NCBI RefSeq assembly: GCF_003201935.1
Contig: NZ_QJJL01000002.1
Location: 124,001 to 188,000 of the forward strand
From: Loktanella sp. PT4BL
GTDB taxonomy: Bacteria > Pseudomonadota > Alphaproteobacteria > Rhodobacterales > Rhodobacteraceae
Reading direction: 5' to 3'
DNA length: 64,000 bases
Part shown: positions 1 through 64,000 of the stretch, piece after piece
How the letters are laid out: the number at the start of each line of letters is the position of its first letter
Numbering within the stretch: the stretch's first letter is position 1
The notes under the pieces: model-generated
The model's input: only the letters and a program-made list of their open reading frames with translations
Told to the model about the DNA's origin: nothing
Database searches by the model: none
Made by a program: the position numbers and the translations under genes

Positions 1-372
1 CCGTCGTCGCAACTGGGGCCGATTGATGAACCGACCCGCAAGGCGATCATGAGCATCTCGGATATGGCGGGTAAATATGACAAGACAATGGACCGCGAGA
101 GCGCGTTTGAAATCCTGAGCAAGCGGGCCGACGCAGCCGCGAAAGCCGCCGAAGAGGCCGAAGCCGAAGAGGCGCGCCTTGAAGAGAAAGAGCGCGAGTT
201 CAAGGCGGCGCGGCGCTATGACGGGGGCAGCACCCGCAAATCGTCATCCCGCAAGTCGTCCGATGAGGGTTTCGGCGACGCCTTGGCGTCTGTGGTGGTC
301 AAGGAATTGAAAGGTACAACAGGCCGTCGTTTGGTGCGCGGCATTCTGGGTAGTCTGTTTAAAGGGCGGTAG
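1..372 (+). CDS. HerA-like ATPase (DUF853 type), C-terminal fragment
   Basis: The reading frame is open from the first base (PSSQLGPIDEPTRKAIM...) and ends at 372, so the gene begins outside the window. The visible tail has a short conserved-looking segment, then a long charged stretch rich in Ala, Glu, Lys and Arg (likely coiled coil), a Ser/Arg/Lys-rich linker, and a Gly/Arg-rich end (GRRLVRGILGSLFKGR). This layout is typical of the C-terminus of HerA-like helicases of the DUF853/YjgR family, which carry a RecA-type ATPase core upstream. The core is not visible, so the family call rests only on the tail. Confidence 0.6.
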   Translation, partial: PSSQLGPIDEPTRKAIMSISDMAGKYDKTMDRESAFEILSKRADAAAKAAEEAEAEEARLEEKEREFKAARRYDGGSTRKSSSRKSSDEGFGDALASVVVKELKGTTGRRLVRGILGSLFKGR

Positions 373-520
373 GCGTAGAGCGCTAGGGTGGACTTTGCGT
401 AAGGAGCGAATGTCTGCTCTGAGCCCAAGCTTACCGATGCTGCGCACTTCATAAATGGCTATTTTTTGGAAGGTAAGCAGCCTAATATATGTATATCTGT
501 CGCGCTTATTGGGGGCTGCA

Positions 521-1012
521 ATGAACAAGGAAATCCATGCTACACGCATCGGGCACGTGAACCTGAAGGTGTCAAATCTGGAGAGTGCAATAGCGTTTTA
601 CACAGACGTGATGGGCCTGACGCTTATGCAGCGGTTCGGAACTGGCGGTGCGTTTTTGGGGTATGGCGGATATCATCATCATATCGGGCTAAACACTTTG
701 TCGAGTGAAGGTGGCGCTCCGCCGCCCGAAAGCTGCACTGGCTTACACCACGTGGCATTTCTGTATCCTGATCGAGACGCACTGATCGCGGCAGTCCAGC
801 GCGTAATCACGCATTTAAAGGACGTTGGAAGCGACGAAGTTCCGCAAGTAAGAGACCATGGTGTAAGCGAAGCCATCTATTTTCACGATCCGGACAATAT
901 TCTAATAGAGATGTATTGTGACAGGCCAACAGAAGCCTGGCCTTACGATAGTGCTGGCAACCTAGCGATGTTCAATAAGCAGGTTGAATTGGAAGCTTTT
1001 CTTAATTCGTAG
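521..1012 (+). CDS. VOC / glyoxalase-family protein
   Basis: A 163-residue protein with vicinal-oxygen-chelate fold features: opening IGHVNLKVSNLESAIAFYTDVMGL, a central GLHHVAF strand and a closing HDPDNILIEMY strand. These supply candidate metal ligands (His near the start, His in the middle, Glu in IEMY), as in glyoxalase/catechol 2,3-dioxygenase-like enzymes. The substrate cannot be deduced. ATG 521 is preferred over the longer frame starting at 455, because the domain begins right after it and a G-rich ribosome site lies just upstream. By eye the gene is near 50% G+C, lower than its neighbours, and it is followed by a repeat-like intergenic element, so recent transfer is possible. Confidence 0.75.
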   Translation: MNKEIHATRIGHVNLKVSNLESAIAFYTDVMGLTLMQRFGTGGAFLGYGGYHHHIGLNTLSSEGGAPPPESCTGLHHVAFLYPDRDALIAAVQRVITHLKDVGSDEVPQVRDHGVSEAIYFHDPDNILIEMYCDRPTEAWPYDSAGNLAMFNKQVELEAFLNS

Positions 1013-1052
1013 CTTACAAAGGCACATCTCGGAGCAATTGCTCACTTTTGAG

Positions 1053-1088
1053 AAAGCGGACCTGCGGAATGCGGCAACCAAGGTCCGC
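1053..1088. repeat. Intergenic inverted-repeat element
   Basis: Contains the perfect 8-bp inverted repeat GCGGACCT (1056-1063) / AGGTCCGC (1081-1088). The stretch 1053-1086 aligns without gaps to 51505-51538, about 25 of 34 bases identical by hand count. It lies between the convergent VOC and CNNM/CorC genes and could act as a terminator hairpin or be a dispersed repeat remnant. Confidence 0.4.
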
Positions 1089-1125
1089 TCTGTCCCGCGA
1101 AGCAGACATCCACCATTGACCGTAT

Positions 1126-2424
1126 TCACAGCTTTCTGATCTTCAGCGTCGCCAGCCTGTTCTCATCCTTGGCCAGTACCTCAAAGCGGAAGCCGTGGAA
1201 CGAGAACACCTGACCCTCGACAGGGATCATCTGGGCCTCGTGGATGACCAGACCGGCGACGGTGTTCGCTTCGTCATCGGGCAGGTTCCAGTCGTGCGCG
1301 CGGTTCAGGTCGCGGATCGTCATGCCGCCATCCACGATATAGGCACCATCCGAGGTGGCCTCGATCTGGTCTTCCTCGTGGTCGTCGAATTCGTCGGCGA
1401 TCTCGCCCACGATTTCCTCAAGGATATCTTCCAGCGTGATGAGGCCCTGCAGCGCGCCGTATTCATCCACCACCAGCGCAAAATGCGTCTTGCGCTTGAG
1501 GAAGTTGCGCATCTGGTCATCAAGCGTTGTGGTGTCAGGCACAAAATAGGGCGGCATCGCCACCTTCATCACATCAAACGCGGCTAGCCCCGCCGCGTCA
1601 TTCCCGCCACGCAGCAGTTTGTGCATCGCGCGCAGCAGGTCCTTGGCGTGGATCACGCCGACGATGTTTTCCTGATCATTGCGATAAAGCGGCAGCCGCG
1701 TGTGGGGGCTTTGCAGAATCTGCTCGAGAATTTCCTCTGGCGGCAGGTCTGCGTCCACCATCTCGATCTGCGAGCGGTGGAGCATGATTTCCTCGACCGC
1801 ACGCTCGTTAAGGTCCAGCGCGCCCAGAATACGGTCGCGGTCCTCTTTCTGCACGATCCCTTCGGAATGGCCCAGCGAGAGCGCACCTGCGATCTCTTCG
1901 CGCACGGCAAGAATGTTGCTGTCAGGGTCCGTGCGGACACCGAACATGAACAACACACCGCGCACCAGATAACGCACGGCGGCCACGATGGGCGAAAAGA
2001 CAAAGACGATCACTGAAATCGGGCGCGCCACGCCGGAGGCCACGGTTTCGGGGTTGGTGATGGCAAAGGTTTTCGGCAGCACCTCGGCAAAGATCAGCAC
2101 CAGAAGCGTCATGATCAAGGTCGCGGCTGCCACGCCGTTCTGGCCGAAAAGTTTGGTCAGGACGGCTGTCGCCAGCGATGTCGCCAGAATATTCACAACG
2201 TTGTTGCCCAACAGGACCGACCCGATCAGGCGTTCGTTGTCTTCGGTAATCTTGAGCGCCCGTTCGGCCCCCTTTGAGCCTTTGTCAGCGGCGGAACGCA
2301 GTTTGCCCCGTGAGGCCGCGGTCAGCGCCGTTTCCGAGCCGGAAAAGAAGGCGGACATCACCAGAAGTACAAGAATAGCGCCAGCGGTTAACCAAAAGGC
2401 GGCGTCGTAAGAAGCGGTTTCCAT
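1126..2424 (-). CDS. CNNM/CorC-type membrane protein (DUF21-CBS-CorC_HlyC)
   Basis: A 432-residue inner-membrane protein. The N-terminal DUF21 domain (about 10-190) has four hydrophobic segments and the signature FFSGSETALTAA. A CBS pair follows (about 205-330, with TRLPLYRNDQENIVGVIHAKDLL), then LEDILEEIVGEIADEFDDHEED and a C-terminal CorC_HlyC transporter-associated domain. Relatives (YfjD, CorB, CNNM) take part in Mg2+/Co2+ homeostasis; the older name is TlyC-like hemolysin. It lies 52 nt downstream of xerD on the same strand, a common pairing in Rhodobacteraceae. Confidence 0.88.
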   Translation of the reverse strand: METASYDAAFWLTAGAILVLLVMSAFFSGSETALTAASRGKLRSAADKGSKGAERALKITEDNERLIGSVLLGNNVVNILATSLATAVLTKLFGQNGVAAATLIMTLLVLIFAEVLPKTFAITNPETVASGVARPISVIVFVFSPIVAAVRYLVRGVLFMFGVRTDPDSNILAVREEIAGALSLGHSEGIVQKEDRDRILGALDLNERAVEEIMLHRSQIEMVDADLPPEEILEQILQSPHTRLPLYRNDQENIVGVIHAKDLLRAMHKLLRGGNDAAGLAAFDVMKVAMPPYFVPDTTTLDDQMRNFLKRKTHFALVVDEYGALQGLITLEDILEEIVGEIADEFDDHEEDQIEATSDGAYIVDGGMTIRDLNRAHDWNLPDDEANTVAGLVIHEAQMIPVEGQVFSFHGFRFEVLAKDENRLATLKIRKL

Positions 2425-2476
2425 CAGAGGCTTTCAAGCAAGTACATCGTTGTTATGGGGGGTCCGGGCGTCAGCT

Positions 2477-3418
2477 TCAAGACTTTGACGCTTTTGCAAG
2501 AGGATGATGGTCCAATACAAGTGATTTCAGGCGTTCATCCAGCACATGTGTGTAAATCTCGGTCGTTGCGACATCGGCATGGCCAAGCATCGTCTGGATG
2601 GACCGCAGATCGGCCCCGCCCGCCAGCAGATGTGTCGCAAAGGCGTGGCGCAGCGTATGCGGTGTCACCTTTGCAGGCGAGACACCACCGGCAACCGCGA
2701 ATTCCTTGATCAGCCCGAAAAACCGGTGCCGTGTCAAATGCCCGGCCTTTCCACGTGAGGGAAAGAGGAATTTCGAGGGCGGTATCCCTTTCTTGCGCGC
2801 GTCCTCTTCGGCCACATCGCGTTCTTTGAGATAGAGCGCCAAAGCATCGCGCGCCGAAGGCGACAGTGGCACAAGACGTTCCTTGTCGCCTTTGCCGCGG
2901 ACCAGAAGCATGCGCGGATCACCCCGTGCAGCCGAAACCGGAAGGCTGACCAATTCGGTCACCCGCATGCCCGTGGCATAGAGCAGCTCCATCAGACAGG
3001 TGTTGCGCAAGGCTTCGCGCGGCGTATTGCGCGCCGCGTCCAGCAGCCTGTCCACCTCGGCAATCGAGAGCGTTTTTGGCAGACGCTGTGTGCGGCCAGG
3101 GCCTTTGATCTGGATGGCGGGATTGTCATCGCGCCACCCTTCCTCGAACGCAAAGCGGTAGAGTTGCTTGATCGCCGAAAGCCTGCGTGCCCGCGTGCTG
3201 TTTGCCAGTCCCTCATGTTCGCAATCAATCAGGTAGCTTTCCACGTGATCACGGGTCGCATCCGCGAAATGCAGCTTTTTGTGCGCAAGCCATCCAGCGA
3301 AATCCTGAAGATCGCGGGCATAAGCCAATTGCGTGTTTGTGGCCGCATCCAGTTCTGCCGCCTGCGCCTCCAGAAAGACCTGCACCCAACGGGCCATCGG
3401 TTGATCGGTCGCGGTCAT
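2477..3418 (-). CDS. xerD: Tyrosine recombinase XerD
   Basis: A 313-residue site-specific recombinase that resolves chromosome dimers at dif together with XerC and FtsK. The SAM-like core-binding domain spans about 8-95 and the catalytic domain about 115-305. The catalytic set is visible: Arg152 (ATGMRVTE), Lys176 (RGKGDK), His254 and Arg257 (HTLRH), His280 (LGHAD) and the nucleophile Tyr289 (TEIYTH). Length fits the family. The ATG overlaps the stop of the upstream secreted-protein gene by 4 nt, so the two are translationally coupled. It is a chromosomal Xer type rather than an element integrase, since no mobile element surrounds it. Confidence 0.93.
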   Translation of the reverse strand: MTATDQPMARWVQVFLEAQAAELDAATNTQLAYARDLQDFAGWLAHKKLHFADATRDHVESYLIDCEHEGLANSTRARRLSAIKQLYRFAFEEGWRDDNPAIQIKGPGRTQRLPKTLSIAEVDRLLDAARNTPREALRNTCLMELLYATGMRVTELVSLPVSAARGDPRMLLVRGKGDKERLVPLSPSARDALALYLKERDVAEEDARKKGIPPSKFLFPSRGKAGHLTRHRFFGLIKEFAVAGGVSPAKVTPHTLRHAFATHLLAGGADLRSIQTMLGHADVATTEIYTHVLDERLKSLVLDHHPLAKASKS

Positions 3419-4950
3419 GCCCTGCGGTCCAACAACATCAATTGCAACGCAGAACGGCGCGCGACATCTTCCAGACCCACTGCACGGAACAGCAAGAGCG
3501 CGTCTGTCACAGAGCGCAAATCACCCTCTGCGCCCTCAGCAAAAAGGGCAACGGCGCGCAACAGGGCCTCGCCCAGTTGCCCTTGGTCCACCTTGCTTAC
3601 CAATGCGGCAGGGGGCGGCACGTTCTCAAAACCCTCCTGAATGGCGCGCGCTTGTGGTGAAGTGGCGCGCACCTCTTGCGGAAGGCCCTGTGCGATCCCG
3701 ATCAGGAACGGATCGAAACCGGTGCCCGCGGCGGCATTGGCCACGGCCTCATAGCTGGGTGATAACAATCCCACCTCGAATGCGATCACGGCTGCTTCGC
3801 CGGACAAAGGTACATCCTGCAGCGCCGCGCCGTAGAGTTTGGCGAACTGGACTTCGACACGCGCCTGCTGCATCGCGGCCCATGCATCGGGCAGGGTGCG
3901 TGCCACGCGGGCGGGGTCATTCGCGGCCATCGCCGCATCAAAGCGCTGGATTGCGGCGGCGCGATCCCAGATCCCGCCAGAGGCCGCGGGGGTGCGAGCG
4001 GTGTATTGCTTAAGCAGCACGTTTTCGGAAATGGCCCCCAAGCGGGCAAGGCGCTCGGCCGCCTCAAGCTGGGCTTTCCAGGCGGTCGTCGGTTGCAGAT
4101 CCGCATGGGAGAAGGCCAAGGGCAGGGTGGCAGTGATCAACGGCTCGCCAATGGCGGCGTGCATGCGGAATGTCAGCGGACTGATGCGGGCAGGGGGCGT
4201 CAGCGGCGGTTCGCCCTCGTAAAGCTCGGGGTCCAGAAAACGCGACAAAAGCGCCTCTTCCTGCGGATTGATATCGCCCAGCACGCGGTGTGTGTTCAGT
4301 GACAGGGCCGCAGCGGGCCAGTCACCTGTGCGGGCAAGACAGAAGATACGGGCCGAAAAAGTGGGTGCGATCGCGGGCGTGCTGCGCATGGCATCGCAGG
4401 CGTAATCCTCGGTCCCCGTCAGCAACGCCACATCGAACCAGCGCCGGAATAGCGGTGCCGTATCGGGATCGGCCTGTTCAATCAGCGCCTGCGCAGGTTC
4501 CAGTGCGCCCATGTCGAGAAGTTTGTCGACACGCGCGAGAAACAGTGCCCCTTCGCCATCGGCGCCAAGCGGCGGATCAGCCTCGGCCAGCATCAGCACT
4601 TTGAGAAAATCCTGCAAGGCGGGCACCGTATCAACACGCTCGGCGCGGACAAGATCAACCAGCACAGCCTCATCGCTGGCGGCCCAAAGCGTCGGGGGCA
4701 GGCCCGTTACATCGGAAGACAGCAGACCGATGGGGTCTTTCGAGGGGCGGTCCAACGGTGTGACCTGCACATCAGGCGAGGTGGCATCATCAACAGCAGG
4801 GGGTTCGTAAAGCGGGGTCGGCTCGACGCTGCGTGACAGCCATTCAATGGCGGACAGCGGTTCGTTTTGGCCGTCGCCTTGCGCGGACACAGCGGTTGCC
4901 GTAAGGCAAAATGCCAAACCAAATGCCTTAGTTTGTTTCCAGCGTAACAG
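3415..4950 (-). CDS. Secreted protein of unknown function, non-ATG start
   Basis: About 500-511 residues, Ala/Leu-rich, with a signal peptide ending near TATAVSAQG and a body that looks helical, perhaps repeat-like; no catalytic motif was recognised. There is no ATG near the start. TTG at 4917 gives only 11 residues before the cleavage site. CTG at 4950 adds LRWKQTKAFG, supplying the basic n-region a signal peptide needs, and is preceded by AGAAGAGG about 9 nt upstream, so I prefer it (ATC 4953 and ATT 4956 are also possible). An in-frame stop lies at 4957-4959. The start overlaps the end of the 50-residue membrane-protein gene and the stop overlaps xerD, making a coupled trio. Confidence 0.75.
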   Translation of the reverse strand: MLRWKQTKAFGLAFCLTATAVSAQGDGQNEPLSAIEWLSRSVEPTPLYEPPAVDDATSPDVQVTPLDRPSKDPIGLLSSDVTGLPPTLWAASDEAVLVDLVRAERVDTVPALQDFLKVLMLAEADPPLGADGEGALFLARVDKLLDMGALEPAQALIEQADPDTAPLFRRWFDVALLTGTEDYACDAMRSTPAIAPTFSARIFCLARTGDWPAAALSLNTHRVLGDINPQEEALLSRFLDPELYEGEPPLTPPARISPLTFRMHAAIGEPLITATLPLAFSHADLQPTTAWKAQLEAAERLARLGAISENVLLKQYTARTPAASGGIWDRAAAIQRFDAAMAANDPARVARTLPDAWAAMQQARVEVQFAKLYGAALQDVPLSGEAAVIAFEVGLLSPSYEAVANAAAGTGFDPFLIGIAQGLPQEVRATSPQARAIQEGFENVPPPAALVSKVDQGQLGEALLRAVALFAEGAEGDLRSVTDALLLFRAVGLEDVARRSALQLMLLDRRA

Positions 4951-5080
4951 GATAATTTACCTCTTCTGAGGGGGCTGCGAAATCGGTCGGAAAAAAGAGA
5001 GGACCGATATAGGCATAGGCAACAAGGCCCAGACCCGCGATAATAATCAAAAATAAAACTGCCTTGATGAGCCGCCACAT
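4928..5080 (-). CDS. Small single-pass membrane protein (50 aa)
   Basis: ATG at 5080 gives 50 residues: MWRLIKAVLFLIIIAGLG, then a hydrophobic stretch to about residue 28, then PTDFAAPSEEVNYPVTLETN. The pattern is a basic N-terminus, one membrane helix and an acidic periplasmic or exported tail. Its 3' end overlaps the start region of the downstream secreted-protein gene in another frame, suggesting coupled translation. The spacing to the divergent aroK (150 nt) leaves room for both promoters. Function unknown. Confidence 0.6.
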   Translation of the reverse strand: MWRLIKAVLFLIIIAGLGLVAYAYIGPLFFPTDFAAPSEEVNYPVTLETN

Positions 5081-5120
5081 TGTCTGCCCCAATTCTTATG
5101 TTGCCTCAATATGCGGGTTC

Positions 5121-5149
5121 TTGCCCGCTTGTTGAAGGGATTATATATG
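5121..5149 (+). promoter_or_regulatory. Candidate aroK promoter
   Basis: TTGCCC (5121-5126), a 17-nt spacer and TATATG (5144-5149) resemble a housekeeping sigma-70 promoter, 82 nt ahead of the chosen aroK start. The match is partial and judged by eye only. Confidence 0.3.
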
Positions 5150-5230
5150 GCCTTTCGCGCAAGATCACGGCATTCATGCATTAAATTTTGCGTTCGGCAG
5201 AGGTTGGCCGACAAGAAAGGCAGTATCGCG

Positions 5231-5788
5231 ATGGCCGAAGGGCAGTCCTATCACCTCAAACGGACCGTTGTTCTGGTCGGTATGATGGGGTCTGGCAAGA
5301 CCGCGATCGGGCGTGCCCTCGCGGCCGCACTTGATGTGCCGTTTGTGGATAGTGATGCGGCCATCGAAGAGGCGGCGGCGTCAACCATTGCCGAAATATT
5401 CGCCCGTGATGGCGAGGCCTTTTTCCGCAAGCGCGAGGCAGAGGTGCTCAAGAGGCTTTTGTCGGGTCCACCGGGGATTGTTTCAACCGGTGGCGGGGCC
5501 TTTCTGGCCGAAGAGAACCGCAAGGCTATCGCACAGATGGGTGTGGCGGTCTGGCTGGATGCGGACCTCAAGATTCTATGGGAACGTGTGCGCCATAAAG
5601 ACACGCGGCCTTTGCTGCGCACAGCCGACCCCCAAGCCACCTTGGCGGCGATCCATGCTGAACGGACGCCGGTTTATGCGCTTGCAGGGTTGAAGATCGA
5701 CGTCAAGGAAAACGCCAGTATCGACGAGACGATGCGTTCCGTGCGCGATGTATTGGCCAGCCGCCCCGATATTCTGGAGATCACCTAA
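5231..5788 (+). CDS. aroK: Shikimate kinase
   Basis: A 185-residue kinase that phosphorylates shikimate with ATP, the fifth step of chorismate synthesis. The Walker A loop is GMMGSGKT (residues 17-24). The shikimate-binding region shows DSDAAIEE, the FFRKREAEVL arginine motif and the STGGGAF loop, and the lid region carries KDTRPLL. ATG 5231, preceded by AAAGG, is chosen over the upstream ATG at 5111, which would add 40 non-conserved residues. The stop TAA is directly followed by the aroB ATG, so the pair is an operon. Confidence 0.93.
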   Translation: MAEGQSYHLKRTVVLVGMMGSGKTAIGRALAAALDVPFVDSDAAIEEAAASTIAEIFARDGEAFFRKREAEVLKRLLSGPPGIVSTGGGAFLAEENRKAIAQMGVAVWLDADLKILWERVRHKDTRPLLRTADPQATLAAIHAERTPVYALAGLKIDVKENASIDETMRSVRDVLASRPDILEIT

Positions 5789-6910
5789 ATGACCGCTACC
5801 GTCCACGTCGATTTGCCCGGCCGCGCCTATGACATTCTGATTGGCCCCGGTGTGCTGTCGCAGGCAGGCACGCGTATCGCCGCAATGGGTGGGCGGCGGC
5901 ATGTCTGTATTCTGACGGATGAGAATGTCGCAGGGTTGCATCTGGCGCAGTTGCAAACGTCGTTGGCGGACGCTGGGCTGACGAGCGAGGCGCTTGCCTT
6001 GCCGCCGGGCGAGGCGACAAAATGCTGGGCGCAACTGGAACGATCTGTCGAGTGGTTGCTGGCCCAGAAGGTCGAGCGCGGCGATATCGTGGTGGCCTTT
6101 GGCGGCGGTGTGATCGGTGATCTGGCGGGCTTTGCCGCGGCAATCCTGCGGCGGGGCGTGCGCTTTGTGCAAATTCCGACCTCGCTCTTGGCGCAGGTGG
6201 ATAGCTCTGTCGGGGGCAAGACCGGCATCAACTCCCCCAGCGGCAAGAACCTGATCGGGGCCTTTCATCAACCCAGCCTCGTGCTGGCCGATACCGCTTT
6301 GCTTGGCACGCTGACATCGCGCGATTTTCTGGCGGGCTATGGTGAGGTCGTCAAATACGGGCTTTTGGGCGATGCGGCCTTTTTTGACTGGCTGGAAGCC
6401 GAAGGGCCGGCACTGGCTGCGGGCGATATGGATGCGCGCGTGCGTGCCGTGACGCGGTCCTGTGAAATGAAGGCCGATATTGTGCAACGTGATGAGACAG
6501 AGCAGGGCGACCGTGCGTTGTTGAACCTTGGCCATACGTTCTGTCATGCTCTGGAGGCGGCGACAGGCTATTCCGACCGCCTGCTCCACGGTGAAGGGGT
6601 GGCGATTGGCTGTGCGTTGGCGTTCGAACTCTCTGCGCGCATGGGGCTGTGCAGTCAGGAAGACCCCAGCCGTGTGCGCGCGCACCTGCGTGACATGGGC
6701 ATGAAGGTGGATATCCGCGACATCCCGGGCGATTTGCCTGATGCGGCGGGCCTGCTGGCGCTGATGGGTCAGGACAAGAAAGTGCTGGATGGCAAGCTGC
6801 GGTTTATTCTGGCGCGCGGGATCGGTGATGCCTTCATAACCTCCGATGTGCCGCGCGAGGCTGTGCTGGGTGTCTTGGAAGACGCGCTTGGCGCAGCGTC
6901 GCGGGGTTGA
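5789..6910 (+). CDS. aroB: 3-dehydroquinate synthase
   Basis: A 373-residue NAD+- and metal-dependent enzyme making 3-dehydroquinate from DAHP, the second step of the shikimate pathway. Visible hallmarks are the nucleotide-binding FGGGVIGDLAGF, the substrate region DSSVGGKTGIN followed by GKNLIGAFHQP, and metal-ligand His residues in LNLGHTFCHALE and LLHGEGVAIG. Length is normal. It follows aroK with no gap and ends at a hairpin shared with the convergent gene. Confidence 0.95.
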   Translation: MTATVHVDLPGRAYDILIGPGVLSQAGTRIAAMGGRRHVCILTDENVAGLHLAQLQTSLADAGLTSEALALPPGEATKCWAQLERSVEWLLAQKVERGDIVVAFGGGVIGDLAGFAAAILRRGVRFVQIPTSLLAQVDSSVGGKTGINSPSGKNLIGAFHQPSLVLADTALLGTLTSRDFLAGYGEVVKYGLLGDAAFFDWLEAEGPALAAGDMDARVRAVTRSCEMKADIVQRDETEQGDRALLNLGHTFCHALEAATGYSDRLLHGEGVAIGCALAFELSARMGLCSQEDPSRVRAHLRDMGMKVDIRDIPGDLPDAAGLLALMGQDKKVLDGKLRFILARGIGDAFITSDVPREAVLGVLEDALGAASRG

Positions 6911-6939
6911 TCGCGGCGCAGGTTTCACTGCAAAACGAG

Positions 6940-6960
6940 GTCCCGGATCACGTCCGGGAC
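6940..6960. terminator. Hairpin between convergent aroB and the 105-aa gene
   Basis: GTCCCGGA (6940-6947), loop TCACG, TCCGGGAC (6953-6960): an 8-bp perfect stem. Ahead of it is CAAAACGAG, which gives a short U-run in the minus-strand direction. Probably a shared, mainly minus-direction terminator. Confidence 0.5.
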
Positions 6961-6970
6961 TGCGTTGTGT

Positions 6971-7288
6971 CTAATCGTCGTCGTCGCGTCCATCCAACCG
7001 GATGCCGTGTTTCTTTGCAAAGTTCAGGAACAGCGGGATTTCCAGAAGCGCAAAGCAGACAATCGTGAAGATCGCCCAGTTTGTCTCGTAGAAAACCAGC
7101 GTAAAGGTCACGCCTGTGCCCCAGAACCATGCACCGGCCACAATCAGGGCCAGTACATTCAGGGCCAGATCAATCCCCATCAGCTTATTGATGGTTTTTT
7201 CTTCTAGCGTCGGGAATATCCCCAGATAGGCAACCGCCAGAATAATGCCGATCAGGATCAGGATCTGTGCTTCGGGTGCAAGAACCAT
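6971..7288 (-). CDS. Small integral membrane protein, unknown function
   Basis: A 105-residue protein with three hydrophobic segments (about 8-28, 39-60 and 67-90), a polar loop TLEEKTINK and an acidic end RLDGRDDDD. No enzymatic motif. It starts 6 nt after the ssb stop on the same strand, so it is probably co-transcribed with ssb. Family not recognised. Confidence 0.6.
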   Translation of the reverse strand: MVLAPEAQILILIGIILAVAYLGIFPTLEEKTINKLMGIDLALNVLALIVAGAWFWGTGVTFTLVFYETNWAIFTIVCFALLEIPLFLNFAKKHGIRLDGRDDDD

Positions 7289-7293
7289 GGGCT

Positions 7294-7803
7294 TTAGAAG
7301 GGGATTTCGTCGTCCATGTCGCTGCCGCCGCCGGATGGTGCGCCACCACCACCGCCGCCATAGCCACCATCGTTGCCGCCGTAGCCGCCGCCGGATGCGC
7401 CACCCCCATAGCCGCCACCGCCGCCATAGTTGCCGCCACCGCCACCTTCGTTGCGGCTGTCGAGCATGGTCAGCGTGCCGTCATAGCCGTTCAGCACGAC
7501 TTCTGTCGAATAGCGGTCCTGACCGGACTGGTCCTGCCATTTGCGGGTCTGCAACTTGCCTTCGATATAAACCTTGGACCCTTTCTTGAGGTACTGTTCC
7601 GCGATGCGCACCAGCCCTTCCTGAAAAATCGCCACAGTATGCCATTCGGTCTTTTCGCGGCGCTCGCCGGTATTTTTGTCTTTCCATGTCTCGGATGTCG
7701 CAATCCGCAGGTTTGCGACCTTGCCACCGTTCTGGAACGTCCGCACTTCAGGGTCAGCACCCAGATTACCGATGAGAATAACTTTGTTGACTGATCCGGC
7801 CAT
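7294..7803 (-). CDS. ssb: Single-stranded DNA-binding protein
   Basis: A 169-residue protein starting [21 protein letters not shown], the classic SSB opening. The OB fold spans about 4-110 ([38 protein letters not shown]). A long glycine-rich linker of GGGGYGGG-like repeats follows, and the acidic tip DMDDEIPF binds partner replication and repair proteins. ATG 7803 is chosen over an upstream in-frame ATG at 7893 because the domain begins exactly there. The glycine linker makes a simple-sequence region at about 7315-7460. Confidence 0.95.
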
Positions 7804-7938
7804 GATGGCACCTCCGACGATTCTGCTTTGCGCTTTTGTGACAGACACGGGATGGCGCAACAAGGTTAACGAGTGGTTCACGTGCAAGAGCATTGGCGTG
7901 GGCGGACAAAAGGACTAGGTATCTCTCATGCAAAACCG

Positions 7939-8535
7939 ATGAGAGCGCCCCTGATGTTCCGACTGCCAGTGATTGCCTGCCTGTTTGTCGCTTTGGCCGC
8001 CACACCCGTCGTCGCACAAGAGCAGGTGTCCACCATGTCGCGCTCGGGACTGCTGAAAAGCCAGACATCGGTTTTGGACGGGCGTGCCGCCGAGCAATAC
8101 GAGAATTCGGTCCGCCTTCAGCCGCCCCGCGCGGAAGGGTTCACGATCACCCCCGCCTATACAGGCACCTACAACGGCCCGTATCTGCGCCTCGCGCAGG
8201 CGGCGGCGACGCGCCACGGTATTCCGGTCGGGCTTTTTCTGCGTCTTGTCGCGCAGGAAAGTGGTTGGAATCCGACGGCGCGGTCTGTGAAAGGGGCCTT
8301 GGGGTTGGCGCAGCTGATGCCCGAAACCGCAGGTGCGTTGGGGGTTGATCCGCTGGATCCGGCACAAAACCTTGAGGGTGGCGCACGCTATCTGCGTGCG
8401 CAATATGAGGCCTTCGGATCATGGCCGCTGGCGCTGGCGGCCTATAACGCAGGCCCTGGCGCAGTTGAGCGGTATCGCGGTATTCCGCCTTTTGCGGAAA
8501 CGCAAAACTATGTCCGGGTGATCTGGGGCGACTAG
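7939..8535 (+). CDS. Lytic transglycosylase, SLT domain
   Basis: About 198 residues: a signal peptide (roughly 1-27, ending VVAQE), a linker, then a Slt70-type lysozyme-like domain from about 78. The catalytic Glu is E107 in LVAQESGWNP; GALGLAQLMPETA and AYNAGPGAVERYRGIPPF are family motifs. It cleaves peptidoglycan glycan strands to 1,6-anhydromuropeptides in the periplasm. The start could also be ATG 7954, which has GAGAG upstream; both keep the signal peptide. It is transcribed divergently from ssb. Confidence 0.88.
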   Translation: MRAPLMFRLPVIACLFVALAATPVVAQEQVSTMSRSGLLKSQTSVLDGRAAEQYENSVRLQPPRAEGFTITPAYTGTYNGPYLRLAQAAATRHGIPVGLFLRLVAQESGWNPTARSVKGALGLAQLMPETAGALGVDPLDPAQNLEGGARYLRAQYEAFGSWPLALAAYNAGPGAVERYRGIPPFAETQNYVRVIWGD

Positions 8536-8544
8536 CGCGCCTTT

Positions 8545-9363
8545 TCAGGCCCTTGCAGGTGCTGTCCCTGTCCTGCGGAAATCCGTGGGGGCCTGACCCG
8601 ATTTTTCCTGAAAGCTGCGGGTGAAATAGGCGGGCGAGCTGAACCCCAGACGCTTGGCGATCTCCTGCACGGGTATCGTTGTGTCGCGCAGCAAGGTACA
8701 GGCCTCATAGTGGATACGGTCATTGAGCAGCGACAGGGCAGAGCGGCCGCAGGTCTGCCGGCAACTGCGTGCCAGATGCGTAGGTGTCACACCGAGGGCT
8801 GCGGCATAGCTCGCGACACTGCGATCCGAGCGGAAATCCTGCGCGATCAAGGTGGTGTATTGTGCGACAAGTTTGGCCGCAGCCGTTGCGCGTCGTGCGT
8901 CGCGTGTTGCCGGGTTCTGGTTCATCAGTTGACGTTCCACGAAAATCCCCAGCAGGCCGAAGTGACAAAGCGCTGCCCGCTGATCACCCGTCGGCTTGAG
9001 TTCGCGTTCAATCGCCTCGATCAGCGAAACCAACTCTTTTTGCGGGACCACATCCAAAAGCCGCAAGTGAAACGGCGCGTCCGGCCAACCGGTTGTATCG
9101 GGCAGGGTCATAATTTGGCCAAAGACAGTGGCGCCCACTTCGATGCCGTACATCGTGTGGGGCGGAATATAGATCAGGTTGTTGGGGCCGTAGCCATTGG
9201 TCAGCCCTGCGACCGTGATCCGGCCCTGACCTTTGGTGATGTGGATCAATCGCGCCGTGCTATGGCTGCGCATGGCCTCGGTCCGCCAGCGCGACGCGGG
9301 ACCGCCATGTGTCAGGGTGGCCAGCGCAAGCGCTGCGTGATCGGTGCTCATCATGTTCATCAA
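8545..9363 (-). CDS. AraC-family transcriptional regulator
   Basis: A 272-residue regulator. The N-terminal half (about 25-110) looks like a cupin-type ligand-binding domain (HITKGQGRITVAGL, YIPPHTMYGIEVG). The C-terminal third holds two helix-turn-helix units: the first around VASYAAALGVTPTHLARSCR and the second around PVQEIAKRLGFSSPAYFTRSF, the AraC signature. Effector and targets are not evident, and no catabolic operon lies beside it. Confidence 0.85.
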   Translation of the reverse strand: MMNMMSTDHAALALATLTHGGPASRWRTEAMRSHSTARLIHITKGQGRITVAGLTNGYGPNNLIYIPPHTMYGIEVGATVFGQIMTLPDTTGWPDAPFHLRLLDVVPQKELVSLIEAIERELKPTGDQRAALCHFGLLGIFVERQLMNQNPATRDARRATAAAKLVAQYTTLIAQDFRSDRSVASYAAALGVTPTHLARSCRQTCGRSALSLLNDRIHYEACTLLRDTTIPVQEIAKRLGFSSPAYFTRSFQEKSGQAPTDFRRTGTAPARA

Positions 9364-9413
9364 CTTGCCTCATTGTTGATTTTTCGCAAGTCTTTGCAGA
9401 TTTCGCTTTGGAT

Positions 9414-10352
9414 TCAATCCTCTGCTGAATGAGCGAATCGGAGTGTTGCAGATAAGTCAGGGTTGTCTGCCGCAATGTGGTGCCAATCCTTATGCCGCGC
9501 GCGGAACCACGTGCGCTGGCGCTTGGCATATTGCCGTGACGCAATGATCGCGGCCTCGCGTGCGTCGGGCAGGCTGAGGGTGCCTTGGAGATGGGCGATC
9601 AGTTCGGGCGCGCCGATGGCTTTTGAGGAAAGGTGATCGGGGTTCCAAAGGGGCAGCATGGCGCGCGCCTCATCCAAGGCGCCCTGGTCCAGCATCTGAT
9701 CAAAGCGCCGCGCAATCCGGTCATTCAGCCAGTCCTTGGGCGCATCCAGCGTGATGCAAGTGGACGCATTTACAGGAAGCAGCGGCGGTGTTGTGTTGTC
9801 TTGCCAATCGGCAAGGCTCTGACCGGTGGCTTGGAGCACTTCCCACGCACGTTGCACCCGCATCCGGTTCCGGGTGTCGATGCGACCTTTGGTTTCTGCA
9901 TCAAGTGCGGCAAGCAGCGCGGGCAGGGGCAGGGCGTTTCCGGCCTCTCTGATTTCGGGCGGTGTTGGCGGTATTTCAGCCAAACCTTGGGTTAATGCGT
10001 GAAAGTTCAAGCCTGTGCCACCGACAATGATCGGGCGCTTTGGGCGGTCTAGAAAGGGGGCAACGTCGCGCAGCCAGTGCCCGACGGAATAATCCGCATC
10101 AAAGGGCACATGCCCGTAAAGCGCGTGTTCGGCCAAAGCCAGATCATGGTCATCGGGTCGTGCCGTCAGTATACGCCAGCCGTCAAAGACCTGCAGCGCA
10201 TCGGCATTCACGATCAAACCCCCTTGGGTCTGCGCGATATGCAGCGCCAGCGCAGATTTACCCGAGGCGGTCGGCCCCGCGATCAACACCGGCCGCTCCG
10301 GCAGGATCAGCGGTATATCGGCTTTTATGGTCACGTCGTTGTGCTGTTTCAC
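9414..10352 (-). CDS. miaA: tRNA dimethylallyltransferase
   Basis: A 312-residue enzyme that adds dimethylallyl to A37 of tRNAs reading UNN codons. The P-loop is GPTASGKS (26-33). DALQVFDGWRILTARP carries the substrate-binding Asp; GGTGLNFHAL and RQYAKRQRTWFR near the end are family motifs. Length is normal. It lies 10 nt after the lipoprotein gene on the same strand. Confidence 0.93.
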   Translation of the reverse strand: MKQHNDVTIKADIPLILPERPVLIAGPTASGKSALALHIAQTQGGLIVNADALQVFDGWRILTARPDDHDLALAEHALYGHVPFDADYSVGHWLRDVAPFLDRPKRPIIVGGTGLNFHALTQGLAEIPPTPPEIREAGNALPLPALLAALDAETKGRIDTRNRMRVQRAWEVLQATGQSLADWQDNTTPPLLPVNASTCITLDAPKDWLNDRIARRFDQMLDQGALDEARAMLPLWNPDHLSSKAIGAPELIAHLQGTLSLPDAREAAIIASRQYAKRQRTWFRARHKDWHHIAADNPDLSATLRFAHSAED

Positions 10353-10362
10353 CCGGCGGACA

Positions 10363-11016
10363 CTAGTCAGTTACGGCAAAAGCGCCTTCTTCAAAGTTTG
10401 GACCAGCTGGGCCAAAGTCGAAAACAGCCTCACCTGCGATGCTGTCAACCATTGAGCCATCGTTGAGGAAGTATCCGGTCAACCCGATGGTGGCGTCATA
10501 GGCTTCGCCATTCGGTCCAGAGAGCGCGCCTATAAGTGGAATGCCCTCGAAATGGGGATCAAATTCAGCGCTGTCGACGGGATTTTCTACTGCGTCACGC
10601 ACAAAGCCACCATTTCCTGTCAATGTGCCAGTCAAAGCATCACCAGTGCTGAAAATGAAATTACCCGCGTGACCGACCATCGTATTGGTATCAAAAGCAA
10701 CGTCCAGCTGCAGTTGGCCGATCAGGGTGCGGCCGTCGTCCGGATTGGTTGTGTCGTTTTCTTCAAGTGCGCTCACCGCACCAGTGTAGGATGTAACGCC
10801 GGATGCGACACCTGCAAAATCGGCGCTTTGCGCTATCTTGGTATCGTCAACAAGCGAGCCGTCGTCGTTCACCAGATCATCTGGATCTGAGATCGACTGA
10901 AGGTCGGCAAAATTGTCGAAGGTCGTCGCGAATTCGAATTGTTCCGCAGGTCCGTCACAGCCGGCAAGGCCAAGTGCACCGATAAGAAGAAGACTTGTCT
11001 TGGTCACAGTTTGCAT
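10363..11016 (-). CDS. Lipoprotein, TbpB-like beta-barrel candidate
   Basis: A 217-residue protein with a type II signal peptide: hydrophobic run LLLIGALGLAG then Cys20 as lipidation site. The mature part is Gly/Asp/Thr-rich with alternating strands (LIGQLQLDVAF, GNFIFSTGDALTGTLTGNGGF, ATIGLTGYFLNDG, SIAGEAVFDFG), recalling the C-terminal beta-barrel of transferrin-binding-protein-B-like lipoproteins. No function can be assigned. It is upstream of miaA on the same strand; the 194-nt gap behind it faces the divergent pyrH. Confidence 0.6.
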   Translation of the reverse strand: MQTVTKTSLLLIGALGLAGCDGPAEQFEFATTFDNFADLQSISDPDDLVNDDGSLVDDTKIAQSADFAGVASGVTSYTGAVSALEENDTTNPDDGRTLIGQLQLDVAFDTNTMVGHAGNFIFSTGDALTGTLTGNGGFVRDAVENPVDSAEFDPHFEGIPLIGALSGPNGEAYDATIGLTGYFLNDGSMVDSIAGEAVFDFGPAGPNFEEGAFAVTD

Positions 11017-11210
11017 CGGGTGTTCCTCTGGTCAGGTTGCGGGCGCGGACCCAACTGAATTTGTCTCGCGGAATGAATATGTTGCGACCATAGGGCGCAG
11101 GGTTCGCTCCGGTCAACGTCTGGCAATGCCTTTTGTGGTGATTGTGGCATTGAAACTACCGCCATTTTCCGACATTTTGCCGCTCAATCAATCAGACATA
11201 GGGGCGCGCC

Positions 11211-11936
11211 ATGAGCGGTACTGAGAAAACAGCATATAAACGTGTGATGCTTAAGATCTCGGGTGAGGCGCTGATGGGCGACACATCCTTTGGTTTGCAT
11301 CCCCCAACAGTGCAACGCGTTGCGCGCGAGGTGCAGTCGGTCCACGAGATGGGTGTCGAGATTTGCATGGTGATCGGTGGCGGCAACATCTTTCGCGGGC
11401 TGCAAGGCTCGGCCCAGGGGATGGAGCGCACGACAGCCGACTATATGGGGATGCTGGCCACGGTGATGAACGCGCTGGCGATGCAATCGGCATTGGAAGA
11501 ACTGGGCATCCATACCCGGGTGATTTCGGCCATTACCATGAACGAGGTGGCCGAGCCCTATATCCGCCGCCGCGCCGTGCGCCACCTTGAAAAGAAACGT
11601 GTTTGTATCTTTGCGGCGGGTACGGGCAACCCGTATTTCACAACAGATACCGCCGCAACCCTGCGCGCCAGCGAGATGAATTGCGAGGCGATCTTCAAAG
11701 GCACCAAGGTGGATGGCGTCTATGACAAGGACCCCGCCAAGCATGATGATGCGGTCCGCTATGACAATGTGTCCTACGACGAGGTACTGCAAAAGCATCT
11801 GGGTGTGATGGACGCCAGCGCCATTGCCCTGGCGCGTGACAATGATCTGCCGATTATCGTGTTTTCTTTGGATGAACCGGGCGGATTCAAGGGTATTCTG
11901 GCCGGCGAAGGCACCTATACGATTGTGAAAGACTAG
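11211..11936 (+). CDS. pyrH: UMP kinase
   Basis: A 241-residue hexameric kinase of the amino-acid-kinase fold that converts UMP to UDP. Motifs: [11 protein letters not shown] (ATP loop), [21 protein letters not shown] and [10 protein letters not shown]. It heads a long plus-strand cluster with frr, uppS, cdsA and dxr, the usual bacterial order without tsf and rpsB. A GC-rich hairpin directly follows the stop. Confidence 0.95.
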
Positions 11937-11953
11937 GGCGCGCTGGTGCGCCC
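11936..11953 (+). terminator. Hairpin after pyrH
   Basis: GGGCGC (11936-11941), loop GCTGGT, GCGCCC (11948-11953), followed by CCTCTCG with little U content. It could attenuate rather than stop transcription into frr, which lies 155 nt downstream. Confidence 0.3.
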
Positions 11954-12107
11954 CCTCTCGAACAACATTTGTGATTTGCCAGCATAAAAAGGGCAGTTGC
12001 ACGAAAACTGCACAATAGCGCCAGATTTGCCTGACTATACAAGGCTGTCCCTTTGGCCTAAAACGATCAAAAGCGGGCTGCGCCCGATGAGGAAGAGCAA
12101 GTAGAAC

Positions 12108-12671
12108 ATGTCTGACGATTTTGAACTCGATACCGATGATCTGACCCGCCGCATGGAGGGTGCAATCGCGAACCTGCGTGTTGAACTGGCGTCATTGCGC
12201 ACCGGCCGCGCATCCGGTTCGATGCTGGAACCTGTGATGGTGGATGCCTACGGGTCGATGACACCGATCAATCAGGTGGGCACTGTGAACGTGCCGGAAC
12301 CACGGATGGTAACCATCAACGTCTGGGACAAGGCGCTGGTTGGGAAAGTCGAAAAAGCCATTCGTGAGAGCGGCTTGGGGATCAATCCTCAACTGAACGG
12401 CACGATTATTATGCTGCCGATCCCCGAGTTGAACGAGGAACGCCGCCGTGAGTTGACCAAAGTCGCCGGCCAGTATGCCGAAAGCGCGCGTGTTGCGATC
12501 CGCAACCTGCGCCGCGACGGCATGGACCAGATCAAGAAAGCCAAAAGCGATGGCCTGTCCGAGGATGACCAGAAATTCTGGGAAGCGACGGTACAAGAAG
12601 TGACCGACCTGCATATTAAGCTGGTCGATGAGACGGTCGAGACGAAACAAGCTGAAATTATGCAGGTCTGA
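12108..12671 (+). CDS. frr: Ribosome recycling factor
   Basis: A 187-residue protein that splits post-termination ribosomes together with EF-G. Typical stretches are [37 protein letters not shown] and the C-terminal [20 protein letters not shown]. Full length, with no oddities. Confidence 0.95.
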
Positions 12672-12701
12672 CCCGCAAGGTTTTTACCAGAAGGGGGCCA
12701 T

Positions 12702-13427
12702 ATGCCCAAGGACGCAGACGCCAAATCATCGCCCGCTCATGTCGCGATCATCATGGATGGCAACGGGCGTTGGGCACAAAAACGCGGGCGTCCGCGTCTG
12801 TTTGGTCACCATGCGGGTGCGCGCAAGGTGCGTGAAATCCTCGAGGCCTGTCCTGATCTTGGGGTTAAGTACCTGACAATATTTGCGTTTTCGACCGAGA
12901 ACTGGAAGCGCACCCAGACAGAAGTCGCGGGATTGATGAGCCTGTTCCGTCGCTATCTCGAGCGTGAGGCGCAGGAGCTTTTTGATAGCGGGGTCTGTGT
13001 CCGTTTTATCGGTGACCGTGTGCGGCTTGATGACAAGCTTGTCTCGTTGATGGATGATCTGGAACTGCGTACTGCGGGCAATGATCGTGTGCATCTGACT
13101 GTCGCGCTGAACTACGGTAGCCGCGATGAGGTGACCCGAGCCGCCAAGCGTTTGGCTTACGAGATCGAGCAGGGCCGCTTGACCCATGAAGATGTCGATG
13201 CCGAAACGCTTGCACGGTTCCTGGATACGCATGTTCTGCCCGACCCCGATCTGGTGATCCGCACCAGTGGCGAAGCGCGGATCTCGAATTTCCTGCTGTG
13301 GCAGTCGGCCTATGCCGAATATGAATTTGTCGACACGCTCTGGCCCGATTTCACGGCCGAGGAGTTCGCCCGCGTCCTGCGCGATTATGGCAAGCGGGAC
13401 AGACGTTTCGGGGCTGTCCGAGCCTGA
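12702..13427 (+). CDS. uppS: Isoprenyl transferase (undecaprenyl diphosphate synthase)
   Basis: A 241-residue cis-prenyltransferase that extends farnesyl diphosphate to the C55 carrier lipid for peptidoglycan and O-antigen. Motifs: HVAIIMDGNGRWAQKRG with the catalytic Asp, FAFSTENWKR, and the C-terminal PDLVIRTSGEARISNFLLWQ. It stops 2 nt before cdsA. Confidence 0.94.
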   Translation: MPKDADAKSSPAHVAIIMDGNGRWAQKRGRPRLFGHHAGARKVREILEACPDLGVKYLTIFAFSTENWKRTQTEVAGLMSLFRRYLEREAQELFDSGVCVRFIGDRVRLDDKLVSLMDDLELRTAGNDRVHLTVALNYGSRDEVTRAAKRLAYEIEQGRLTHEDVDAETLARFLDTHVLPDPDLVIRTSGEARISNFLLWQSAYAEYEFVDTLWPDFTAEEFARVLRDYGKRDRRFGAVRA

Positions 13428-13429
13428 GA

Positions 13430-14233
13430 ATGACCAATGCCGCGCCTCCGCCCGCAAAATGGGATGATCTGACCGTTCGCCTCACTTCAAGTGCTGCAAT
13501 GGTCGTGATCGGCGCCTTTGGTGTGATACTGGGCGGTCTCTGGTTCCAGATGCTCGTTGTTTTTGTCACAGCGGTCATGGTGTGGGAACTGTGGATGATG
13601 ATCCGTCCCGGCGAACCGACCAAAGGCATGTTGATGGCGGCTTTGGTTGCCTCGGTCATGTCGGGCCAGTTGGCGGAAGGATCGGCGTGGGGGATGCTGC
13701 TGTTTCTGGTGGTTCCACTGATCGGGGTCACGCAGCTCAAGACCGAGATCAAGACGTTCTTCTTTTTTGCTTTGGGGATTCAGCTTGCGGGCTGGGGCCT
13801 TGTGCATTTCCGTACGGACTTCGGGTTTACGTGGCTCTTGTGGCTGATGTCGGTTGTCATCGTCACCGATATTTTTGGTTATTTTGCAGGTAAATCGCTG
13901 GGGGGGCCCAAGTTCTGGCCCCGGATCAGCCCCAAGAAGACTTGGAGCGGGACAGTTGCAGGCTGGCTGGGCGCTGGTCTGGTGGGCTTTGTGTTTTCGC
14001 TTTTCACCGATGCGGGGATTATGATTGTCCTGTTTTCAATGCTGCTGAGTTTTGCGGGACAGATGGGTGATATCGCGGAAAGTGCGCTGAAACGCCGGAT
14101 GGGGGTGAAAGACAGCTCGACACTGATCCCCGGCCATGGCGGGTTGTTTGATCGCTTCGATGCGCTCTTGGGGGCGTCGCTGTTCCTCCTCGTCCTTGCG
14201 GATGTCTTCGGTGTGCCAGGGGTTGTCTGGTGA
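13430..14233 (+). CDS. cdsA: Phosphatidate cytidylyltransferase
   Basis: A 267-residue multi-pass inner-membrane enzyme that makes CDP-diacylglycerol from phosphatidate and CTP. The C-terminal CDS signature is visible in ALKRRMGVKDSSTLIPGHGG followed by LFDRFDALL. About seven hydrophobic segments. The TGA stop overlaps the GTG start of dxr. Confidence 0.92.
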   Translation: MTNAAPPPAKWDDLTVRLTSSAAMVVIGAFGVILGGLWFQMLVVFVTAVMVWELWMMIRPGEPTKGMLMAALVASVMSGQLAEGSAWGMLLFLVVPLIGVTQLKTEIKTFFFFALGIQLAGWGLVHFRTDFGFTWLLWLMSVVIVTDIFGYFAGKSLGGPKFWPRISPKKTWSGTVAGWLGAGLVGFVFSLFTDAGIMIVLFSMLLSFAGQMGDIAESALKRRMGVKDSSTLIPGHGGLFDRFDALLGASLFLLVLADVFGVPGVVW

Positions 14234-15399
14234 GGCGGATTTCGGTTTTCGGGGCGACAGGATCAATCGGGCAGAATGCGCTTGATCTGGTGGCGCGTGA
14301 TGCGGATGCCTATGATGTTGTGGCCCTGACAGGCGGGCGTAATGTGGCGCAGCTTGCAGCGGATGCACGGCGGTTACGCGCGGAACTGGCTGTGACCTGC
14401 TATCCTGAATGCTATCATGAATTGAAGGACTTGCTGGCCGATACGGATGTAGAGGTTGCAGTGGGGCCGGATGCCATCGCCCAAGCGGCGGCGCGGCCTG
14501 TAGACTGGGCGCTTTCGGCGATTGTGGGTGCGGCCGGGTTGGTGCCGGGGTTGGAGGCCTTGGCCCATGGCACGACACTTGCGCTTGCAAACAAGGAATC
14601 TCTCGTCACCGCAGGGCCGCTTTTGCTGGGCCGTGCCAAAGCGCATGGCGCGACGGTGCTGCCTGTGGACAGTGAACATTCAGCTGTTTTTCAGGCGCTG
14701 GTCGGTGAACATATGGCGGCTGTCGAGCGGGTCATTATCACCGCAAGCGGCGGCGCGTTTCGTGACTGGCCGGTCGAGAAACTCGCCACTGCGACACTGG
14801 CCGAGGCCTCGAGCCATCCCAACTGGGACATGGGGCAGCGCATCACCATCGACAGTGCGTCGATGTTCAACAAGGCAATGGAGCTGATTGAAACCAAAGA
14901 GTTTTTCAACGTCACGCCTGATATGATCGAGGTGCTGGTGCATCGTGAAAGCCTGATCCATGCGCTGGTGGGCTTTAACGACGGGGCGCTGATGGCCCAT
15001 GTGGGCCCGCCCGATATGCGCCATGCCATCGGCTATGCGCTGCATTGGCCGGAACGGCGCGCGCTGCCTGTCGAACGGCTTGATCTGGCCAAGATCGGCA
15101 GCCTGACATTCGAAGCACCCGATCCGGCGCGTTATCCCGCATTGGCCATTGCCACGCGCGTCATGGAACAGGGGGGGCTGTCCGGTGCGGTCTTTAATGC
15201 GGCCAAAGAGCGCGCGCTGGACGGATTTATTGCAGGCGACATAGGTTTTCTGGATATGTCAGCGGTGGTTTCGCGCACGCTCGACAAAATGTCATCGGAT
15301 GGTGGGCTGCAAAATGCGGCAATTACCCTAGATAACGTGCTAGAGACCGACCGACTTGCGCGGATCTATGCCGCCGAAACCTTTAGCCGACTGGGATAA
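14230..15399 (+). CDS. dxr: 1-deoxy-D-xylulose-5-phosphate reductoisomerase
   Basis: A 389-residue NADPH-dependent enzyme, the second step of the MEP isoprenoid pathway. Motifs: Rossmann GATGSIGQNALDLV, LANKESLV, the metal-binding DSEHSAVFQAL, the flexible loop TASGGAFRDWP and HPNWDMGQRITIDSA. It starts with GTG inside the cdsA stop (GTGA overlap), which argues for coupling. The same window holds ispDF at 38.4-39.6 kb, the next MEP steps. Confidence 0.94.
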   Translation: MRRISVFGATGSIGQNALDLVARDADAYDVVALTGGRNVAQLAADARRLRAELAVTCYPECYHELKDLLADTDVEVAVGPDAIAQAAARPVDWALSAIVGAAGLVPGLEALAHGTTLALANKESLVTAGPLLLGRAKAHGATVLPVDSEHSAVFQALVGEHMAAVERVIITASGGAFRDWPVEKLATATLAEASSHPNWDMGQRITIDSASMFNKAMELIETKEFFNVTPDMIEVLVHRESLIHALVGFNDGALMAHVGPPDMRHAIGYALHWPERRALPVERLDLAKIGSLTFEAPDPARYPALAIATRVMEQGGLSGAVFNAAKERALDGFIAGDIGFLDMSAVVSRTLDKMSSDGGLQNAAITLDNVLETDRLARIYAAETFSRLG

Positions 15400-15404
15400 G
15401 ACCT

Positions 15405-16739
15405 TTGGACCTGATGCAGTTTGTGCCGATGTTCGGCAACTTCGCCTTCATGATTGTGGCTTTCATTGTGGCGCTGTCGGTAATCGTGGCGATCCATGAA
15501 TATGGTCATTATATCGTCGGGCGCTGGTGCGGCATCCACGCCGAGGTGTTTTCGCTCGGGTTTGGTCCGGTAATCTACCGCCGCGTCGATAAACGCGGCA
15601 CGACATGGCAGATTGCAGCGCTGCCTTTGGGCGGTTTTGTCAAATTTCTCGGTGACGCGAATGCGGCCAGCGTGGGTAGCGACGGGCAGGTGTCCGAGGC
15701 TGATCTGCGCCGCACCATGCTGGGTGCGCCACTTTGGGCGCGCACGGCAACAGTGGCGGCAGGGCCTGTGTTCAACTTTGTGCTGGCGATTGCGATTTTC
15801 GCGGGCTCGATCATGTTTCAGGGCCGCTCGACCGATCCGTTGACCTTTGGCGAAATGCGCCCGTTGCCTGCTAGCTATGCCTCTGATCTGCGCGAGGGTG
15901 ATCAGGTGATTGCTGTCGAAGGCATTGTATTCAATGACCCCGAGCGGACAGTGGATATGTCCGATCTTGTGCCCCTGCGCGAGCGGCTTGAATATACAGT
16001 TCTGCGCGATGGTGATCAGATAACAGTAGAAGGCCCGTATTTCTTCCCCACAGCGGTGTCGAGTGTCAGCCCAAGGTCGGCGGCGGATGATGCCGACATC
16101 AAGGTGGATGACGTTGTCACCGCCATCAACGGAGAGCCGGTTTTCGCATTTGCGCAGGTCCAGGAAATCGTTCTTCAGGCGGACGGCGCGCCACTGGTCT
16201 TCACGATTTGGCGGGATGGGGAAACGCTGGAAAAAACCATCGCGCCGCGTCGCGTTGATTTGCCGAATCCCGAGGGCGGGTTCGAGACGCGCTGGTTAAT
16301 TGGCATCAGCGGCACGATTTTCTTTGAAGAAAAAACCGAAAGCGTGGGGCTTTTCACAGCCATCAGTCTTGGCGCGCAGGGGCTGTGGAACACGACGACA
16401 ACATCGCTTTCGGCGATGCAGCATATTCTTTTCGGTCAGATTTCGACCTGCAATCTGTCCGGTCCTGTGGGTATTGCCGAAACCAGCGGGTCAATGGCCG
16501 AGCAGGGCCCCCAGAGCTTTATCTGGTTTATTGGCGCGCTGTCCGCCGCAGTGGGCCTGATCAACCTCTTCCCGATCCCTGTGCTGGATGGTGGGCACCT
16601 TGTGTTTTATGCCTATGAAGCCGTCACACGGCGTAAACCCAGTGACCGTGCTGTCCAAGTCTTTATGTTTGTTGGATTGTCTCTGATCCTGTCGCTGATG
16701 ATGTTCACGATTCTCAACGACACGATCCTTTGTCCGTAA
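15405..16739 (+). CDS. rseP: Site-2 zinc metalloprotease RseP
   Basis: A 444-residue intramembrane protease. HEYGH (residues 31-35) in the first membrane helix is the HExxH zinc site; the second site motif LDGGHLVFY is near the C-terminus. The region between (about 110-290) contains PDZ-like segments. It cleaves anti-sigma factors and leftover signal peptides. The TTG start at 15405 is chosen because the product opens MDLMQFVP, like related proteins; ATG 15414 is the alternative. It lies 5 nt after dxr and precedes bamA, a conserved order. Confidence 0.9.
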   Translation: MDLMQFVPMFGNFAFMIVAFIVALSVIVAIHEYGHYIVGRWCGIHAEVFSLGFGPVIYRRVDKRGTTWQIAALPLGGFVKFLGDANAASVGSDGQVSEADLRRTMLGAPLWARTATVAAGPVFNFVLAIAIFAGSIMFQGRSTDPLTFGEMRPLPASYASDLREGDQVIAVEGIVFNDPERTVDMSDLVPLRERLEYTVLRDGDQITVEGPYFFPTAVSSVSPRSAADDADIKVDDVVTAINGEPVFAFAQVQEIVLQADGAPLVFTIWRDGETLEKTIAPRRVDLPNPEGGFETRWLIGISGTIFFEEKTESVGLFTAISLGAQGLWNTTTTSLSAMQHILFGQISTCNLSGPVGIAETSGSMAEQGPQSFIWFIGALSAAVGLINLFPIPVLDGGHLVFYAYEAVTRRKPSDRAVQVFMFVGLSLILSLMMFTILNDTILCP

Positions 16740-16780
16740 TTCTGCACGGGCTTTTCATGTAAAACAGACGCGCTGGCGTT

Positions 16781-16809
16781 TTGACAACCGCGTATATTGT
16801 CGCTACTCA
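16781..16809 (+). promoter_or_regulatory. Candidate bamA promoter
   Basis: TTGACA (16781-16786) is a perfect -35 box; 17 nt downstream is TACTCA (16804-16809), a weak -10. It lies 35 nt before the bamA ATG, in the 105-nt gap after rseP. Confidence 0.3.
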
Positions 16810-16844
16810 ATTCTGTAAGAATAATCTGGGTACGGGCGGTCGTT

Positions 16845-19151
16845 ATGAAGACAAGTGTAGGGCGCTTTCTGGCGCAGGGTTTTGCGAAAGTGCGGTCATT
16901 CTGGATGGCGCTTTGTATCGTGGTTTTGGCGACCGGTGCCGCAAACGCACAAAGCTTCGCCTTCAGCAGCTTCGAGATCGAAGGCAATCTGCGGGTGGCA
17001 GACGGCACAATCCTGACATTCGGCGGACTGGCGCCCGGTACTGCGCTTTCGACTGCGGAGCTGAACGCAGCGGGGCAGAATATTCGCGCCTCCGGCCTTT
17101 TCGAGAGTGTCGAACTGATCCCGCAAGGCAACCGGTTGCTCATCCGTGTGGTCGAATATCCGACGATCAATCGTATCAATATCGAGGGAAACAACCGCCT
17201 GCGTGACGAGGAACTTCTGGCACTTGTGCAATCCCAACCACGGCGTGTCTTTACGCCTGCGCAGGCCGAAGCCGATACCGCCGCAATCACCGAGGCCTAT
17301 GCGCGCCGCGGGCGGATCAACGCCACCGTCACACCGCGGATCATTCCACAATCTGACAACCGCGTTGATCTGGTGTTCGAAGTGGTGGAATCTGCTGTGA
17401 CCGAGATCGAGCGCATCTCGTTTGTCGGCAACAGGACGTATTCAGAAGGGCGTTTGCGCCGCGTGCTGGAAACCAAACAGGCAGGTATTTTCCGCATTCT
17501 GGTTGGACGTGATACCTACTCGCCCGAGCGTGTGGCGCAAGACCGCGAAGCGCTCACTGATTTTTACCGCTCGCGTGGCTATATCGACTTCGTGCTGCAG
17601 AACATCGACGTGTCGCTGACGCGTGAGCGCGACGCCTATCTGGTGACGTACAATATACGCGAGGGACAACAGTTCCGCTTTGGCAACACGTCGATTTCGA
17701 GTGAAATCAATGGCGTGAATGCTGCTGATTTTGCCGATTTCATTGGTGTGCGGTCAGGCGCGACTTACTCGCCGGTGCCGGTCGATTCAGATATCAGCCG
17801 GATCGAGCGGGAAGCTGCAGCGCGGGGGCTACGCTTTGTCGAGGTCGAACCGCGCCTGTCACGCAATCCGCGCGATCTGACGATTGATGTGAATTATGTG
17901 CTGGTATCGGGTGAGCGCGTCTTTATCGAACGCATCGACATTGAAGGGAACGGGACAACACTGGACCGCGTGATCCGCAACCAGTTCCGTTCGGTTGAGG
18001 GCGACCCGCTGAACAGCCGCGAAATTCAGGAAAGTGCGCGGCGTATCCGTGCCCTCGGCTTTTTTCAGGGTGTCAATGTTGACACGCGCCCCGGTTCATC
18101 GCCGAGCCAGCGCATCGTTGATGTGAACGTGACAGAAGGGCCCACCGGAACGCTGTCGTTCGGTGCCAACTTCAATACCGATAACGGGATCAGCTTGCTG
18201 GCCTCTTACCGTCAAAGCAACTTTCAAGGTCGCGGGCAGCGTTTGAATTTTGACTTCTCGACCGCCGAAACCAACCGCCGATTTGGCTTTGGTTTTACCG
18301 AGCCACAGCTTTTGGGACGTGATCTGCGAGGGTCATTCGACCTGAACTACGGAACAACAAACAACGAAAACGCGCTCTATGATACCGAAACACTGCGGAT
18401 GTCGCCTGCGGTCAGTTTCCCGATCAGTGAAACCGGACGTTTGTCTTTGTTCTATGCGCTTGAGTACACCGATCTGACCGATGTGTCAGCCGATGCCAGC
18501 ACCATCATCCAGAACGAAGGTCTTGTCGGCGGTGTCTGGACGAATGCGATCGGTTATAACTACAGCTATGACAGCCGCCGGACAGGCGTGAACCCGACGA
18601 CCGGCTATGTGTTGCGCTTTGGCCAGGAGTTCGGCGTCGGTGACTCGCAGTTCATCAAGACAACAGCTTTTGCAGGTGCCGAAACGGCGATTCTGAACGA
18701 GGAGGTCACCGTGCGCGCCTCTTTGCAGGGGGGCTTGCTGAACTATCTGGATGGCAACAGCCGCGTGACTGACCGTTTCTTCCTTGGTAGCCGCCTGATG
18801 CGCGGTTTTGAGGCCGGTGGGATCGGTCCGCGCGATGAGGATACCGATGATGCATTGGGCGGGAACGCTTTCTCTGTACTGACGCTTGAAACTGAATTCC
18901 CGCTTGGCTTGCCAAGCGAATACGGGATCACGGGCGGTGCCTTTATCGACTATGGTTCGGTGTGGGATGTGGGCGAGATCGGGACAGCGAATGTCGTCTC
19001 GAATGACCCAATCGCGCGCTCTGTTGCCGGTCTGTCAATCTTCTGGACCACCCCGATCGGCCCGCTGCGGTTCAACTTTACAGAGCCGCTGGATGTTCAG
19101 GACTTTGACAAGACACGGAACTTTGATGTGACCATTTCAACAAACTTCTGA
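16845..19151 (+). CDS. bamA: Outer-membrane protein assembly factor BamA
   Basis: A 768-residue outer-membrane insertase. A signal peptide (about 1-35, ending GAANAQ) is followed by five POTRA domains (about 36-430, first strand FAFSSFEIEGNLRV) and a 16-strand barrel with the RFFLGSRLMRGFEAGGIGPR motif and the terminal strand ending in TISTNF. ATG 16845 gives a clean signal peptide; TTG 16797 would add 16 residues. Its TGA overlaps the skp ATG by one base. Confidence 0.94.
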   Translation: MKTSVGRFLAQGFAKVRSFWMALCIVVLATGAANAQSFAFSSFEIEGNLRVADGTILTFGGLAPGTALSTAELNAAGQNIRASGLFESVELIPQGNRLLIRVVEYPTINRINIEGNNRLRDEELLALVQSQPRRVFTPAQAEADTAAITEAYARRGRINATVTPRIIPQSDNRVDLVFEVVESAVTEIERISFVGNRTYSEGRLRRVLETKQAGIFRILVGRDTYSPERVAQDREALTDFYRSRGYIDFVLQNIDVSLTRERDAYLVTYNIREGQQFRFGNTSISSEINGVNAADFADFIGVRSGATYSPVPVDSDISRIEREAAARGLRFVEVEPRLSRNPRDLTIDVNYVLVSGERVFIERIDIEGNGTTLDRVIRNQFRSVEGDPLNSREIQESARRIRALGFFQGVNVDTRPGSSPSQRIVDVNVTEGPTGTLSFGANFNTDNGISLLASYRQSNFQGRGQRLNFDFSTAETNRRFGFGFTEPQLLGRDLRGSFDLNYGTTNNENALYDTETLRMSPAVSFPISETGRLSLFYALEYTDLTDVSADASTIIQNEGLVGGVWTNAIGYNYSYDSRRTGVNPTTGYVLRFGQEFGVGDSQFIKTTAFAGAETAILNEEVTVRASLQGGLLNYLDGNSRVTDRFFLGSRLMRGFEAGGIGPRDEDTDDALGGNAFSVLTLETEFPLGLPSEYGITGGAFIDYGSVWDVGEIGTANVVSNDPIARSVAGLSIFWTTPIGPLRFNFTEPLDVQDFDKTRNFDVTISTNF

Positions 19152-19672
19152 TGGCTATGCTGCGCGCAATCATTGTCTGGCTGATACTGGTGTTGCCCGC
19201 ATCAGCCCAGCAATCCTCACCTCCGGTGCTGATTGTTGACAGTGATCGTTTGTTTATCGAAACACTCTACGGCCAGCGTCTTGCCGCAGAGCTGGCCGAA
19301 CAGGCGGCCGCGCTGCAAGCCGAGAATGACCGCATTGTTGAATCGCTGACGCTTGAAGAGCGCAGCCTGACGATCCGCCGCCCCGACATGACACCAGAGG
19401 ACTTTCGCGCCGAAGCCGAGGCTTTTGACCGCAAGGTGCAGGATGTGCGCCGCGTGCGTGATGCCAAGAACGTCGAATTGCAGGTTGCCACCGCCGAAGC
19501 GCGTGCGCGGTTCGAGCAACGTGTGCAGGGGATCGTGGCCAATTTGATGCTGGAACGCGGAGCGGTTCTGGTGTTGGAGCAGCGCAACGTGGTCCTGTCT
19601 GTGCGCGCAGCGAATATCACCGATGATGCTATCGTGCGGATTGATGCGGAATTGGGCAACGGTGAAGAGTAG
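19151..19672 (+). CDS. skp: Periplasmic chaperone OmpH/Skp family
   Basis: A 173-residue protein with signal peptide MAMLRAIIVWLILVLPASAQ, then a mostly helical, Glu/Arg/Ala-rich body (about 45-130) forming the coiled-coil tentacles typical of Skp, and a final strand LVLEQRNVVLSVRAANIT. It carries unfolded outer-membrane proteins to BamA, matching its position directly after bamA. Confidence 0.88.
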   Translation: MAMLRAIIVWLILVLPASAQQSSPPVLIVDSDRLFIETLYGQRLAAELAEQAAALQAENDRIVESLTLEERSLTIRRPDMTPEDFRAEAEAFDRKVQDVRRVRDAKNVELQVATAEARARFEQRVQGIVANLMLERGAVLVLEQRNVVLSVRAANITDDAIVRIDAELGNGEE

Positions 19673-19760
19673 CCGATGCTTGCCGCGCTTCTCGCGGCTT
19701 GGTAGTCATGTCCAAACGGCGGCTATGGCGCGCCACAAGCAATAAGAGGAGCCGCCCCGC

Positions 19761-20222
19761 ATGAGCGAAGCTGTCACCACCGCCGATATCCAGCTGATCC
19801 AGAAAATCCTGCCGCATCGCTATCCGTTCCTGCTGGTGGACAAGGTGCATAGTATCAATGGCACCACATCTGCCGTAGGCATCAAGAACGTCACCATGAA
19901 CGAGCCGCATTTTCAGGGCCATTTCCCCGGCAACCCGATTATGCCAGGCGTGACGATTGTCGAGGCGATGGCGCAGACAACCGCCGTGATGGTGGGTGCA
20001 TCTCTGGGACTGACCGATGGCAATCTGCTGGTCTATTTCATGGCAATTGATGGCTGCAAGTTCCGCCGCAAGGTCGTGCCCGGCGATGTGCTTGAAATGC
20101 ATGTGGAAACCACACGGGGCAAACCGGGTGGCAAGGTCTGGCGCTTCCGCGGTGTGGCAACTGTCGATGGCGAAATGGCCGCCGAGGCCGAGTTTACCGC
20201 AATGATGGATATGCAAGCTTGA
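19761..20222 (+). CDS. fabZ: 3-hydroxyacyl-ACP dehydratase FabZ
   Basis: A 153-residue hot-dog-fold dehydratase of fatty-acid elongation. [13 protein letters not shown] and [19 protein letters not shown] are the family hallmarks; the catalytic pair is His54 and Glu68. The TGA overlaps the lpxA ATG by one base, so it supplies and is coupled with lipid A synthesis. No lpxD lies between skp and fabZ. Confidence 0.95.
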
Positions 20223-21004
20223 TGGCAGGCATTCACCCCTCTGCTGTGATCGCTGACGGCGCGCAAATTGGCGCGGATTGCGTGATCGGCCCATTTTGCG
20301 TGATCGGTAAAGACGTGGTGCTGGGCGATCGCGTGACGCTCAAAAGCCATGTTGTTGTCGACGGGGATACCCATATCGGCGATGACACGACGGTCTTTCC
20401 TTTTGCGGTGATCGGCGAGATCCCGCAGGATCTGAAATTTGACGGCGAGAAGACCCGTCTGCGTATTGGTGCCCGCAACCGCATCCGTGAACATGTGACG
20501 ATGAACACCGGCACCGCGAACGGCGGGGGTGAGACGCGGGTGGGCGATGACGGGCTGTTTATGGCCGGCTGCCATATCGCCCATGACGCGCAGATCGGTG
20601 ACCGTGTGATCGTGGTAAATTCATCCGCCGTCGCGGGACACTGTATTATCGAGGATGACGTGATCATCGGTGGTTTGTGCGGGGTGCATCAGCATGTGCG
20701 CATCGGGCAGGGTGCGATCATCGGCGCGGTGACGATGGTGACCAAAGACGTGGTGCCGCATGGTCTGGTGCAAGGGCCGCGCGGCGTTCTGGACGGGCTC
20801 AACCTTGTGGGGTTGAAGCGCAAGGGCGTCAGTCGCGGCGATATCACGGCATTGCGTGCAGCCTTTCAGATGCTGCGGGACGGTGAAGGCACTTTTCAGG
20901 ATCGCGCCAACCGGCTGGCTGATGAAAGCGACAGCGCCTATGTGCAGCAAATGGTGGCGTTCATTCTGGGCGACACCGACCGTAATTTCCTGACGCCGGG
21001 CTGA
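20222..21004 (+). CDS. lpxA: UDP-N-acetylglucosamine acyltransferase
   Basis: A 260-residue left-handed beta-helix enzyme that transfers 3-hydroxyacyl from ACP to UDP-GlcNAc, the first step of lipid A. Hexapeptide repeats run from about 4 to 185. The catalytic His is H121 in AGCHIAHDAQIGD, and the C-terminal helical domain follows. ATG 20222 sits in the fabZ stop (TGATG); the TTG one codon earlier is not needed. Confidence 0.95.
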   Translation: MAGIHPSAVIADGAQIGADCVIGPFCVIGKDVVLGDRVTLKSHVVVDGDTHIGDDTTVFPFAVIGEIPQDLKFDGEKTRLRIGARNRIREHVTMNTGTANGGGETRVGDDGLFMAGCHIAHDAQIGDRVIVVNSSAVAGHCIIEDDVIIGGLCGVHQHVRIGQGAIIGAVTMVTKDVVPHGLVQGPRGVLDGLNLVGLKRKGVSRGDITALRAAFQMLRDGEGTFQDRANRLADESDSAYVQQMVAFILGDTDRNFLTPG

Positions 21005-21885
21005 TGCTTGCGCTGATTGCCGGAACCGGGGATTTGCCGCCCGCGCTCGTGGCGCGCCTGCCAGAGCGCCCGCTGATCTGTGCACTTGACGGGTTTCGCC
21101 CTGCGCTGACACCCGAGATCACGTTTCGTATTGAACAACTGGGCAGTTTTCTGAACGCATTGGTAGACCGCGGCGTGACCGAGGTTTGCCTTGCAGGGGC
21201 CATCAAGCGTCCGGCTATTGATCCTGCGGCCATTGATGCGGCCACCCAACCGTTGGTGCCGCGCATCATGCAGGCGATTTCACAGGGGGATGACGGGGCT
21301 TTGCGCGTCGTCATCGAATTATTCGAAGAGGCGGGGCTGGTCGTGCGCGCCGCCCATGAGATCGCGCCCGATTTGCTCCCGCCTGCAGGCGTGCTGAGCC
21401 GCAAGCCTGTGACAATTGATCAAAGACAGGACGCAGTGACCGCAGAACAGACCATTGCCGAGATGGGGCGCGCGGATGTGGGCCAGGCCTGCGTGGTGCG
21501 CAATGGCCGTGTTCTGGCGCGCGAAGGGCAGGCCGGCACAGATGCGATGCTCGCCCGGTTCGCCCCCAGCGATGATCCCCTTTGGGGTGTGGTTGACGGT
21601 CTGGGGGCGGTTCTGGGTGGTGCGGCTGAATGGCTGAGCGGTGCAGATGGTGAGCCGACCGATGCGCGGGGTGCGGTATTGTTCAAAGCGCCCAAGCCCG
21701 ATCAGGACCGCCGCGCGGATTTGCCCGTCATCGGGCCGCAAACCGCCAAGGGTGCGGTTGCAGCAGGCTTGAGTGGTATTGTGATCGAAGAGGGAGGCGT
21801 CATGGTCTTGGCCCTCGATGAGGTGCTGGCCACCCTTGATGCGGCAGGGCTGTTCTTCTGGGTGCGGCCCAAGGGGGGCGCATGA
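21004..21885 (+). CDS. lpxI: UDP-2,3-diacylglucosamine pyrophosphatase LpxI
   Basis: A 293-residue DUF1009 protein, the alphaproteobacterial replacement for LpxH; it hydrolyses UDP-2,3-diacylglucosamine to lipid X and UMP. It opens LALIAGTGDLPPALVARL, carries the long C-terminal catalytic half with DLPVIGPQTAKGAVAAGLSG, and ends VLALDEVLATLDAAGLFF. Coupled to lpxA (one-base overlap) and lpxB (ATGA). Confidence 0.92.
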   Translation: MLALIAGTGDLPPALVARLPERPLICALDGFRPALTPEITFRIEQLGSFLNALVDRGVTEVCLAGAIKRPAIDPAAIDAATQPLVPRIMQAISQGDDGALRVVIELFEEAGLVVRAAHEIAPDLLPPAGVLSRKPVTIDQRQDAVTAEQTIAEMGRADVGQACVVRNGRVLAREGQAGTDAMLARFAPSDDPLWGVVDGLGAVLGGAAEWLSGADGEPTDARGAVLFKAPKPDQDRRADLPVIGPQTAKGAVAAGLSGIVIEEGGVMVLALDEVLATLDAAGLFFWVRPKGGA

Positions 21886-23018
21886 GAGTTTTTGTGATCG
21901 CGGGTGAAGCCTCGGGTGACAAATTAGGCGCGGCCCTCATGGCGGGATTGAAGACGCTGCGCCCTGAAGTGACATTTGACGGCGTTGGCGGACCTTTGAT
22001 GCAGGCCGAGGGGCTGGAAAGCCGCTTTCCCATGGAAGAACTGAGCGTCATGGGGCTTGCCGAGATCCTGCCGAAATATCGCGCACTTAAGGCGCGGATA
22101 AGGCAGATGGCCGAGGCGATTATCGCGACGAAACCCGATGTGCTGATCACCATCGACAGCCCTGATTTCTGCCTGCGTGTCGCGCGGCTGGTCAAAGCGG
22201 GAAGTGATATTCGCACTGTGCACTATGTCGCCCCGACGGTCTGGGCATGGCGGCCGAAGCGTGCGGAAAAGATGGCGCGGCATATTGATCATGTCTTGGC
22301 CCTGTTCCCCTTTGAGCCACCCTTGATGCAGGCCGCAGGCATGGACTGCGATTTTGTGGGGCATCCTGTGGTCGCAGAACCTGTGGCCAACGATGCAGAG
22401 GCGGCGGCATTGGGTTCAGGCACCGTCGTGCTGGTCCTGCCGGGCAGTCGCAAAGGCGAGGTCGGGCGATTGGCTGAGCGTTTTGGCAAGGCGGTCGCCA
22501 AAATCGCAGCGTCCGTGCCGGATGCGCACTTCGTGATCCCGACAACGCGCGGTGTACACGATCTTGTGCAGGAGCAGGTCAAACACTGGGCCACGCCCGT
22601 GACGGTCCTGCCGCCGGGATCGCCTGACAAGGCCGCATGGTTCAAACGGGCCGATGTGGCACTTGCGGCCTCTGGCACAGTGTCACTGGAACTGGCAGCA
22701 AGTGGCACGCCGATGGTGATTGCCTATGACATGGCGTGGCTCAGCCGGATCATCATCAGCCGGATGTTGTTGGTGGATACGGTGACTCTGGTAAATCTGG
22801 TCAGCGATACCCGTGTTGTGCCGGAATTTATCGGCGAGGCCTGCCAGCCCGGTCCGATTGCCGATGCGGTGTTGGCGGTACTGGCTGATCCACAGGCCCA
22901 ACAGGCCGCAATGGCGCTGACCATGGAACGGCTGGGGCAGGGCGGTGAGGCACCCGGCCTACGCGCGGCGAAGGCAGTGTTGGAGCGGCTTGATCAGGCG
23001 ACCGTCAAGGATCAATAG
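21882..23018 (+). CDS. lpxB: Lipid-A-disaccharide synthase
   Basis: A 378-residue GT19-family glycosyltransferase joining UDP-diacylglucosamine and lipid X. Motifs: FVIAGEASGDKLGAALM, MGLAEILPKY, IDSPDFCLRVAR, HYVAPTVWAWRPKRAEKM and the UDP-binding region VALAASGTVSLELA. It ends the lipid A cluster. Its last 60 bases overlap the convergent EamA exporter gene. Confidence 0.94.
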   Translation: MRVFVIAGEASGDKLGAALMAGLKTLRPEVTFDGVGGPLMQAEGLESRFPMEELSVMGLAEILPKYRALKARIRQMAEAIIATKPDVLITIDSPDFCLRVARLVKAGSDIRTVHYVAPTVWAWRPKRAEKMARHIDHVLALFPFEPPLMQAAGMDCDFVGHPVVAEPVANDAEAAALGSGTVVLVLPGSRKGEVGRLAERFGKAVAKIAASVPDAHFVIPTTRGVHDLVQEQVKHWATPVTVLPPGSPDKAAWFKRADVALAASGTVSLELAASGTPMVIAYDMAWLSRIIISRMLLVDTVTLVNLVSDTRVVPEFIGEACQPGPIADAVLAVLADPQAQQAAMALTMERLGQGGEAPGLRAAKAVLERLDQATVKDQ

Positions 23019-23882
23019 GCCAAGCGCGAGGATTGCAAAGCCGATGTAGGCGCGTAGAGGCAGCGCCTCACCCAGCACGATTGCGCCCAAAACGATAGCG
23101 AAAGGGGCGACCAGCAAAGTGACCAGCATCGCGTTGCCACTGCCTGCAAGCGCCAGCACGCGGTAGTAGAGAATATATGCAATGGCTGTCGCGACCACGG
23201 CGTAATAGCTGATGGCGGCCCATGTTTGGGGCGCGAGGCTCAGGCTGACGGGCCCCTCGACCACCCATGCGGCAGGCAGCGTGATGAGGCTGGCACCGGT
23301 CAACATGCCCGCAGCCGCGACCTGCGGTTTGAGGTGACCCAGCGTTTTGCGCGCCCAGACAGCCGCCAGCGCATAGCTGATGGTGCCACCGATCACGGCC
23401 AGTTGGCCGAGCGACCGGAGGTCAAAGTCCTTGAAGGCGTTCAGGCCAATCGCGGTCGAGACCCCCAGAAATCCGATGCCCACGCCGATCGTCTTGCGTG
23501 CTGTCAGGCGTTCGTCTGCGAGGAAAAGTGCCGCGGCGCTCACACCGAAAATTGCGGTGGCGGCGTTGAGGATCGAGGTCAGGCCGGTTTCGATATGCAA
23601 CTGCCCCCACGCCATCAGGCTGAAGGGGATCGCGTTGTTCAAAAGCCCCATCACCAGAAACGCAGCCCACACGCGCCGGTCTGTCGGCAGGGGCAAACGG
23701 CGGATCAGGACATAGGCCCACAGGATCACCATCGCCCATCCGGTGCGATGTGCAACCGAGGTGAGTGGCCCGATTTCTTCCAAGGCCACATGGACCGATA
23801 GAAAAGACCCGCCCCAAATGAGCGCGAGCATCAATAGCCCTGCCCAGGCCTGCGGCGAGATGGTTTTTTGTACTGGTGTCAT
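22959..23882 (-). CDS. DMT-superfamily (EamA) exporter
   Basis: A 307-residue protein with about ten membrane helices in two EamA repeats (opening AGLLMLALIWGGSFLSVHVA; second repeat after LGHLKPQVAAAGML). Substrate unknown; relatives export amino acids and other metabolites. ATG 23882 is chosen over the upstream 23939 start because MTPVQKTISPQ leads directly into the first helix. The C-terminal tail overlaps lpxB antisense by 60 nt. Confidence 0.82.
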   Translation of the reverse strand: MTPVQKTISPQAWAGLLMLALIWGGSFLSVHVALEEIGPLTSVAHRTGWAMVILWAYVLIRRLPLPTDRRVWAAFLVMGLLNNAIPFSLMAWGQLHIETGLTSILNAATAIFGVSAAALFLADERLTARKTIGVGIGFLGVSTAIGLNAFKDFDLRSLGQLAVIGGTISYALAAVWARKTLGHLKPQVAAAGMLTGASLITLPAAWVVEGPVSLSLAPQTWAAISYYAVVATAIAYILYYRVLALAGSGNAMLVTLLVAPFAIVLGAIVLGEALPLRAYIGFAILALGLLILDGRLIKPLQHCLRRA

Positions 23883-23940
23883 GGCGCTGACATGCGTCCT
23901 TTGGCACTGTCTGTGCAACCCGTATCCTGCGCAAGCCATC

Positions 23941-23970
23941 GAAAAAGCCCCGCCGTTGAGGGCGGGGCTC
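23941..23970 (-). terminator. Terminator of the FadL-like gene
   Basis: Read on the minus strand: AGCCCCGCC (23969-23961), a 6-nt loop, GGCGGGGCT (23954-23946), then TTTTC. A 9-bp GC-rich stem with a U-run, 27 nt after the stop of the FadL-like gene and ahead of the EamA gene: a typical intrinsic terminator. Confidence 0.8.
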
Positions 23971-23996
23971 TTGTTGCTTAAATCTGCGGTATGGGA

Positions 23997-25103
23997 TCAG
24001 AAACTGAAGCCGATGTTAATACCAAAGCCAAGGGCTGTGTTATCTTCAAAGGTTGTACCGCTTCCGTCAGTCGCGTCGCCCAGCATAGCATATTCAATGC
24101 CGCCCGAGATTTCGGTGTTGTCGATTGTATAGCTTCCGCCGAAACCATAGCTCGTCGTGCCGTCTGTAGGTGCAAGCCGCGATGCTTCGTCACCCGTTGA
24201 TTCCTCATAGGTGACACGAGCGAAAACAGAGAGATCCTCGTTGATTCTGCGACCTACGCCGATGCGGTAAGTGAAAACATCATTGTCGATCCCGGTCACA
24301 CGGTCACCCACCTCGGCCTGATAGAGTGCAGGTCGGACTTCCCAAACGGACCACTCCGCCCAGCGCACTGAACCAAAAACGAGCGTGTCAGCGGCGACGC
24401 CGGTTTGGAAGTCGAGTGCCAGCGATTGTGGCAATTCGATCTCTGTAGTGCTGGATTCGGCAGGTAGAGTGGCAAACTCTTCGTCGGTGTCAAACTCATG
24501 AGTGACACCGCTTTCATATGTCAAAGAGACGCGCAATGCGATTTCAGGCATCTCGTATGCGGCACCCAAAACATAGCCGATCTGTACATCAGAATTTGCG
24601 GTGGCGGCATACGGCGATACGATAGCGCCACCGGACGCACCAGCGACGAGCGCAGTTGGTACAGCAATTGTCGCTTCTGACTGGATAGCGCGCAAGCCGC
24701 CAAAGACGGAAACAGCGTCATTCAGTTGGTACTTGCCCAGCACAGCAAGCTGCAGGCTTTTCCACTCTGCCGCCAATCCAGTGTAGGCGCCCGCAGTGTA
24801 GTTAGCATTCGCACCGTAAGGTTGGTTCAGAAAAACAGCCAGATCAATGTCTTCATTGATGCCATACTTCAAAGCGACCCCTACGCTGGTATAGCCTTCC
24901 GCCATATTGTCTGTCGAGCCGCCGCCAAGTCCATCTGGGTAGTCCCCGGAGACGTCAGGATTTACTGTCGAAAAAGACAGTTGTGCATAGTTGCCGTCCT
25001 CGAAGAGCACGGAATACGCGTTTCCGGACCGGTCAATCCCCCCCGCCGAAACAATACTCGTTGAAAGCAGCAGCGCCGCCCCTGCTGTCATTACGTTTTT
25101 CAT
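23997..25103 (-). CDS. FadL/OmpP1-family outer-membrane protein
   Basis: A 368-residue protein with signal peptide MKNVMTAGAALLLSTSIVSAGG, an N-terminal hatch-like stretch (IDRSGNAYSVLFEDGNYAQL) and a body of alternating strands ending INIGFSF, whose C-terminal Phe is the outer-membrane sorting signal. The family forms barrels for long-chain fatty acids or aromatic hydrophobes. ATG 25103 replaces the upstream 25142 start because the signal peptide begins there. By eye it is less G+C-rich than the lipid A genes. Operator-like repeats lie upstream. Confidence 0.82.
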   Translation of the reverse strand: MKNVMTAGAALLLSTSIVSAGGIDRSGNAYSVLFEDGNYAQLSFSTVNPDVSGDYPDGLGGGSTDNMAEGYTSVGVALKYGINEDIDLAVFLNQPYGANANYTAGAYTGLAAEWKSLQLAVLGKYQLNDAVSVFGGLRAIQSEATIAVPTALVAGASGGAIVSPYAATANSDVQIGYVLGAAYEMPEIALRVSLTYESGVTHEFDTDEEFATLPAESSTTEIELPQSLALDFQTGVAADTLVFGSVRWAEWSVWEVRPALYQAEVGDRVTGIDNDVFTYRIGVGRRINEDLSVFARVTYEESTGDEASRLAPTDGTTSYGFGGSYTIDNTEISGGIEYAMLGDATDGSGTTFEDNTALGFGINIGFSF

Positions 25104-25164
25104 TTCCTCATCCCTGTCATGAATAAAATGTGTGCAAATCACCCTAGGGAGTGCCCAAGCTTTA

Positions 25165-25197
25165 CGTCAATTATTGACGCCACGTCATTTATTGCGA
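25165..25197. promoter_or_regulatory. Paired operator-like repeats ahead of the FadL-like gene
   Basis: CGTCAATTATTGACG (25165-25179) is a 7-1-7 inverted repeat; CGTCATTTATTGCGA (25183-25197) is a degenerate copy 18 bp further. They lie 62-94 nt upstream of the ATG. Likely a regulator-binding region; the regulator is unknown. Confidence 0.5.
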
Positions 25198-25261
25198 CAC
25201 GCCGTAGCGTCACATATCTGTAACAATCGGCTTGAGCCCAGGCTTTCGGAAGGGTGCGCGC

Positions 25262-26128
25262 CTAGGCCTTCGCAGGCCGCATCGCGCTGGTAATGTTGAG
25301 ATAATTTGCCCCGAAAATGAGCGCGGCACCGACAAAAATCCACACTTCCAACGGTTCGTTGTAAAGCACCATCCCGACGATCGCGATGGTGGGCAGGCGC
25401 ACGAAATCAATGGGCATGACGATGCTTGCCGGTGCGATGCTCAGCGCTTTGGTCAGGCAGAAATGTGCCAAGAGCCCCGCACAACCGATCAGCACCACCC
25501 AGGGCAGTGCCGCCAGCGATGGCAGCGCGATATCGCCGTCATATCCCGCGCAGATCAGACCAAAGACGGCCTGCATGGTTGTGAGATAGAAAAGGATTGT
25601 CGTAATCGTTTCGGTCTGGGTCAGTTTGCGGGTGAAAATCGCGGTCAGCGCAAAGAATACGGCACAACTGGCGGCGGCCATCAGGCCCCAACTGAGGTTG
25701 GCGGGATCGGGGCGGGCGACGATCAGGATGCCGATAAAGCCGATCATGGCGCTGAGCAGGCCGATTGTCGTAATCCTTTCGCGCAGGATCAGCGGAGACA
25801 GAAGGATCACCCAGATCGGGGTGGTGAATTCCAGCGCAAAGACCTGTGCCAGCGGGATCACGGTAATGGCATAGAACCACAGGTTCTGGCCCGCAAAATG
25901 GAACAGGTTCCGTGTGGCATGCAGACCCAGCCGGTTGCGCCCGACCTGCGAAATTGTGCCTGTCGCAATGGCGACGCTGACGACAATCGCAATACCTGTC
26001 AGGCTGCGGAATAACATGATTTCGAACGTATCGAGTTCTGTGCTGACGGTACGTCCAGCGACAGCCATCAGGGTAAAGGATGATATGGCGCCAATCATCC
26101 AGAAGGCTGCTTTTGCGACGGTGTTCAT
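25262..26128 (-). CDS. DMT-superfamily (EamA) exporter
   Basis: A 288-residue protein with about ten membrane helices in two EamA halves (PIWVILLSPLILRERITTIGLLSAMIGFIG typifies the first-half end, given here only as position about 90-120). ATG 26128 (MNTVAKAAFWMIG) starts just before the first helix; the longer frame from 26197 adds a polar tail. Substrate unknown. Divergent from the metallopeptidase-like gene. Confidence 0.82.
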   Translation of the reverse strand: MNTVAKAAFWMIGAISSFTLMAVAGRTVSTELDTFEIMLFRSLTGIAIVVSVAIATGTISQVGRNRLGLHATRNLFHFAGQNLWFYAITVIPLAQVFALEFTTPIWVILLSPLILRERITTIGLLSAMIGFIGILIVARPDPANLSWGLMAAASCAVFFALTAIFTRKLTQTETITTILFYLTTMQAVFGLICAGYDGDIALPSLAALPWVVLIGCAGLLAHFCLTKALSIAPASIVMPIDFVRLPTIAIVGMVLYNEPLEVWIFVGAALIFGANYLNITSAMRPAKA

Positions 26129-26211
26129 GCCAGCAGTTGTGCCTGTGTTTTGTGATTTGGCAAGCCCTGTCGGATCGTGTTTGGGTGGCTTTGGCAAATA
26201 TGGGGTTTGAA

Positions 26212-26823
26212 ATGCTGAAATGGATCATTGCGTTGGTGTTTCTGGGGCAGGCGGCAGGGGCTGATCCCGTGGCGCAGGTCGAGGCCGCAGCGCAGGCCGC
26301 GTTTGATCGCATGCCGGTGGTGCAGCAGGTTGATCAGATCGCAGGCCTTTGTGGTGCCGACGAAAGCGTCAATGCGGTGGTGGCCTATTGCACCACAACG
26401 AACCGGATCTTATTGGCGCGCGATGCGGTCAGCGCTCCGCAGACACCCTACATGCTGGCCCATGTCTATGGTCATGCGGTGCAGGTGCAGCATGGTGTTG
26501 CTGACTTTGCGCTGCGCCAGATCCGCCAACGCCGCACGGAAGAGGCGATGCTGCGCGGGTTGGTCACGCGGCAGGTGGAATGTATCGCAGGTTTTCTACT
26601 GGTGCGGGCCGGTGTGCCGCCGTTTGACCTGGAGACTGCGTTCGCGGAAGAGCCGTTCACTGACAGCCATTGGGGGCGTGATCCGCTCCGTGTTGGCCCC
26701 GAGGTGAGTATTGGGATGGCTGCGCGCGCGGAATGGCTGGCAATTGGACAGCAGGGGGATCTGGCGGCTTGCGGGCCGGGCGAGTTCACGGCCGAATTGC
26801 TGCTTGACGCGCTCAACCCCTAG
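26212..26823 (+). CDS. Degenerate zinc-metallopeptidase-like protein
   Basis: A 203-residue protein with a signal peptide (about 1-18, ending GQAAGA). The centre reads AHVYGHAVQVQHG, aligning with the AHELGHHVQ motif of YpfJ-type neutral zinc metallopeptidases, and RQVECIAGF aligns with the downstream LQADCxAG third-ligand motif. Both zinc-binding His residues and an acidic third position remain, but the catalytic Glu is Val (HVYGH instead of HExxH). It is therefore likely a non-catalytic, possibly zinc-binding periplasmic protein. ATG 26212 gives the signal peptide. The stop overlaps the convergent FkbM gene. Confidence 0.6.
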   Translation: MLKWIIALVFLGQAAGADPVAQVEAAAQAAFDRMPVVQQVDQIAGLCGADESVNAVVAYCTTTNRILLARDAVSAPQTPYMLAHVYGHAVQVQHGVADFALRQIRQRRTEEAMLRGLVTRQVECIAGFLLVRAGVPPFDLETAFAEEPFTDSHWGRDPLRVGPEVSIGMAARAEWLAIGQQGDLAACGPGEFTAELLLDALNP

Positions 26824-27641
26824 GCGCGGGTCGCAAAAACATTTCCATCCATATCTGCGGCATCGCTGATCCTGCGGCCATCCGGATGCCACAGCGAAAA
26901 ACCTTGATCCACAAGGATATCGAAGATCTCATCATGGTTGCGCGACACTTCGATCATCAGGCTGCGCACATGCTGCAGCACCTTTGCCGCCCCGACCAAT
27001 ACAGCCAGTTCCGCACCCTCGGCGTCGATCTTGAGCACATCGGGCCAGACGTTGTGGGTTGCGGCATAGGCATCAAGTGTCGTCGTATTCACGCGCCTTT
27101 TGCGGAGTTTCAGATCACCATGCTGTGCCGTGGCATTTCCGGTTTCCTTGGCGAATTGGGGGTCGAGCGAATTCATAAAGCCGCCAAGGTTCTCTTCATA
27201 AAACAGCGCCTTACCGATCTTGTCGCTAACGGCGACATTCACATGAACACATTGGGTGCAGCGTGCAATGTTGCGGCGTAGGAAATGCTGGTTCTGCTCA
27301 CCCGGTTCGAACACATGGACCTGACCGCGGTGGCCGACCTTTTTGGCAAAAAACTGGGCAAAATAGCCGATATGCCCGCCAACCTCGAACACGATATCCC
27401 CGCGCTGGGTAAGTGCCGCCAGCCGCTGCATGGTGTCGCGTTCACGGTAACGGCCGTAAAACCAATAGCCCTTGTGGGCATAGCTGCGCAGGTGGAATGG
27501 CAGACCGGAGAACGGGTTGGTCATGGTTATCGCCCGGTCGCATTTGCGCAGCAGGGGCAACGCGAGCGATCGCAAAAGCCGGTTTGCGGCAATTCCTTCG
27601 CGGAATGGGCGGAAGGTCGGTCGGGTCAGAATGGGTTGCAC
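26820..27641 (-). CDS. FkbM-family methyltransferase
   Basis: A 273-residue SAM-dependent methyltransferase: the SAM site is around GDIVFEVGGHIGYFAQFFAKK, the second motif HVFEPGEQNQHFLRRNI, and VLKIDAEGAELAVLVGA is the FkbM signature. Such enzymes O-methylate sugars or other small groups; the target is unknown. No glycan operon flanks it. A perfect CtrA-type box lies about 50 nt upstream. Convergent 4-nt overlap with the metallopeptidase-like gene. Confidence 0.83.
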   Translation of the reverse strand: MQPILTRPTFRPFREGIAANRLLRSLALPLLRKCDRAITMTNPFSGLPFHLRSYAHKGYWFYGRYRERDTMQRLAALTQRGDIVFEVGGHIGYFAQFFAKKVGHRGQVHVFEPGEQNQHFLRRNIARCTQCVHVNVAVSDKIGKALFYEENLGGFMNSLDPQFAKETGNATAQHGDLKLRKRRVNTTTLDAYAATHNVWPDVLKIDAEGAELAVLVGAAKVLQHVRSLMIEVSRNHDEIFDILVDQGFSLWHPDGRRISDAADMDGNVFATRA

Positions 27642-27689
27642 GGATCTAGCTCATCAAGTTGCGGTCGGGATGAGCTTTGTGCGGAAGAC

Positions 27690-27704
27690 TTAATAGTTGG
27701 TTAA
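27690..27704. promoter_or_regulatory. CtrA-type box ahead of the FkbM gene
   Basis: TTAATAGTTGGTTAA: TTAA (27690-27693), seven bases, TTAA (27701-27704). This equals the alphaproteobacterial CtrA consensus TTAA-N7-TTAA. It lies 49 nt upstream of the FkbM start in an A+T-rich, otherwise unexplained 279-nt gap (27642-27920) shared with the 3' end of guaA. Confidence 0.5.
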
Positions 27705-27920
27705 TTGCAGGTAAGATACTCGCACTGCACGATCTGCATACAGGATTTTACGCGTGAGGAATGCATTTTAAGTAGCTGGTTTTAATATAATAAATCCAAA
27801 AGCCTCATGCTTGTGCCGCGTCGTCCCGTTGCGCAAACACAACGAAACAATCTTCACATTGAACACCTACTGTTTCCACGTGAACTTACGTGCGTTTTCG
27901 CATCAGCGCCCGTGAGGATG

Positions 27921-29480
27921 TTACTCCCACTCGATCGTCCCGGGAGGTTTGCTGGTGATGTCATAGGTCACGCGGTTGATCCCCTGCACCTCATTGATGA
28001 TCCGCGTAGCGGTCTCACCAAGAAATTCGTGGCTGAACGGGTAATAATCCGCTGTCATACCATCCACAGATGTCACCGCACGCAGCGCACAGGCAAAGTC
28101 ATAGGTGCGCCCGTCGCCCATCACGCCTACTGTGCGCACCGGAAGGATGGCGACAAAGGCCTGCCAGATATCATCATAGAGGCCGTGGCGGCGGATCTGG
28201 TCGATATAGACCGCATCGGCCTTGCGCAAAATCTCAAGCTTTTCGCGGGTGATTTCGCCGGGACAGCGGATGGCAAGGCCCGGGCCGGGGAAGGGGTGGC
28301 GTCCAATGAAGGATTTGGGCAGGCCCAGTTCGACACCCAGCGCGCGCACCTCGTCCTTGAACAGTTCGCGCAGCGGTTCGACCAGTTTCAGACCCATCTT
28401 TTCGGGCAGGCCGCCGACATTGTGGTGCGATTTGATCGTGACCGAGGGGCCGCCGGAAAAGCTCACGCTTTCAATGACATCGGGGTAGAGCGTGCCTTGG
28501 GCAAGAAACGCCGCGCCCTCAATGCCGTTGGCGTATTTCTGGAACACGTCGATGAACAGCCGCCCGATAATCTTGCGCTTGGTTTCTGGGTCGCTCACGC
28601 CGTCAAGTTCGCCCAGGAACAATTCGGATTCGTCGGCGTGGATGACGTTAAGATTCATATGGTCGCGGAACATGCCCACGACCTCTTCGGCCTCGTTCAG
28701 GCGCAGAAGGCCGTGATCAACGAAAACACAGGTCAGCTGATCGCCGATGGCTTCGTGCAGCAGGGCGGCGGCAACCGAAGAATCAACACCGCCAGACAGC
28801 GCGCAGATCACATGGGCGTCGCCCACCTGCTCCTTGATGGCTTCGATGGCCTGTTCGCGGTAGGCGCCCATTGTCCAGTCACCGCTGAAGCCCGCGATGC
28901 GCACGAAGTTTTCATAGAGCTTCGCGCCGTTCGGCGTGTGGTGCACTTCGGGGTGGAATTGCACCGCGTAGAAGTTCCGCGCGACATCGGCCGTAATCGC
29001 AAAGGGCGCATTGGGCGAAGTGCCGTAAACCGAAAATCCAGGTGCAATTTCAGAGACATGATCGCCATGGCTCATCCAGACCTGTTCCTTGTCTGTCAGG
29101 AACCAGCCTTCAAGCAATGCCAGCTTGCCTTCCGGTTTGACATAGGCGCGGCCGAACTCGGCGGTGCCATGCCCGCTGGTCACTTTGCCACCCAGTTGCG
29201 TCATCATCGTTTGCTGGCCGTAGCAGATGCCCAGCACAGGGACACCCATCGTGAACACCGATTGCGGGGCGCGGGGCGATCCTTCGCGCGTGACGCTATC
29301 TGGACCGCCTGAAAGGATCACTGCTTTGGGCGCGAACGCGGCCAAAAACGCGTCGGTGACGTTCTGATAGGGGTGAATTTCGCAATAGACGTTCAATTCA
29401 CGCAGGCGACGCGCAATCAGCTGCGTGACCTGGCTGCCGAAATCAATGATGAGAAGGCGTTCGTGGGTGCTGTTTTCCAT
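27921..29480 (-). CDS. guaA: GMP synthase (glutamine-hydrolysing)
   Basis: A 519-residue bifunctional enzyme converting XMP to GMP. The class I glutamine amidotransferase domain (about 8-200) has the nucleophile Cys86 in GICYGQQ and FHPEVHHT. The ATP pyrophosphatase domain has the SGGVDSS loop, and the dimerisation domain ends KPPGTIEWE. Full length; the large antisense frame over it is a shadow. Confidence 0.96.
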
Positions 29481-29594
29481 GGCGCTTCGGTAATGGCAGG
29501 GCCGGATTTGTGCAAGGGGTGCTGATGATTTTCGCGCGCCGCAAAGGCCCGAAAATATGCTATGCTCTCCCCATTATTTTGAGGAGTTTGAAAG

Positions 29595-30395
29595 ATGCAG
29601 ATATTTGAGCACACATTGGCGCGTGTTGCCGTCTGGAACCTTGCGGGCTTTGGCGGCATAGATCAGGCGCGCATGAAACGGCAGGCCGAGGGGCTGGCTT
29701 TGCTGGATGCCGAGCTTGTGACCCTCGTTGAGGTCAATCCCGTCAGCTACATCAATGACCTCGCCGCCGAGATTGGCACCTATGGTTTGCACTACGATAC
29801 CACGATCCTCCCGCAACCGGGGGGGCTGCATATCGGCTTCCTGCACAAAAAGGGCGTCGCGGTCAAAAATCCCCGACTGGTGCCCGGATCCGAGGGGGCC
29901 TACGCCAATGGCCGCCGCGCAATTGCGGTTGATGTCAAGATGGGCAAGTTTTCGGCGCATCTGCTTGGCGTGCATCTGAAATCGGGCCGCGACAGGCCGG
30001 AACAACAGCTGCGCGACACGCAATGTGTGGCGATTGGCGACTACCTGACGACTCTGCGCAATACCCCGGGTTATAAACGTAAAACGTTGTTGCTAATGGG
30101 TGATTTCAACATGATCCCCGGTCAGGACGTCAGCAATTTCCACCATTTGGGCGGTGACGACCTGATGGATTTCGTCTCAAGCTGGGATTTGCAGGACCGG
30201 TTCAGCCATATTCTGGATAAGGGCCGCGCGAACCTGCTGGATGGATTTGCCGTGTCGCGGACCTTTGCAGCAGATTATGTGCGCGGGTCGTTGCGTTTGT
30301 TTCCAATGCATTGGACGATGGATATGGGGCGTGAGCGGTTCAAGGACGAAGTGTCGGACCACCTGCCGTTTGTGGCCAGTTTTCGGGTCTACTGA
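29595..30395 (+). CDS. Endonuclease/exonuclease/phosphatase-family protein
   Basis: A 266-residue EEP-fold protein: VAVWNLAGFGG opening, TLVEVNPVSY with the metal-binding Glu, HLLGVHLKSGRDRPEQ, LLMGDFNMIPG with the Asp/Asn pair, and SDHLPFVASF with the terminal Asp-His. Metal-dependent phosphodiesterase or phosphatase; substrate not deducible. No signal peptide. Same strand as the MttB-like gene, 105 nt upstream of it. Confidence 0.78.
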   Translation: MQIFEHTLARVAVWNLAGFGGIDQARMKRQAEGLALLDAELVTLVEVNPVSYINDLAAEIGTYGLHYDTTILPQPGGLHIGFLHKKGVAVKNPRLVPGSEGAYANGRRAIAVDVKMGKFSAHLLGVHLKSGRDRPEQQLRDTQCVAIGDYLTTLRNTPGYKRKTLLLMGDFNMIPGQDVSNFHHLGGDDLMDFVSSWDLQDRFSHILDKGRANLLDGFAVSRTFAADYVRGSLRLFPMHWTMDMGRERFKDEVSDHLPFVASFRVY

Positions 30396-30442
30396 TGACG
30401 CATGTCGTTTTCGCGCCTCAGGGGCCGCAAATTTGGTAAGTG

Positions 30443-30497
30443 CATTCCCCGCTGCGTTGTATGAAGCACCAACATCACAGCGACACCACGGGGAATG
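30443..30497 (+). promoter_or_regulatory. Leader hairpin covering the start of the MttB-like gene
   Basis: CATTCCCCG (30443-30451) pairs perfectly with CGGGGAATG (30489-30497). Inside, CTG (30452-30454) can pair with CAG (30478-30480) and GTTG (30456-30459) with CAAC (30470-30473), leaving a 10-nt loop. The outer stem hides the GGGGA ribosome site and the first ATG (30495); the second ATG (30501) lies just outside. Suggests translational control. Confidence 0.45.
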
Positions 30498-30500
30498 ATC

Positions 30501-32051
30501 ATGTCGGACGCACCAGCAACAGCAGGCAGACGCGCACGGGGCGGAGGCGGGGCTGCCCGTCGCGCCGAGCGGACGGCTGTGAGCATTGAAACGGCGAAAT
30601 ATATCGAACGCAACATCCCCAATTATGAGGTTCTGACCGAAGAGGCGCTGGACGTCATCGAAGCCAACGCCGAAACCGTTCTGGCGGAAATCGGGATAAA
30701 TTTCGTGGACAACCCTGAAGGTCTGGCGCGCTGGAAAGCGGCTGGTGCCCAAGTCGACGGCGAACGCGTCCGCATTCCGCGTGGTCTGGCGCGCAAGCTT
30801 TGCGCGACGGCTCCGTCGGAATACACCCAGCACGCCCGCAACCCCGCACGTAATGTTGTGGTTGGCGGCAAGAACCTTGTGCTTGCACCGGTTTATGGTC
30901 CGCCATTCGTGCGCGATGTCGATGGCGGACGGCGTTATGCGACGATGGCGGACTTCGAGAAATTCGTGAAGCTGGCCTATATGTCGAAATGGCTGCATCA
31001 TTCCGGTGGGACCGTCTGTGAACCGACCGATGTGCCGGTGAACAAACGCCACCTCGATATGCTGCTGGCCCACATGATTTATAGCGACAAACCTTTCATG
31101 GGGTCGGTGACCGAACCCAGCCGCGCGCAAGACAGTATCGAGATGTGCGAAATTCTTTTTGGCAAAGAGTTTGTCCAAGAGAACACGGTCATGACGTCGC
31201 TGATCAACATCAACTCGCCCCTGACCTTCGACAGCATCATGATGGGCGCGCTCGAGGTCTTTGCCGCCAACAACCAGGCCTCGATCATCAGCCCGTTTAT
31301 CGTTGGTGGCGCGATGGCACCTGTGTCGGTCGCAGGCACACTGACACAAGTCTTGGCCGAGGTCATGGCAGGGGTGGCCTATAGCCAGATCATCCGCCCC
31401 GGATCGCCGGTGATCATGGGGACATTTGTGACCTCGATCGATATGAACTCGGGCGCGCCGACATTCGGCACCCCTGAGGCCAGCCACATCACCTATGGGG
31501 CAGGACAGTTGGCGCGGCGTCTGGGCCTGCCTTACCGCTCTGCAGGTGCCTTCTGCGGATCGAAGCTGCCAGATGCGCAGGCGGCCTATGAGAGCGCCAA
31601 CAGCCTGAACATGGGCCTGCTGTCAGGCGTGAATTTCATGCTGCACAGCTGCGGCTGGCTTGAAGGCGGGCTTGTGGCGTCTTTCGAGAAATTCGTCATG
31701 GATGCCGATCAACTGGGCGTGTTGCACCATTTTGCGCGTGGCGTGGACATGTCCGAAAACGGGCAGGCCATGGGCGCGATTGCGGAAGTGGGGCCGGGCG
31801 GGCACTACCTTGGCTGCGAACACACGCAGGCCAATTTCAAATCAGCGTTCTGGCGGTCGGACCTGTTTGATTACAAACCGTTCGAGACCTGGGACGAAGA
31901 GGGCGCGCGCGATACACAAATTCTTGCCAAGGCGCGGGTCGCGAAGCTGCTGGATACCTATCAGCAGCCCCCCCTCGATCCCGAGATCGAAGCACGTCTG
32001 CGGGCCTATGTTGCCGAAAAGAAGGCCAGCATGCCGGATGCATTTACGTAA
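30501..32051 (+). CDS. Trimethylamine-methyltransferase-like (MttB superfamily, non-pyrrolysine)
   Basis: A 516-residue MttB-superfamily protein. After a Gly/Arg-rich N-terminus (about 1-30) comes the family TIM-barrel core, with IEANAETVLAEIGINF, LARKLCATAPSEYTQHARNP and YGPPFVRDVDGGRRYATMADFEKF. True MttB carries an in-frame amber codon for pyrrolysine; here the frame is open throughout, so it belongs with MtgB-like members that demethylate other quaternary amines such as glycine betaine or proline betaine. Marine roseobacters often carry several. No corrinoid protein or reactivase gene is adjacent. ATG 30501 is favoured for SD spacing; 30495 is the alternative. Confidence 0.82.
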   Translation: MSDAPATAGRRARGGGGAARRAERTAVSIETAKYIERNIPNYEVLTEEALDVIEANAETVLAEIGINFVDNPEGLARWKAAGAQVDGERVRIPRGLARKLCATAPSEYTQHARNPARNVVVGGKNLVLAPVYGPPFVRDVDGGRRYATMADFEKFVKLAYMSKWLHHSGGTVCEPTDVPVNKRHLDMLLAHMIYSDKPFMGSVTEPSRAQDSIEMCEILFGKEFVQENTVMTSLININSPLTFDSIMMGALEVFAANNQASIISPFIVGGAMAPVSVAGTLTQVLAEVMAGVAYSQIIRPGSPVIMGTFVTSIDMNSGAPTFGTPEASHITYGAGQLARRLGLPYRSAGAFCGSKLPDAQAAYESANSLNMGLLSGVNFMLHSCGWLEGGLVASFEKFVMDADQLGVLHHFARGVDMSENGQAMGAIAEVGPGGHYLGCEHTQANFKSAFWRSDLFDYKPFETWDEEGARDTQILAKARVAKLLDTYQQPPLDPEIEARLRAYVAEKKASMPDAFT

Positions 32052-32343
32052 CTGAATGAAGGGCGGTGGCGCGCAACAGATGCGCTTCGCCCAGTATCGC
32101 GATGAGCACCTCGACATGGCGCGCGGGCCGATAGCTTGCGGCGTTGTCCTTGCGCTGCATGTCCATGACAGCCTCCACATCCAGCAACTGCATCAGCGCA
32201 GGGCTCGAGCGGGGCAAGCTGTCGCGCCCCAGAATACGGCGCAGATGCACCTCGCGGCGGTAATCATCGACGCCGAAGCGGGCGGCGCGCGCCAAGAGCG
32301 CGGGGCGTTTGAGCGTGGCAATTCGAGTGTGAAGATCAAGCAT
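32044..32343 (-). CDS. Small DUF6477-like protein
   Basis: A 99-residue, Arg/Leu-rich soluble protein (LHTRIATLKRPALLARAARFG, then DDYRREVHLRRIL), which I associate with the Rhodobacteraceae DUF6477 family. Function unknown. Convergent with the MttB-like gene, overlapping by 8 nt; divergent from the DUF6456 gene across a 245-nt gap. Confidence 0.65.
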   Translation of the reverse strand: MLDLHTRIATLKRPALLARAARFGVDDYRREVHLRRILGRDSLPRSSPALMQLLDVEAVMDMQRKDNAASYRPARHVEVLIAILGEAHLLRATALHSVT

Positions 32344-32485
32344 CTGTCAACTTCCTGTTACAGCGTAAAAGTCTGCCCAACATTACACAACCTATACGGG
32401 TGTTGCGGAAACACTATGAGCTAAGAACGCTGCGGTTAGGTTTGTTTATCTTTTGGAAAGAATAGTTGACGGGCAATTGGCGGCG

Positions 32486-32500
32486 TTAACAAATACGTAA
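32486..32500. promoter_or_regulatory. Near-consensus CtrA-type box
   Basis: TTAACAAATACGTAA: TTAA, seven bases, GTAA, one mismatch from TTAA-N7-TTAA. It sits between the divergent DUF6477-like and DUF6456-like genes. Single match in a short gap, so only suggestive. Confidence 0.25.
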
Positions 32501-32588
32501 CCATGCACGCTCAGGTGGTATGCCATCATGCCCATTGCATGTGGCTCTGTCTGTTGCGTCGGTAGTTTCGGCAAAAGGATGCATGATC

Positions 32589-33710
32589 ATGACAGCACCA
32601 CAAGGGCGCAGAACCACGTCTGATCTTCCACGTTGGGTTCCTGATGCAGCCCGTCACTATCTTGTTCACACGGAAACTGGGCTGTCTATCCGCGCGCTTG
32701 CGCGGGCCAGTGACTGTCACCCGTCAACGGTTCTGCGACAGGTACGTCGCCTGGAAGGCCGCCGCGATGACCCGCTGATCGATGCAGCGTTGCGGTCGCT
32801 CTCTGCGCAGGTTTCTGCGCGTGACATCTTGAAAGAGGGAAAGTTGAAAACGATGAAAATGGAGTGTTTGAAGAGTGACCCGCATCAGCCGGTCGGCCTG
32901 ACACAGGCGCGGATTGATCAAGAAGCCAAGCGCATCTTGCGGCGTCTGTGTGAACAGGGGGCCGTGCTTGCGGTGGCCCGCGAGATGGAGACATCCGTCG
33001 TCGTCCGCATAACGCCCGAATGCGAACAGGTGCGCACGGCTGTCGTTGAACGCGAGATCGCGCAGGCTAGAGCCCTGAAAGACTGGATTACCTGTCCTGA
33101 TCCCGAGGGGCGGATTGCCCGATATTTTATTACCAATACCGGGCGCGCGGCCTTGCGGCGCCTGACAGCGGACGATGAAAACCGGGCCAGCGGATTCGCC
33201 GAACGCAGCGCCGATCCCGATGGTGATGCGGGGTGGGATATTGCCAGTATCGAAGGCACGCACCGTCCGCCATCGCGGGCCTATGCAACCGAAAGTCCGC
33301 TTGTGGGTCTGGCGCGCCGCAAAGATCGCGACGGCAAACCGTTTCTGCCGCGCGAGCTGGTCGCGGTGGGTGAACGGCTGCGCGAAGACTACGAGTTGGT
33401 GGAAGTGGGTCTTGGCGGCGGTGCAAGCTGGGAAAGCTTCGTGAACGGGGAAGCACTGGCCGAGGCCACCGAAGGCCCCAAGGGTGCGCTGGCCGCCCAT
33501 GGCCGGATCAAGGATGCGCTGACCGAACTGGGTCCGGGGCTCGGGGATGTGGTTTTGCGGTGTTGTTGTTTTCTGGAAGGTCTGGAGCAGACCGAGAGAA
33601 AAATGGGGTGGTCAGCGCGTTCCGGCAAGATCGTCCTGCGGATCGCCTTGCAGCGCCTGAAGCGTCATTATGAGCAAACCCAAGGGCGCTATGGACCGAT
33701 GATCGGATAA
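32589..33710 (+). CDS. HTH protein with DUF6456-like C-terminal domain
   Basis: A 373-residue protein. Residues about 15-60 hold a helix-turn-helix (GLSIRALARASDCHPSTVLRQ). The C-terminal 140 residues (VGLGGGASWESFVNGEA, then a helical stretch ending QTQGRYGPMIG) match what I know as DUF6456 in alphaproteobacteria. Probably a DNA-binding regulator; targets unknown. ATG 32589 has AAAGGA at good spacing; 32583 is equally in frame. Confidence 0.72.
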   Translation: MTAPQGRRTTSDLPRWVPDAARHYLVHTETGLSIRALARASDCHPSTVLRQVRRLEGRRDDPLIDAALRSLSAQVSARDILKEGKLKTMKMECLKSDPHQPVGLTQARIDQEAKRILRRLCEQGAVLAVAREMETSVVVRITPECEQVRTAVVEREIAQARALKDWITCPDPEGRIARYFITNTGRAALRRLTADDENRASGFAERSADPDGDAGWDIASIEGTHRPPSRAYATESPLVGLARRKDRDGKPFLPRELVAVGERLREDYELVEVGLGGGASWESFVNGEALAEATEGPKGALAAHGRIKDALTELGPGLGDVVLRCCCFLEGLEQTERKMGWSARSGKIVLRIALQRLKRHYEQTQGRYGPMIG

Positions 33711-33818
33711 CCGCATCGGGCCATGCACGCCGCACAGGCCCGACATGCAGATGCGCGTGATGGTTGGACAAATGCCAAGGGCGAGGCTAGGTATTGGGTA
33801 ACATCACTGGAGCCCAAT

Positions 33819-34778
33819 ATGCCCACACGCGATTTGAAGATTCCTGCGCAGCGCCACCCTGAGAAACAGCGCCGCCCGGATTCGCCGCAACCCAAAAAGC
33901 CCGACTGGATCAGGGTCAAGGCACCCACATCGGAAGGCTATAAAAAGACCCGCGACATCATGCGCGACAATAAGCTGGTAACGGTCTGCGAAGAGGCGGG
34001 CTGTCCCAATGTCGGCGAATGCTGGTCCCAAGGCCACGCCACGATGATGATCATGGGCGAGGTCTGCACGCGGGCGTGCACATTCTGCAACATTGCCACC
34101 GGTAAACCGCCCGAGGCGCTGGACGTGTTTGAACCAGGCCGCGTGGCCGATGCGGTCAAGAAGCTCGGGTTGAATCACGTCGTGATCACCTCTGTAGACC
34201 GCGACGATGTCGAGGATGGCGGTGCCGAACATTTTGCCCAGACAATCCGTGCGGTACGCCGCCAGTCGCCCGGTACAACGATCGAAATCCTGACGCCTGA
34301 CTTTATCCGCTGCGATCCCAAGGTCTTGGAGGTTGTTGTTGAAGCGCGCCCCGATGTGTTCAACCACAACCTTGAAACGGTCCCCGGCCTCTATCCGGAA
34401 GTGCGGCCCGGTGCCCGCTACTTTCATTCCCTGCGCCTTTTGCAGCGTGTGAAGGAGCTTGATCCGACGATGTTCACCAAATCAGGCATTATGGTCGGAC
34501 TTGGCGAAGACAAGCAGGCCGTGATGCAGGTCATGGAAGACATGCGCGCCGGCGACATCGATTTTCTGACGATCGGTCAGTACCTCCAGCCAACGCCGAA
34601 GCACCATAGGGTCGACCGGTTCGTGACGCCGGAAGAATTCAAGACCTATGAAAAAGCCGCCTATAACAAAGGCTTCCTGATGGTTTCTGCGACACCGCTG
34701 ACACGGTCATCCTATCATGCGGGCGATGATTTCGCGCGTCTGCGCGAAGCGCGTCAGAAAAAGCTCGGGCTGGCCTGA
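33819..34778 (+). CDS. lipA: Lipoyl synthase
   Basis: A 319-residue radical-SAM enzyme inserting two sulfurs into octanoyl domains. The auxiliary cluster motif is [12 protein letters not shown]; the radical-SAM motif [10 protein letters not shown] gives the CxxxCxxC triad; the C-terminal [10 protein letters not shown] carries the family Ser. ATG 33819 is chosen over 33723, which adds 32 non-conserved residues. The stop abuts the stop of the convergent cytochrome gene (TGATCA). Confidence 0.95.
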
Positions 34779-35660
34779 TCACTCGGCCACAGGCGGGATC
34801 GCCTTGAGGTATGCGGCGATGGCGGCGCGGTCGTCATCGGTCAACTGGCCGGTGTTCTTGACGACTTCTGCCATCTCGCCGCCCGCACTGTCAAAATCGG
34901 GTGTGAACCCGCTTTTCAGATACTCTGCAATATCACGCTCGGACCATGACAGGACCGCTGTTGTGATGTTCGGAATACGCCCTTCGTCGGACGGATGCGG
35001 CGCACCACCCATCCAGCGCGCTGTGTCCAACCCGCCCAATGCGTTGCGGGGCGTATGACATTCGGCGCAGTGGCCCAAGGCCTCGACAAGATAACGTCCG
35101 CGGATCAGTTCGGGGCTCGCTGCTTCCTGCAAAACCCAGTCAGAGTTGGCGAAAAGGAATTTCCACGGCCCCAGCGCGATCCGCTGGTTGAACGGAAACG
35201 CCAGATCATGGGCCGCATTGGGTTGGTCGGAAGGGGGCAGGGTGCGCAGATGGGCGATCAGATCGACGATATCGCTGAGCTCTGCCTTGTTATAGCTTGT
35301 GTAGGGGAAAGCGGGATAGAGATGCGCGCCATTTTCACCGACCCCGCGCATGATCGCGCTGGCAAGCGCCAGATCGGACCACGCGCCCACACCATGCTCC
35401 GGATCGGATGAGATGTTGGGGGCGACGAAGGTCCCGAAATCCGACGCAAATGTCTTGCCGCCGCTTAAAAGCGTGGGCGGGCCGTCTTCACTGGTATGAC
35501 ACGAGGCACAGCCTGCTGCGGCAAAGACGATTTCGCCACGGGCGGGATCACCGGTAAGACCATCAAGCGCATCAGATGGCAACGGTGCCGGTTTGGTGAT
35601 GTACCAGCCGGCACCGACCACAAGAAGGGCCAGGACCCCGATGATCCGCCATTTTGCCAT
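34779..35660 (-). CDS. Dihaem cytochrome c, membrane-anchored
   Basis: A 293-residue protein with an N-terminal membrane segment (about 5-22) and two class I cytochrome domains: haem sites CASCH (51-55) and CAECH (198-202). Overall like diheme c-type subunits that pass electrons from periplasmic dehydrogenases. It follows the cytochrome c' gene by 6 nt, so the two form an operon. Redox partner unknown. Confidence 0.85.
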   Translation of the reverse strand: MAKWRIIGVLALLVVGAGWYITKPAPLPSDALDGLTGDPARGEIVFAAAGCASCHTSEDGPPTLLSGGKTFASDFGTFVAPNISSDPEHGVGAWSDLALASAIMRGVGENGAHLYPAFPYTSYNKAELSDIVDLIAHLRTLPPSDQPNAAHDLAFPFNQRIALGPWKFLFANSDWVLQEAASPELIRGRYLVEALGHCAECHTPRNALGGLDTARWMGGAPHPSDEGRIPNITTAVLSWSERDIAEYLKSGFTPDFDSAGGEMAEVVKNTGQLTDDDRAAIAAYLKAIPPVAE

Positions 35661-35666
35661 GTGATC

Positions 35667-36143
35667 TTAGGTGCGCGGCGCGCGATAGGCTTCGTGGCAA
35701 GACCCGCAGGATTGGCCCACAGGACCGAAAGCCGCCTTCATGGCATCAAGCCCGTCGCCTGCGACTGCAGCCAAAGCAGCGGTCGCTGCGGCAAGTTTCT
35801 CTTTCTCGGCCATATATCCGGCGGCGTCAGTCCAGATTTCGGCCTTGGCGCGTGACCCTTCGATACTCGCGTCAGTCCCTTCGACCCAATAGGCGGCCTG
35901 ATCCATGCTTGCGAGCGCTGCAAGGTTTGATGCGGCTGCGGTGGCAATTGCGGCATCGTAAGGAATGCGGTCCTGCGCCATTGCGCCAATCGGGCCAAGG
36001 TTAAAGGAATAGAGGCCCATATGAGACTGCCGCGCATCCATAGCGCGCTGCTGGTCTTCGGTCAGGTGCCCTGCAGCGAATGCGGCCCCGGCGATACAGA
36101 AAGCAACAGCAGTTGCGACAACACGGTTCAGTTTTTTTGACAT
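35667..36143 (-). CDS. Cytochrome c' (class II)
   Basis: A 158-residue periplasmic protein with a signal peptide (about 1-23, ending AGAAFA), a four-helix-bundle body and the haem site CGSCH at 146-150 near the C-terminus, the class II arrangement. Cytochromes c' bind NO and protect against nitrosative stress; c556-type relatives transfer electrons. Upstream partner of the dihaem cytochrome. Confidence 0.88.
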   Translation of the reverse strand: MSKKLNRVVATAVAFCIAGAAFAAGHLTEDQQRAMDARQSHMGLYSFNLGPIGAMAQDRIPYDAAIATAAASNLAALASMDQAAYWVEGTDASIEGSRAKAEIWTDAAGYMAEKEKLAAATAALAAVAGDGLDAMKAAFGPVGQSCGSCHEAYRAPRT

Positions 36144-36224
36144 GGGGTTCTCCTACGAAATCAAAAAAATAATACCGAAACCGTACCCCTCTGTGCGACA
36201 AAACGCCTCATAACGTTTTCGTGA

Positions 36225-36398
36225 TTATCGCATTCGGCGTAAATCGGTCGGGGTGAGCCAATCCGGCCAGCCAAACAACTGCTCGAAGCCAAACAGGATC
36301 AGGCAGAACACAATGATTCCGACAATGAATTTGATACTGGCGGGCGAGGGCGGGTTCTGCGCCCAGCGTTTGGCCTTCAAGAGCCAGCGGGTGTTCAT
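36225..36398 (-). CDS. Small membrane protein coupled to hpt (57 aa)
   Basis: ATG 36398 lies in the hpt stop (ATGA overlap). The 57-residue product has a basic amphipathic start ([19 protein letters not shown]), one membrane helix (about 22-40, [18 protein letters not shown]) and a tail [16 protein letters not shown]. Composition and overlap argue it is real. Unknown function; too short for standard ORF length cutoffs. Confidence 0.65.
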
Positions 36399-36940
36399 GT
36401 CTCTTCGAGGAACCGCACTTTGCCGATAAAGCCGAGGTTACGGTTGCGTTGGGCAAAATCGATTCCATAACCCACGACAAATTCGTCCGGAATTTCAAAT
36501 CCGATCCAGTCCGCCTTGAGATCAACCTCGCGGCGGGCGGGTTTGTCGAGCAGCGCGATGGTTTTCATGCGTGCGGGTTTGCGCGACCACAGAAACTTGG
36601 TCACATGGGCCAGCGTATGTCCGGTATCGACGATATCCTCGACGATCAGCACATCACGCCCTTCGATCTGGCCGCGCAGGTCTTTCAGAATACGGACTTC
36701 CCGTGTGCTTTCCATACCGTCGCCATAGGACGAAGCCTCAAGAAAATCGACTTCGACAGGCAGATCCAGTTCGCGCACCAGATCGGCGATGAACACGAAA
36801 GACCCGCGCAGCAGGCCCACGACCACCAGCTTGTTGGTATCCGCAAACTCGGTACGGATCTCGCGTGCGAGATCTTCGATCCGTGCCGCGATCGCTTTGG
36901 CGCTGATCATTTCGTCGATCACATAGGTGGGGTGCGTCAT
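36395..36940 (-). CDS. hpt: Hypoxanthine phosphoribosyltransferase
   Basis: A 181-residue purine-salvage enzyme making IMP or GMP from hypoxanthine or guanine and PRPP. The PRPP motif [14 protein letters not shown], the flexible loop after [12 protein letters not shown] and the purine site [18 protein letters not shown] are visible. Ends in a 4-nt overlap with the small membrane-protein gene. Confidence 0.93.
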
Positions 36941-37024
36941 TCAGGCCTCAATACAGGGAAATAGGTTGATTTTCTGGCCCAAGTTTACGACATCCGTCAG
37001 CGAAGTCACCCGCGAAAGGCCGTT

Positions 37025-37468
37025 ATGCCCCGTCATTCTGAAACCAAGTTTCTGCCCTATACTGCGCAGCAGATGTATGACCTTGTCGCCGACGTGGGAA
37101 ATTACCCGAAATTTCTACCGTGGACGGCGGCAGCGCGGGTGCGCAGTGTCACCGACAAGGGCGACCATCAAGAAATGCTGGCCGATCTGGTGATATCTTT
37201 CAAAGTGTTCCGCGAAAAATTCGGAAGCCGTGTTCTGCTCTGGCCCGAACAGATGAAGATTGACACAGAATACCTTGATGGGCCGATCCGGTATCTGGAA
37301 AGCCAGTGGTCATTCAAGGACGTCGAGGGTGGCTGTGAAGTCTCCTTCGCGGTGGACTTCGAATTCAAAAGCCGCCTTTTGCAGGGTGCCGCCGGCATGT
37401 TCTTTAATGAAGCGATGCAGCGGGTCGTGCGGTCGTTCGAGCGGCGCGCGGCGGAGCTTTATCGTTAG
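37025..37468 (+). CDS. RatA/COQ10-type START-domain protein
   Basis: A 147-residue protein of the polyketide-cyclase/START fold: KFLPYTAQQMYDLVADVGNYPKFLPW, then GGCEVSFAVDFEFKSRLLQ and FNEAMQRVVRSFERRA. Bacterial relatives are ubiquinone-binding COQ10-like proteins; E. coli RatA was described as a ribosome-association toxin. The COQ10 role seems more likely here, but this is inference. Convergent 4-nt overlap with the CinA-family gene. Confidence 0.82.
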   Translation: MPRHSETKFLPYTAQQMYDLVADVGNYPKFLPWTAAARVRSVTDKGDHQEMLADLVISFKVFREKFGSRVLLWPEQMKIDTEYLDGPIRYLESQWSFKDVEGGCEVSFAVDFEFKSRLLQGAAGMFFNEAMQRVVRSFERRAAELYR

Positions 37469-37932
37469 GCTTCAACCGCACGCAACAAGAGCGCGAGCGC
37501 ATGATCGCGCGCTGCGGTGCGCACATTTGCGCGGCCCTGCGCGCCAAACTCTACCGTTTCGGTGCGCACGCCGGCGGCGGTGGCAACCCCGAAACACACG
37601 CGGCCTTCGGGCTTGTGGTCTGATCCGCCCGGGCCCGCGATACCGGTAATCGCCACCGCGATATCAGCGTCAGAGTTGCGCAGCGCGCCTGACGCCATCT
37701 CGCGCGCGACCTCTTCCGAGACCGCGCCGAAGGCGTCCAGCGTGGCAGGCAACACCCCCAGCATCTGGGTTTTCGCGGCATTTGTGTAGGTAATGAATGC
37801 GCGGTCGAACACCGCCGAGCTGCCTGCAATATCGGTGATGGCGGCACTGACCATCCCACCGGTGCAGCTTTCAGCCGTGGCCAGCATCACACCTTTTGCC
37901 TTGGCGGCGTCCAGAAGAGCCTGCGCACTCAT
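37465..37932 (-). CDS. CinA-family nicotinamide-nucleotide amidohydrolase
   Basis: A 155-residue stand-alone CinA C-terminal (PncC) domain: LATAESCTGGMVSAAITDIAG with the catalytic Ser/Thr loop, FITYTNAAKTQMLGV, AVSEEVAREMASGAL and VAITGIAGPGG. It deamidates NMN in pyridine-nucleotide recycling. Coupled to pgpA by an ATGA overlap. Confidence 0.9.
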   Translation of the reverse strand: MSAQALLDAAKAKGVMLATAESCTGGMVSAAITDIAGSSAVFDRAFITYTNAAKTQMLGVLPATLDAFGAVSEEVAREMASGALRNSDADIAVAITGIAGPGGSDHKPEGRVCFGVATAAGVRTETVEFGAQGRANVRTAARDHALALLLRAVEA

Positions 37933-38417
37933 ATCAGAACGATATGGTAAAGCGCGGCAAGTGCGGCAACGCCGATCGCGGCAAAGATGCCTGCAATCAC
38001 GTCATCCAGCATCACGCCGGTTGGCCCATGGATCCGGTCGGCCCAGCCAATCGGTCCCCATTTCGTGATGTCGAAAAGCCGGAACAACGCAAATGCGGCA
38101 ACCCATCCGGGCCATAGCAGGAGGATATCAACGTCCTGACGAGCCGCGCCGAAGGCCAGTGGCAGAAGGGCGATCCATTGGCCGCAGACCTCGTCGATCA
38201 CGATCTCGGAGGGGTCGTGGTTGTCCTTGCCTTTGGTCTCGACACCCGTGGCCCAGACGCCAAGAACGTAAGACAGCACGATGCCCGCGATAAGGCCCCA
38301 AGGGCCGAAGAGCGCATAGATGGCCCAACCGGCGGGCAGGGCGGCAAGCGAGCCCCATGTGCCGGGGGCAGGGCGGATGTGGCCCACATAAAAGAAGGTG
38401 GCAATCAGATGTGTCAT
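37929..38417 (-). CDS. pgpA: Phosphatidylglycerophosphatase A
   Basis: A 162-residue membrane enzyme that dephosphorylates PGP to phosphatidylglycerol. [38 protein letters not shown] and the late [13 protein letters not shown] motif are typical. Four hydrophobic segments. Overlaps ispDF upstream and the CinA gene downstream by 4 nt each. Confidence 0.92.
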
Positions 38418-39562
38418 GGCTTGATCAACGTCACGGTGGCGATGGCGGCAATGCCTTCCTCGCGCCCCGTAAAGCCCAGTTTTTCCGATGTTGTCGCCTT
38501 AACGCTGATGCGGTCGCTCTCGATGCCCATATAGGCGGACATGACCGCCTTCATGGCATCATGGTGCGGCCCGATCTTGGGGTATTCGCAGACCAGCGTG
38601 CAATCGGCATTGCCAATACGGAACCCCAGCGACGTGGCAAGCGCCACCGCGTGCTCCAGAAAAATATGGCTGGCGGCGCCCTTCCATTGCGGGTCCGAGG
38701 GCGGGAAGTGCTGGCCGATGTCACCTTTGCCCAACGCGCCATAGATCGCGTCTGTGACAGCATGCATGCCCACATCCGCATCGGAATGGCCCTGAAGGCT
38801 GCGGGTATGGGGGATTTGCACACCACAAAGCCAGACATGATCGCCGGGGCCAAAGCGGTGCACATCATAGCCGTTGCCACAGCGGATATCGGGGGTGGAA
38901 GTCATCGGGTTGCGCCTCATCAGCTCTGCGGCCCGGTCGAAATCCTCGGGCGTTGTGATCTTTATGTTCGCTTCATCGCCTGCCACGATCGCAACGTCCA
39001 GCCCCGCCGCACGGGCAACCGCCACATCATCGGTTTCCTGCCCGGTGCCCGCGGCATGTGCGTCCCGCAAGGGTGCAAGGTGAAAACCTTGGGGTGTCTG
39101 CGCACGGTAGAGGCCCGTGCGGTCCTGCACACCTGCGACTGTGCCGTCTGTGCCATGCCAGAGCGTATCCGTCACCGCAATTGCAGGGGCTGCACCGACA
39201 TGGGTTGCAAGAGCGTCCAGCACACGATCAATCACGGCATCGGTTACCAGCGGGCGGGCCGCGTCGTGTATGAGCACAGTCTCGATCCCGGGCTCTGCTG
39301 CCGCCAAACCCGCCCGAACCGATGCAGCACGGGTGGCACCACCCGTGACGACCGTTGCCTCAGGCTCACGCGGCCAGAGGGCTGTGTCAACGTCATCGGG
39401 ATGCAATACAAGGATCAACTGTGTGATCGCCGGGTGGTTGGCGAAACGCGCCATGGCATAGGCGGCGACAGTGCGGTCACCGATCCGTTGCCACTGTTTC
39501 GGGACGTCGCCACCCGCACGGGTGCCGCGCCCTGCCGCTACGATGATTGCCGCTACTGTCAT
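38414..39562 (-). CDS. ispDF: Bifunctional IspD/IspF
   Basis: A 382-residue fusion of two MEP-pathway enzymes. IspD (about 1-220): [28 protein letters not shown]. IspF (about 225-382): [11 protein letters not shown] with metal-binding Asp and His, [20 protein letters not shown] and the end region [15 protein letters not shown]. The fusion is common in alphaproteobacteria and suggests coordination of steps 3 and 5; ispE is not present here. First gene of the ispDF-pgpA-CinA operon. Confidence 0.95.
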
Positions 39563-39748
39563 CTGTGATCTGTCCTTATCCTTGGCTCAGGTTTAGGCCC
39601 CGGACCGCGCCGGTGCAATTCGTCAGTTTGGCAAGCGAAATGCACAAAAATTAAGCAAACGCCATTTTATCGGGATAAATGGGCCGAGTTTCGTTGAAGG
39701 AGGCGCCAAATCTCCGTAGATGTACCGCGACGCCAAACCTGTAAGCGA

Positions 39749-40750
39749 ATGATTATCTCTGTGGCAGTAACCGAACAATTGGTCTTGGACGATGTGGCTT
39801 TGACGCCGCCTGTGGCGCTTGCGCCTTTGGCGGGAATCACCGATCTGCCGTTTCGCCAACTGGTCGCGTCTTTTGGCGCTGGCTGGGTTGTCAGCGAAAT
39901 GGTTGCAAGCCAGGAAATGGTGCAGGCCAAACCCGGCGTGCGCGAACGCGCCGAACTGGGTTATGACCAGGAAGGCACGGCTGTCCAGATAGCCGGACGC
40001 GAGGCCTATTGGATGGCCGAGGCGGCGCGCATGGCGGCAGGGAACGGGGCCGCGATCATTGACATCAACATGGGCTGTCCGGCTAAAAAGGTGACGAACG
40101 GCTATTCGGGGTCGGCGCTTTTGCGCACGCCCGATCATGCGCTCAGCCTGATCGAGGCCGTCGTCAATGCTGTTGATGTCCCCGTAACGTTGAAAACGCG
40201 TCTTGGCTGGGATCACGACAGCCTGAATGCAGCCGATGTGGCCCGCAGGGCCCAAGAGGCGGGGATCAAGCTGGTCACTATCCACGGGCGGACACGCTGC
40301 CAGTTTTACAAAGGCGCTGCCGACTGGGCCGCGATCCGGCATATCAAGGACGCGGTGACGATTCCGGTAATTGCCAATGGCGATATTGTGGATGCGGACA
40401 CCGCACGCGCGGCCTTGCGCCTGTCCGGTGGCGACGGCGTGATGATCGGACGCGGGGCGCAGGGGCGGCCTTGGGTCCTCGCGCAGGTCTCTGCTGCACT
40501 GCACGGATTGGCGGAACCTGTTGTGCCGCAGGGCCATGATCTGATTGATATGGTTTGCCGTCATTATGAAGCGATGCTGACTTTCTATGGCCCCGAACTG
40601 GGGCGTAAGGTCGCCCGCAAGCATTTGGGCTGTTACATGGACGATGCGGGCACGCCACCCGCATTGCGCAAGGCAATCCTGACCCACGCAGCACCTGCAG
40701 ATGTCCTGCGCGATCTTCCCGAGGCGTTCGATTTAAAGGTGGCGGCATGA
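39749..40750 (+). CDS. dusB: tRNA-dihydrouridine synthase DusB (NifR3)
   Basis: A 333-residue FMN enzyme reducing uridines in t[18 protein letters not shown] opens the TIM barrel; the catalytic Cys110 is in [26 protein letters not shown] and [15 protein letters not shown] are further motifs. Known as nifR3 in Rhodobacter, where it heads the ntrBC operon. ATGA overlap with ntrB. The start may be slightly downstream. Confidence 0.93.
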
Positions 40751-41820
40751 TTTTAGGACAAGCCCTTTGGTCATCCCTTCCGGTGCCGTCTTTGATGCTT
40801 GATGGCGATGACGTCATCATCATGAGCAACCCTGCGGCGGAAAGTTTTCTCAACCTGTCGTCCAAATCTCTGGTGGGCGAGAGGCTTTGGGAAAAGGTCA
40901 TGATTGATGCGCCGCTTGAGGCGCCCTATCGCCGCGCAAGGGAAAACCGCACATCGCTTTTTGTGAATGATGTAGATGTCGGCAGCGGCGAGCGCCCGCC
41001 GATGCTGTGCAATCTGCAATTCGCGCCGTTGCAGGGCAGTGACGACCAGATGATCGTCATGATCAGCCCGCGCGAGATTGCCAGCCGGATCAACCAGAAC
41101 CACTCGTCCGGCAAGGCCGCGAAATCGGCGATTGGAATGGCGGAAATGCTGGCCCATGAGATCAAGAACCCGCTGGCGGGCATCACTGGCGCGGCGCAGC
41201 TTTTGTCGATGGGGTTGTCATCGGAAGATCAGGAAATGACTGATCTGATCGTCGAGGAAAGCCGCCGGATCGTAAAACTGCTCGAACAGGTCGAACAATT
41301 CGGAAACCTGCGCAAACCGGTGCTCAAGCCCATCAATATCCACGACATACTGGACCGCGCCCGCCAATCGGCGGCGGTGGGTTTTGGCGCCCATATGCTT
41401 TTCGTCGAAGCCTATGACCCCTCCCTGCCGCAAACGCTGGCAGATGGGGACCAGCTTTTGCAGGTGTTCCTGAATTTGCTGAAAAATGCCTCGGAGGCCT
41501 GCAAGGAAGCGGGGACCATCACCCTGCATACCTTCTATGATACCTCGTTGCGTGTTCATCGTTCGGATGGCACCCATGCCCGCCTGCCGTTGCAGGTCGA
41601 GATCATTGACGATGGCCCGGGCCTGCCGCGCGAGATTGCGGATGATATCTTTGAGCCTTTTGTATCGGGCAAGGAAAACGGAACAGGGCTCGGGCTTGCG
41701 TTGGTGTCAAAACTGATCGGTGACGCCGGTGGGTGGATTTCGGTGGATAGCGTCCCCGGGCGCACGGTCTTCCGGATTTCGCTGCCGGTGGTGCCCAAAG
41801 ATTATGAAGCAGGAGAATAG
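40747..41820 (+). CDS. ntrB: Nitrogen-regulation sensor kinase NtrB
   Basis: A 357-residue soluble histidine kinase. N-terminal PAS (about 8-110), H-box with His137 ([13 protein letters not shown]), then N, G1 and G2 boxes ([26 protein letters not shown]). It phosphorylates NtrC under nitrogen limitation, controlled by PII. Two nt separate it from ntrC. Confidence 0.93.
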
Positions 41821-41822
41821 CA

Positions 41823-43196
41823 ATGGACGGGACAGTACTTGTTGCCGACGACGACCGGACGATCAGAACGGTATTGACCCAGGCTTTGACGCGGGCAGGC
41901 TGCAAGGTGCATGCGACATCCTCGATTGTCACGCTGATGCGCTGGGTTGATGAGGGCAAAGGTGATCTGGTGATTTCCGATGTGATCATGCCTGATGGTA
42001 ACGGCCTTGAGCAGTTGCCAAAGATTGCAGAGGCGCGCCCCGGTCTGCCTGTGATCGTGATTTCTGCGCAGAACACCATAATGACCGCCATTCAGGCCGC
42101 TGAGGCGGACGCCTATGATTACCTGCCGAAACCTTTCGATCTGCCCGATCTGATGAAACGCGCCGCGCGTGCATTGGAGGTCAAACGCCGTGCGCCCACG
42201 ACACGTGCCCCCGATGTGAACGCGACCGAACAGGGCGGTGATCTGCCGCTGGTGGGGCGTACGCCGGTGATGCAGGGTCTCTACCGGCTTGTCGCGCGGG
42301 TCATGAACACCCAACTGCCGGTGCTGATCACTGGCGAAAGCGGTACCGGAAAATCGCTGATCGCACGCGCTGTCCATGATTTCTCAGACCGGCGCAGCCT
42401 GCCGTTTGTTGTGGTGTCGGCCTCTGATCTGGAGGGGATGGACGGCCCCTCAACGGTGCTGAGCCGTGCCAAAGGCGGGTCGATCCTCTTTGACGAGGTC
42501 AGTGATCTGTCCGAGGAGGCACAGGGCCGGATCGTGCGGATGCTGGATACACTGGGCGACAATGCGCCGCGGATTATGGCCACCTCGCAAACCGACCTGA
42601 TGGGACGTATGGAAGACGGGTTATTCCGTGAGGATCTGTTTTACCGGCTGGGCGGTGTCACCGTTGATGTCCCGTCACTGCGCGAGCGTGTCGATGATAT
42701 TCCGCTGCTGGCAGAGCATTTTCTGGCCCGCGCCGAACGTGATGGCGCGCCTTTACGCCGCTTCGGCGATGCGGCCCTTGATCTCGTCCGCGCCTATAGC
42801 TGGCCCGGCAACGTGCGGCAGTTGGAAAACGCCGTGCGCCGGCTGGTCTTTACCGCATCAGAGGATGAGATCACCCGCGCCGAGGTCGAACTGGTCCTCG
42901 GTAACCAGCCCGCAATCGAACCGCTGCGGTCAGGCGGCGAGGGCGACAAGCTGAGTGCGAGCGTGAACAAGCATCTGCGCCGCTATTTCGATCTGCATGG
43001 CGGGGTTCTGCCGCCGCCGGGGCTCTATAACCGAATCCTGAAAGAGGTAGAGGGCCCGCTGATCGAGATTGCACTGGATGCAACGGGTGGAAATCAGGCC
43101 AAATGCGCAGATTTGCTGGGCATAAACCGAAATACACTCCGCAAGAAGATCACCGATCTCGATATACGCGTGACACGCCGCCGCAAATTGATGTAA
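41823..43196 (+). CDS. ntrC: NtrC response regulator lacking the GAFTGA loop
   Basis: A 457-residue regulator: receiver domain with Asp53 (ISDVIMPDG), AAA+ domain with Walker A GESGTGKS (171-178), Walker B ILFDEV (221-226) and [18 protein letters not shown], and a Fis-type HTH at the end ([20 protein letters not shown]). Between FVVVSA and Walker B the chain is about 18 residues shorter than in enteric NtrC and the GAFTGA motif, which contacts sigma-54, is absent. Rhodobacter capsulatus NtrC likewise lacks it and works with the housekeeping sigma factor; the same mode is inferred here. Confidence 0.93.
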
Positions 43197-43251
43197 AACC
43201 GCAACAGAACCGTGGCACTCCTACGTCAGCGTAGCAGAAAGACCACAGCGA

Positions 43252-45549
43252 ATGGCGGTACCGTGGGGGCGACCTCACCACAATAACAGGGCATTGCGCG
43301 TGCGGCGTTCCCTACTGGGCCTGAATATGACGCGACTTGGCCGCTGGTTCCGCCAGCGCCATGTGCAAACGGCGTTTACGATCGGCCTTGTGGTGGCGGG
43401 GCCACTGCTGGCGGTGCTGACCTATATTGTCGTCGGACCGCTGGATCGCGGTGCGTCGTCCACGTCTCTGCGTTTGGTTCTGCTTCTGGATTTCATCTAT
43501 GTGCTGGTCGTGGCGGCCCTGGTCATGCGGCAGGTGGCGCGCATGGTCTCGGCGCGGCGCGCCAAATCGGCAGGCTCACGGCTCAGTCTGCGTCTGACCG
43601 GGGTCTTTGCGCTGTCGGCGCTGGTGCCCATCGTGCTGGTAGCGGTCTTTTCTGTCACCCTGATTTCGATTGCCCTCGACGGGCTGTTTTCGGAACCTGT
43701 GGGCAATGTGTTGCGGACGTCTTTGACAACAGCACAGGCCTATGAAGAAGAGCACCGCCAGGAGCTGACGCGCGACGGGCTTGATCTGGCGGCCTATCTG
43801 AACCGCGAACGGCAAGCGAACCTCTTTATGGACGATGGCGAGGTGCGGCGCGCATTGGGTGACGTGCAGGCGCAGGTGGAGCGGGGCCTGAGCGAGGCTT
43901 TTGTGATTGACGGCTTGGGCACAATCGCGGCCCGCGGCGCACGGTCCTATGAATTTGGCTATGAACGCCCGTCAGCCGAGGATTTCACGCGCGCCGATGA
44001 CACCGGCCTTGCGATCATTCAGGACTTTGCCAACAACGAATTCCGCGCCCTGATCCCGCTTCTGGCCTTCCGCGACAGGTATCTCTACGTCACGCGCCCT
44101 GTGGACGGGAACGTGCTGACCCTGCTGGATGACACGACCGAGACGGTCGCCCAATATGAGGAGCTTCAGAACGAGCGCGGGCAGTTGTTGTTCCAGTTCG
44201 GCCTGCTTTATCTGGGATTCGGATTTATCCTGATCCTTGGTGCGATCTGGGGCGGTCTGGTCTTTGCCGAGCGCCTGTCAACGCCTGTTGGGCGCCTGGT
44301 GTCTGCGTCGCAACGGGTCGGGTCGGGTGATCTTGATGTGCGCGTGATCGAGGATGACGGCGATGACGAGATTTCGCAACTGGGTCATTACTTCAACCAG
44401 ATGACGAGCCGCCTGAAAGGACAGCGCGACCAGCTGATCGAGACAAACCAGCGGACAGAACGGCGCGGGCGTTTGTTTGACTCGGTGTTGCGGTCCGTCA
44501 CCTCCGGGGTTGTCGGGCTTGATGCCTATGGCCGCGTGACGTTTGTGAACCCCTCGGCCAGCCGCTTGTTATCCGTGGGTGAACACCCCGAAGAAACGGC
44601 GCTCACGGTTGCCGTTCCCGAGTTTGCCGATCTTTTCACGCAGGTCTGCGAAACCGACCGTGAAAGCGTGCAGGGCCAGATCAATCTGATCCGAAAGGGT
44701 CAACAGGAAAGCCTGCTGGTGCGGATGGCGCAGCGCCGGAATGTGGACGGGACATTGGAAGGCTATGTTGTAGCCTTTGACGATGTGACCGATCTGGTGA
44801 GTGCCCAGCGTATGGCCGCTTGGGGCGACGTGGCGCGCCGGATTGCGCATGAGATCAAGAACCCGCTGACGCCGATCCAGCTCTCGGCGGAACGGATCAA
44901 ACGCAAGTTCCATAGTCAGGTCGGCCATGACGCGGACAAGCTGGAACAGATGACAGACGTGATTGTGCGCCAGACCAACGATCTGCGGCGCATCGTGGAC
45001 GAGTTTTCCAAATTTGCGCGCATGCCGGAACCGGAACTGCATATCAATGACATGACGCAACTGGTGCATGACGCGCTGTCCCTGCAAATCGCAGGCCAGC
45101 CCGATGTGCATTTTGCCGCCGAAATCCCCGAGGAACAGGTTCTGGTCGATATGGATGACACCATGATCGGGCAGGCGCTGACGAACCTTTTGAAGAATGC
45201 AGGAGAGGCGACGGAAACCTATATCAGCCGCCACGGGGCAGAGGGCTATCGCCCTGAAATCCAGCTCCGTATGTCAAAGGACAAGGATACAGTAACGATT
45301 AAAATCTCGGACAACGGGATCGGCCTGCCGGAAGATCGCGCGCGCCTGTTCGAGCCTTACGTGACGACGCGTGGCGAGGGGACGGGTCTTGGCCTGCCCA
45401 TCGTCAAGAAGATCATCGAGGAACACGGCGGTACGCTGACACTGACAGATGCCGAGGTTTTTGCAGGTTCCACTCACGCAGGCGCCTGCGCCATTATTCA
45501 ACTGCCCGCATCGGTGCAAGCCGCGCGTGCCCCCAAAATTCCAGCATGA
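43252..45549 (+). CDS. ntrY: Membrane sensor kinase NtrY
   Basis: A 765-residue protein with several membrane segments in the first 150 residues and another near 325, a periplasmic sensor region between, a HAMP domain (LSTPVGRLVSASQRVGSGDL), a PAS domain (RSVTSGVVGLDAYGRVTF) and a kinase core with the H-box [14 protein letters not shown] and G boxes ISDNGIGLPE and GTGLGLPIV. Partner of NtrX in nitrogen and redox-linked signalling. The start could be ATG 43327. A 55-nt gap separates it from ntrC. Confidence 0.9.
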   Translation: MAVPWGRPHHNNRALRVRRSLLGLNMTRLGRWFRQRHVQTAFTIGLVVAGPLLAVLTYIVVGPLDRGASSTSLRLVLLLDFIYVLVVAALVMRQVARMVSARRAKSAGSRLSLRLTGVFALSALVPIVLVAVFSVTLISIALDGLFSEPVGNVLRTSLTTAQAYEEEHRQELTRDGLDLAAYLNRERQANLFMDDGEVRRALGDVQAQVERGLSEAFVIDGLGTIAARGARSYEFGYERPSAEDFTRADDTGLAIIQDFANNEFRALIPLLAFRDRYLYVTRPVDGNVLTLLDDTTETVAQYEELQNERGQLLFQFGLLYLGFGFILILGAIWGGLVFAERLSTPVGRLVSASQRVGSGDLDVRVIEDDGDDEISQLGHYFNQMTSRLKGQRDQLIETNQRTERRGRLFDSVLRSVTSGVVGLDAYGRVTFVNPSASRLLSVGEHPEETALTVAVPEFADLFTQVCETDRESVQGQINLIRKGQQESLLVRMAQRRNVDGTLEGYVVAFDDVTDLVSAQRMAAWGDVARRIAHEIKNPLTPIQLSAERIKRKFHSQVGHDADKLEQMTDVIVRQTNDLRRIVDEFSKFARMPEPELHINDMTQLVHDALSLQIAGQPDVHFAAEIPEEQVLVDMDDTMIGQALTNLLKNAGEATETYISRHGAEGYRPEIQLRMSKDKDTVTIKISDNGIGLPEDRARLFEPYVTTRGEGTGLGLPIVKKIIEEHGGTLTLTDAEVFAGSTHAGACAIIQLPASVQAARAPKIPA

Positions 45550-45557
45550 GGTAAATT

Positions 45558-46961
45558 ATGGGCGATATTCTGATTACGGATGATGAGCGCGACATTCGCG
45601 AACTCATTTCGGAAATTCTGATCGACGAAGGCTACACCACGCGGCTGGCCGGAACCTCGGACGAATGTATGGCCCAGATTGCAGCCGAGCAGCCCGCTCT
45701 GATGATCCTCGATATCTGGCTGAAAGACAGCAATATGGACGGGATTGATATTCTCAAGACCGTCAAGCGCGACCATCCGGAGATACCGATCGTTATTATT
45801 TCGGGCCACGGCAATATTGAGATCGCGGTCGCGGCAATTAAACAGGGCGCCTATGACTTTATCGAAAAGCCCTTCAACATTGACCAGTTGTTGGTGGTGA
45901 TCCGCCGCGCGATGGAAACCTCGCGCCTGCGCCGCGAAAACGTGCAACTGCGGCGCGGCGAAAGCCAGAGTGCTGAGATGCTGGGCGACAGCGCGGCCTT
46001 CCGGACACTCAAATCGCAACTGGACAAGGTGACAAAATCCAACGGCCGTGTGATGCTGACAGGGCCTGCGGGGGCGGGCAAGGAAATCGCGGCGCGCTAT
46101 ATCCACGCCAATTCCAACCGTGCCTCGGCACCCTTTGTGGTGGTGAACTCGGCTTCGATCGAACCCGAGCGCATGGAGGAAGTCTTGTTCGGCCGTGAAG
46201 ACGCAGGGCGCGGCATCGAGCATGGTTTGCTGGAAGAAGCCAATGGCGGTGTCGTTTATTTCGATGAAATTGCGGATATGCCCTTGGGAACGCAATCGAA
46301 GATCCTGCGCGTATTGGTCGAGCAGCGCTTTCAGCGCGTGGGCGGCAACGACAAGGTTCAGGTGGATTTGCGGGTGATTTCCAGCACCAACCGCGACCTT
46401 TCCGCAGCCATCGCTGCGGGCATGTTCCGCGAAGAACTCTATCACCGTTTGAATGTTGTGCCGATTGCTGTGCCGTCATTGGAGGAACGCCGCGAGGATA
46501 TTCCGCTTCTGGCCGAGCATTTCATTGAGAGCTGCAACAAGCTGCAAGGCCTGCCACTTCGCAAATTGGCAGAGGACGCACGCGCGCTCTTGCAAACCAT
46601 GCTCTGGCCGGGGAACGTGCGGCAGTTGAAGAACGTGGTTGAACGCGTTCTTATTCTTGGGGAAAACACGGGCGATATCACCGCCAAAGAGCTGCCGAAC
46701 AGTGAAGATGGCGGCGGTGAGGAAGGCCGGATCGTGCTGGCTGGTGGTCTTGCGACGCTGCCCTTGCGCGAGGCCCGCGAGCTTTTTGAACGCGAGTACC
46801 TGCTGACCCAGATCAACCGGTTCGGTGGCAATATCAGCCGTACAGCGGCATTTGTGGGCATGGAACGTTCGGCCTTGCACCGGAAGCTGAAATCGCTAGG
46901 CGTTGTGACAACGAACAAGGCGGGTGGCCGCGTGGCTTATATTGAAGGCGAGGACGAATGA
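45558..46961 (+). CDS. ntrX: NtrX response regulator without GAFTGA
   Basis: A 467-residue NtrC-family regulator: receiver with Asp52 (ILDIWLKDSNMDGID), AAA+ domain with an altered Walker A GPAGAGKE (169-176) and Walker [19 protein letters not shown], and a C-terminal Fis HTH (GNISRTAAFVGMERSALHRK). After VLFGRED the sequence runs AGRGIEHGLLEEANGG with no GAFTGA, so sigma-54 contact is unlikely. ATGA overlap with trkA. Confidence 0.92.
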   Translation: MGDILITDDERDIRELISEILIDEGYTTRLAGTSDECMAQIAAEQPALMILDIWLKDSNMDGIDILKTVKRDHPEIPIVIISGHGNIEIAVAAIKQGAYDFIEKPFNIDQLLVVIRRAMETSRLRRENVQLRRGESQSAEMLGDSAAFRTLKSQLDKVTKSNGRVMLTGPAGAGKEIAARYIHANSNRASAPFVVVNSASIEPERMEEVLFGREDAGRGIEHGLLEEANGGVVYFDEIADMPLGTQSKILRVLVEQRFQRVGGNDKVQVDLRVISSTNRDLSAAIAAGMFREELYHRLNVVPIAVPSLEERREDIPLLAEHFIESCNKLQGLPLRKLAEDARALLQTMLWPGNVRQLKNVVERVLILGENTGDITAKELPNSEDGGGEEGRIVLAGGLATLPLREARELFEREYLLTQINRFGGNISRTAAFVGMERSALHRKLKSLGVVTTNKAGGRVAYIEGEDE

Positions 46962-48334
46962 AAGTCATCATCTGCGGTGCAGGTCAGGTTGGCTGGCAAA
47001 TTGCCCGTCATTTGTCCGGCGAAAACAACGATGTCACAGTCGTGGACAGCAACCCCGAACTGGTGCGTCGTGCGACAGATACGTTGGACGTGCAGGGCAT
47101 CGCGGGCTTTGCAAGCTACCCTGACGTGCTGGACCGCGCGGGTGCCGCAGATGCCGATATGGTCATTGCGGCGACCCATTCCGATGAGGTGAATATGGTC
47201 ACCTGTCAGGTGGCCCATTCGGTGTTTTCGGTGCAGCGCAAAATCGCCCGCCTGCGCGCCCAGAACTATCTCGATCCGGCCTATGCCGATCTTTACCGGC
47301 GCAATCACCTGCCCATCGACGTGGTCATTTCGCCCGAGCGCGAGGTCGCAGAGGCGGCCTTGCAGCGCTTGGCGGCACCCGCGGCCTTTGACACCGAAAG
47401 CTTTCTGGAAGGGCGCGCGCAACTGCTCGGGATCATGATTGATGACGATTGCCCTGTCATCAACACACCCCTGCGCCAGCTGACCGATCTTTTCTCCACG
47501 CTCCGCGCCGTCGTGGTGGGCATCCGGCGCGAAGGAACGCTTTTTGTGCCATCCCCCGGTGACCAGATTTTTCCCGATGATGAATGCTATATCTTCACCG
47601 ACACCGAAGATATGACGCGGACGCTGGAAATTTTCGGTAAAACCCAGTCAAAACAGGAACGTATCGTCATCATTGGTGGCGGCAATGTCGGGCTTGGTGT
47701 GGCGCAAGCGCTCGAAGCGCGCACCGAACGTGTGCGTGTCAAAGTGATCGAGAAGAACCGCGAGAATGCCGAACGTGCGGCGGATGCGCTGGACCGGACG
47801 ATCGTTTTGCATGGCGACGGGCTGGACAGCGGTTTGCTCGAAGAGGCGAATATTTCTTCGGCTGACGCCGTGCTGGCTGTAACGGATGATGACAAGACAA
47901 ACCTGCTTGCCGCTGTCCGCGCCAAAGAGATGGGCTGTAAAATGTCGATCTCTTTGGTGAACGATCCGACCTTGGTGCCGCTGATGGGCCCATTGGATAT
48001 TGATGCCTACATCAACCCCCGTGCGGTGACTGTGAGTTCGATCCTGCGTCACATCCGCCACGGGCGCGTGCGCGGTGTCTACTCGATCGGGGATGCCGAG
48101 GCGGAAGTGATCGAGGCGCAAGTGCTGGGAACATCACCGATTGCGGGCCAGAAGGTGAAGGATATCGACTTTCCCGAAGGCACATTGATCGGCGCGGTCA
48201 TGCAGCAAGGCAAAATCGTGCGCCCGACCGGCGAGACGCGCATCGAAGAGGGCAACGTGATTGCGATTTTCGCGATGTCCGATGACGTGCCCGAAGTTGA
48301 ACGCCTCTTGCAGGTCTCGATAGACTTCTTCTGA
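46958..48334 (+). CDS. trkA: Trk potassium uptake regulator TrkA
   Basis: A 458-residue cytoplasmic gating protein with two RCK units: Rossmann loops KVIICGAGQVGWQIARHL (residue 2 on) and IVIIGGGNVGLGVAQAL (about 232), each followed by a TrkA-C domain. It binds NAD(H) or ATP and opens TrkH. Its stop shares one base with the trkH ATG. Confidence 0.93.
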   Translation: MKVIICGAGQVGWQIARHLSGENNDVTVVDSNPELVRRATDTLDVQGIAGFASYPDVLDRAGAADADMVIAATHSDEVNMVTCQVAHSVFSVQRKIARLRAQNYLDPAYADLYRRNHLPIDVVISPEREVAEAALQRLAAPAAFDTESFLEGRAQLLGIMIDDDCPVINTPLRQLTDLFSTLRAVVVGIRREGTLFVPSPGDQIFPDDECYIFTDTEDMTRTLEIFGKTQSKQERIVIIGGGNVGLGVAQALEARTERVRVKVIEKNRENAERAADALDRTIVLHGDGLDSGLLEEANISSADAVLAVTDDDKTNLLAAVRAKEMGCKMSISLVNDPTLVPLMGPLDIDAYINPRAVTVSSILRHIRHGRVRGVYSIGDAEAEVIEAQVLGTSPIAGQKVKDIDFPEGTLIGAVMQQGKIVRPTGETRIEEGNVIAIFAMSDDVPEVERLLQVSIDFF

Positions 48335-49854
48335 TGGCTTCGATTGTCCGGCTTCCATTTTTCGTGATCCTGATGGGTCTGGGTGCGGCGTCGATGATCG
48401 TTCCAGCAGCGCATGGCGCGGTCATGGAAGACTTCGACACGATGCGCGTATTCTTTTACGGATTTATCCTGTTTTCGATCATCACGCTGATGATCGGTCT
48501 GGCCACCGCGGGCTATGCGCCCCGCAGTGTGGCCCGTAGCCAGCTGGTCGGCCTTTTCGCGGCCTTTTCGGCCCTGCCGATCATGTTTGCGATTCCCTTC
48601 TACGTTGCCGTCGGCAACACGACATTTCTGGACGCATGGTTTGAAATGGTGTCGAGCTTCACCACAACTGGTGCCACGGTTTATGACACTGCAGGGCGGT
48701 TGACCCCGTCGCAGCATCTCTGGCGCGGTCTGGTGGGCTGGATGGGTGGTCTGCTCGTCTGGGTGACCGCGGTGTCGATTTTCGCACCCATGAACCTTGG
48801 CGGGTTCGAGGTGCGTGCAACGGGCAACGCGGGCAGGGGCACCAGTGGCGGATTTACGCAGATTGCGCAGATTGCAGACCCGTCTGAACGGCTTGTGCGC
48901 TATACGCTGACGCTGACGCCGATTTATATCGGCCTGACAGCGATACTCTGGGTTGGGCTCGTAATTGCGGGGGAATTTCCCTACATCGCACTGATTCACG
49001 CCATGTCGACGCTCTCGACCTCGGGTATTTCGCCTATCGGGGGGCTCTATTTTGCCGCCTCGCGGTTCTGGGGCGAGCTGTTGATCTTCTGTTTCTTCAT
49101 CTTCGCCCTGTCCCGTCTGACGTTTAGCCGTGGCCTGATCGGCGAGCGGGAGCGCGGGTTGCGGCGCGATCCCGAGTTCTTGACAGCACTGGTCCTGATC
49201 GGCACGGTCACGACGCTTTTGTTCATGCGCCATTTCATTGGTGCCGCCGAACGCGCAGACCCTGCCGGTTTGCAGGAAGTGGCATCAGCGCTTTGGGGCG
49301 GGTTGTTCACAGTGACCTCTTTCTTGACGACAACCGGATTTGAATCGCATTTCTGGGGCGGCGCAACGGACTGGTCAGGCCTGAACACACCGGGGTTGTT
49401 CCTGATCGGTCTTGCCCTGATCGGGGGCGGTGTGGCGACAACGGCAGGCGGGGTCAAACTCTTGCGGATTTACGCGCTTTACCGTCATGGCGAACGGGAA
49501 CAGGAGCGCCTTTTGCATCCGTCCTCTATTGGTGGCGGTGGCAAGGATGCGCGGCGTATCCGCAAACAGGGCGCCTATATCTCATGGGTATTCTTCATGC
49601 TGTTTGCGATCAGCATTGCTGCGGTGATGCTGGCTCTGTCGCTGACAGGGGTACAGTTTGAAACGTCAATGGTGCTGGCGGTCTCGGCACTGTCGACAAC
49701 AGGGCCATTGGCCTCGGTTGCTGCAGAAACGCCGATTGCCTACTCGGGAATTCCCGATGCCGCCAAGGTCATTCTGGCCTTTGCCATGGTCCTGGGACGC
49801 TTGGAAACGCTGGCGATCATCGCGCTCTTCAATCCTGAAATCTGGCAGCGCTAA
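48334..49854 (+). CDS. trkH: Potassium transporter TrkH
   Basis: A 506-residue membrane protein with about ten to twelve helices and pore-loop motifs SFTTTGATVYD, STLSTSGISPIGG, SFLTTTGFESH and ALSTTGPLASV, the four selectivity-filter repeats of Trk/Ktr channels. Takes up K+ with TrkA; the ntrYX-trkAH order is conserved in Rhodobacterales. Confidence 0.93.
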   Translation: MASIVRLPFFVILMGLGAASMIVPAAHGAVMEDFDTMRVFFYGFILFSIITLMIGLATAGYAPRSVARSQLVGLFAAFSALPIMFAIPFYVAVGNTTFLDAWFEMVSSFTTTGATVYDTAGRLTPSQHLWRGLVGWMGGLLVWVTAVSIFAPMNLGGFEVRATGNAGRGTSGGFTQIAQIADPSERLVRYTLTLTPIYIGLTAILWVGLVIAGEFPYIALIHAMSTLSTSGISPIGGLYFAASRFWGELLIFCFFIFALSRLTFSRGLIGERERGLRRDPEFLTALVLIGTVTTLLFMRHFIGAAERADPAGLQEVASALWGGLFTVTSFLTTTGFESHFWGGATDWSGLNTPGLFLIGLALIGGGVATTAGGVKLLRIYALYRHGEREQERLLHPSSIGGGGKDARRIRKQGAYISWVFFMLFAISIAAVMLALSLTGVQFETSMVLAVSALSTTGPLASVAAETPIAYSGIPDAAKVILAFAMVLGRLETLAIIALFNPEIWQR

Positions 49855-49866
49855 GCGCTTCTTTTA
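49847..49866 (+). terminator. Terminator-like hairpin with the trkH stop codon in its loop
   Basis: AGCGC (49847-49851), loop TAA (the trkH stop codon), GCGCT (49855-49859), then TCTTTT. Short 5-bp stem with a U-rich tail, so a weak or partial terminator ahead of hfq. Confidence 0.4.
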
Positions 49867-49972
49867 ATGTGTAAATAGGGGGTGGAAACTCCAGATCAGG
49901 CGCGACATACTGAGCCTGACTACACTGGGGGGCCGGTCCGCGGCCGCAAGAAAAAGAAAAAAGGGTTTGGCG

Positions 49973-50206
49973 ATGGCTGCCGACAAAGCAAATCTGCAAG
50001 ACGCATTCCTTAATCATGTGCGCAAAACAAAAGTACCCGTCACGATTTTCCTCGTGAACGGTGTGAAACTCCAAGGCGTGATCACTTGGTTCGACAGCTT
50101 TTGCGTCCTTCTGCGTCGTGACGGACAATCGCAGCTTGTTTACAAAAGCGCGATTTCCACCATCATGCCGGCGCAACCGATCAGCCTTTATGAAGGTGAA
50201 GAGTAA
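49973..50206 (+). CDS. hfq: RNA chaperone Hfq
   Basis: A 77-residue Sm-like protein pairing sRNAs with mRNAs. Sm1 [21 protein letters not shown] and Sm2 [10 protein letters not shown] are intact (the first is given as residues about 27-47). ATG 49973, with AAGGG upstream, is chosen over TTG 49967. It is followed 2 nt later by hflX, the common hfq-hflX order. Confidence 0.95.
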
Positions 50207-50208
50207 CT

Positions 50209-51483
50209 TTGCTCGAACATGATCGCCCCGTGACACGGGCTTGGGTACTGCATCCCGAACTAAAGAACGACCAGAACCGCCGCGCGGCTGAGCCCGCTTT
50301 GGCGGAAGGTTTGGCTTTGGCCGCTGCCTTGCCGGATCTGGATGTGATTGGCGGCACCATCGTTCGCCTGCCGAAAATCCAGCCCGGTAAACTCTTTGGC
50401 AAAGGCAAGATCGCAGAGTTGAAACAGGTGTTTCACGACGCCGAAATCGAGCTTGTCCTGATCGACGGCCCCGTGACCCCTGTGCAGCAGCGCAATCTGG
50501 AAAAGGAATGGGGCGTCAAACTGCTTGATCGCACCGGACTTATTCTGGAAATCTTCAGCGACCGCGCGCGCACCTCCGAGGGCGTGTTGCAGGTGGAAAT
50601 GGCCGCACTGTCTTACCAGCGCACGCGTCTGGTGCGGGCATGGACCCACCTTGAGCGGCAACGCGGTGGATTGGGCTTTGTCGGCGGCCCGGGTGAAACA
50701 CAGATCGAGGCCGACCGGCGCGCCATTGACGAACAGCTCAACCGCCTGCGCAAGCAACTGGCGAAAGTGGTAAAAACCCGCGAACTTCACCGCGCGTCCC
50801 GCGCCAAGGTGCCGTTCCCGATTGTGGCCTTAGTAGGCTATACAAACGCGGGCAAATCCACGCTTTTCAATCGTCTGACAGGGGCCGAAGTCTTTGCCAA
50901 GGACATGCTCTTCGCAACACTAGACCCCACGATGCGGAAGATCGTGCTCCCGACAGGTGACGAAATCATCATGTCCGACACCGTGGGTTTCATCTCTGAT
51001 CTGCCGACCGAACTGGTCGCGGCCTTCCGTGCCACGCTGGAAGAGGTGCTTGACGCGGACCTGATCGTGCACGTCCGCGACATCAGCCACGAACAGACCG
51101 AAGAGCAGGCACAGGACGTGCGCGCCATTCTGCAAAGCCTTGGCGTGGCCGAAGAGGCCCCGATCATCGAGGTCTGGAACAAGGTCGACCTGCTGGAAGG
51201 TGACGCGCGCGATGCGGTGCTGACACAGGCGGCGCGCATGGACGATCTTTATGCGATTTCTGCGATCACCGGTGACGGGCTGGACAGGCTCCTGGCTGCG
51301 ATTCCCGACAAGCTCAAAGACCCCCGGAGCGAGGAAAAGCTGACGCTGACCTTCTCAGAAGGGCGCAAACGCGCATGGCTCTTTGATGCAGGGATCGTGA
51401 CGAAAGAGGTGCAGACCGAGACGGGTTACGACCTGACGGTGTTCTGGACAGCTTTGCAGAAAGAACGGTTTGTGCGGTTGTAG
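50209..51483 (+). CDS. hflX: GTPase HflX
   Basis: A 424-residue ribosome-associated GTPase. N-terminal nucleotide-binding domain (GGTIVRLPKIQPGKLFGKGK), the helical GGLGFVGGPGETQIEADRR segment, then the G domain with GYTNAGKSTLFNRL (G1), DTVGFISDLP (G3) and NKVDLL (G4). It splits stalled or stressed ribosomes. It starts with TTG 2 nt after the hfq stop; no better ATG is available before the conserved RAWVLHPEL. Confidence 0.93.
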   Translation: MLEHDRPVTRAWVLHPELKNDQNRRAAEPALAEGLALAAALPDLDVIGGTIVRLPKIQPGKLFGKGKIAELKQVFHDAEIELVLIDGPVTPVQQRNLEKEWGVKLLDRTGLILEIFSDRARTSEGVLQVEMAALSYQRTRLVRAWTHLERQRGGLGFVGGPGETQIEADRRAIDEQLNRLRKQLAKVVKTRELHRASRAKVPFPIVALVGYTNAGKSTLFNRLTGAEVFAKDMLFATLDPTMRKIVLPTGDEIIMSDTVGFISDLPTELVAAFRATLEEVLDADLIVHVRDISHEQTEEQAQDVRAILQSLGVAEEAPIIEVWNKVDLLEGDARDAVLTQAARMDDLYAISAITGDGLDRLLAAIPDKLKDPRSEEKLTLTFSEGRKRAWLFDAGIVTKEVQTETGYDLTVFWTALQKERFVRL

Positions 51484-51493
51484 GGGAACGGCA

Positions 51494-51538
51494 GCTTTGC
51501 GGACAAAGCGGACCTCCGTTTGATAGCAACCAATGTCC
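51494..51538. repeat. Hairpin plus second copy of the intergenic element
   Basis: GCTTTG (51494-51499), loop CGGA, CAAAGC (51504-51509) is a perfect 6-bp stem just after hflX. The stretch 51505-51538 is the partner of 1053-1086, sharing AAAGCGGACCT and GCAACCAA. The hairpin may terminate hflX. Confidence 0.4.
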
Positions 51539-51587
51539 AAAGACTGACAGCCTGGTACTCGGCAACAAGCGATGCGATGCACCAAGT

Positions 51588-52244
51588 TCAGAATTGAAGG
51601 CCGAGAAAAATTACGGCTAAGGGCACTGGCGACACAGCAAGAATGACCGTCAAAAAGGTTGAAAGTGGCGTAAATATCCCGGTCAAACCTGCAATAATCA
51701 TGATGCCACCACCCCCGCCGATGATGGAGTTCCCGGGCGTATTCAGGGCGAGCGCCATGGCAACATAGCGATACTGCAAAGCGAGACGAAGAGCGCGTTC
51801 CGACTGCCCTTCAAGAAGCATGTCGACCCGCTCATCTTTGGACAATGGTGCTGCGCGCGCGACCAGCGACGCTGCCTGCTGCATCCGCAAGACTAGCAAG
51901 ACCTGTTCCAACGTGCTGATTGGCAAGAACCGTCCGACTGTGAAGGCCAGCATCATCGCGGCAACCGTGCAGACGTAAATCAGCGGTGCAATCGCCGCGC
52001 CGAAACCAGCTAGCAACGCAATCCCAATTTCTGCCCCCGGCACGAAAGGCATTGCAAGCAACCCAACATAAGCCACTGCGCCGGTCATTATCGCCTGATG
52101 AACCTGCTGTTCATTATCAGGCCGGATTTGCAGGTCTAAGGCGTCGCGGATCATGTGCACGCCCCAAGTGGCCAACAGTATGAAACCGATCAGGATACTG
52201 AATTTCATCATGAGCGCGGGCAAGGTCGTATTCTGTTGCCTCAT
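51588..52244 (-). CDS. VTT/DedA-like integral membrane protein
   Basis: A 218-residue protein with about five hydrophobic segments. MPFVPGAEIGIALLAGFGAA and the late ALNTPGNSIIGGGGGI followed by LTGIFTPLSTF resemble the re-entrant loops of the VTT (SNARE-associated, DedA/TVP38) family, though divergent. Possible lipid scramblase or flippase role, weakly supported. By eye nearer 53% G+C than the flanking core genes. 10 nt downstream of the 158-aa gene. Confidence 0.55.
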   Translation of the reverse strand: MRQQNTTLPALMMKFSILIGFILLATWGVHMIRDALDLQIRPDNEQQVHQAIMTGAVAYVGLLAMPFVPGAEIGIALLAGFGAAIAPLIYVCTVAAMMLAFTVGRFLPISTLEQVLLVLRMQQAASLVARAAPLSKDERVDMLLEGQSERALRLALQYRYVAMALALNTPGNSIIGGGGGIMIIAGLTGIFTPLSTFLTVILAVSPVPLAVIFLGLQF

Positions 52245-52254
52245 CCGTGGGGCT

Positions 52255-52731
52255 TCAACCGGACACCGCCTCGGACGAAATCGTAGTACCTGTCGCCCGG
52301 ATTTGGATTTGGTTCGTCCAGTACCAACGCCTAGTCGTCCAGGTTAAGTCAATTTGCACGTCATCATCAGTGACCCTTCCATGCCAAACGACAGTGTGCG
52401 GGGCACTTGGGCAAATCGCTGTGGCAGTAAAATGGGTGATGCCATCGATTTCCATGGTTTGGTAATCGGACCAGCCAAAACTGCAGGAATTCTCGCAATC
52501 TGTCGATAGGAACGTGCCATCACGAAAGATAATGTCATCTTCTAACTCTGCGCCACTGGAAACGTCTTCCCCGTAGATTCGGAACGTAATCCCATCCAAA
52601 TCGCCAGTCGCAACCCAATTGCCTTCCGGCAGAACCAGATCAGGTATATCCTCGTTCATTACCGAGAGGGTTGCAGCGCCTGTGCCAACGGTAGCAACAG
52701 CAATTGCAGCGACCTGTAGAATCTGAGGCAT
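52255..52731 (-). CDS. Exported protein of unknown function
   Basis: A 158-residue protein with a hydrophobic N-terminus (VAAIAVATVGTGAATL, signal peptide or anchor), then a strand-rich, acidic body with three Cys (CENSC, AICP) that may form disulfides outside the cytoplasm, and WTTRRWYWTNQIQI near the end. No family recognised. Upstream of and probably co-transcribed with the VTT-like gene; base composition is lower in G+C than neighbours. Confidence 0.55.
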   Translation of the reverse strand: MPQILQVAAIAVATVGTGAATLSVMNEDIPDLVLPEGNWVATGDLDGITFRIYGEDVSSGAELEDDIIFRDGTFLSTDCENSCSFGWSDYQTMEIDGITHFTATAICPSAPHTVVWHGRVTDDDVQIDLTWTTRRWYWTNQIQIRATGTTISSEAVSG

Positions 52732-52923
52732 GACCGGCTCCGTCCGTAGTTAATCGGATTTTTGATAATATGACGAGTATGGATCAATTGGCGTATCAAA
52801 CAAGACAATTCAAAGGCTGGGGACCAGTATCGCAAAAATGTGGTAGCATTCATTGATCGCAAAGTTGCAATCCGGGATACGGGACGGGCTCACGGCAGAC
52901 TTTCGCTGCAACTCTGCACGATC

Positions 52924-55386
52924 CTACTCCACCGGCCGCAACACCGTCACCCCAACCGCAGCCGCCCGCGCCAGATCGGGATCAAGCGACATGGGGATGT
53001 ATTCGCCGCGCCGCCACAGCTCGCCCAGATTATCGTAGTGCCGTGACAGCGGGTGGCCGGATTGCCCCGTGGAGTTGATGAACACTGAACTGTCGGGATC
53101 GGCGAAATCATAGACGCCGCGATAGCCTGCCGCGTGGACGTTGTGAAACGGATGCGGGTCCATGCCCGATGTCTTGGCCCGTTGCAGGGTGTGATCGCCG
53201 CCGCTGGTGGACTGGCGAATATTCACGATCCATTCAAGGATCGGCGTGTTGCCCAGTACGGGGTGGTCGTGGGTCGCCACATGGGCGTCACCCCAGCGCA
53301 CGGCTTCGATCGCCTCGCCATAATTCTCGGTGATCCAGACCAGCGCATCATCCAGCGATTGCCGTGCAATATCGGTGCAGGTTTCCACCGGCGCGGACTG
53401 GATCACATCGCACCACACACTGGCACCATCGATATCGCGGAACACGCGTTCGATGAACACCGGCTCGACATGGGTAAATTCTTCCGCCAATGGCCCCAAT
53501 TCGTCGCGGATCAGGCGTTGCTGGAATGCGCGGGTCCAAGCCGCATAGATCAGCGGTTCCGGCAGGTGTTCGTTCATTTCGCCGTTCCACGCCGACAAAA
53601 GGTCCAGCGCAATCTGGCGGCGGCGTTCGGGGGTGCCTTCGGCGGCGGCATCGCCGGTGAACCACAGATCCGCACCCATCAGCGTCGACAGCGTCCGCGC
53701 GGCAAAACTGACAGTATCAAGCTGGGTTTCAATAAAACTGTCGCGGGTATGCACCTCGCGCGCCTGCATCAGACGCCGCCAGCGGTTGATCCGTTGGGTG
53801 TCGCCCCATGTGTGCGCGACGTGGAACGGAAAGGGCCGGTCCACTGTCTTGTTATTGGTATTCCCCAAAATTCCGCCCGGCGGGTCAAGGAATTCGGGGT
53901 TATCGCCATAGGGAAACCGCCCTTGCCAGCGGTTTTCAGGCAGATAGCCAAAGGCGGGCAGGCGGCCCTGGCTTTGATGCGCTGCATCACGGGCGGGGAT
54001 GGCGCCGATCGTTTTCATGGCGATCCTGTTACGATCCGCCAGTGTCAGGTTCATAGCGGGCGCGATGAAATCCGCACCGGCGGTGATGGCCTCTTCCACG
54101 GTGCGCGCATGGTTGATGGCAAAGGCGGCAGACATAGAGGTGTCGCGGTCCGACAGCGCGGTCCACGAAATCGCCGTCACATGCCCCGGCGGGGTGATGG
54201 TGCCAAGATCATACTGGCCCCGCGGCATCACAGGGCCATTCGCCGTCCAGCGCAGGCGGAGCGTGACGGCGGGTGCGTCCTTGATGTTGATGATACTATC
54301 GCGGGTCCGAAACGGCGCCCAGCCTGTCGGGGTGCGGTATTCTTCGGAGTTTTCGGGGTTGACCTCTTCGACCATCACGTCCTGATCATCGACATAGGCG
54401 CTTGTCAGGCCCCACCCGAGCGCATCGCTCCGCCCGCTCAGGACAAGTGGCATGCCGGGAATGGTGCCGCCGATGATGCCACCCGTTTCAAGCTCGAGTC
54501 GTGCCAGATACCAGATGGATGGCGCGGTCAGGCCCAGATGCGGATCGTTGGCCAGCAGTGTCGAGCCTGTGGCCGAGCGTGATGCGCTGGCCGCCCATGC
54601 ATTGGAGGCCCCTGACAGCGGTGCGGGTTTCAGCGGCGAGAGAGGATCGTAGGCCAGCCGCATGTTGGGCGTGTAAGACGGTACACCGGGGATCAGGCTT
54701 GCGTATTCGGGCAGGGCCGCAGTGGCGCTGGTGGGATCGTCGGGCAGGATATCGCGCAGGCGGTCGTTTTCGAGCAAGAGCGAGGTGCGGGCGCGCAGGA
54801 CTTCATCTTCGAGGTTCGACGTCAGGTCCAGCGCCATCAGTTTCAAGATCGCAATGGAATCGGCAGGCTGCCAAGGTGCAATCGCATGATTGAAGAGCCA
54901 CATTTCGGGTGCGCCACGCCCCAGCGCCCCTTTGTTCACCTCGGCCAGCCACGCATTCACGCCGCGCGCATAGGCCACCAAAGCAGCATTGGTTTCTGCG
55001 GTCTGCACATTCACCGATGCCACGGCCGTCGTATAGAGATCAAAGCGCCGCAACACCTCATCAATGCCTAGTGTGCGTTCACCGAACAGCTCGGACAACC
55101 GCCCTTGGGCTGTGCGCCGCAGCATTGTCATCTGCCATAGACGGTCCTGCGCGTGGGCGTACCCAAGCGCGAAATAGACGTCACTGTCGGTTTCGCCGAA
55201 AATATGCGGGACATTGGCGTTATCGCGGACGATTTCGACAGGTGCCGCGATCCCCGCGACCTCGCGGTTGGCGTTGTATTCGGGCAGCGAGCGTGACGCG
55301 AAATAATAAACGAGCGCGATTGCAGCGACGCCTAGAATGATCAGGGCAGTGGCAAGCCGGATGAGCCAGCGAAAAACGAACGCCAT
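52924..55386 (-). CDS. Penicillin-acylase-family amidase, membrane-anchored
   Basis: An 820-residue Ntn hydrolase. One membrane helix (about 8-30), alpha-subunit region with GYAHAQDRLWQM, then the autoprocessing site before Ser261 (SGA-SNAWA), where Ser261 would become the new N-terminal nucleophile; NDPHLGL and the later NNKTVDRPFP are family motifs. Substrates range from penicillins to N-acyl-homoserine lactones; which applies here is unknown. It lies 57 nt downstream of livM on the same strand and might be co-transcribed. Confidence 0.87.
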   Translation of the reverse strand: MAFVFRWLIRLATALIILGVAAIALVYYFASRSLPEYNANREVAGIAAPVEIVRDNANVPHIFGETDSDVYFALGYAHAQDRLWQMTMLRRTAQGRLSELFGERTLGIDEVLRRFDLYTTAVASVNVQTAETNAALVAYARGVNAWLAEVNKGALGRGAPEMWLFNHAIAPWQPADSIAILKLMALDLTSNLEDEVLRARTSLLLENDRLRDILPDDPTSATAALPEYASLIPGVPSYTPNMRLAYDPLSPLKPAPLSGASNAWAASASRSATGSTLLANDPHLGLTAPSIWYLARLELETGGIIGGTIPGMPLVLSGRSDALGWGLTSAYVDDQDVMVEEVNPENSEEYRTPTGWAPFRTRDSIINIKDAPAVTLRLRWTANGPVMPRGQYDLGTITPPGHVTAISWTALSDRDTSMSAAFAINHARTVEEAITAGADFIAPAMNLTLADRNRIAMKTIGAIPARDAAHQSQGRLPAFGYLPENRWQGRFPYGDNPEFLDPPGGILGNTNNKTVDRPFPFHVAHTWGDTQRINRWRRLMQAREVHTRDSFIETQLDTVSFAARTLSTLMGADLWFTGDAAAEGTPERRRQIALDLLSAWNGEMNEHLPEPLIYAAWTRAFQQRLIRDELGPLAEEFTHVEPVFIERVFRDIDGASVWCDVIQSAPVETCTDIARQSLDDALVWITENYGEAIEAVRWGDAHVATHDHPVLGNTPILEWIVNIRQSTSGGDHTLQRAKTSGMDPHPFHNVHAAGYRGVYDFADPDSSVFINSTGQSGHPLSRHYDNLGELWRRGEYIPMSLDPDLARAAAVGVTVLRPVE

Positions 55387-55443
55387 TAGGTCCTCGGGGT
55401 GTTGTGTCTGCCCCGTTGTAGCAGGGCAGACAGCAAGGACAAG

Positions 55444-56745
55444 TTAGCGTTCGGGGATCAGCCCGCGCGGGCTGAACCGCAGCACCAGAAGTAGCACCAG
55501 ACCCATGGTCAGCAAACGCATGTGCGCGGCGGATTCGATCATCCGCTCTTTGAGCGTGCTGCCGTCTTCAAGTCCGCTGCTGAGGATATTCATCAGCCCC
55601 AGACCGAGCGGTTCCACCTGCACCCAGAGCCACCAGATGAGCATGCCGCCCAGCACCGCACCAAAGTTGTTACCGGACCCGCCAACAATCACCATGACCC
55701 AGACAAGGAAGGTAAAGCGGAGCGGCTGATAGGTGCCCGGTGTCAGCTGACCATCCAGCGTGGTCATCATCGCACCCGCAATTCCGCAAATCGCAGAGCC
55801 GAGGATAAAGATCTGCAAATGCCGCTTGGTCACGTCCTTGCCCATCGCCTCGGCGGCGGTCTCGTTGTCACGGATCGCGCGCATCATGCGGCCCCATGGG
55901 CTTTTGAGTGCCTTCTGCGCCAGCCAGAGCAGGATCAGCAGAACGATGGTAAAGAGCACGGCATAGGCCATTTTCGTGTAAAGCGTCGACGCCAGTACCG
56001 GATCGAGCCCCACGCTTGCGGCGCGTTCCACAAACACAGGGTCCTGTTGCAGGTCAATTTCAAACGGTACTGGACGATCAAGGCCGATGACGTTTTTCAC
56101 ACCCCGTGCGAGCCAGTCTTCGTTCTTCATCACCGCGATGATGATTTCGGCGATGCCAAGCGTCGCAATCGCAAGGTAATCAGACCGCAGGCCAAGGGCC
56201 GTTTTGCCGATAATCCAAGCCGCACCGGCGGCCAGCAGGCCACCCACAGGCCAAGACAACAGGATGGGAAGGTTCAGACCGCCAAGGTTGCCGGTCGAGG
56301 CGGGGTTCACAGCCTCGATCGCTTCTTTCGCGGGATCGAACACAGCACGGTAGAGAAAGAAGCCACCGACCAGGATCACGAGCGTGACAATGGTTTTCGT
56401 GCGCCCCTCAAGCCGCTTTTGCGCCATGACAGCGGCAACCACGGTCAGGGCACCCAAGGCAAGACCGGCAAAAATCCGCAGACCGCCGGCCTGCCATGCC
56501 TCGGGCACAGGCTCGGTCGAGACCAGCACAGCGGCAAGACCGCCAAGCGCCACAAAACCCATGACACCGATGTTGAACAGCCCCGCAAAGCCCCATTGCA
56601 GGTTCACACCCAGAGCCATGATGGCCGAAATCAGACCCATATTCAGGATCAGTAGGGCAGAGTTCCAACCCTGGATCAGGCCGGTCCCGATCAACAGGAC
56701 GGCGACAAGGCCGAAGAGGGCGGTATCTTTGACTGTAGTGCTCAT
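55444..56745 (-). CDS. livM: Branched-chain amino-acid-type ABC permease LivM
   Basis: A 433-residue permease with about ten membrane helices. ALGVNLQWGFAGLFNIGVMGF and GLRSDYLAIATLGIAEII, with the coupling motif around RDNETAAEAMGKDVTKRHL, mark the LivM family. Forms the channel with LivH. ATGA overlap with livH. The substrate may be branched-chain amino acids, urea or other amides. Confidence 0.9.
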   Translation of the reverse strand: MSTTVKDTALFGLVAVLLIGTGLIQGWNSALLILNMGLISAIMALGVNLQWGFAGLFNIGVMGFVALGGLAAVLVSTEPVPEAWQAGGLRIFAGLALGALTVVAAVMAQKRLEGRTKTIVTLVILVGGFFLYRAVFDPAKEAIEAVNPASTGNLGGLNLPILLSWPVGGLLAAGAAWIIGKTALGLRSDYLAIATLGIAEIIIAVMKNEDWLARGVKNVIGLDRPVPFEIDLQQDPVFVERAASVGLDPVLASTLYTKMAYAVLFTIVLLILLWLAQKALKSPWGRMMRAIRDNETAAEAMGKDVTKRHLQIFILGSAICGIAGAMMTTLDGQLTPGTYQPLRFTFLVWVMVIVGGSGNNFGAVLGGMLIWWLWVQVEPLGLGLMNILSSGLEDGSTLKERMIESAAHMRLLTMGLVLLLVLRFSPRGLIPER

Positions 56746-57752
56746 ACGGATTGTCCCTTGAAGAGGCCCGTCGGTTTGAACAGCAGCACGATAATCAGGA
56801 TCGCGAAGCTGACGGCGAATTTGTAATCGGTGGACAGAAGCTGCACCAACCCGTCAGGTTCCAGGCTTTCGGGCAACAGATAGGTCAGGACCTTTTTCCA
56901 CGCATAGGTGATGGTGACCTCGCTAAAGGCAATCACGAAACCACCGGCGATCGCCCCCAGCGGATTGCCCAGACCACCCACAATCGCTGCGGCAAAGATC
57001 GGCAGCAGAAGTTGGAAATAGGTGAAGGCTTTGAAAGACTTGTCCAGCCCGTAGAGCACACCGGCGGTGGTGGCGAGGGCCGCAACGATCATCCAAGTGA
57101 CCTTGACCACCCAATCGGGGTTGATGCCCGACAGAAGGGCCAGATCTTCGTTATCCGAAAAAGCGCGCATGGATTTGCCGGTGCGTGTCTTGTTCAGGAA
57201 CCAGAACAACAGCGCCATGACGATAAAGGCGACAACGACTGTGATCGCCTGGGTCGTTTTGATCGCCAGACCTTCCTGAAGGCCGGTCATGTCGCGGAAT
57301 TCACGGGCGGTGATAATGAACCGCTCGCCATCGGCAAAGTTGATGTCGCGCACGCCGATGATGAAACGCACAATGCCGTTCATCACGAACATCACACCCA
57401 TCGACACGATCACCAAAATCACGGGCGAGGCCTTTTGATCGCGGTAGAATTTGTACACACCGCGATCAATCCCCAGCAAAAGCAGGATTGTGGCACCGAT
57501 GCCAACGGGCAGGGCGAGAAGGGCGGTTGGCAGCGGGCCAAAAGTGATGCCCAGCCCTGTCAGGGCAGTCGTCACAAGAATGGTAATGGCGGTGCCAAAG
57601 GCCATCGTGTCACCATGGGCAAAATTCGAGAACCGCAGAATGCCGTAAATCAGCGTGACACCCAGTGCACCGATAGCAAGCTGCGCGCCGTAGGCAAGGC
57701 CCGGCACAAAAACGAAGTTCGCGAATGCGACAATCGCGTTCAGAAAATCCAT
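56742..57752 (-). CDS. livH: Branched-chain amino-acid-type ABC permease LivH
   Basis: A 336-residue permease: GALGVTLIYGILRFSNFAHG near residue 28 is the LivH signature, and TGKSMRAFSDNEDLALLSGI is the ATPase-coupling loop. About eight helices. Follows the 114-aa secreted-protein gene by 31 nt. Confidence 0.92.
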   Translation of the reverse strand: MDFLNAIVAFANFVFVPGLAYGAQLAIGALGVTLIYGILRFSNFAHGDTMAFGTAITILVTTALTGLGITFGPLPTALLALPVGIGATILLLLGIDRGVYKFYRDQKASPVILVIVSMGVMFVMNGIVRFIIGVRDINFADGERFIITAREFRDMTGLQEGLAIKTTQAITVVVAFIVMALLFWFLNKTRTGKSMRAFSDNEDLALLSGINPDWVVKVTWMIVAALATTAGVLYGLDKSFKAFTYFQLLLPIFAAAIVGGLGNPLGAIAGGFVIAFSEVTITYAWKKVLTYLLPESLEPDGLVQLLSTDYKFAVSFAILIIVLLFKPTGLFKGQSV

Positions 57753-57783
57753 GAGAAACGATCCTCGGTATTCAGAATAAAGG

Positions 57784-58128
57784 TCATTGCAGCACCTCGC
57801 ATGTGCCCGTCATCGGCGTGACGTTGCGTGTATCGGAGTAGACGGCGCTACCATCAGGCTGCATCACAAGCAGGACCTCGGCACCGTCATCCTGTGTGGT
57901 CCAGAAACCGCGGGTATCGCCAATGATGAACGGCTCTGCGGAAAACGCCGCGTCACCCATCTGCACGGTCGTAATCTGGCGGCGGGGCGGGTCGGATGCA
58001 TCCTGTGCGGGCGCAAACTGTGACGCATCAATCGCAAAAGCGACGGCCACACCGGAAAAGTCGCACGTAACAGTATCCGCACAGGCAGGCCCGGCAATCG
58101 TGGCGCAAAGAACGGCTGCCATTTTCAT
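57784..58128 (-). CDS. Small secreted protein inside the liv operon (114 aa)
   Basis: A 114-residue protein with signal peptide MKMAAVLCATIAGPACA, then a strand-rich body with Cys residues near both ends (VTCDFSG and GTCEVLQ), likely disulfide-bonded in the periplasm. Its ATG overlaps the livF stop by 4 nt. Family not recognised; position suggests a link to the importer. Confidence 0.7.
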   Translation of the reverse strand: MKMAAVLCATIAGPACADTVTCDFSGVAVAFAIDASQFAPAQDASDPPRRQITTVQMGDAAFSAEPFIIGDTRGFWTTQDDGAEVLLVMQPDGSAVYSDTRNVTPMTGTCEVLQ

Positions 58129-58952
58129 CCACCCAGGAAACTGCGCCGGACCTGTTCGTCCGCGAGCAGTTCTTTGCCAGTGCCGGTGTGGGCATTGCGG
58201 CCCTGTACCAGAACATAGGCTTTATCCGCGATTTCAAGCGCTTGTCGGGCGTTCTGTTCCACCATCAGAATAGGGATACCCGTCCGTGCGACCTCGATGA
58301 TCCGGTCAAAAAGCTCATCCATCACGATGGGCGACACACCTGCGGTCGGCTCATCCAGCATCAGCACCTTGGGCTGTGTCATCAGCGCGCGGCCCACGGC
58401 AACCTGCTGGCGTTGACCGCCTGACAACTCACCAGCGGCCTGATTGCGCTTTTCCTTGAGGATCGGGAACAGGTCATAGACCTGCGCCATCGTATCGCGG
58501 AAATCGTCACGCCGGATGAAGGCGCCCATCTCAAGGTTCTCTTCCACAGTCATGGACGTAAAGATGTTCGAGGTCTGCGGGACAAAGCCCATGCCCTTCA
58601 CAACACGCTGTTGCGGGGACAGATGGGTGATATCCTCGCCATCAAGGCGCACGGCACCTTGATTGACATTCAACATACCGAACACCGCTTTCATCGCAGT
58701 GGACTTGCCGGCACCATTCGGGCCGACAATCACGGCAATTTCGCCTTTTTCGGCGGCAATCGTGCAGGAATGCAGGATATCGGGGCCTTTTCCGTAGCCC
58801 CCTGTCATCGCATCACCGATCAGAAACGGTTCACCCGGATTGGACTGGCTGTTGCGTGCGGCGTTCTTGCCCGGCGTCATTGTGCCGCCATTGGGATTGG
58901 CGATCGACCGGTCCTTGTTGCCACGGGCGTTCTGGTAGGGATTATCGCTCAC
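58125..58952 (-). CDS. livF: ABC transporter ATP-binding protein LivF, extended N-terminus
   Basis: A 275-residue ATPase: Walker A GPNGAGKST, signature LSGGQRQQ, Walker B VLMLDEPTAGV. The usual LivF is about 235 residues; here roughly 45 polar residues (MSDNPYQNARGNKDRS... to about NPGEPF) precede the core. The GTG start lies in the stop of the 52-aa gene (GTGA), supporting the long form, but a shorter start at residue 25 or 49 is possible. Confidence 0.9.
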   Translation of the reverse strand: MSDNPYQNARGNKDRSIANPNGGTMTPGKNAARNSQSNPGEPFLIGDAMTGGYGKGPDILHSCTIAAEKGEIAVIVGPNGAGKSTAMKAVFGMLNVNQGAVRLDGEDITHLSPQQRVVKGMGFVPQTSNIFTSMTVEENLEMGAFIRRDDFRDTMAQVYDLFPILKEKRNQAAGELSGGQRQQVAVGRALMTQPKVLMLDEPTAGVSPIVMDELFDRIIEVARTGIPILMVEQNARQALEIADKAYVLVQGRNAHTGTGKELLADEQVRRSFLGG

Positions 58953-59107
58953 GGGGTGATGTACTCTTCAAGGAAGGGCGCATAGGTCAAAAGCGTGTCG
59001 CGCATCAGCGCCTGCTCGGTCCCATCCGCATGGTTGACATAGATGTAATAGAAGGTCGCAGCAGAGCCCAGAATGGCCCCCAGAAGAACGGTCAGTAGGA
59101 ATTTCAT
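58949..59107 (-). CDS. Small membrane protein between livG and livF (52 aa)
   Basis: ATG 59107 lies in the livG stop (ATGA) and the TGA overlaps the livF GTG. The 52-residue product has a hydrophobic N-terminal anchor (MKFLLTVLLGAILGSAATF) and a polar tail ending PFLEEYITP. Overlaps on both sides make it very likely translated. Unknown function; absent from standard ORF length cutoffs. Confidence 0.7.
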   Translation of the reverse strand: MKFLLTVLLGAILGSAATFYYIYVNHADGTEQALMRDTLLTYAPFLEEYITP

Positions 59108-59889
59108 GTCGCACTTACCTTGTCTTTGTTTTTCAACCCGGTGCCGAGATAGGCCTCGATCACCTGCTCATTGGCCTTGATTTCTTCCAAGGTCCCTTCG
59201 GCCAGGACGTGGCCTTCCGCCATACAGATCACTGGATCGCAAAGGCGACCGATGAAATCCATGTCGTGTTCAATGACGACGAATGTGTAGTTGCGTTCCT
59301 GGTTCAGGCGGATGATGGCATCGCCGATTGTGTTCAGCAGGGTGCGGTTCACACCTGCACCGACCTCATCGAGAAAGACGATCTTGGCGTCGACCATCAT
59401 GGTGCGGCCCAGTTCAAGCAGCTTTTTCTGGCCGCCAGAGAGGTTACCGGCTTTTTCTTCTTTCAGGTGATCGATTGTCAGAAACTCGATGACTTCATCG
59501 GCCTTGGCTTGCAAAGCGCGCTCTTCATTGGCGATCCGCTTGCGGCCAAACCACGTGTTCCAGAGTTTTTCGCCCGATTGATCGCCCGGAACCATCATCA
59601 GGTTTTCGCGGACGGTCATCGAGGAAAACTCATGCGCAATCTGGAAGGTGCGCAGCAAGCCCTTGTGGAAAAGCTCATGTGGCGGCAGACCTGTGATGTC
59701 CTCGCCATTCATGGTGATGCGGCCCGAAGTTGGTTTAAGAACGCCCGCGATCACATTGAAAAGCGTTGTTTTTCCCGCACCATTGGGGCCAATCAGCCCT
59801 GTGATCGTACCTTTTTCGATTGTCAGTGTTGCGCCATCAACGGCACGGAAGCCCCCGAAGGTCTTGACCACATCTTCAACAACAATCAT
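59104..59889 (-). CDS. livG: ABC transporter ATP-binding protein LivG
   Basis: A 261-residue ATPase: Walker A GPNGAGKTT, signature LSGGQKKLLELGR, Walker B IVFLDEVGAGV, where the common Pro after DE is Val; the C-terminal DFIGRLCDPVICMAEG holds the switch region. ATG 59889 with GGGGA at 7 nt is chosen over 59934. First gene after the livJ terminator. Confidence 0.92.
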   Translation of the reverse strand: MIVVEDVVKTFGGFRAVDGATLTIEKGTITGLIGPNGAGKTTLFNVIAGVLKPTSGRITMNGEDITGLPPHELFHKGLLRTFQIAHEFSSMTVRENLMMVPGDQSGEKLWNTWFGRKRIANEERALQAKADEVIEFLTIDHLKEEKAGNLSGGQKKLLELGRTMMVDAKIVFLDEVGAGVNRTLLNTIGDAIIRLNQERNYTFVVIEHDMDFIGRLCDPVICMAEGHVLAEGTLEEIKANEQVIEAYLGTGLKNKDKVSAT

Positions 59890-59933
59890 CGCACATCCCC
59901 TTGCGCACGGGTTTTTCCGTGTCTTGTTTTGCA

Positions 59934-59966
59934 AAACGGCGCGGGGGGGTAAGCCCCGCGCCGTTT
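59934..59966 (-). terminator. Terminator between livJ and livG
   Basis: Arms AAACGGCGCGGGG (59934-59946) and CCCCGCGCCGTTT (59954-59966), 13 bp with a 7-nt loop. On the minus strand it is followed by a T. It lies 18 nt after the livJ stop and would set a higher livJ dose than the downstream transporter genes. Confidence 0.75.
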
Positions 59967-59984
59967 CTGTGTCAAATCAACCGA

Positions 59985-61181
59985 TTAACGGTAGTTGATT
60001 GTCGAGTATACGCCGTCAGCAAATTCGATTTCCTGATAGGAACCGGCGGATTCACCGGGGCCGATCAGTTCAACTGCGGATGCACCAACATAGTCGATGT
60101 CTTCGCCAGCAGCGATCAGCTCCAGACCACGGGCCAGTTCGCCGGGCAGGATTTCGATGCCGGGTGCGTTGGCCACATCAAAGATGTGATCTTTGTAGTC
60201 AGCCGGATCTTTCGAACCAGCCGCCTGCATCGCCAGCATGATCAGTGCCGCAGCATCGTATGATTCAGGGGCAAATGCGCCTGTCCCGTCAAAGCCTGCT
60301 TCTGCGGCCAGTTCGACAAAGATGCCTGCGCCCGCGTTATCGGTGCCGGGGTAGGCGCCGAAAGACCCGTTCAGTTCCGCACCGAAGTTGTCGTTCAGAA
60401 CCGCACCAACCATGCCGTCTGGCAGGTAGAACGTGTCAAACGCGCCGCTGTCGAGGGAGGAGCGGATGATACCGGAACCACCTTGGTCAACATAGCCTGC
60501 AACAACCAGCACCTCACCACCGGCGGATGCCAGCGCGCCCACTTCGGCCGAGTAGTCGGCTTTGCCGTCTTCATGCGCGGCAGAGATGGTGACTGTGCCG
60601 CCGGCTTCTTCAAAAGCGGCCTGGAACGCATCGGCAAGACCTTTGCCATAGTCGTTGTTTGTGTATGTCAGGGCCACTTCGCTGACACCACGATCCTGGA
60701 GGATCTCGGTGATGATCACACCCTGGCGCGCGTCGGATGGTGCTGTGCGGAAGAACAGACCGTCATCTTCGGCTGTCGACAGGCCAGGCGATGTTGCTGA
60801 TGGCGAAATCATCACAACGCCGTTCGGGCGTGCAACGTTTTGCAGGATGGCGCCGGTCACGCCGGAACAGTCTGCACCCATGATTGCGTCAACCGCGTCG
60901 GATGTGACCAGACGCTCGGCCGCGGCAGTCGCGGCACCGGCGTCGATACATGTGCTGTCACCACGTACGGATGTGACGGTCGCACCACCCAGCAATGTGC
61001 CGGCTGCGGTGACTTCGGCCATCGCCATTTCGGCACCAGCACCCATCGCGGGTGTGATCGATTCAAGCGGGCCGGTGAAGCCAAGGATCACGCCGATCTT
61101 TACTTCTTCAGCGTGACCAGCGGCATAAGCACCACCAGCAATCATGGCGACAGCAGATGTCGCCAGCATAAGTTTTTTCAT
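59985..61181 (-). CDS. Branched-chain amino-acid-type ABC substrate-binding protein
   Basis: A 398-residue periplasmic binding protein: signal peptide MKKLMLATSAVAMIAGGAYA, then EVKIGVILGFTGPLES opening the type I fold, and ADCSGVTGAILQNVARPNG in the ligand cleft. ATG 61181 is used because the longer frame from 61337 adds 52 residues before a perfect signal peptide. Ligand not certain. Confidence 0.92.
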   Translation of the reverse strand: MKKLMLATSAVAMIAGGAYAAGHAEEVKIGVILGFTGPLESITPAMGAGAEMAMAEVTAAGTLLGGATVTSVRGDSTCIDAGAATAAAERLVTSDAVDAIMGADCSGVTGAILQNVARPNGVVMISPSATSPGLSTAEDDGLFFRTAPSDARQGVIITEILQDRGVSEVALTYTNNDYGKGLADAFQAAFEEAGGTVTISAAHEDGKADYSAEVGALASAGGEVLVVAGYVDQGGSGIIRSSLDSGAFDTFYLPDGMVGAVLNDNFGAELNGSFGAYPGTDNAGAGIFVELAAEAGFDGTGAFAPESYDAAALIMLAMQAAGSKDPADYKDHIFDVANAPGIEILPGELARGLELIAAGEDIDYVGASAVELIGPGESAGSYQEIEFADGVYSTINYR

Positions 61182-61230
61182 TACTATTCTCCCAAGTTGG
61201 ACTTTTTTATCCTGAGTTAATTTATCAGCC

Positions 61231-61294
61231 GCTTTCCAAAAGGAAAGCCGGAACAACAGGATATTGTCCCTATCAATAGGTATTTGGAAGTCAA
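61231..61294 (-). promoter_or_regulatory. livJ leader: inverted repeats and possible -35
   Basis: GCTTTCC-AAAA-GGAAAGC (61231-61248) is a 7-bp hairpin; CCTAT-CA-ATAGG (61269-61280) is a 5-2-5 inverted repeat; the minus strand reads TTGACT at 61294-61289, a possible -35. No good -10 was found. Confidence 0.35.
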
Positions 61295-61341
61295 ATTCAC
61301 TGTTTCGGCGCAGGATGAGGCGTTTCTTGGCCCTCACTGCA

Positions 61342-63024
61342 TTAATGGCTTTCCAGCGTCATCTCGACCGCGTCCCAGTTTTGCGCCAAAAGGTCTTCTT
61401 CGCTGATCCAGTACTGCACGACACCACGGTCGCCCCACATCCAGTTCACAAGCTGGTCCGAGTGCAGTTGAAGCAGCAAGTGATGGTGTGTGTGCATTGA
61501 CGCAGCCGAACCGATCTTGAAACCAAGCCCGAACATCTGGTGCCAACGGCCGATGTTGGCGATCCGGTAGCGCGTGTCGATATCGTCGCGCACCTCGAAA
61601 GGCAGCGTGGCATAAACCTCGGGCGGTGCATTTGCTGCGGCCACAAGGGTTGCTGTTGCTGCCTCCTGAACGCTGATCAATTCACCTTGGGTGAATTGAT
61701 AAAACGGCTTGAAGCGTCCCGGCTCTGCGCCATTGTCGCGCACTTGGCCGAAATAGATTTCCAACTGTGCGGCATCCTCGGGGCTCATCCTGTCCCACGG
61801 TTCATGTGACACGGCCCAGATGCTGACCTCATCAACAAAGGCCGAAAAAGCATCCTGATCGCGCCGGATGGTATCGACAGCGGCCTGATAGCTCGGCCCG
61901 TATTGCTGGACCCGTTTTTTGGCCTTCTGCAACGTATCCTGGATATCATCGCGCGCCAGACGCACCGACATTGTAAAACGGTAGGCCGTGTCCCAGAACC
62001 AGGGCCGCGCGAAATCTCGCAGGGTGGTACGGTAGTTCTGCGGTGAAAGCTCTCCGGCGGCCTGAAATGGCAACAGATCGCCCATGAGTTCGTGGGCGTC
62101 ATCATCCCTGTTCTGGTTTGTCATCGGCAAAAGCACGAATTCGACAGGCCAGCGGGGGAAGGTATCAGGGGCTGTTTCGCGCGCATGGCCTTTGACGTAA
62201 TAGCCCCAGTCCGGCCCGTGATAGATCGGCACCAGATCCGCGGGCGGTTCGGTGGCGGTATTTCCGATCGTTGGCGAATAGATCACCTTGCCCTGACGCG
62301 GCCCGTCCGTTGCCGTATTCATAAAGAAAGACAGCGCGCCCTTTTGTGGCATACCGGTCGGCAAGAGCGGATCGGGGACTGTATCGAGGTCGATTTGTCC
62401 CAGATGATGCATCGCACGTCCGAATTCATCCCGTGGCCAAGGCGTATCCCCCAAGGTCGGCAGCCCCCCCAGCCAACTGGTCCCGCCGTAATCCACATCA
62501 AGATCGGCGCGTTGCATGCGCACCAATGCGATGCCGGGCGTGCGCTTGAAGGTCTTGCCGCGCAGATCACGGCGGTCAATGTCAGCGGCAATCCGTTCTA
62601 TTTCGTCGGGGGTCAGTTCAGGCAGGGCGTTCTTCTGGATGATCTCATGGACATGGGCGCGGAAAGCATCACCGGTTTTATGCCCCGCCAGACGCGCGAA
62701 AACGATGTAGAGCTCATCATCCTTCAGGTCTTCGTTTTCTTCAACGGTGACCGTCGGGGCAGGGCGCGGCGGAGGGTTCGGGCGCCGCTGCAGCGGGGCA
62801 CTATTGTCTTTTGGAACTTGGCGGGTCAGGGGCGCTGCCGGTACTTTGACAGCTGGTTTGCGCCGGAACACCCCAAAGGCATAAGCCGCGGCCAAGACAA
62901 CCGACAAGAGGCTGAGTGCGGTTGAACGCAAATAGGCATCATTCTGGAGATGCGCATAAATCGTCAGGCCAAGCGTGGCGTTCCCAAGGATAAGCAGCAG
63001 TATCTTGAGAAGCTTCAGGACCAT
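61342..63024 (-). CDS. DUF1963-family protein with membrane anchor
   Basis: A 560-residue protein. Two N-terminal membrane segments (about 6-24 and 33-52), a Pro-rich linker (about 70-92), then a large soluble domain with GGTSWLGGLPTLGDTPWPRDEFG, LGQIDLDTVPD and FMNTATDGP, as in YwqG/DUF1963 proteins. The end has MHTHHHLLLQLHSD and MWGDRGVVQYWI. Biochemical role unknown. Confidence 0.8.
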   Translation of the reverse strand: MVLKLLKILLLILGNATLGLTIYAHLQNDAYLRSTALSLLSVVLAAAYAFGVFRRKPAVKVPAAPLTRQVPKDNSAPLQRRPNPPPRPAPTVTVEENEDLKDDELYIVFARLAGHKTGDAFRAHVHEIIQKNALPELTPDEIERIAADIDRRDLRGKTFKRTPGIALVRMQRADLDVDYGGTSWLGGLPTLGDTPWPRDEFGRAMHHLGQIDLDTVPDPLLPTGMPQKGALSFFMNTATDGPRQGKVIYSPTIGNTATEPPADLVPIYHGPDWGYYVKGHARETAPDTFPRWPVEFVLLPMTNQNRDDDAHELMGDLLPFQAAGELSPQNYRTTLRDFARPWFWDTAYRFTMSVRLARDDIQDTLQKAKKRVQQYGPSYQAAVDTIRRDQDAFSAFVDEVSIWAVSHEPWDRMSPEDAAQLEIYFGQVRDNGAEPGRFKPFYQFTQGELISVQEAATATLVAAANAPPEVYATLPFEVRDDIDTRYRIANIGRWHQMFGLGFKIGSAASMHTHHHLLLQLHSDQLVNWMWGDRGVVQYWISEEDLLAQNWDAVEMTLESH

Positions 63025-63033
63025 CGCATCGGA

Positions 63034-64000
63034 TCAACCGGGCAGCCGCGATGCATGACTTCCCCGTTCACGGTAGGGCGTGGTGTCGTAATGCGACCTG
63101 TAGCATTTGGAAAAATGCGAAGGCGACGCAAACCCGCAGGCCAGCGCCACATTGATGACCGTCATATCGGTCTGCATCAACAGGTTACGCGCCTTTTGCA
63201 GGCGCAGTTCCATGTAATACCGCTTCGGGCTGCGCGCGAGGTAGCGTCGGAACAGGCGCTCAAGCTGGCGGGTGGACATGCCGACATCTCTGGCAAGGAT
63301 CGCCGGACTGATCGGGTCTTCAATGTTTTGTTCCATCATCTGTATCACGCGGCTGAGTTTCGGGTGCCGCACGCCGATGCGCGTCGGGATCGACAGGCGC
63401 TGTGTGTCCTGATCGGTCCGGATCGCGGAATAAATCTGCAGGTCCGCCACCGCATTGGCCAGTTCCTCACCATGATCATCGGCGATCAGTTTGATCATCA
63501 AATCAATCGAGGCCGTGCCACCTGCGGTCGTAATCCGGTTGCCATCGACCACAAATATCGACTTGGTGAGTTGCACTTCTTCGAACTCTTCGGCGAAGCT
63601 GTCCTGATTTTCCCAATGGATCGTGGCCTTCTTGCCGTCAAGCAACCCCGCCTTGGCCAGCGAGTAACCCGCCGTGCAAAGCCCTGCGACCGTCACACCG
63701 CGCCGCGCCTCGCGGCGTAACCAGTTCAGCAGCCGCTTGGTGGTCGCCTTCTGCACGTCAATGCCACCGCAGAGCATGATCGTATCGTCCCGCTCAAGCT
63801 CGTCCAGCCCGTGGTTGACGCGAAAGACGCAGCCGTTGGAACAGCTGATCTCGTTGCCGTCCTCACTGACAATGATCCACGAATAAAGCTCTTTTCCCGC
63901 GGTTCTGTTCGCAATGCGCAGGCTTTCGATTGCCGCCGCAAAGCTGAGCATGGTAAAATCGGCCATCAGCGCGAAGACAAACCGGCGCGGTTTGCCAATA
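63034..64000 (-). CDS. GlxA-type AraC-family regulator, N-terminus outside the window
   Basis: The frame continues upstream past ATG 63966 to the window edge (…GKPRRFVFALMADF), so the gene is partial. N-terminal DJ-1/PfpI-like domain (about 190 residues, AGLCTAGYSLAKAGLL) and two C-terminal HTH units (ILARDVGMSTRQLERLFRRY, then VALACGFASPSHFSKCYRSH). Resembles GbdR/CdhR-type regulators of quaternary-amine catabolism, but the target is not shown here. Confidence 0.85.
   Translation of the reverse strand, partial: IGKPRRFVFALMADFTMLSFAAAIESLRIANRTAGKELYSWIIVSEDGNEISCSNGCVFRVNHGLDELERDDTIMLCGGIDVQKATTKRLLNWLRREARRGVTVAGLCTAGYSLAKAGLLDGKKATIHWENQDSFAEEFEEVQLTKSIFVVDGNRITTAGGTASIDLMIKLIADDHGEELANAVADLQIYSAIRTDQDTQRLSIPTRIGVRHPKLSRVIQMMEQNIEDPISPAILARDVGMSTRQLERLFRRYLARSPKRYYMELRLQKARNLLMQTDMTVINVALACGFASPSHFSKCYRSHYDTTPYRERGSHASRLPG

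Follow-up and report, generated by a model that had tools for sequence, protein, structure and literature searches.

The liv ABC importer operon of Loktanella sp. PT4BL raises the question of what two small genes do among the genes for its ATPases and permeases, and whether their products belong to the importer. The window, i.e., the whole 64,000-nucleotide stretch of DNA that was analyzed, contains the operon on its minus strand, and the ORF coordinates confirmed the order livK, livG, ORF52, livF, ORF114, livH, livM (Table 1). The coordinates, gene order and junctions given in an initial annotation of this DNA proved exact to the base. From livG to livM the junctions are ATGA, GTGA, ATGA, a 31-nt gap and ATGA. 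A penicillin amidase gene comes after livM. LivF (window 58125–58952) carries about 40 extra residues at its N-terminus; close relatives have the protein with or without this extension, which makes it another variable stretch next to the slot described below. A 560-aa DUF1963 protein is encoded at 61342–63024, between an AraC/DJ-1-type regulator (63034–63966) and livK.

Table 1. Features of the liv operon in the window.
Feature	Position	Strand	Remarks
livK, substrate-binding protein	59985–61181	-	Pfam Peripla_BP_6; upstream of livG, stop without overlap (control junction)
livG, ABC ATPase	59104–59889	-	Pfam ABC_tran and BCA_ABC_TP_C
ORF52, 52-aa single-pass membrane protein	58949–59107	-	overlaps livG (ATGA) and livF (GTGA)
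livF, ABC ATPase, GTG start	58125–58952	-	Pfam ABC_tran from residue 62
ORF114, 114-aa secreted slot protein	57784–58128	-	signal peptide by inspection; predicted eight strands
Mini-ORF, 15 codons, MTFILNTEDRFSWIF	57740–57787	-	putative frame; bridges 31-nt ORF114–livH gap
livH, permease	56742–57752	-	Pfam BPD_transp_2
livM, permease	55444–56745	-	Pfam BPD_transp_2

For ORF52 and ORF114, Pfam returned nothing up to E 10 and NCBIfam nothing up to E 1. ORF52 contains one hydrophobic stretch (residues 4–22), in agreement with its earlier description as a single-pass membrane protein. ORF114 has cysteines at positions 8, 16, 22 and 110 and, by inspection, a signal peptide up to about residue 17, and with this cleavage the mature protein would keep the last two, Cys22 and Cys110. 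It had been described as secreted with cysteines near both ends, and this description holds. We estimated selection by the Nei-Gojobori method with our own script from 78 pairs of 13 Yoonia genomes with all five genes (gL197_FH2 left out; dS undefined in nine pairs for ORF52 and two for ORF114). Median dN/dS, which is rough because median dS exceeded 1, was 0.17 for ORF114 and 0.06 for ORF52, next to 0.025 for livF and livG and 0.046 for livH. The corresponding median amino acid identities were 0.61, 0.88, 0.94 (livF), 0.95 (livG) and 0.93 (livH). A chance frame is ruled out for ORF114 by its relatives and its dN/dS, and for ORF52 by 36 Yoonia carriers and its dN/dS; judged by these comparisons, both small genes look real.

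If the two proteins were dedicated to the importer, as the initial annotation had proposed, their genes might be expected always at this position. A close livF is present in 263 of 295 family genomes; ORF114 was found by sequence in 11 of the 295 and ORF52 in two, i.e., the window's own genome and one congener in a sample with two Yoonia. Among the 11 genomes, the ORF114 matches lie between livF and livH or adjoin livH in eight, at a former liv site in G145 and G123, and elsewhere in G279. By the refuting condition that the initial annotation had set, homologues absent or scrambled in related liv operons, the idea of a dedicated subunit largely fails for ORF114.

We read 148 livF loci among the roughly 150 places listed; as loci were taken best-scoring first, this sample leans to nearer relatives. 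Three were removed because they belong to the own genome and its congener and are counted in the Yoonia set (L014, L015, L163), and five with livH out of view (L036, L043, L044, L080, L131), leaving usable livF–livH junctions at 140 loci of 139 genomes (G078 gave two). Slot genes of at least 75 aa were present at 81 of these loci and lacking at 59; 56 filled slots held one gene, 18 two, six three and one four. At 54 of the 140 loci, livF and livH lie at most 100 nt apart. Yoonia gave a gene at 38 of 54 loci and none at 16. Junctions wider than 200 nt were frequent between livF and livH (82/140), occurred also between livG and livF (24/141), and were never seen at the control junctions livK–livG (0/141) and livH–livM (0/125). 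The same slot pattern emerged from 80 named loci, with four slot genes in Nioella nitratireducens. Slot genes were called by script, and a few calls are doubtful (e.g., L068_FH2, L121_FH1, L157_FH1). On the level of sequence, these comparisons show both junctions flanking livF in the Rhodobacteraceae liv operon to behave as slots that accept extra genes. At the Sulfitobacter undariae locus (L300), the slot contains a 152-aa non-secreted protein that by eye resembles GNAT acetyltransferases; the slot therefore takes other cargo too.

The slot proteins of at least 75 aa form a set of 155 (114 from the family, 41 from Yoonia). A cysteine is found within the last 12 residues in 140 of them, compared with about 46 expected from cysteine content; 133 have a hydrophobic N-terminus, and 120 combine it with the C-terminal cysteine. 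After crude signal-peptide removal, BLASTP linkage sorted the set into two large clusters, the 'CxFTxEC' type with 64 members and the ORF114 type with 24, alongside ten small clusters and 32 singletons; the two large clusters together hold 88 of the 155 proteins. The first-cluster profile was built from 44 of the 64 members, none of them ORF114-type, and the ORF114-type alignment from 24 sequences, i.e., 23 of the 24 cluster members and one from L006; L121_FH1, L147_FH1 and gL197_FH2 were left out of the lists feeding both profiles. In the window's genome the first-cluster profile found a single place at E ≤ 0.1, namely ORF114 (E 1.7e-4). Moreover, profile–profile comparison of the two clusters gave E 6e-9, signal peptides included. 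The first and the ORF114-type cluster thus appear to be linked parts of one undescribed superfamily.

The first-cluster profile had at least 95 matches in at least 78 of 295 family genomes and matched at least one of 337 genomes in a class sample, a member of the same family; with at most 14 and 12 candidates scored per genome in the family and class scans, respectively, these tallies are lower bounds because G000, found by genome search, was missed in the family scan. Of 88 superfamily matches with a place, 82 lie at liv, 79 of them downstream of livF at the livH side and three between livG and livF. Coordinates alone (within 3.5 kb on the downstream side of livF) placed 61, inspection of the locus placed 18, and the remaining three are those upstream of livF. 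The six placed away from liv belong to G084 (two), G231, G197 and G269, whose loci were read, and to G245, a fragmented assembly. Seven of the 95 matches have no place in this count; the locus of one, in G123, was read separately. The tie of slot and superfamily to the importer operon is strong.

AlphaFold2 predicted eight strands for both a first-cluster representative (pLDDT 90.8) and ORF114 (pLDDT 86.2). In the ORF114 model, Cys22 is located in the first strand (18–23) and Cys110 in the last (106–113), where a disulfide of the MliC/PliC kind between these strands would place them. For either model Foldseek gave no match at E ≤ 0.001. In VIA-align, ORF114 reached Z of about 9 with p-coumaric acid decarboxylase and with 5hal, Z 8.1 with bradavidin and Z 7.9 with PliC of Brucella, and the first-cluster representative reached Z 9.3 with Cap15. 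Because many barrels tie at Z 7 to 9, the predicted fold is a common small barrel that names no function, and we rejected likeness to PliC, avidin, phenolic acid decarboxylase or Cap15 as proof of identity.

Known domains were likewise rejected. The best Pfam E value was 0.0038 for the first cluster (one member; AtDEF-like in 3 of 44 at E 0.032 or worse) and 0.017 for the ORF114-type cluster; another slot-protein set (A3) gave one DUF3426 match (E 0.0055), and 23 cargo proteins from the livG–livF junction gave one weak DUF3157 match (E 0.0039). For slot proteins the best E values were 0.014 with NCBIfam and 0.0016 with PHROGs (one member). None of the slot proteins scanned against Pfam, NCBIfam and PADLOC convincingly matched a family of immunity, defence or inhibitor proteins. 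In PDB sequence searches, the first cluster found 6xi1 (E 0.00043), via repeats of at most 7.9 bits and not credible, and the ORF114-type cluster found nothing below E 0.3. Plasmid records contained no match for ORF114 or the first-cluster representative, and phage records none for the latter. The viral_contigs set had one stretch coding for a relative of the first-cluster representative (a count, without locus) and none in the scan with ORF114. Carriage of the cargo by phages or plasmids is not supported.

Overlaps were counted at loci where all gap ORFs have at least 75 aa (71 family, 38 Yoonia). livF and the slot gene overlap by exactly 4 nt at 29/71 loci of the family and 34/38 of Yoonia, with the remainder mostly between −35 and 8 nt, and the same exact overlap joins adjacent slot genes in 21 of 30 family cases. 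At the other end, the slot gene and livH share a 1-nt overlap in 35/71 family and 19/38 Yoonia loci and are more than 8 nt apart in 20/71 and 17/38. Stop/start overlaps recur across genera but are far from universal. In the window, the mini-ORF MTFILNTEDRFSWIF in the 31-nt gap takes its start from the ATGA at the ORF114 stop and reaches 13 nt into livH, and relatives repeat this arrangement.

We scored a spacer as bridged when a start codon lay 4 nt over the upstream stop and the stop of this frame fell within −8 to 14 nt of the next start. Among 54 livG–livF spacers, 46 had such a start and 39 were bridged, versus 16.5 after shuffling. The corresponding numbers were 19, 14 and 13 versus 3.6 for slot–livH spacers of the family, 17, 16 and 16 versus 6.8 for those of Yoonia, and 26, 18 and 16 versus 5.3 for empty livF–livH spacers (18 family and 8 Yoonia loci, some near-identical). 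At the livK–livG control junction, 13 of 140 spacers had a start and none was bridged, versus 2.0 after shuffling. In the other two frames such stops were much rarer: counts by frame were 40/7/11 of 54 for livG–livF, 16/2/3 of 19 for family slot–livH and 16/3/6 of 17 for Yoonia slot–livH; they were weaker in empty family spacers (9/4/6 of 18) and stood at 23/30/40 of 140 in the livK–livG control. A looser choice of start gave 26 of 64 bridged versus 12.8 expected, with direct overlap at 54 more loci. With the nearest start, 25 of 46 were in frame (P 0.003, such values being optimistic because the stop window was set after viewing the spacers and the genomes are related), and 23 of these 25 were open versus 11.3. 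Shuffles preserve base content, not dinucleotides or ribosome sites. The livK–livG control junction is a better argument than the P values. The mini-ORFs, of about 7 to 75 codons, thus resemble coupling-type short ORFs in having a 4-nt start overlap and a stop at the next start beyond chance, with 0 of 13 in the control.

Coupling between native gene pairs is described as nearly gone at about 20 nt (PMC10666635); that paper also cites earlier studies with coupling across long gaps. The claim that both small genes are made in step with the importer gains comparative support from the recurring overlaps and from bridges above shuffled numbers, which are consistent with such coupling.

On a tree of livG, livF and livH from 50 Yoonia genomes, the slot state changed at least 21 times (13 states, floor 12). 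Sister species carry different cargo or none (L210/L212, L236/L238, L243/L245). Also, scars were found: in L202 an in-frame deletion has removed the middle of an ORF114-type gene and left its two ends, new cargo in L197 is followed by a decayed copy, and L219 shows, directly before a new cargo gene, a decayed livF 3' end that is 78% identical over 141 nt to the livF of that genome. Turnover and scars would fit an exchange of cargo via recombination in the conserved flanks.

The liv site of Yoonia lies between an AraC/DJ-1-type regulator and penicillin amidase. G123 and G145 have no close LivF, and a LivH-like match elsewhere in these genomes reaches only 40–41%. At the site, G145 has one uninterrupted ORF114-type gene; G123 has a tandem of three small genes, all uninterrupted, of which the first matches ORF114 and the second is found by the first-cluster profile. 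The block of regulator, slot genes and penicillin amidase is kept without close liv at L120:2111–6879 and L143:2023–7296, the latter with an opposite-strand gene that has 3-hydroxyisobutyrate-dehydrogenase-type domains. In G084, livF and livH are 5 nt apart (L055), and two tandem slot-type genes follow TRAP dctQ–dctM (L266:1552–4434). Since slot-type genes are kept without close liv or behind dctQ–dctM, we conclude that the cargo probably does something independent of this importer, yet resides mostly in importer operons.

ORF52 was present at 36 of 54 Yoonia loci, the junction being out of view in L244. It has 52 aa in 34 carriers and 53 aa in two (L214, L228); for the dN/dS and junction sets the start was fixed by alignment, giving 52 codons in all 36. 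The livF GTG sits on the ORF52 stop in 36 of 36 carriers. Towards livG, a 4-nt overlap was found in 30, a 79-nt spacer in three and an intervening gene of 198–199 aa in three. The 79-nt spacer (L202, L203, L204) is bridged by a 27-codon mini-ORF with a −1 overlap upstream and −4 downstream. Over all 36 carriers dN/dS was 0.105, and on the tree of 50 Yoonia genomes the presence of ORF52 changed at least three times (floor 1). ORF52 is, as far as these comparisons tell, a slow-evolving membrane protein limited to one Yoonia clade and distinct in kind from ORF114; it may touch LivHM directly.

We propose, with a probability of roughly 45% for the joint statement, that the slot holds exchangeable cargo which is relay-coupled to Liv synthesis and acts as protective or niche-specific binders. 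Within this explanation, we are highly confident of the slot and of what it contains, as read from sequence, and have low confidence in the proposed function of the cargo. The slots take chiefly small exported Cys-bearing proteins, single or in tandem up to four, more than half of them from the one superfamily and differing between close species. The cargo gene itself often keeps stop/start overlaps, and mini-ORFs often span spacers from stop to start; termination–reinitiation could carry ribosomes along livG–livF–cargo–livH–livM, and synthesis of the cargo would then keep pace with that of the importer. Recombination within the conserved flanking sequence may exchange it. With least certainty, we suggest that the cargo proteins could be periplasmic binders of variable outside targets, i.e., toxins, lytic enzymes, factors of phages or predators, or ligands, and would form a protective or niche-specific repertoire instead of fixed importer subunits. 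ORF52 would stand apart as a membrane protein specific to its clade, possibly a binding partner of LivHM. Several points weigh against this proposal: ORF114 is on average under purifying selection (dN/dS 0.17), whereas an arms race would go with positive selection; the slot proteins scanned gave no convincing family match; the link of 82 in 88 to liv is tighter than a generic defence cassette needs; and the overlaps are far from universal.

The initial annotation had considered a dedicated accessory subunit, or a sensor of importer load, plausible. Both small proteins would then interact with LivFGHM or with LivK, adjusting transport or sensing it, and their variety would reflect tuning to substrate or niche. 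This agrees with the placement of 82 of 88 matches at liv, with the gene overlaps, which are described as enriched among genes of heteromeric complexes (PMC10666635), with an ORF52 that is kept and slow-evolving in its clade, and with the two slot-type genes behind another importer, TRAP dctQM, in G084. However, slot genes of at least 75 aa are lacking at 59 of 140 loci in the family and at 16 of 54 in Yoonia, sister species have cargo of other clusters or none, and genomes without close Liv orthologues retain slot-type genes; we regard the reading as rather unlikely for the pair. From its distribution, ORF114 is unlikely to be a dedicated Liv subunit, being found in 11 of 295 genomes, replaced or absent in close relatives, and kept without liv. 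For ORF52 the proposal is possible: within the Yoonia clade this gene is retained, evolves slowly and stays at one position, although it is present in 2 of 295 family genomes. A guard role is conceivable because toxins that exploit solute importers have been described (PMC11630599). A set of guard proteins, locked to the importer by the translation relay, would block toxins or phages that use or attack it, with the mini-ORFs as filler and ORF52 as former filler turned membrane protein. We consider this guard version improbable.

Alternatively, the cargo could inhibit lysozymes or muramidases in the manner of MliC, PliC and ACP and simply be carried along by an operon that is well expressed. 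Like MliC/PliC and Neisseria ACP as described in PMC5507604, ORF114 is small (about 100 aa), secreted by inspection and predicted to be an eight-stranded barrel with cysteines in strands 1 and 8; its best structural matches are barrels, PliC among them (Z 7.9, rmsd 4.4, 85 aligned). In contrast to these inhibitors, the slot proteins are highly variable and tied to an importer operon and show neither a sequence match nor the SxSGAxY motif of the strand 4–5 loop, which is absent from ORF114 and unconserved in the 24-sequence alignment, though ACP lacks such motifs as well (PMC5507604). Unrelated barrels score equally (Z 7 to 9), ORF114 has no Pfam match and no Foldseek match at E ≤ 0.001, and an inhibitor role of this kind is, in our estimate, quite unlikely. 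The slots might also be filled by neutral or selfish cassettes, the junctions flanking livF tolerating insertions that keep the overlap and the mini-ORFs being scars of lost cargo. The remnants and fossils at L202, L197 and L219, the numerous mini-ORFs and a like tolerance described at −4 spacing for MIRU elements (PMC12548453) would be expected from this. Purifying selection on ORF114, the common Cys pattern, the eight-stranded fold of both modelled proteins, and the lack of plasmid-record matches for two proteins and of phage-record matches for one argue against it, and we give it little credence.

Each element of the locus has a known analogue, i.e., coupling ORFs, variable tandem small genes and small Cys-bearing barrels. 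Ribosome delivery by short ORFs at −4 spacing, including those of MIRUs, has been described (PMC12548453), and there, as here, an insert does little harm to the next gene when it brings a short frame with a 4-nt overlap. In the liv operon, by contrast, bridging involves both ends of a spacer, and the junctions serve whole cargo genes as well. The rAID orphan immunity arrays (PMC12247911) share with the slot small genes in variable tandem arrays and turnover between relatives; slots with two to four genes occur at 25 of 140 loci and with one at 56. The slot differs from them in lying inside a core operon and in proteins with no recognised known immunity domain. Transporter-binding proteins of the AcrZ type (PMC7267776) resemble ORF52 in size class and single hydrophobic segment, a likeness of size and topology, whereas ORF52 is encoded between two genes for ABC ATPases and is confined to one clade of a single genus.

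A slot in a core importer operon and the superfamily were not found in the libraries or the searched literature, which was mostly open-access, and may be published elsewhere. New would be the combination of coupling, variable cargo and barrels in a core importer operon, together with the superfamily. A hypervariable cargo site with coupling-preserving insertions is unexpected in a conserved nutrient-importer operon. If this reading is true, the operon would offer a defined place to study what small proteins do in an abundant marine group, naturally varied bridged spacers in which reinitiation from one native gene to the next could be measured, and a so far undescribed superfamily whose fold is predicted.

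Two further protein types were noted after livG. A secreted protein of about 200 aa that starts with 'VxGxxVVxGxxVxLxxDGTW' is encoded there in L207, L208 and L219, i.e., at the livG–ORF52 junction, and the same type follows livG also in L050, L077, L117, L123 and L131. Between livG and livF of three genera (L031, L044, L084), an 82–85 aa protein without signal peptide is found that has the pattern 'VWHGAP...PKFKGMxEGALKWLR'.
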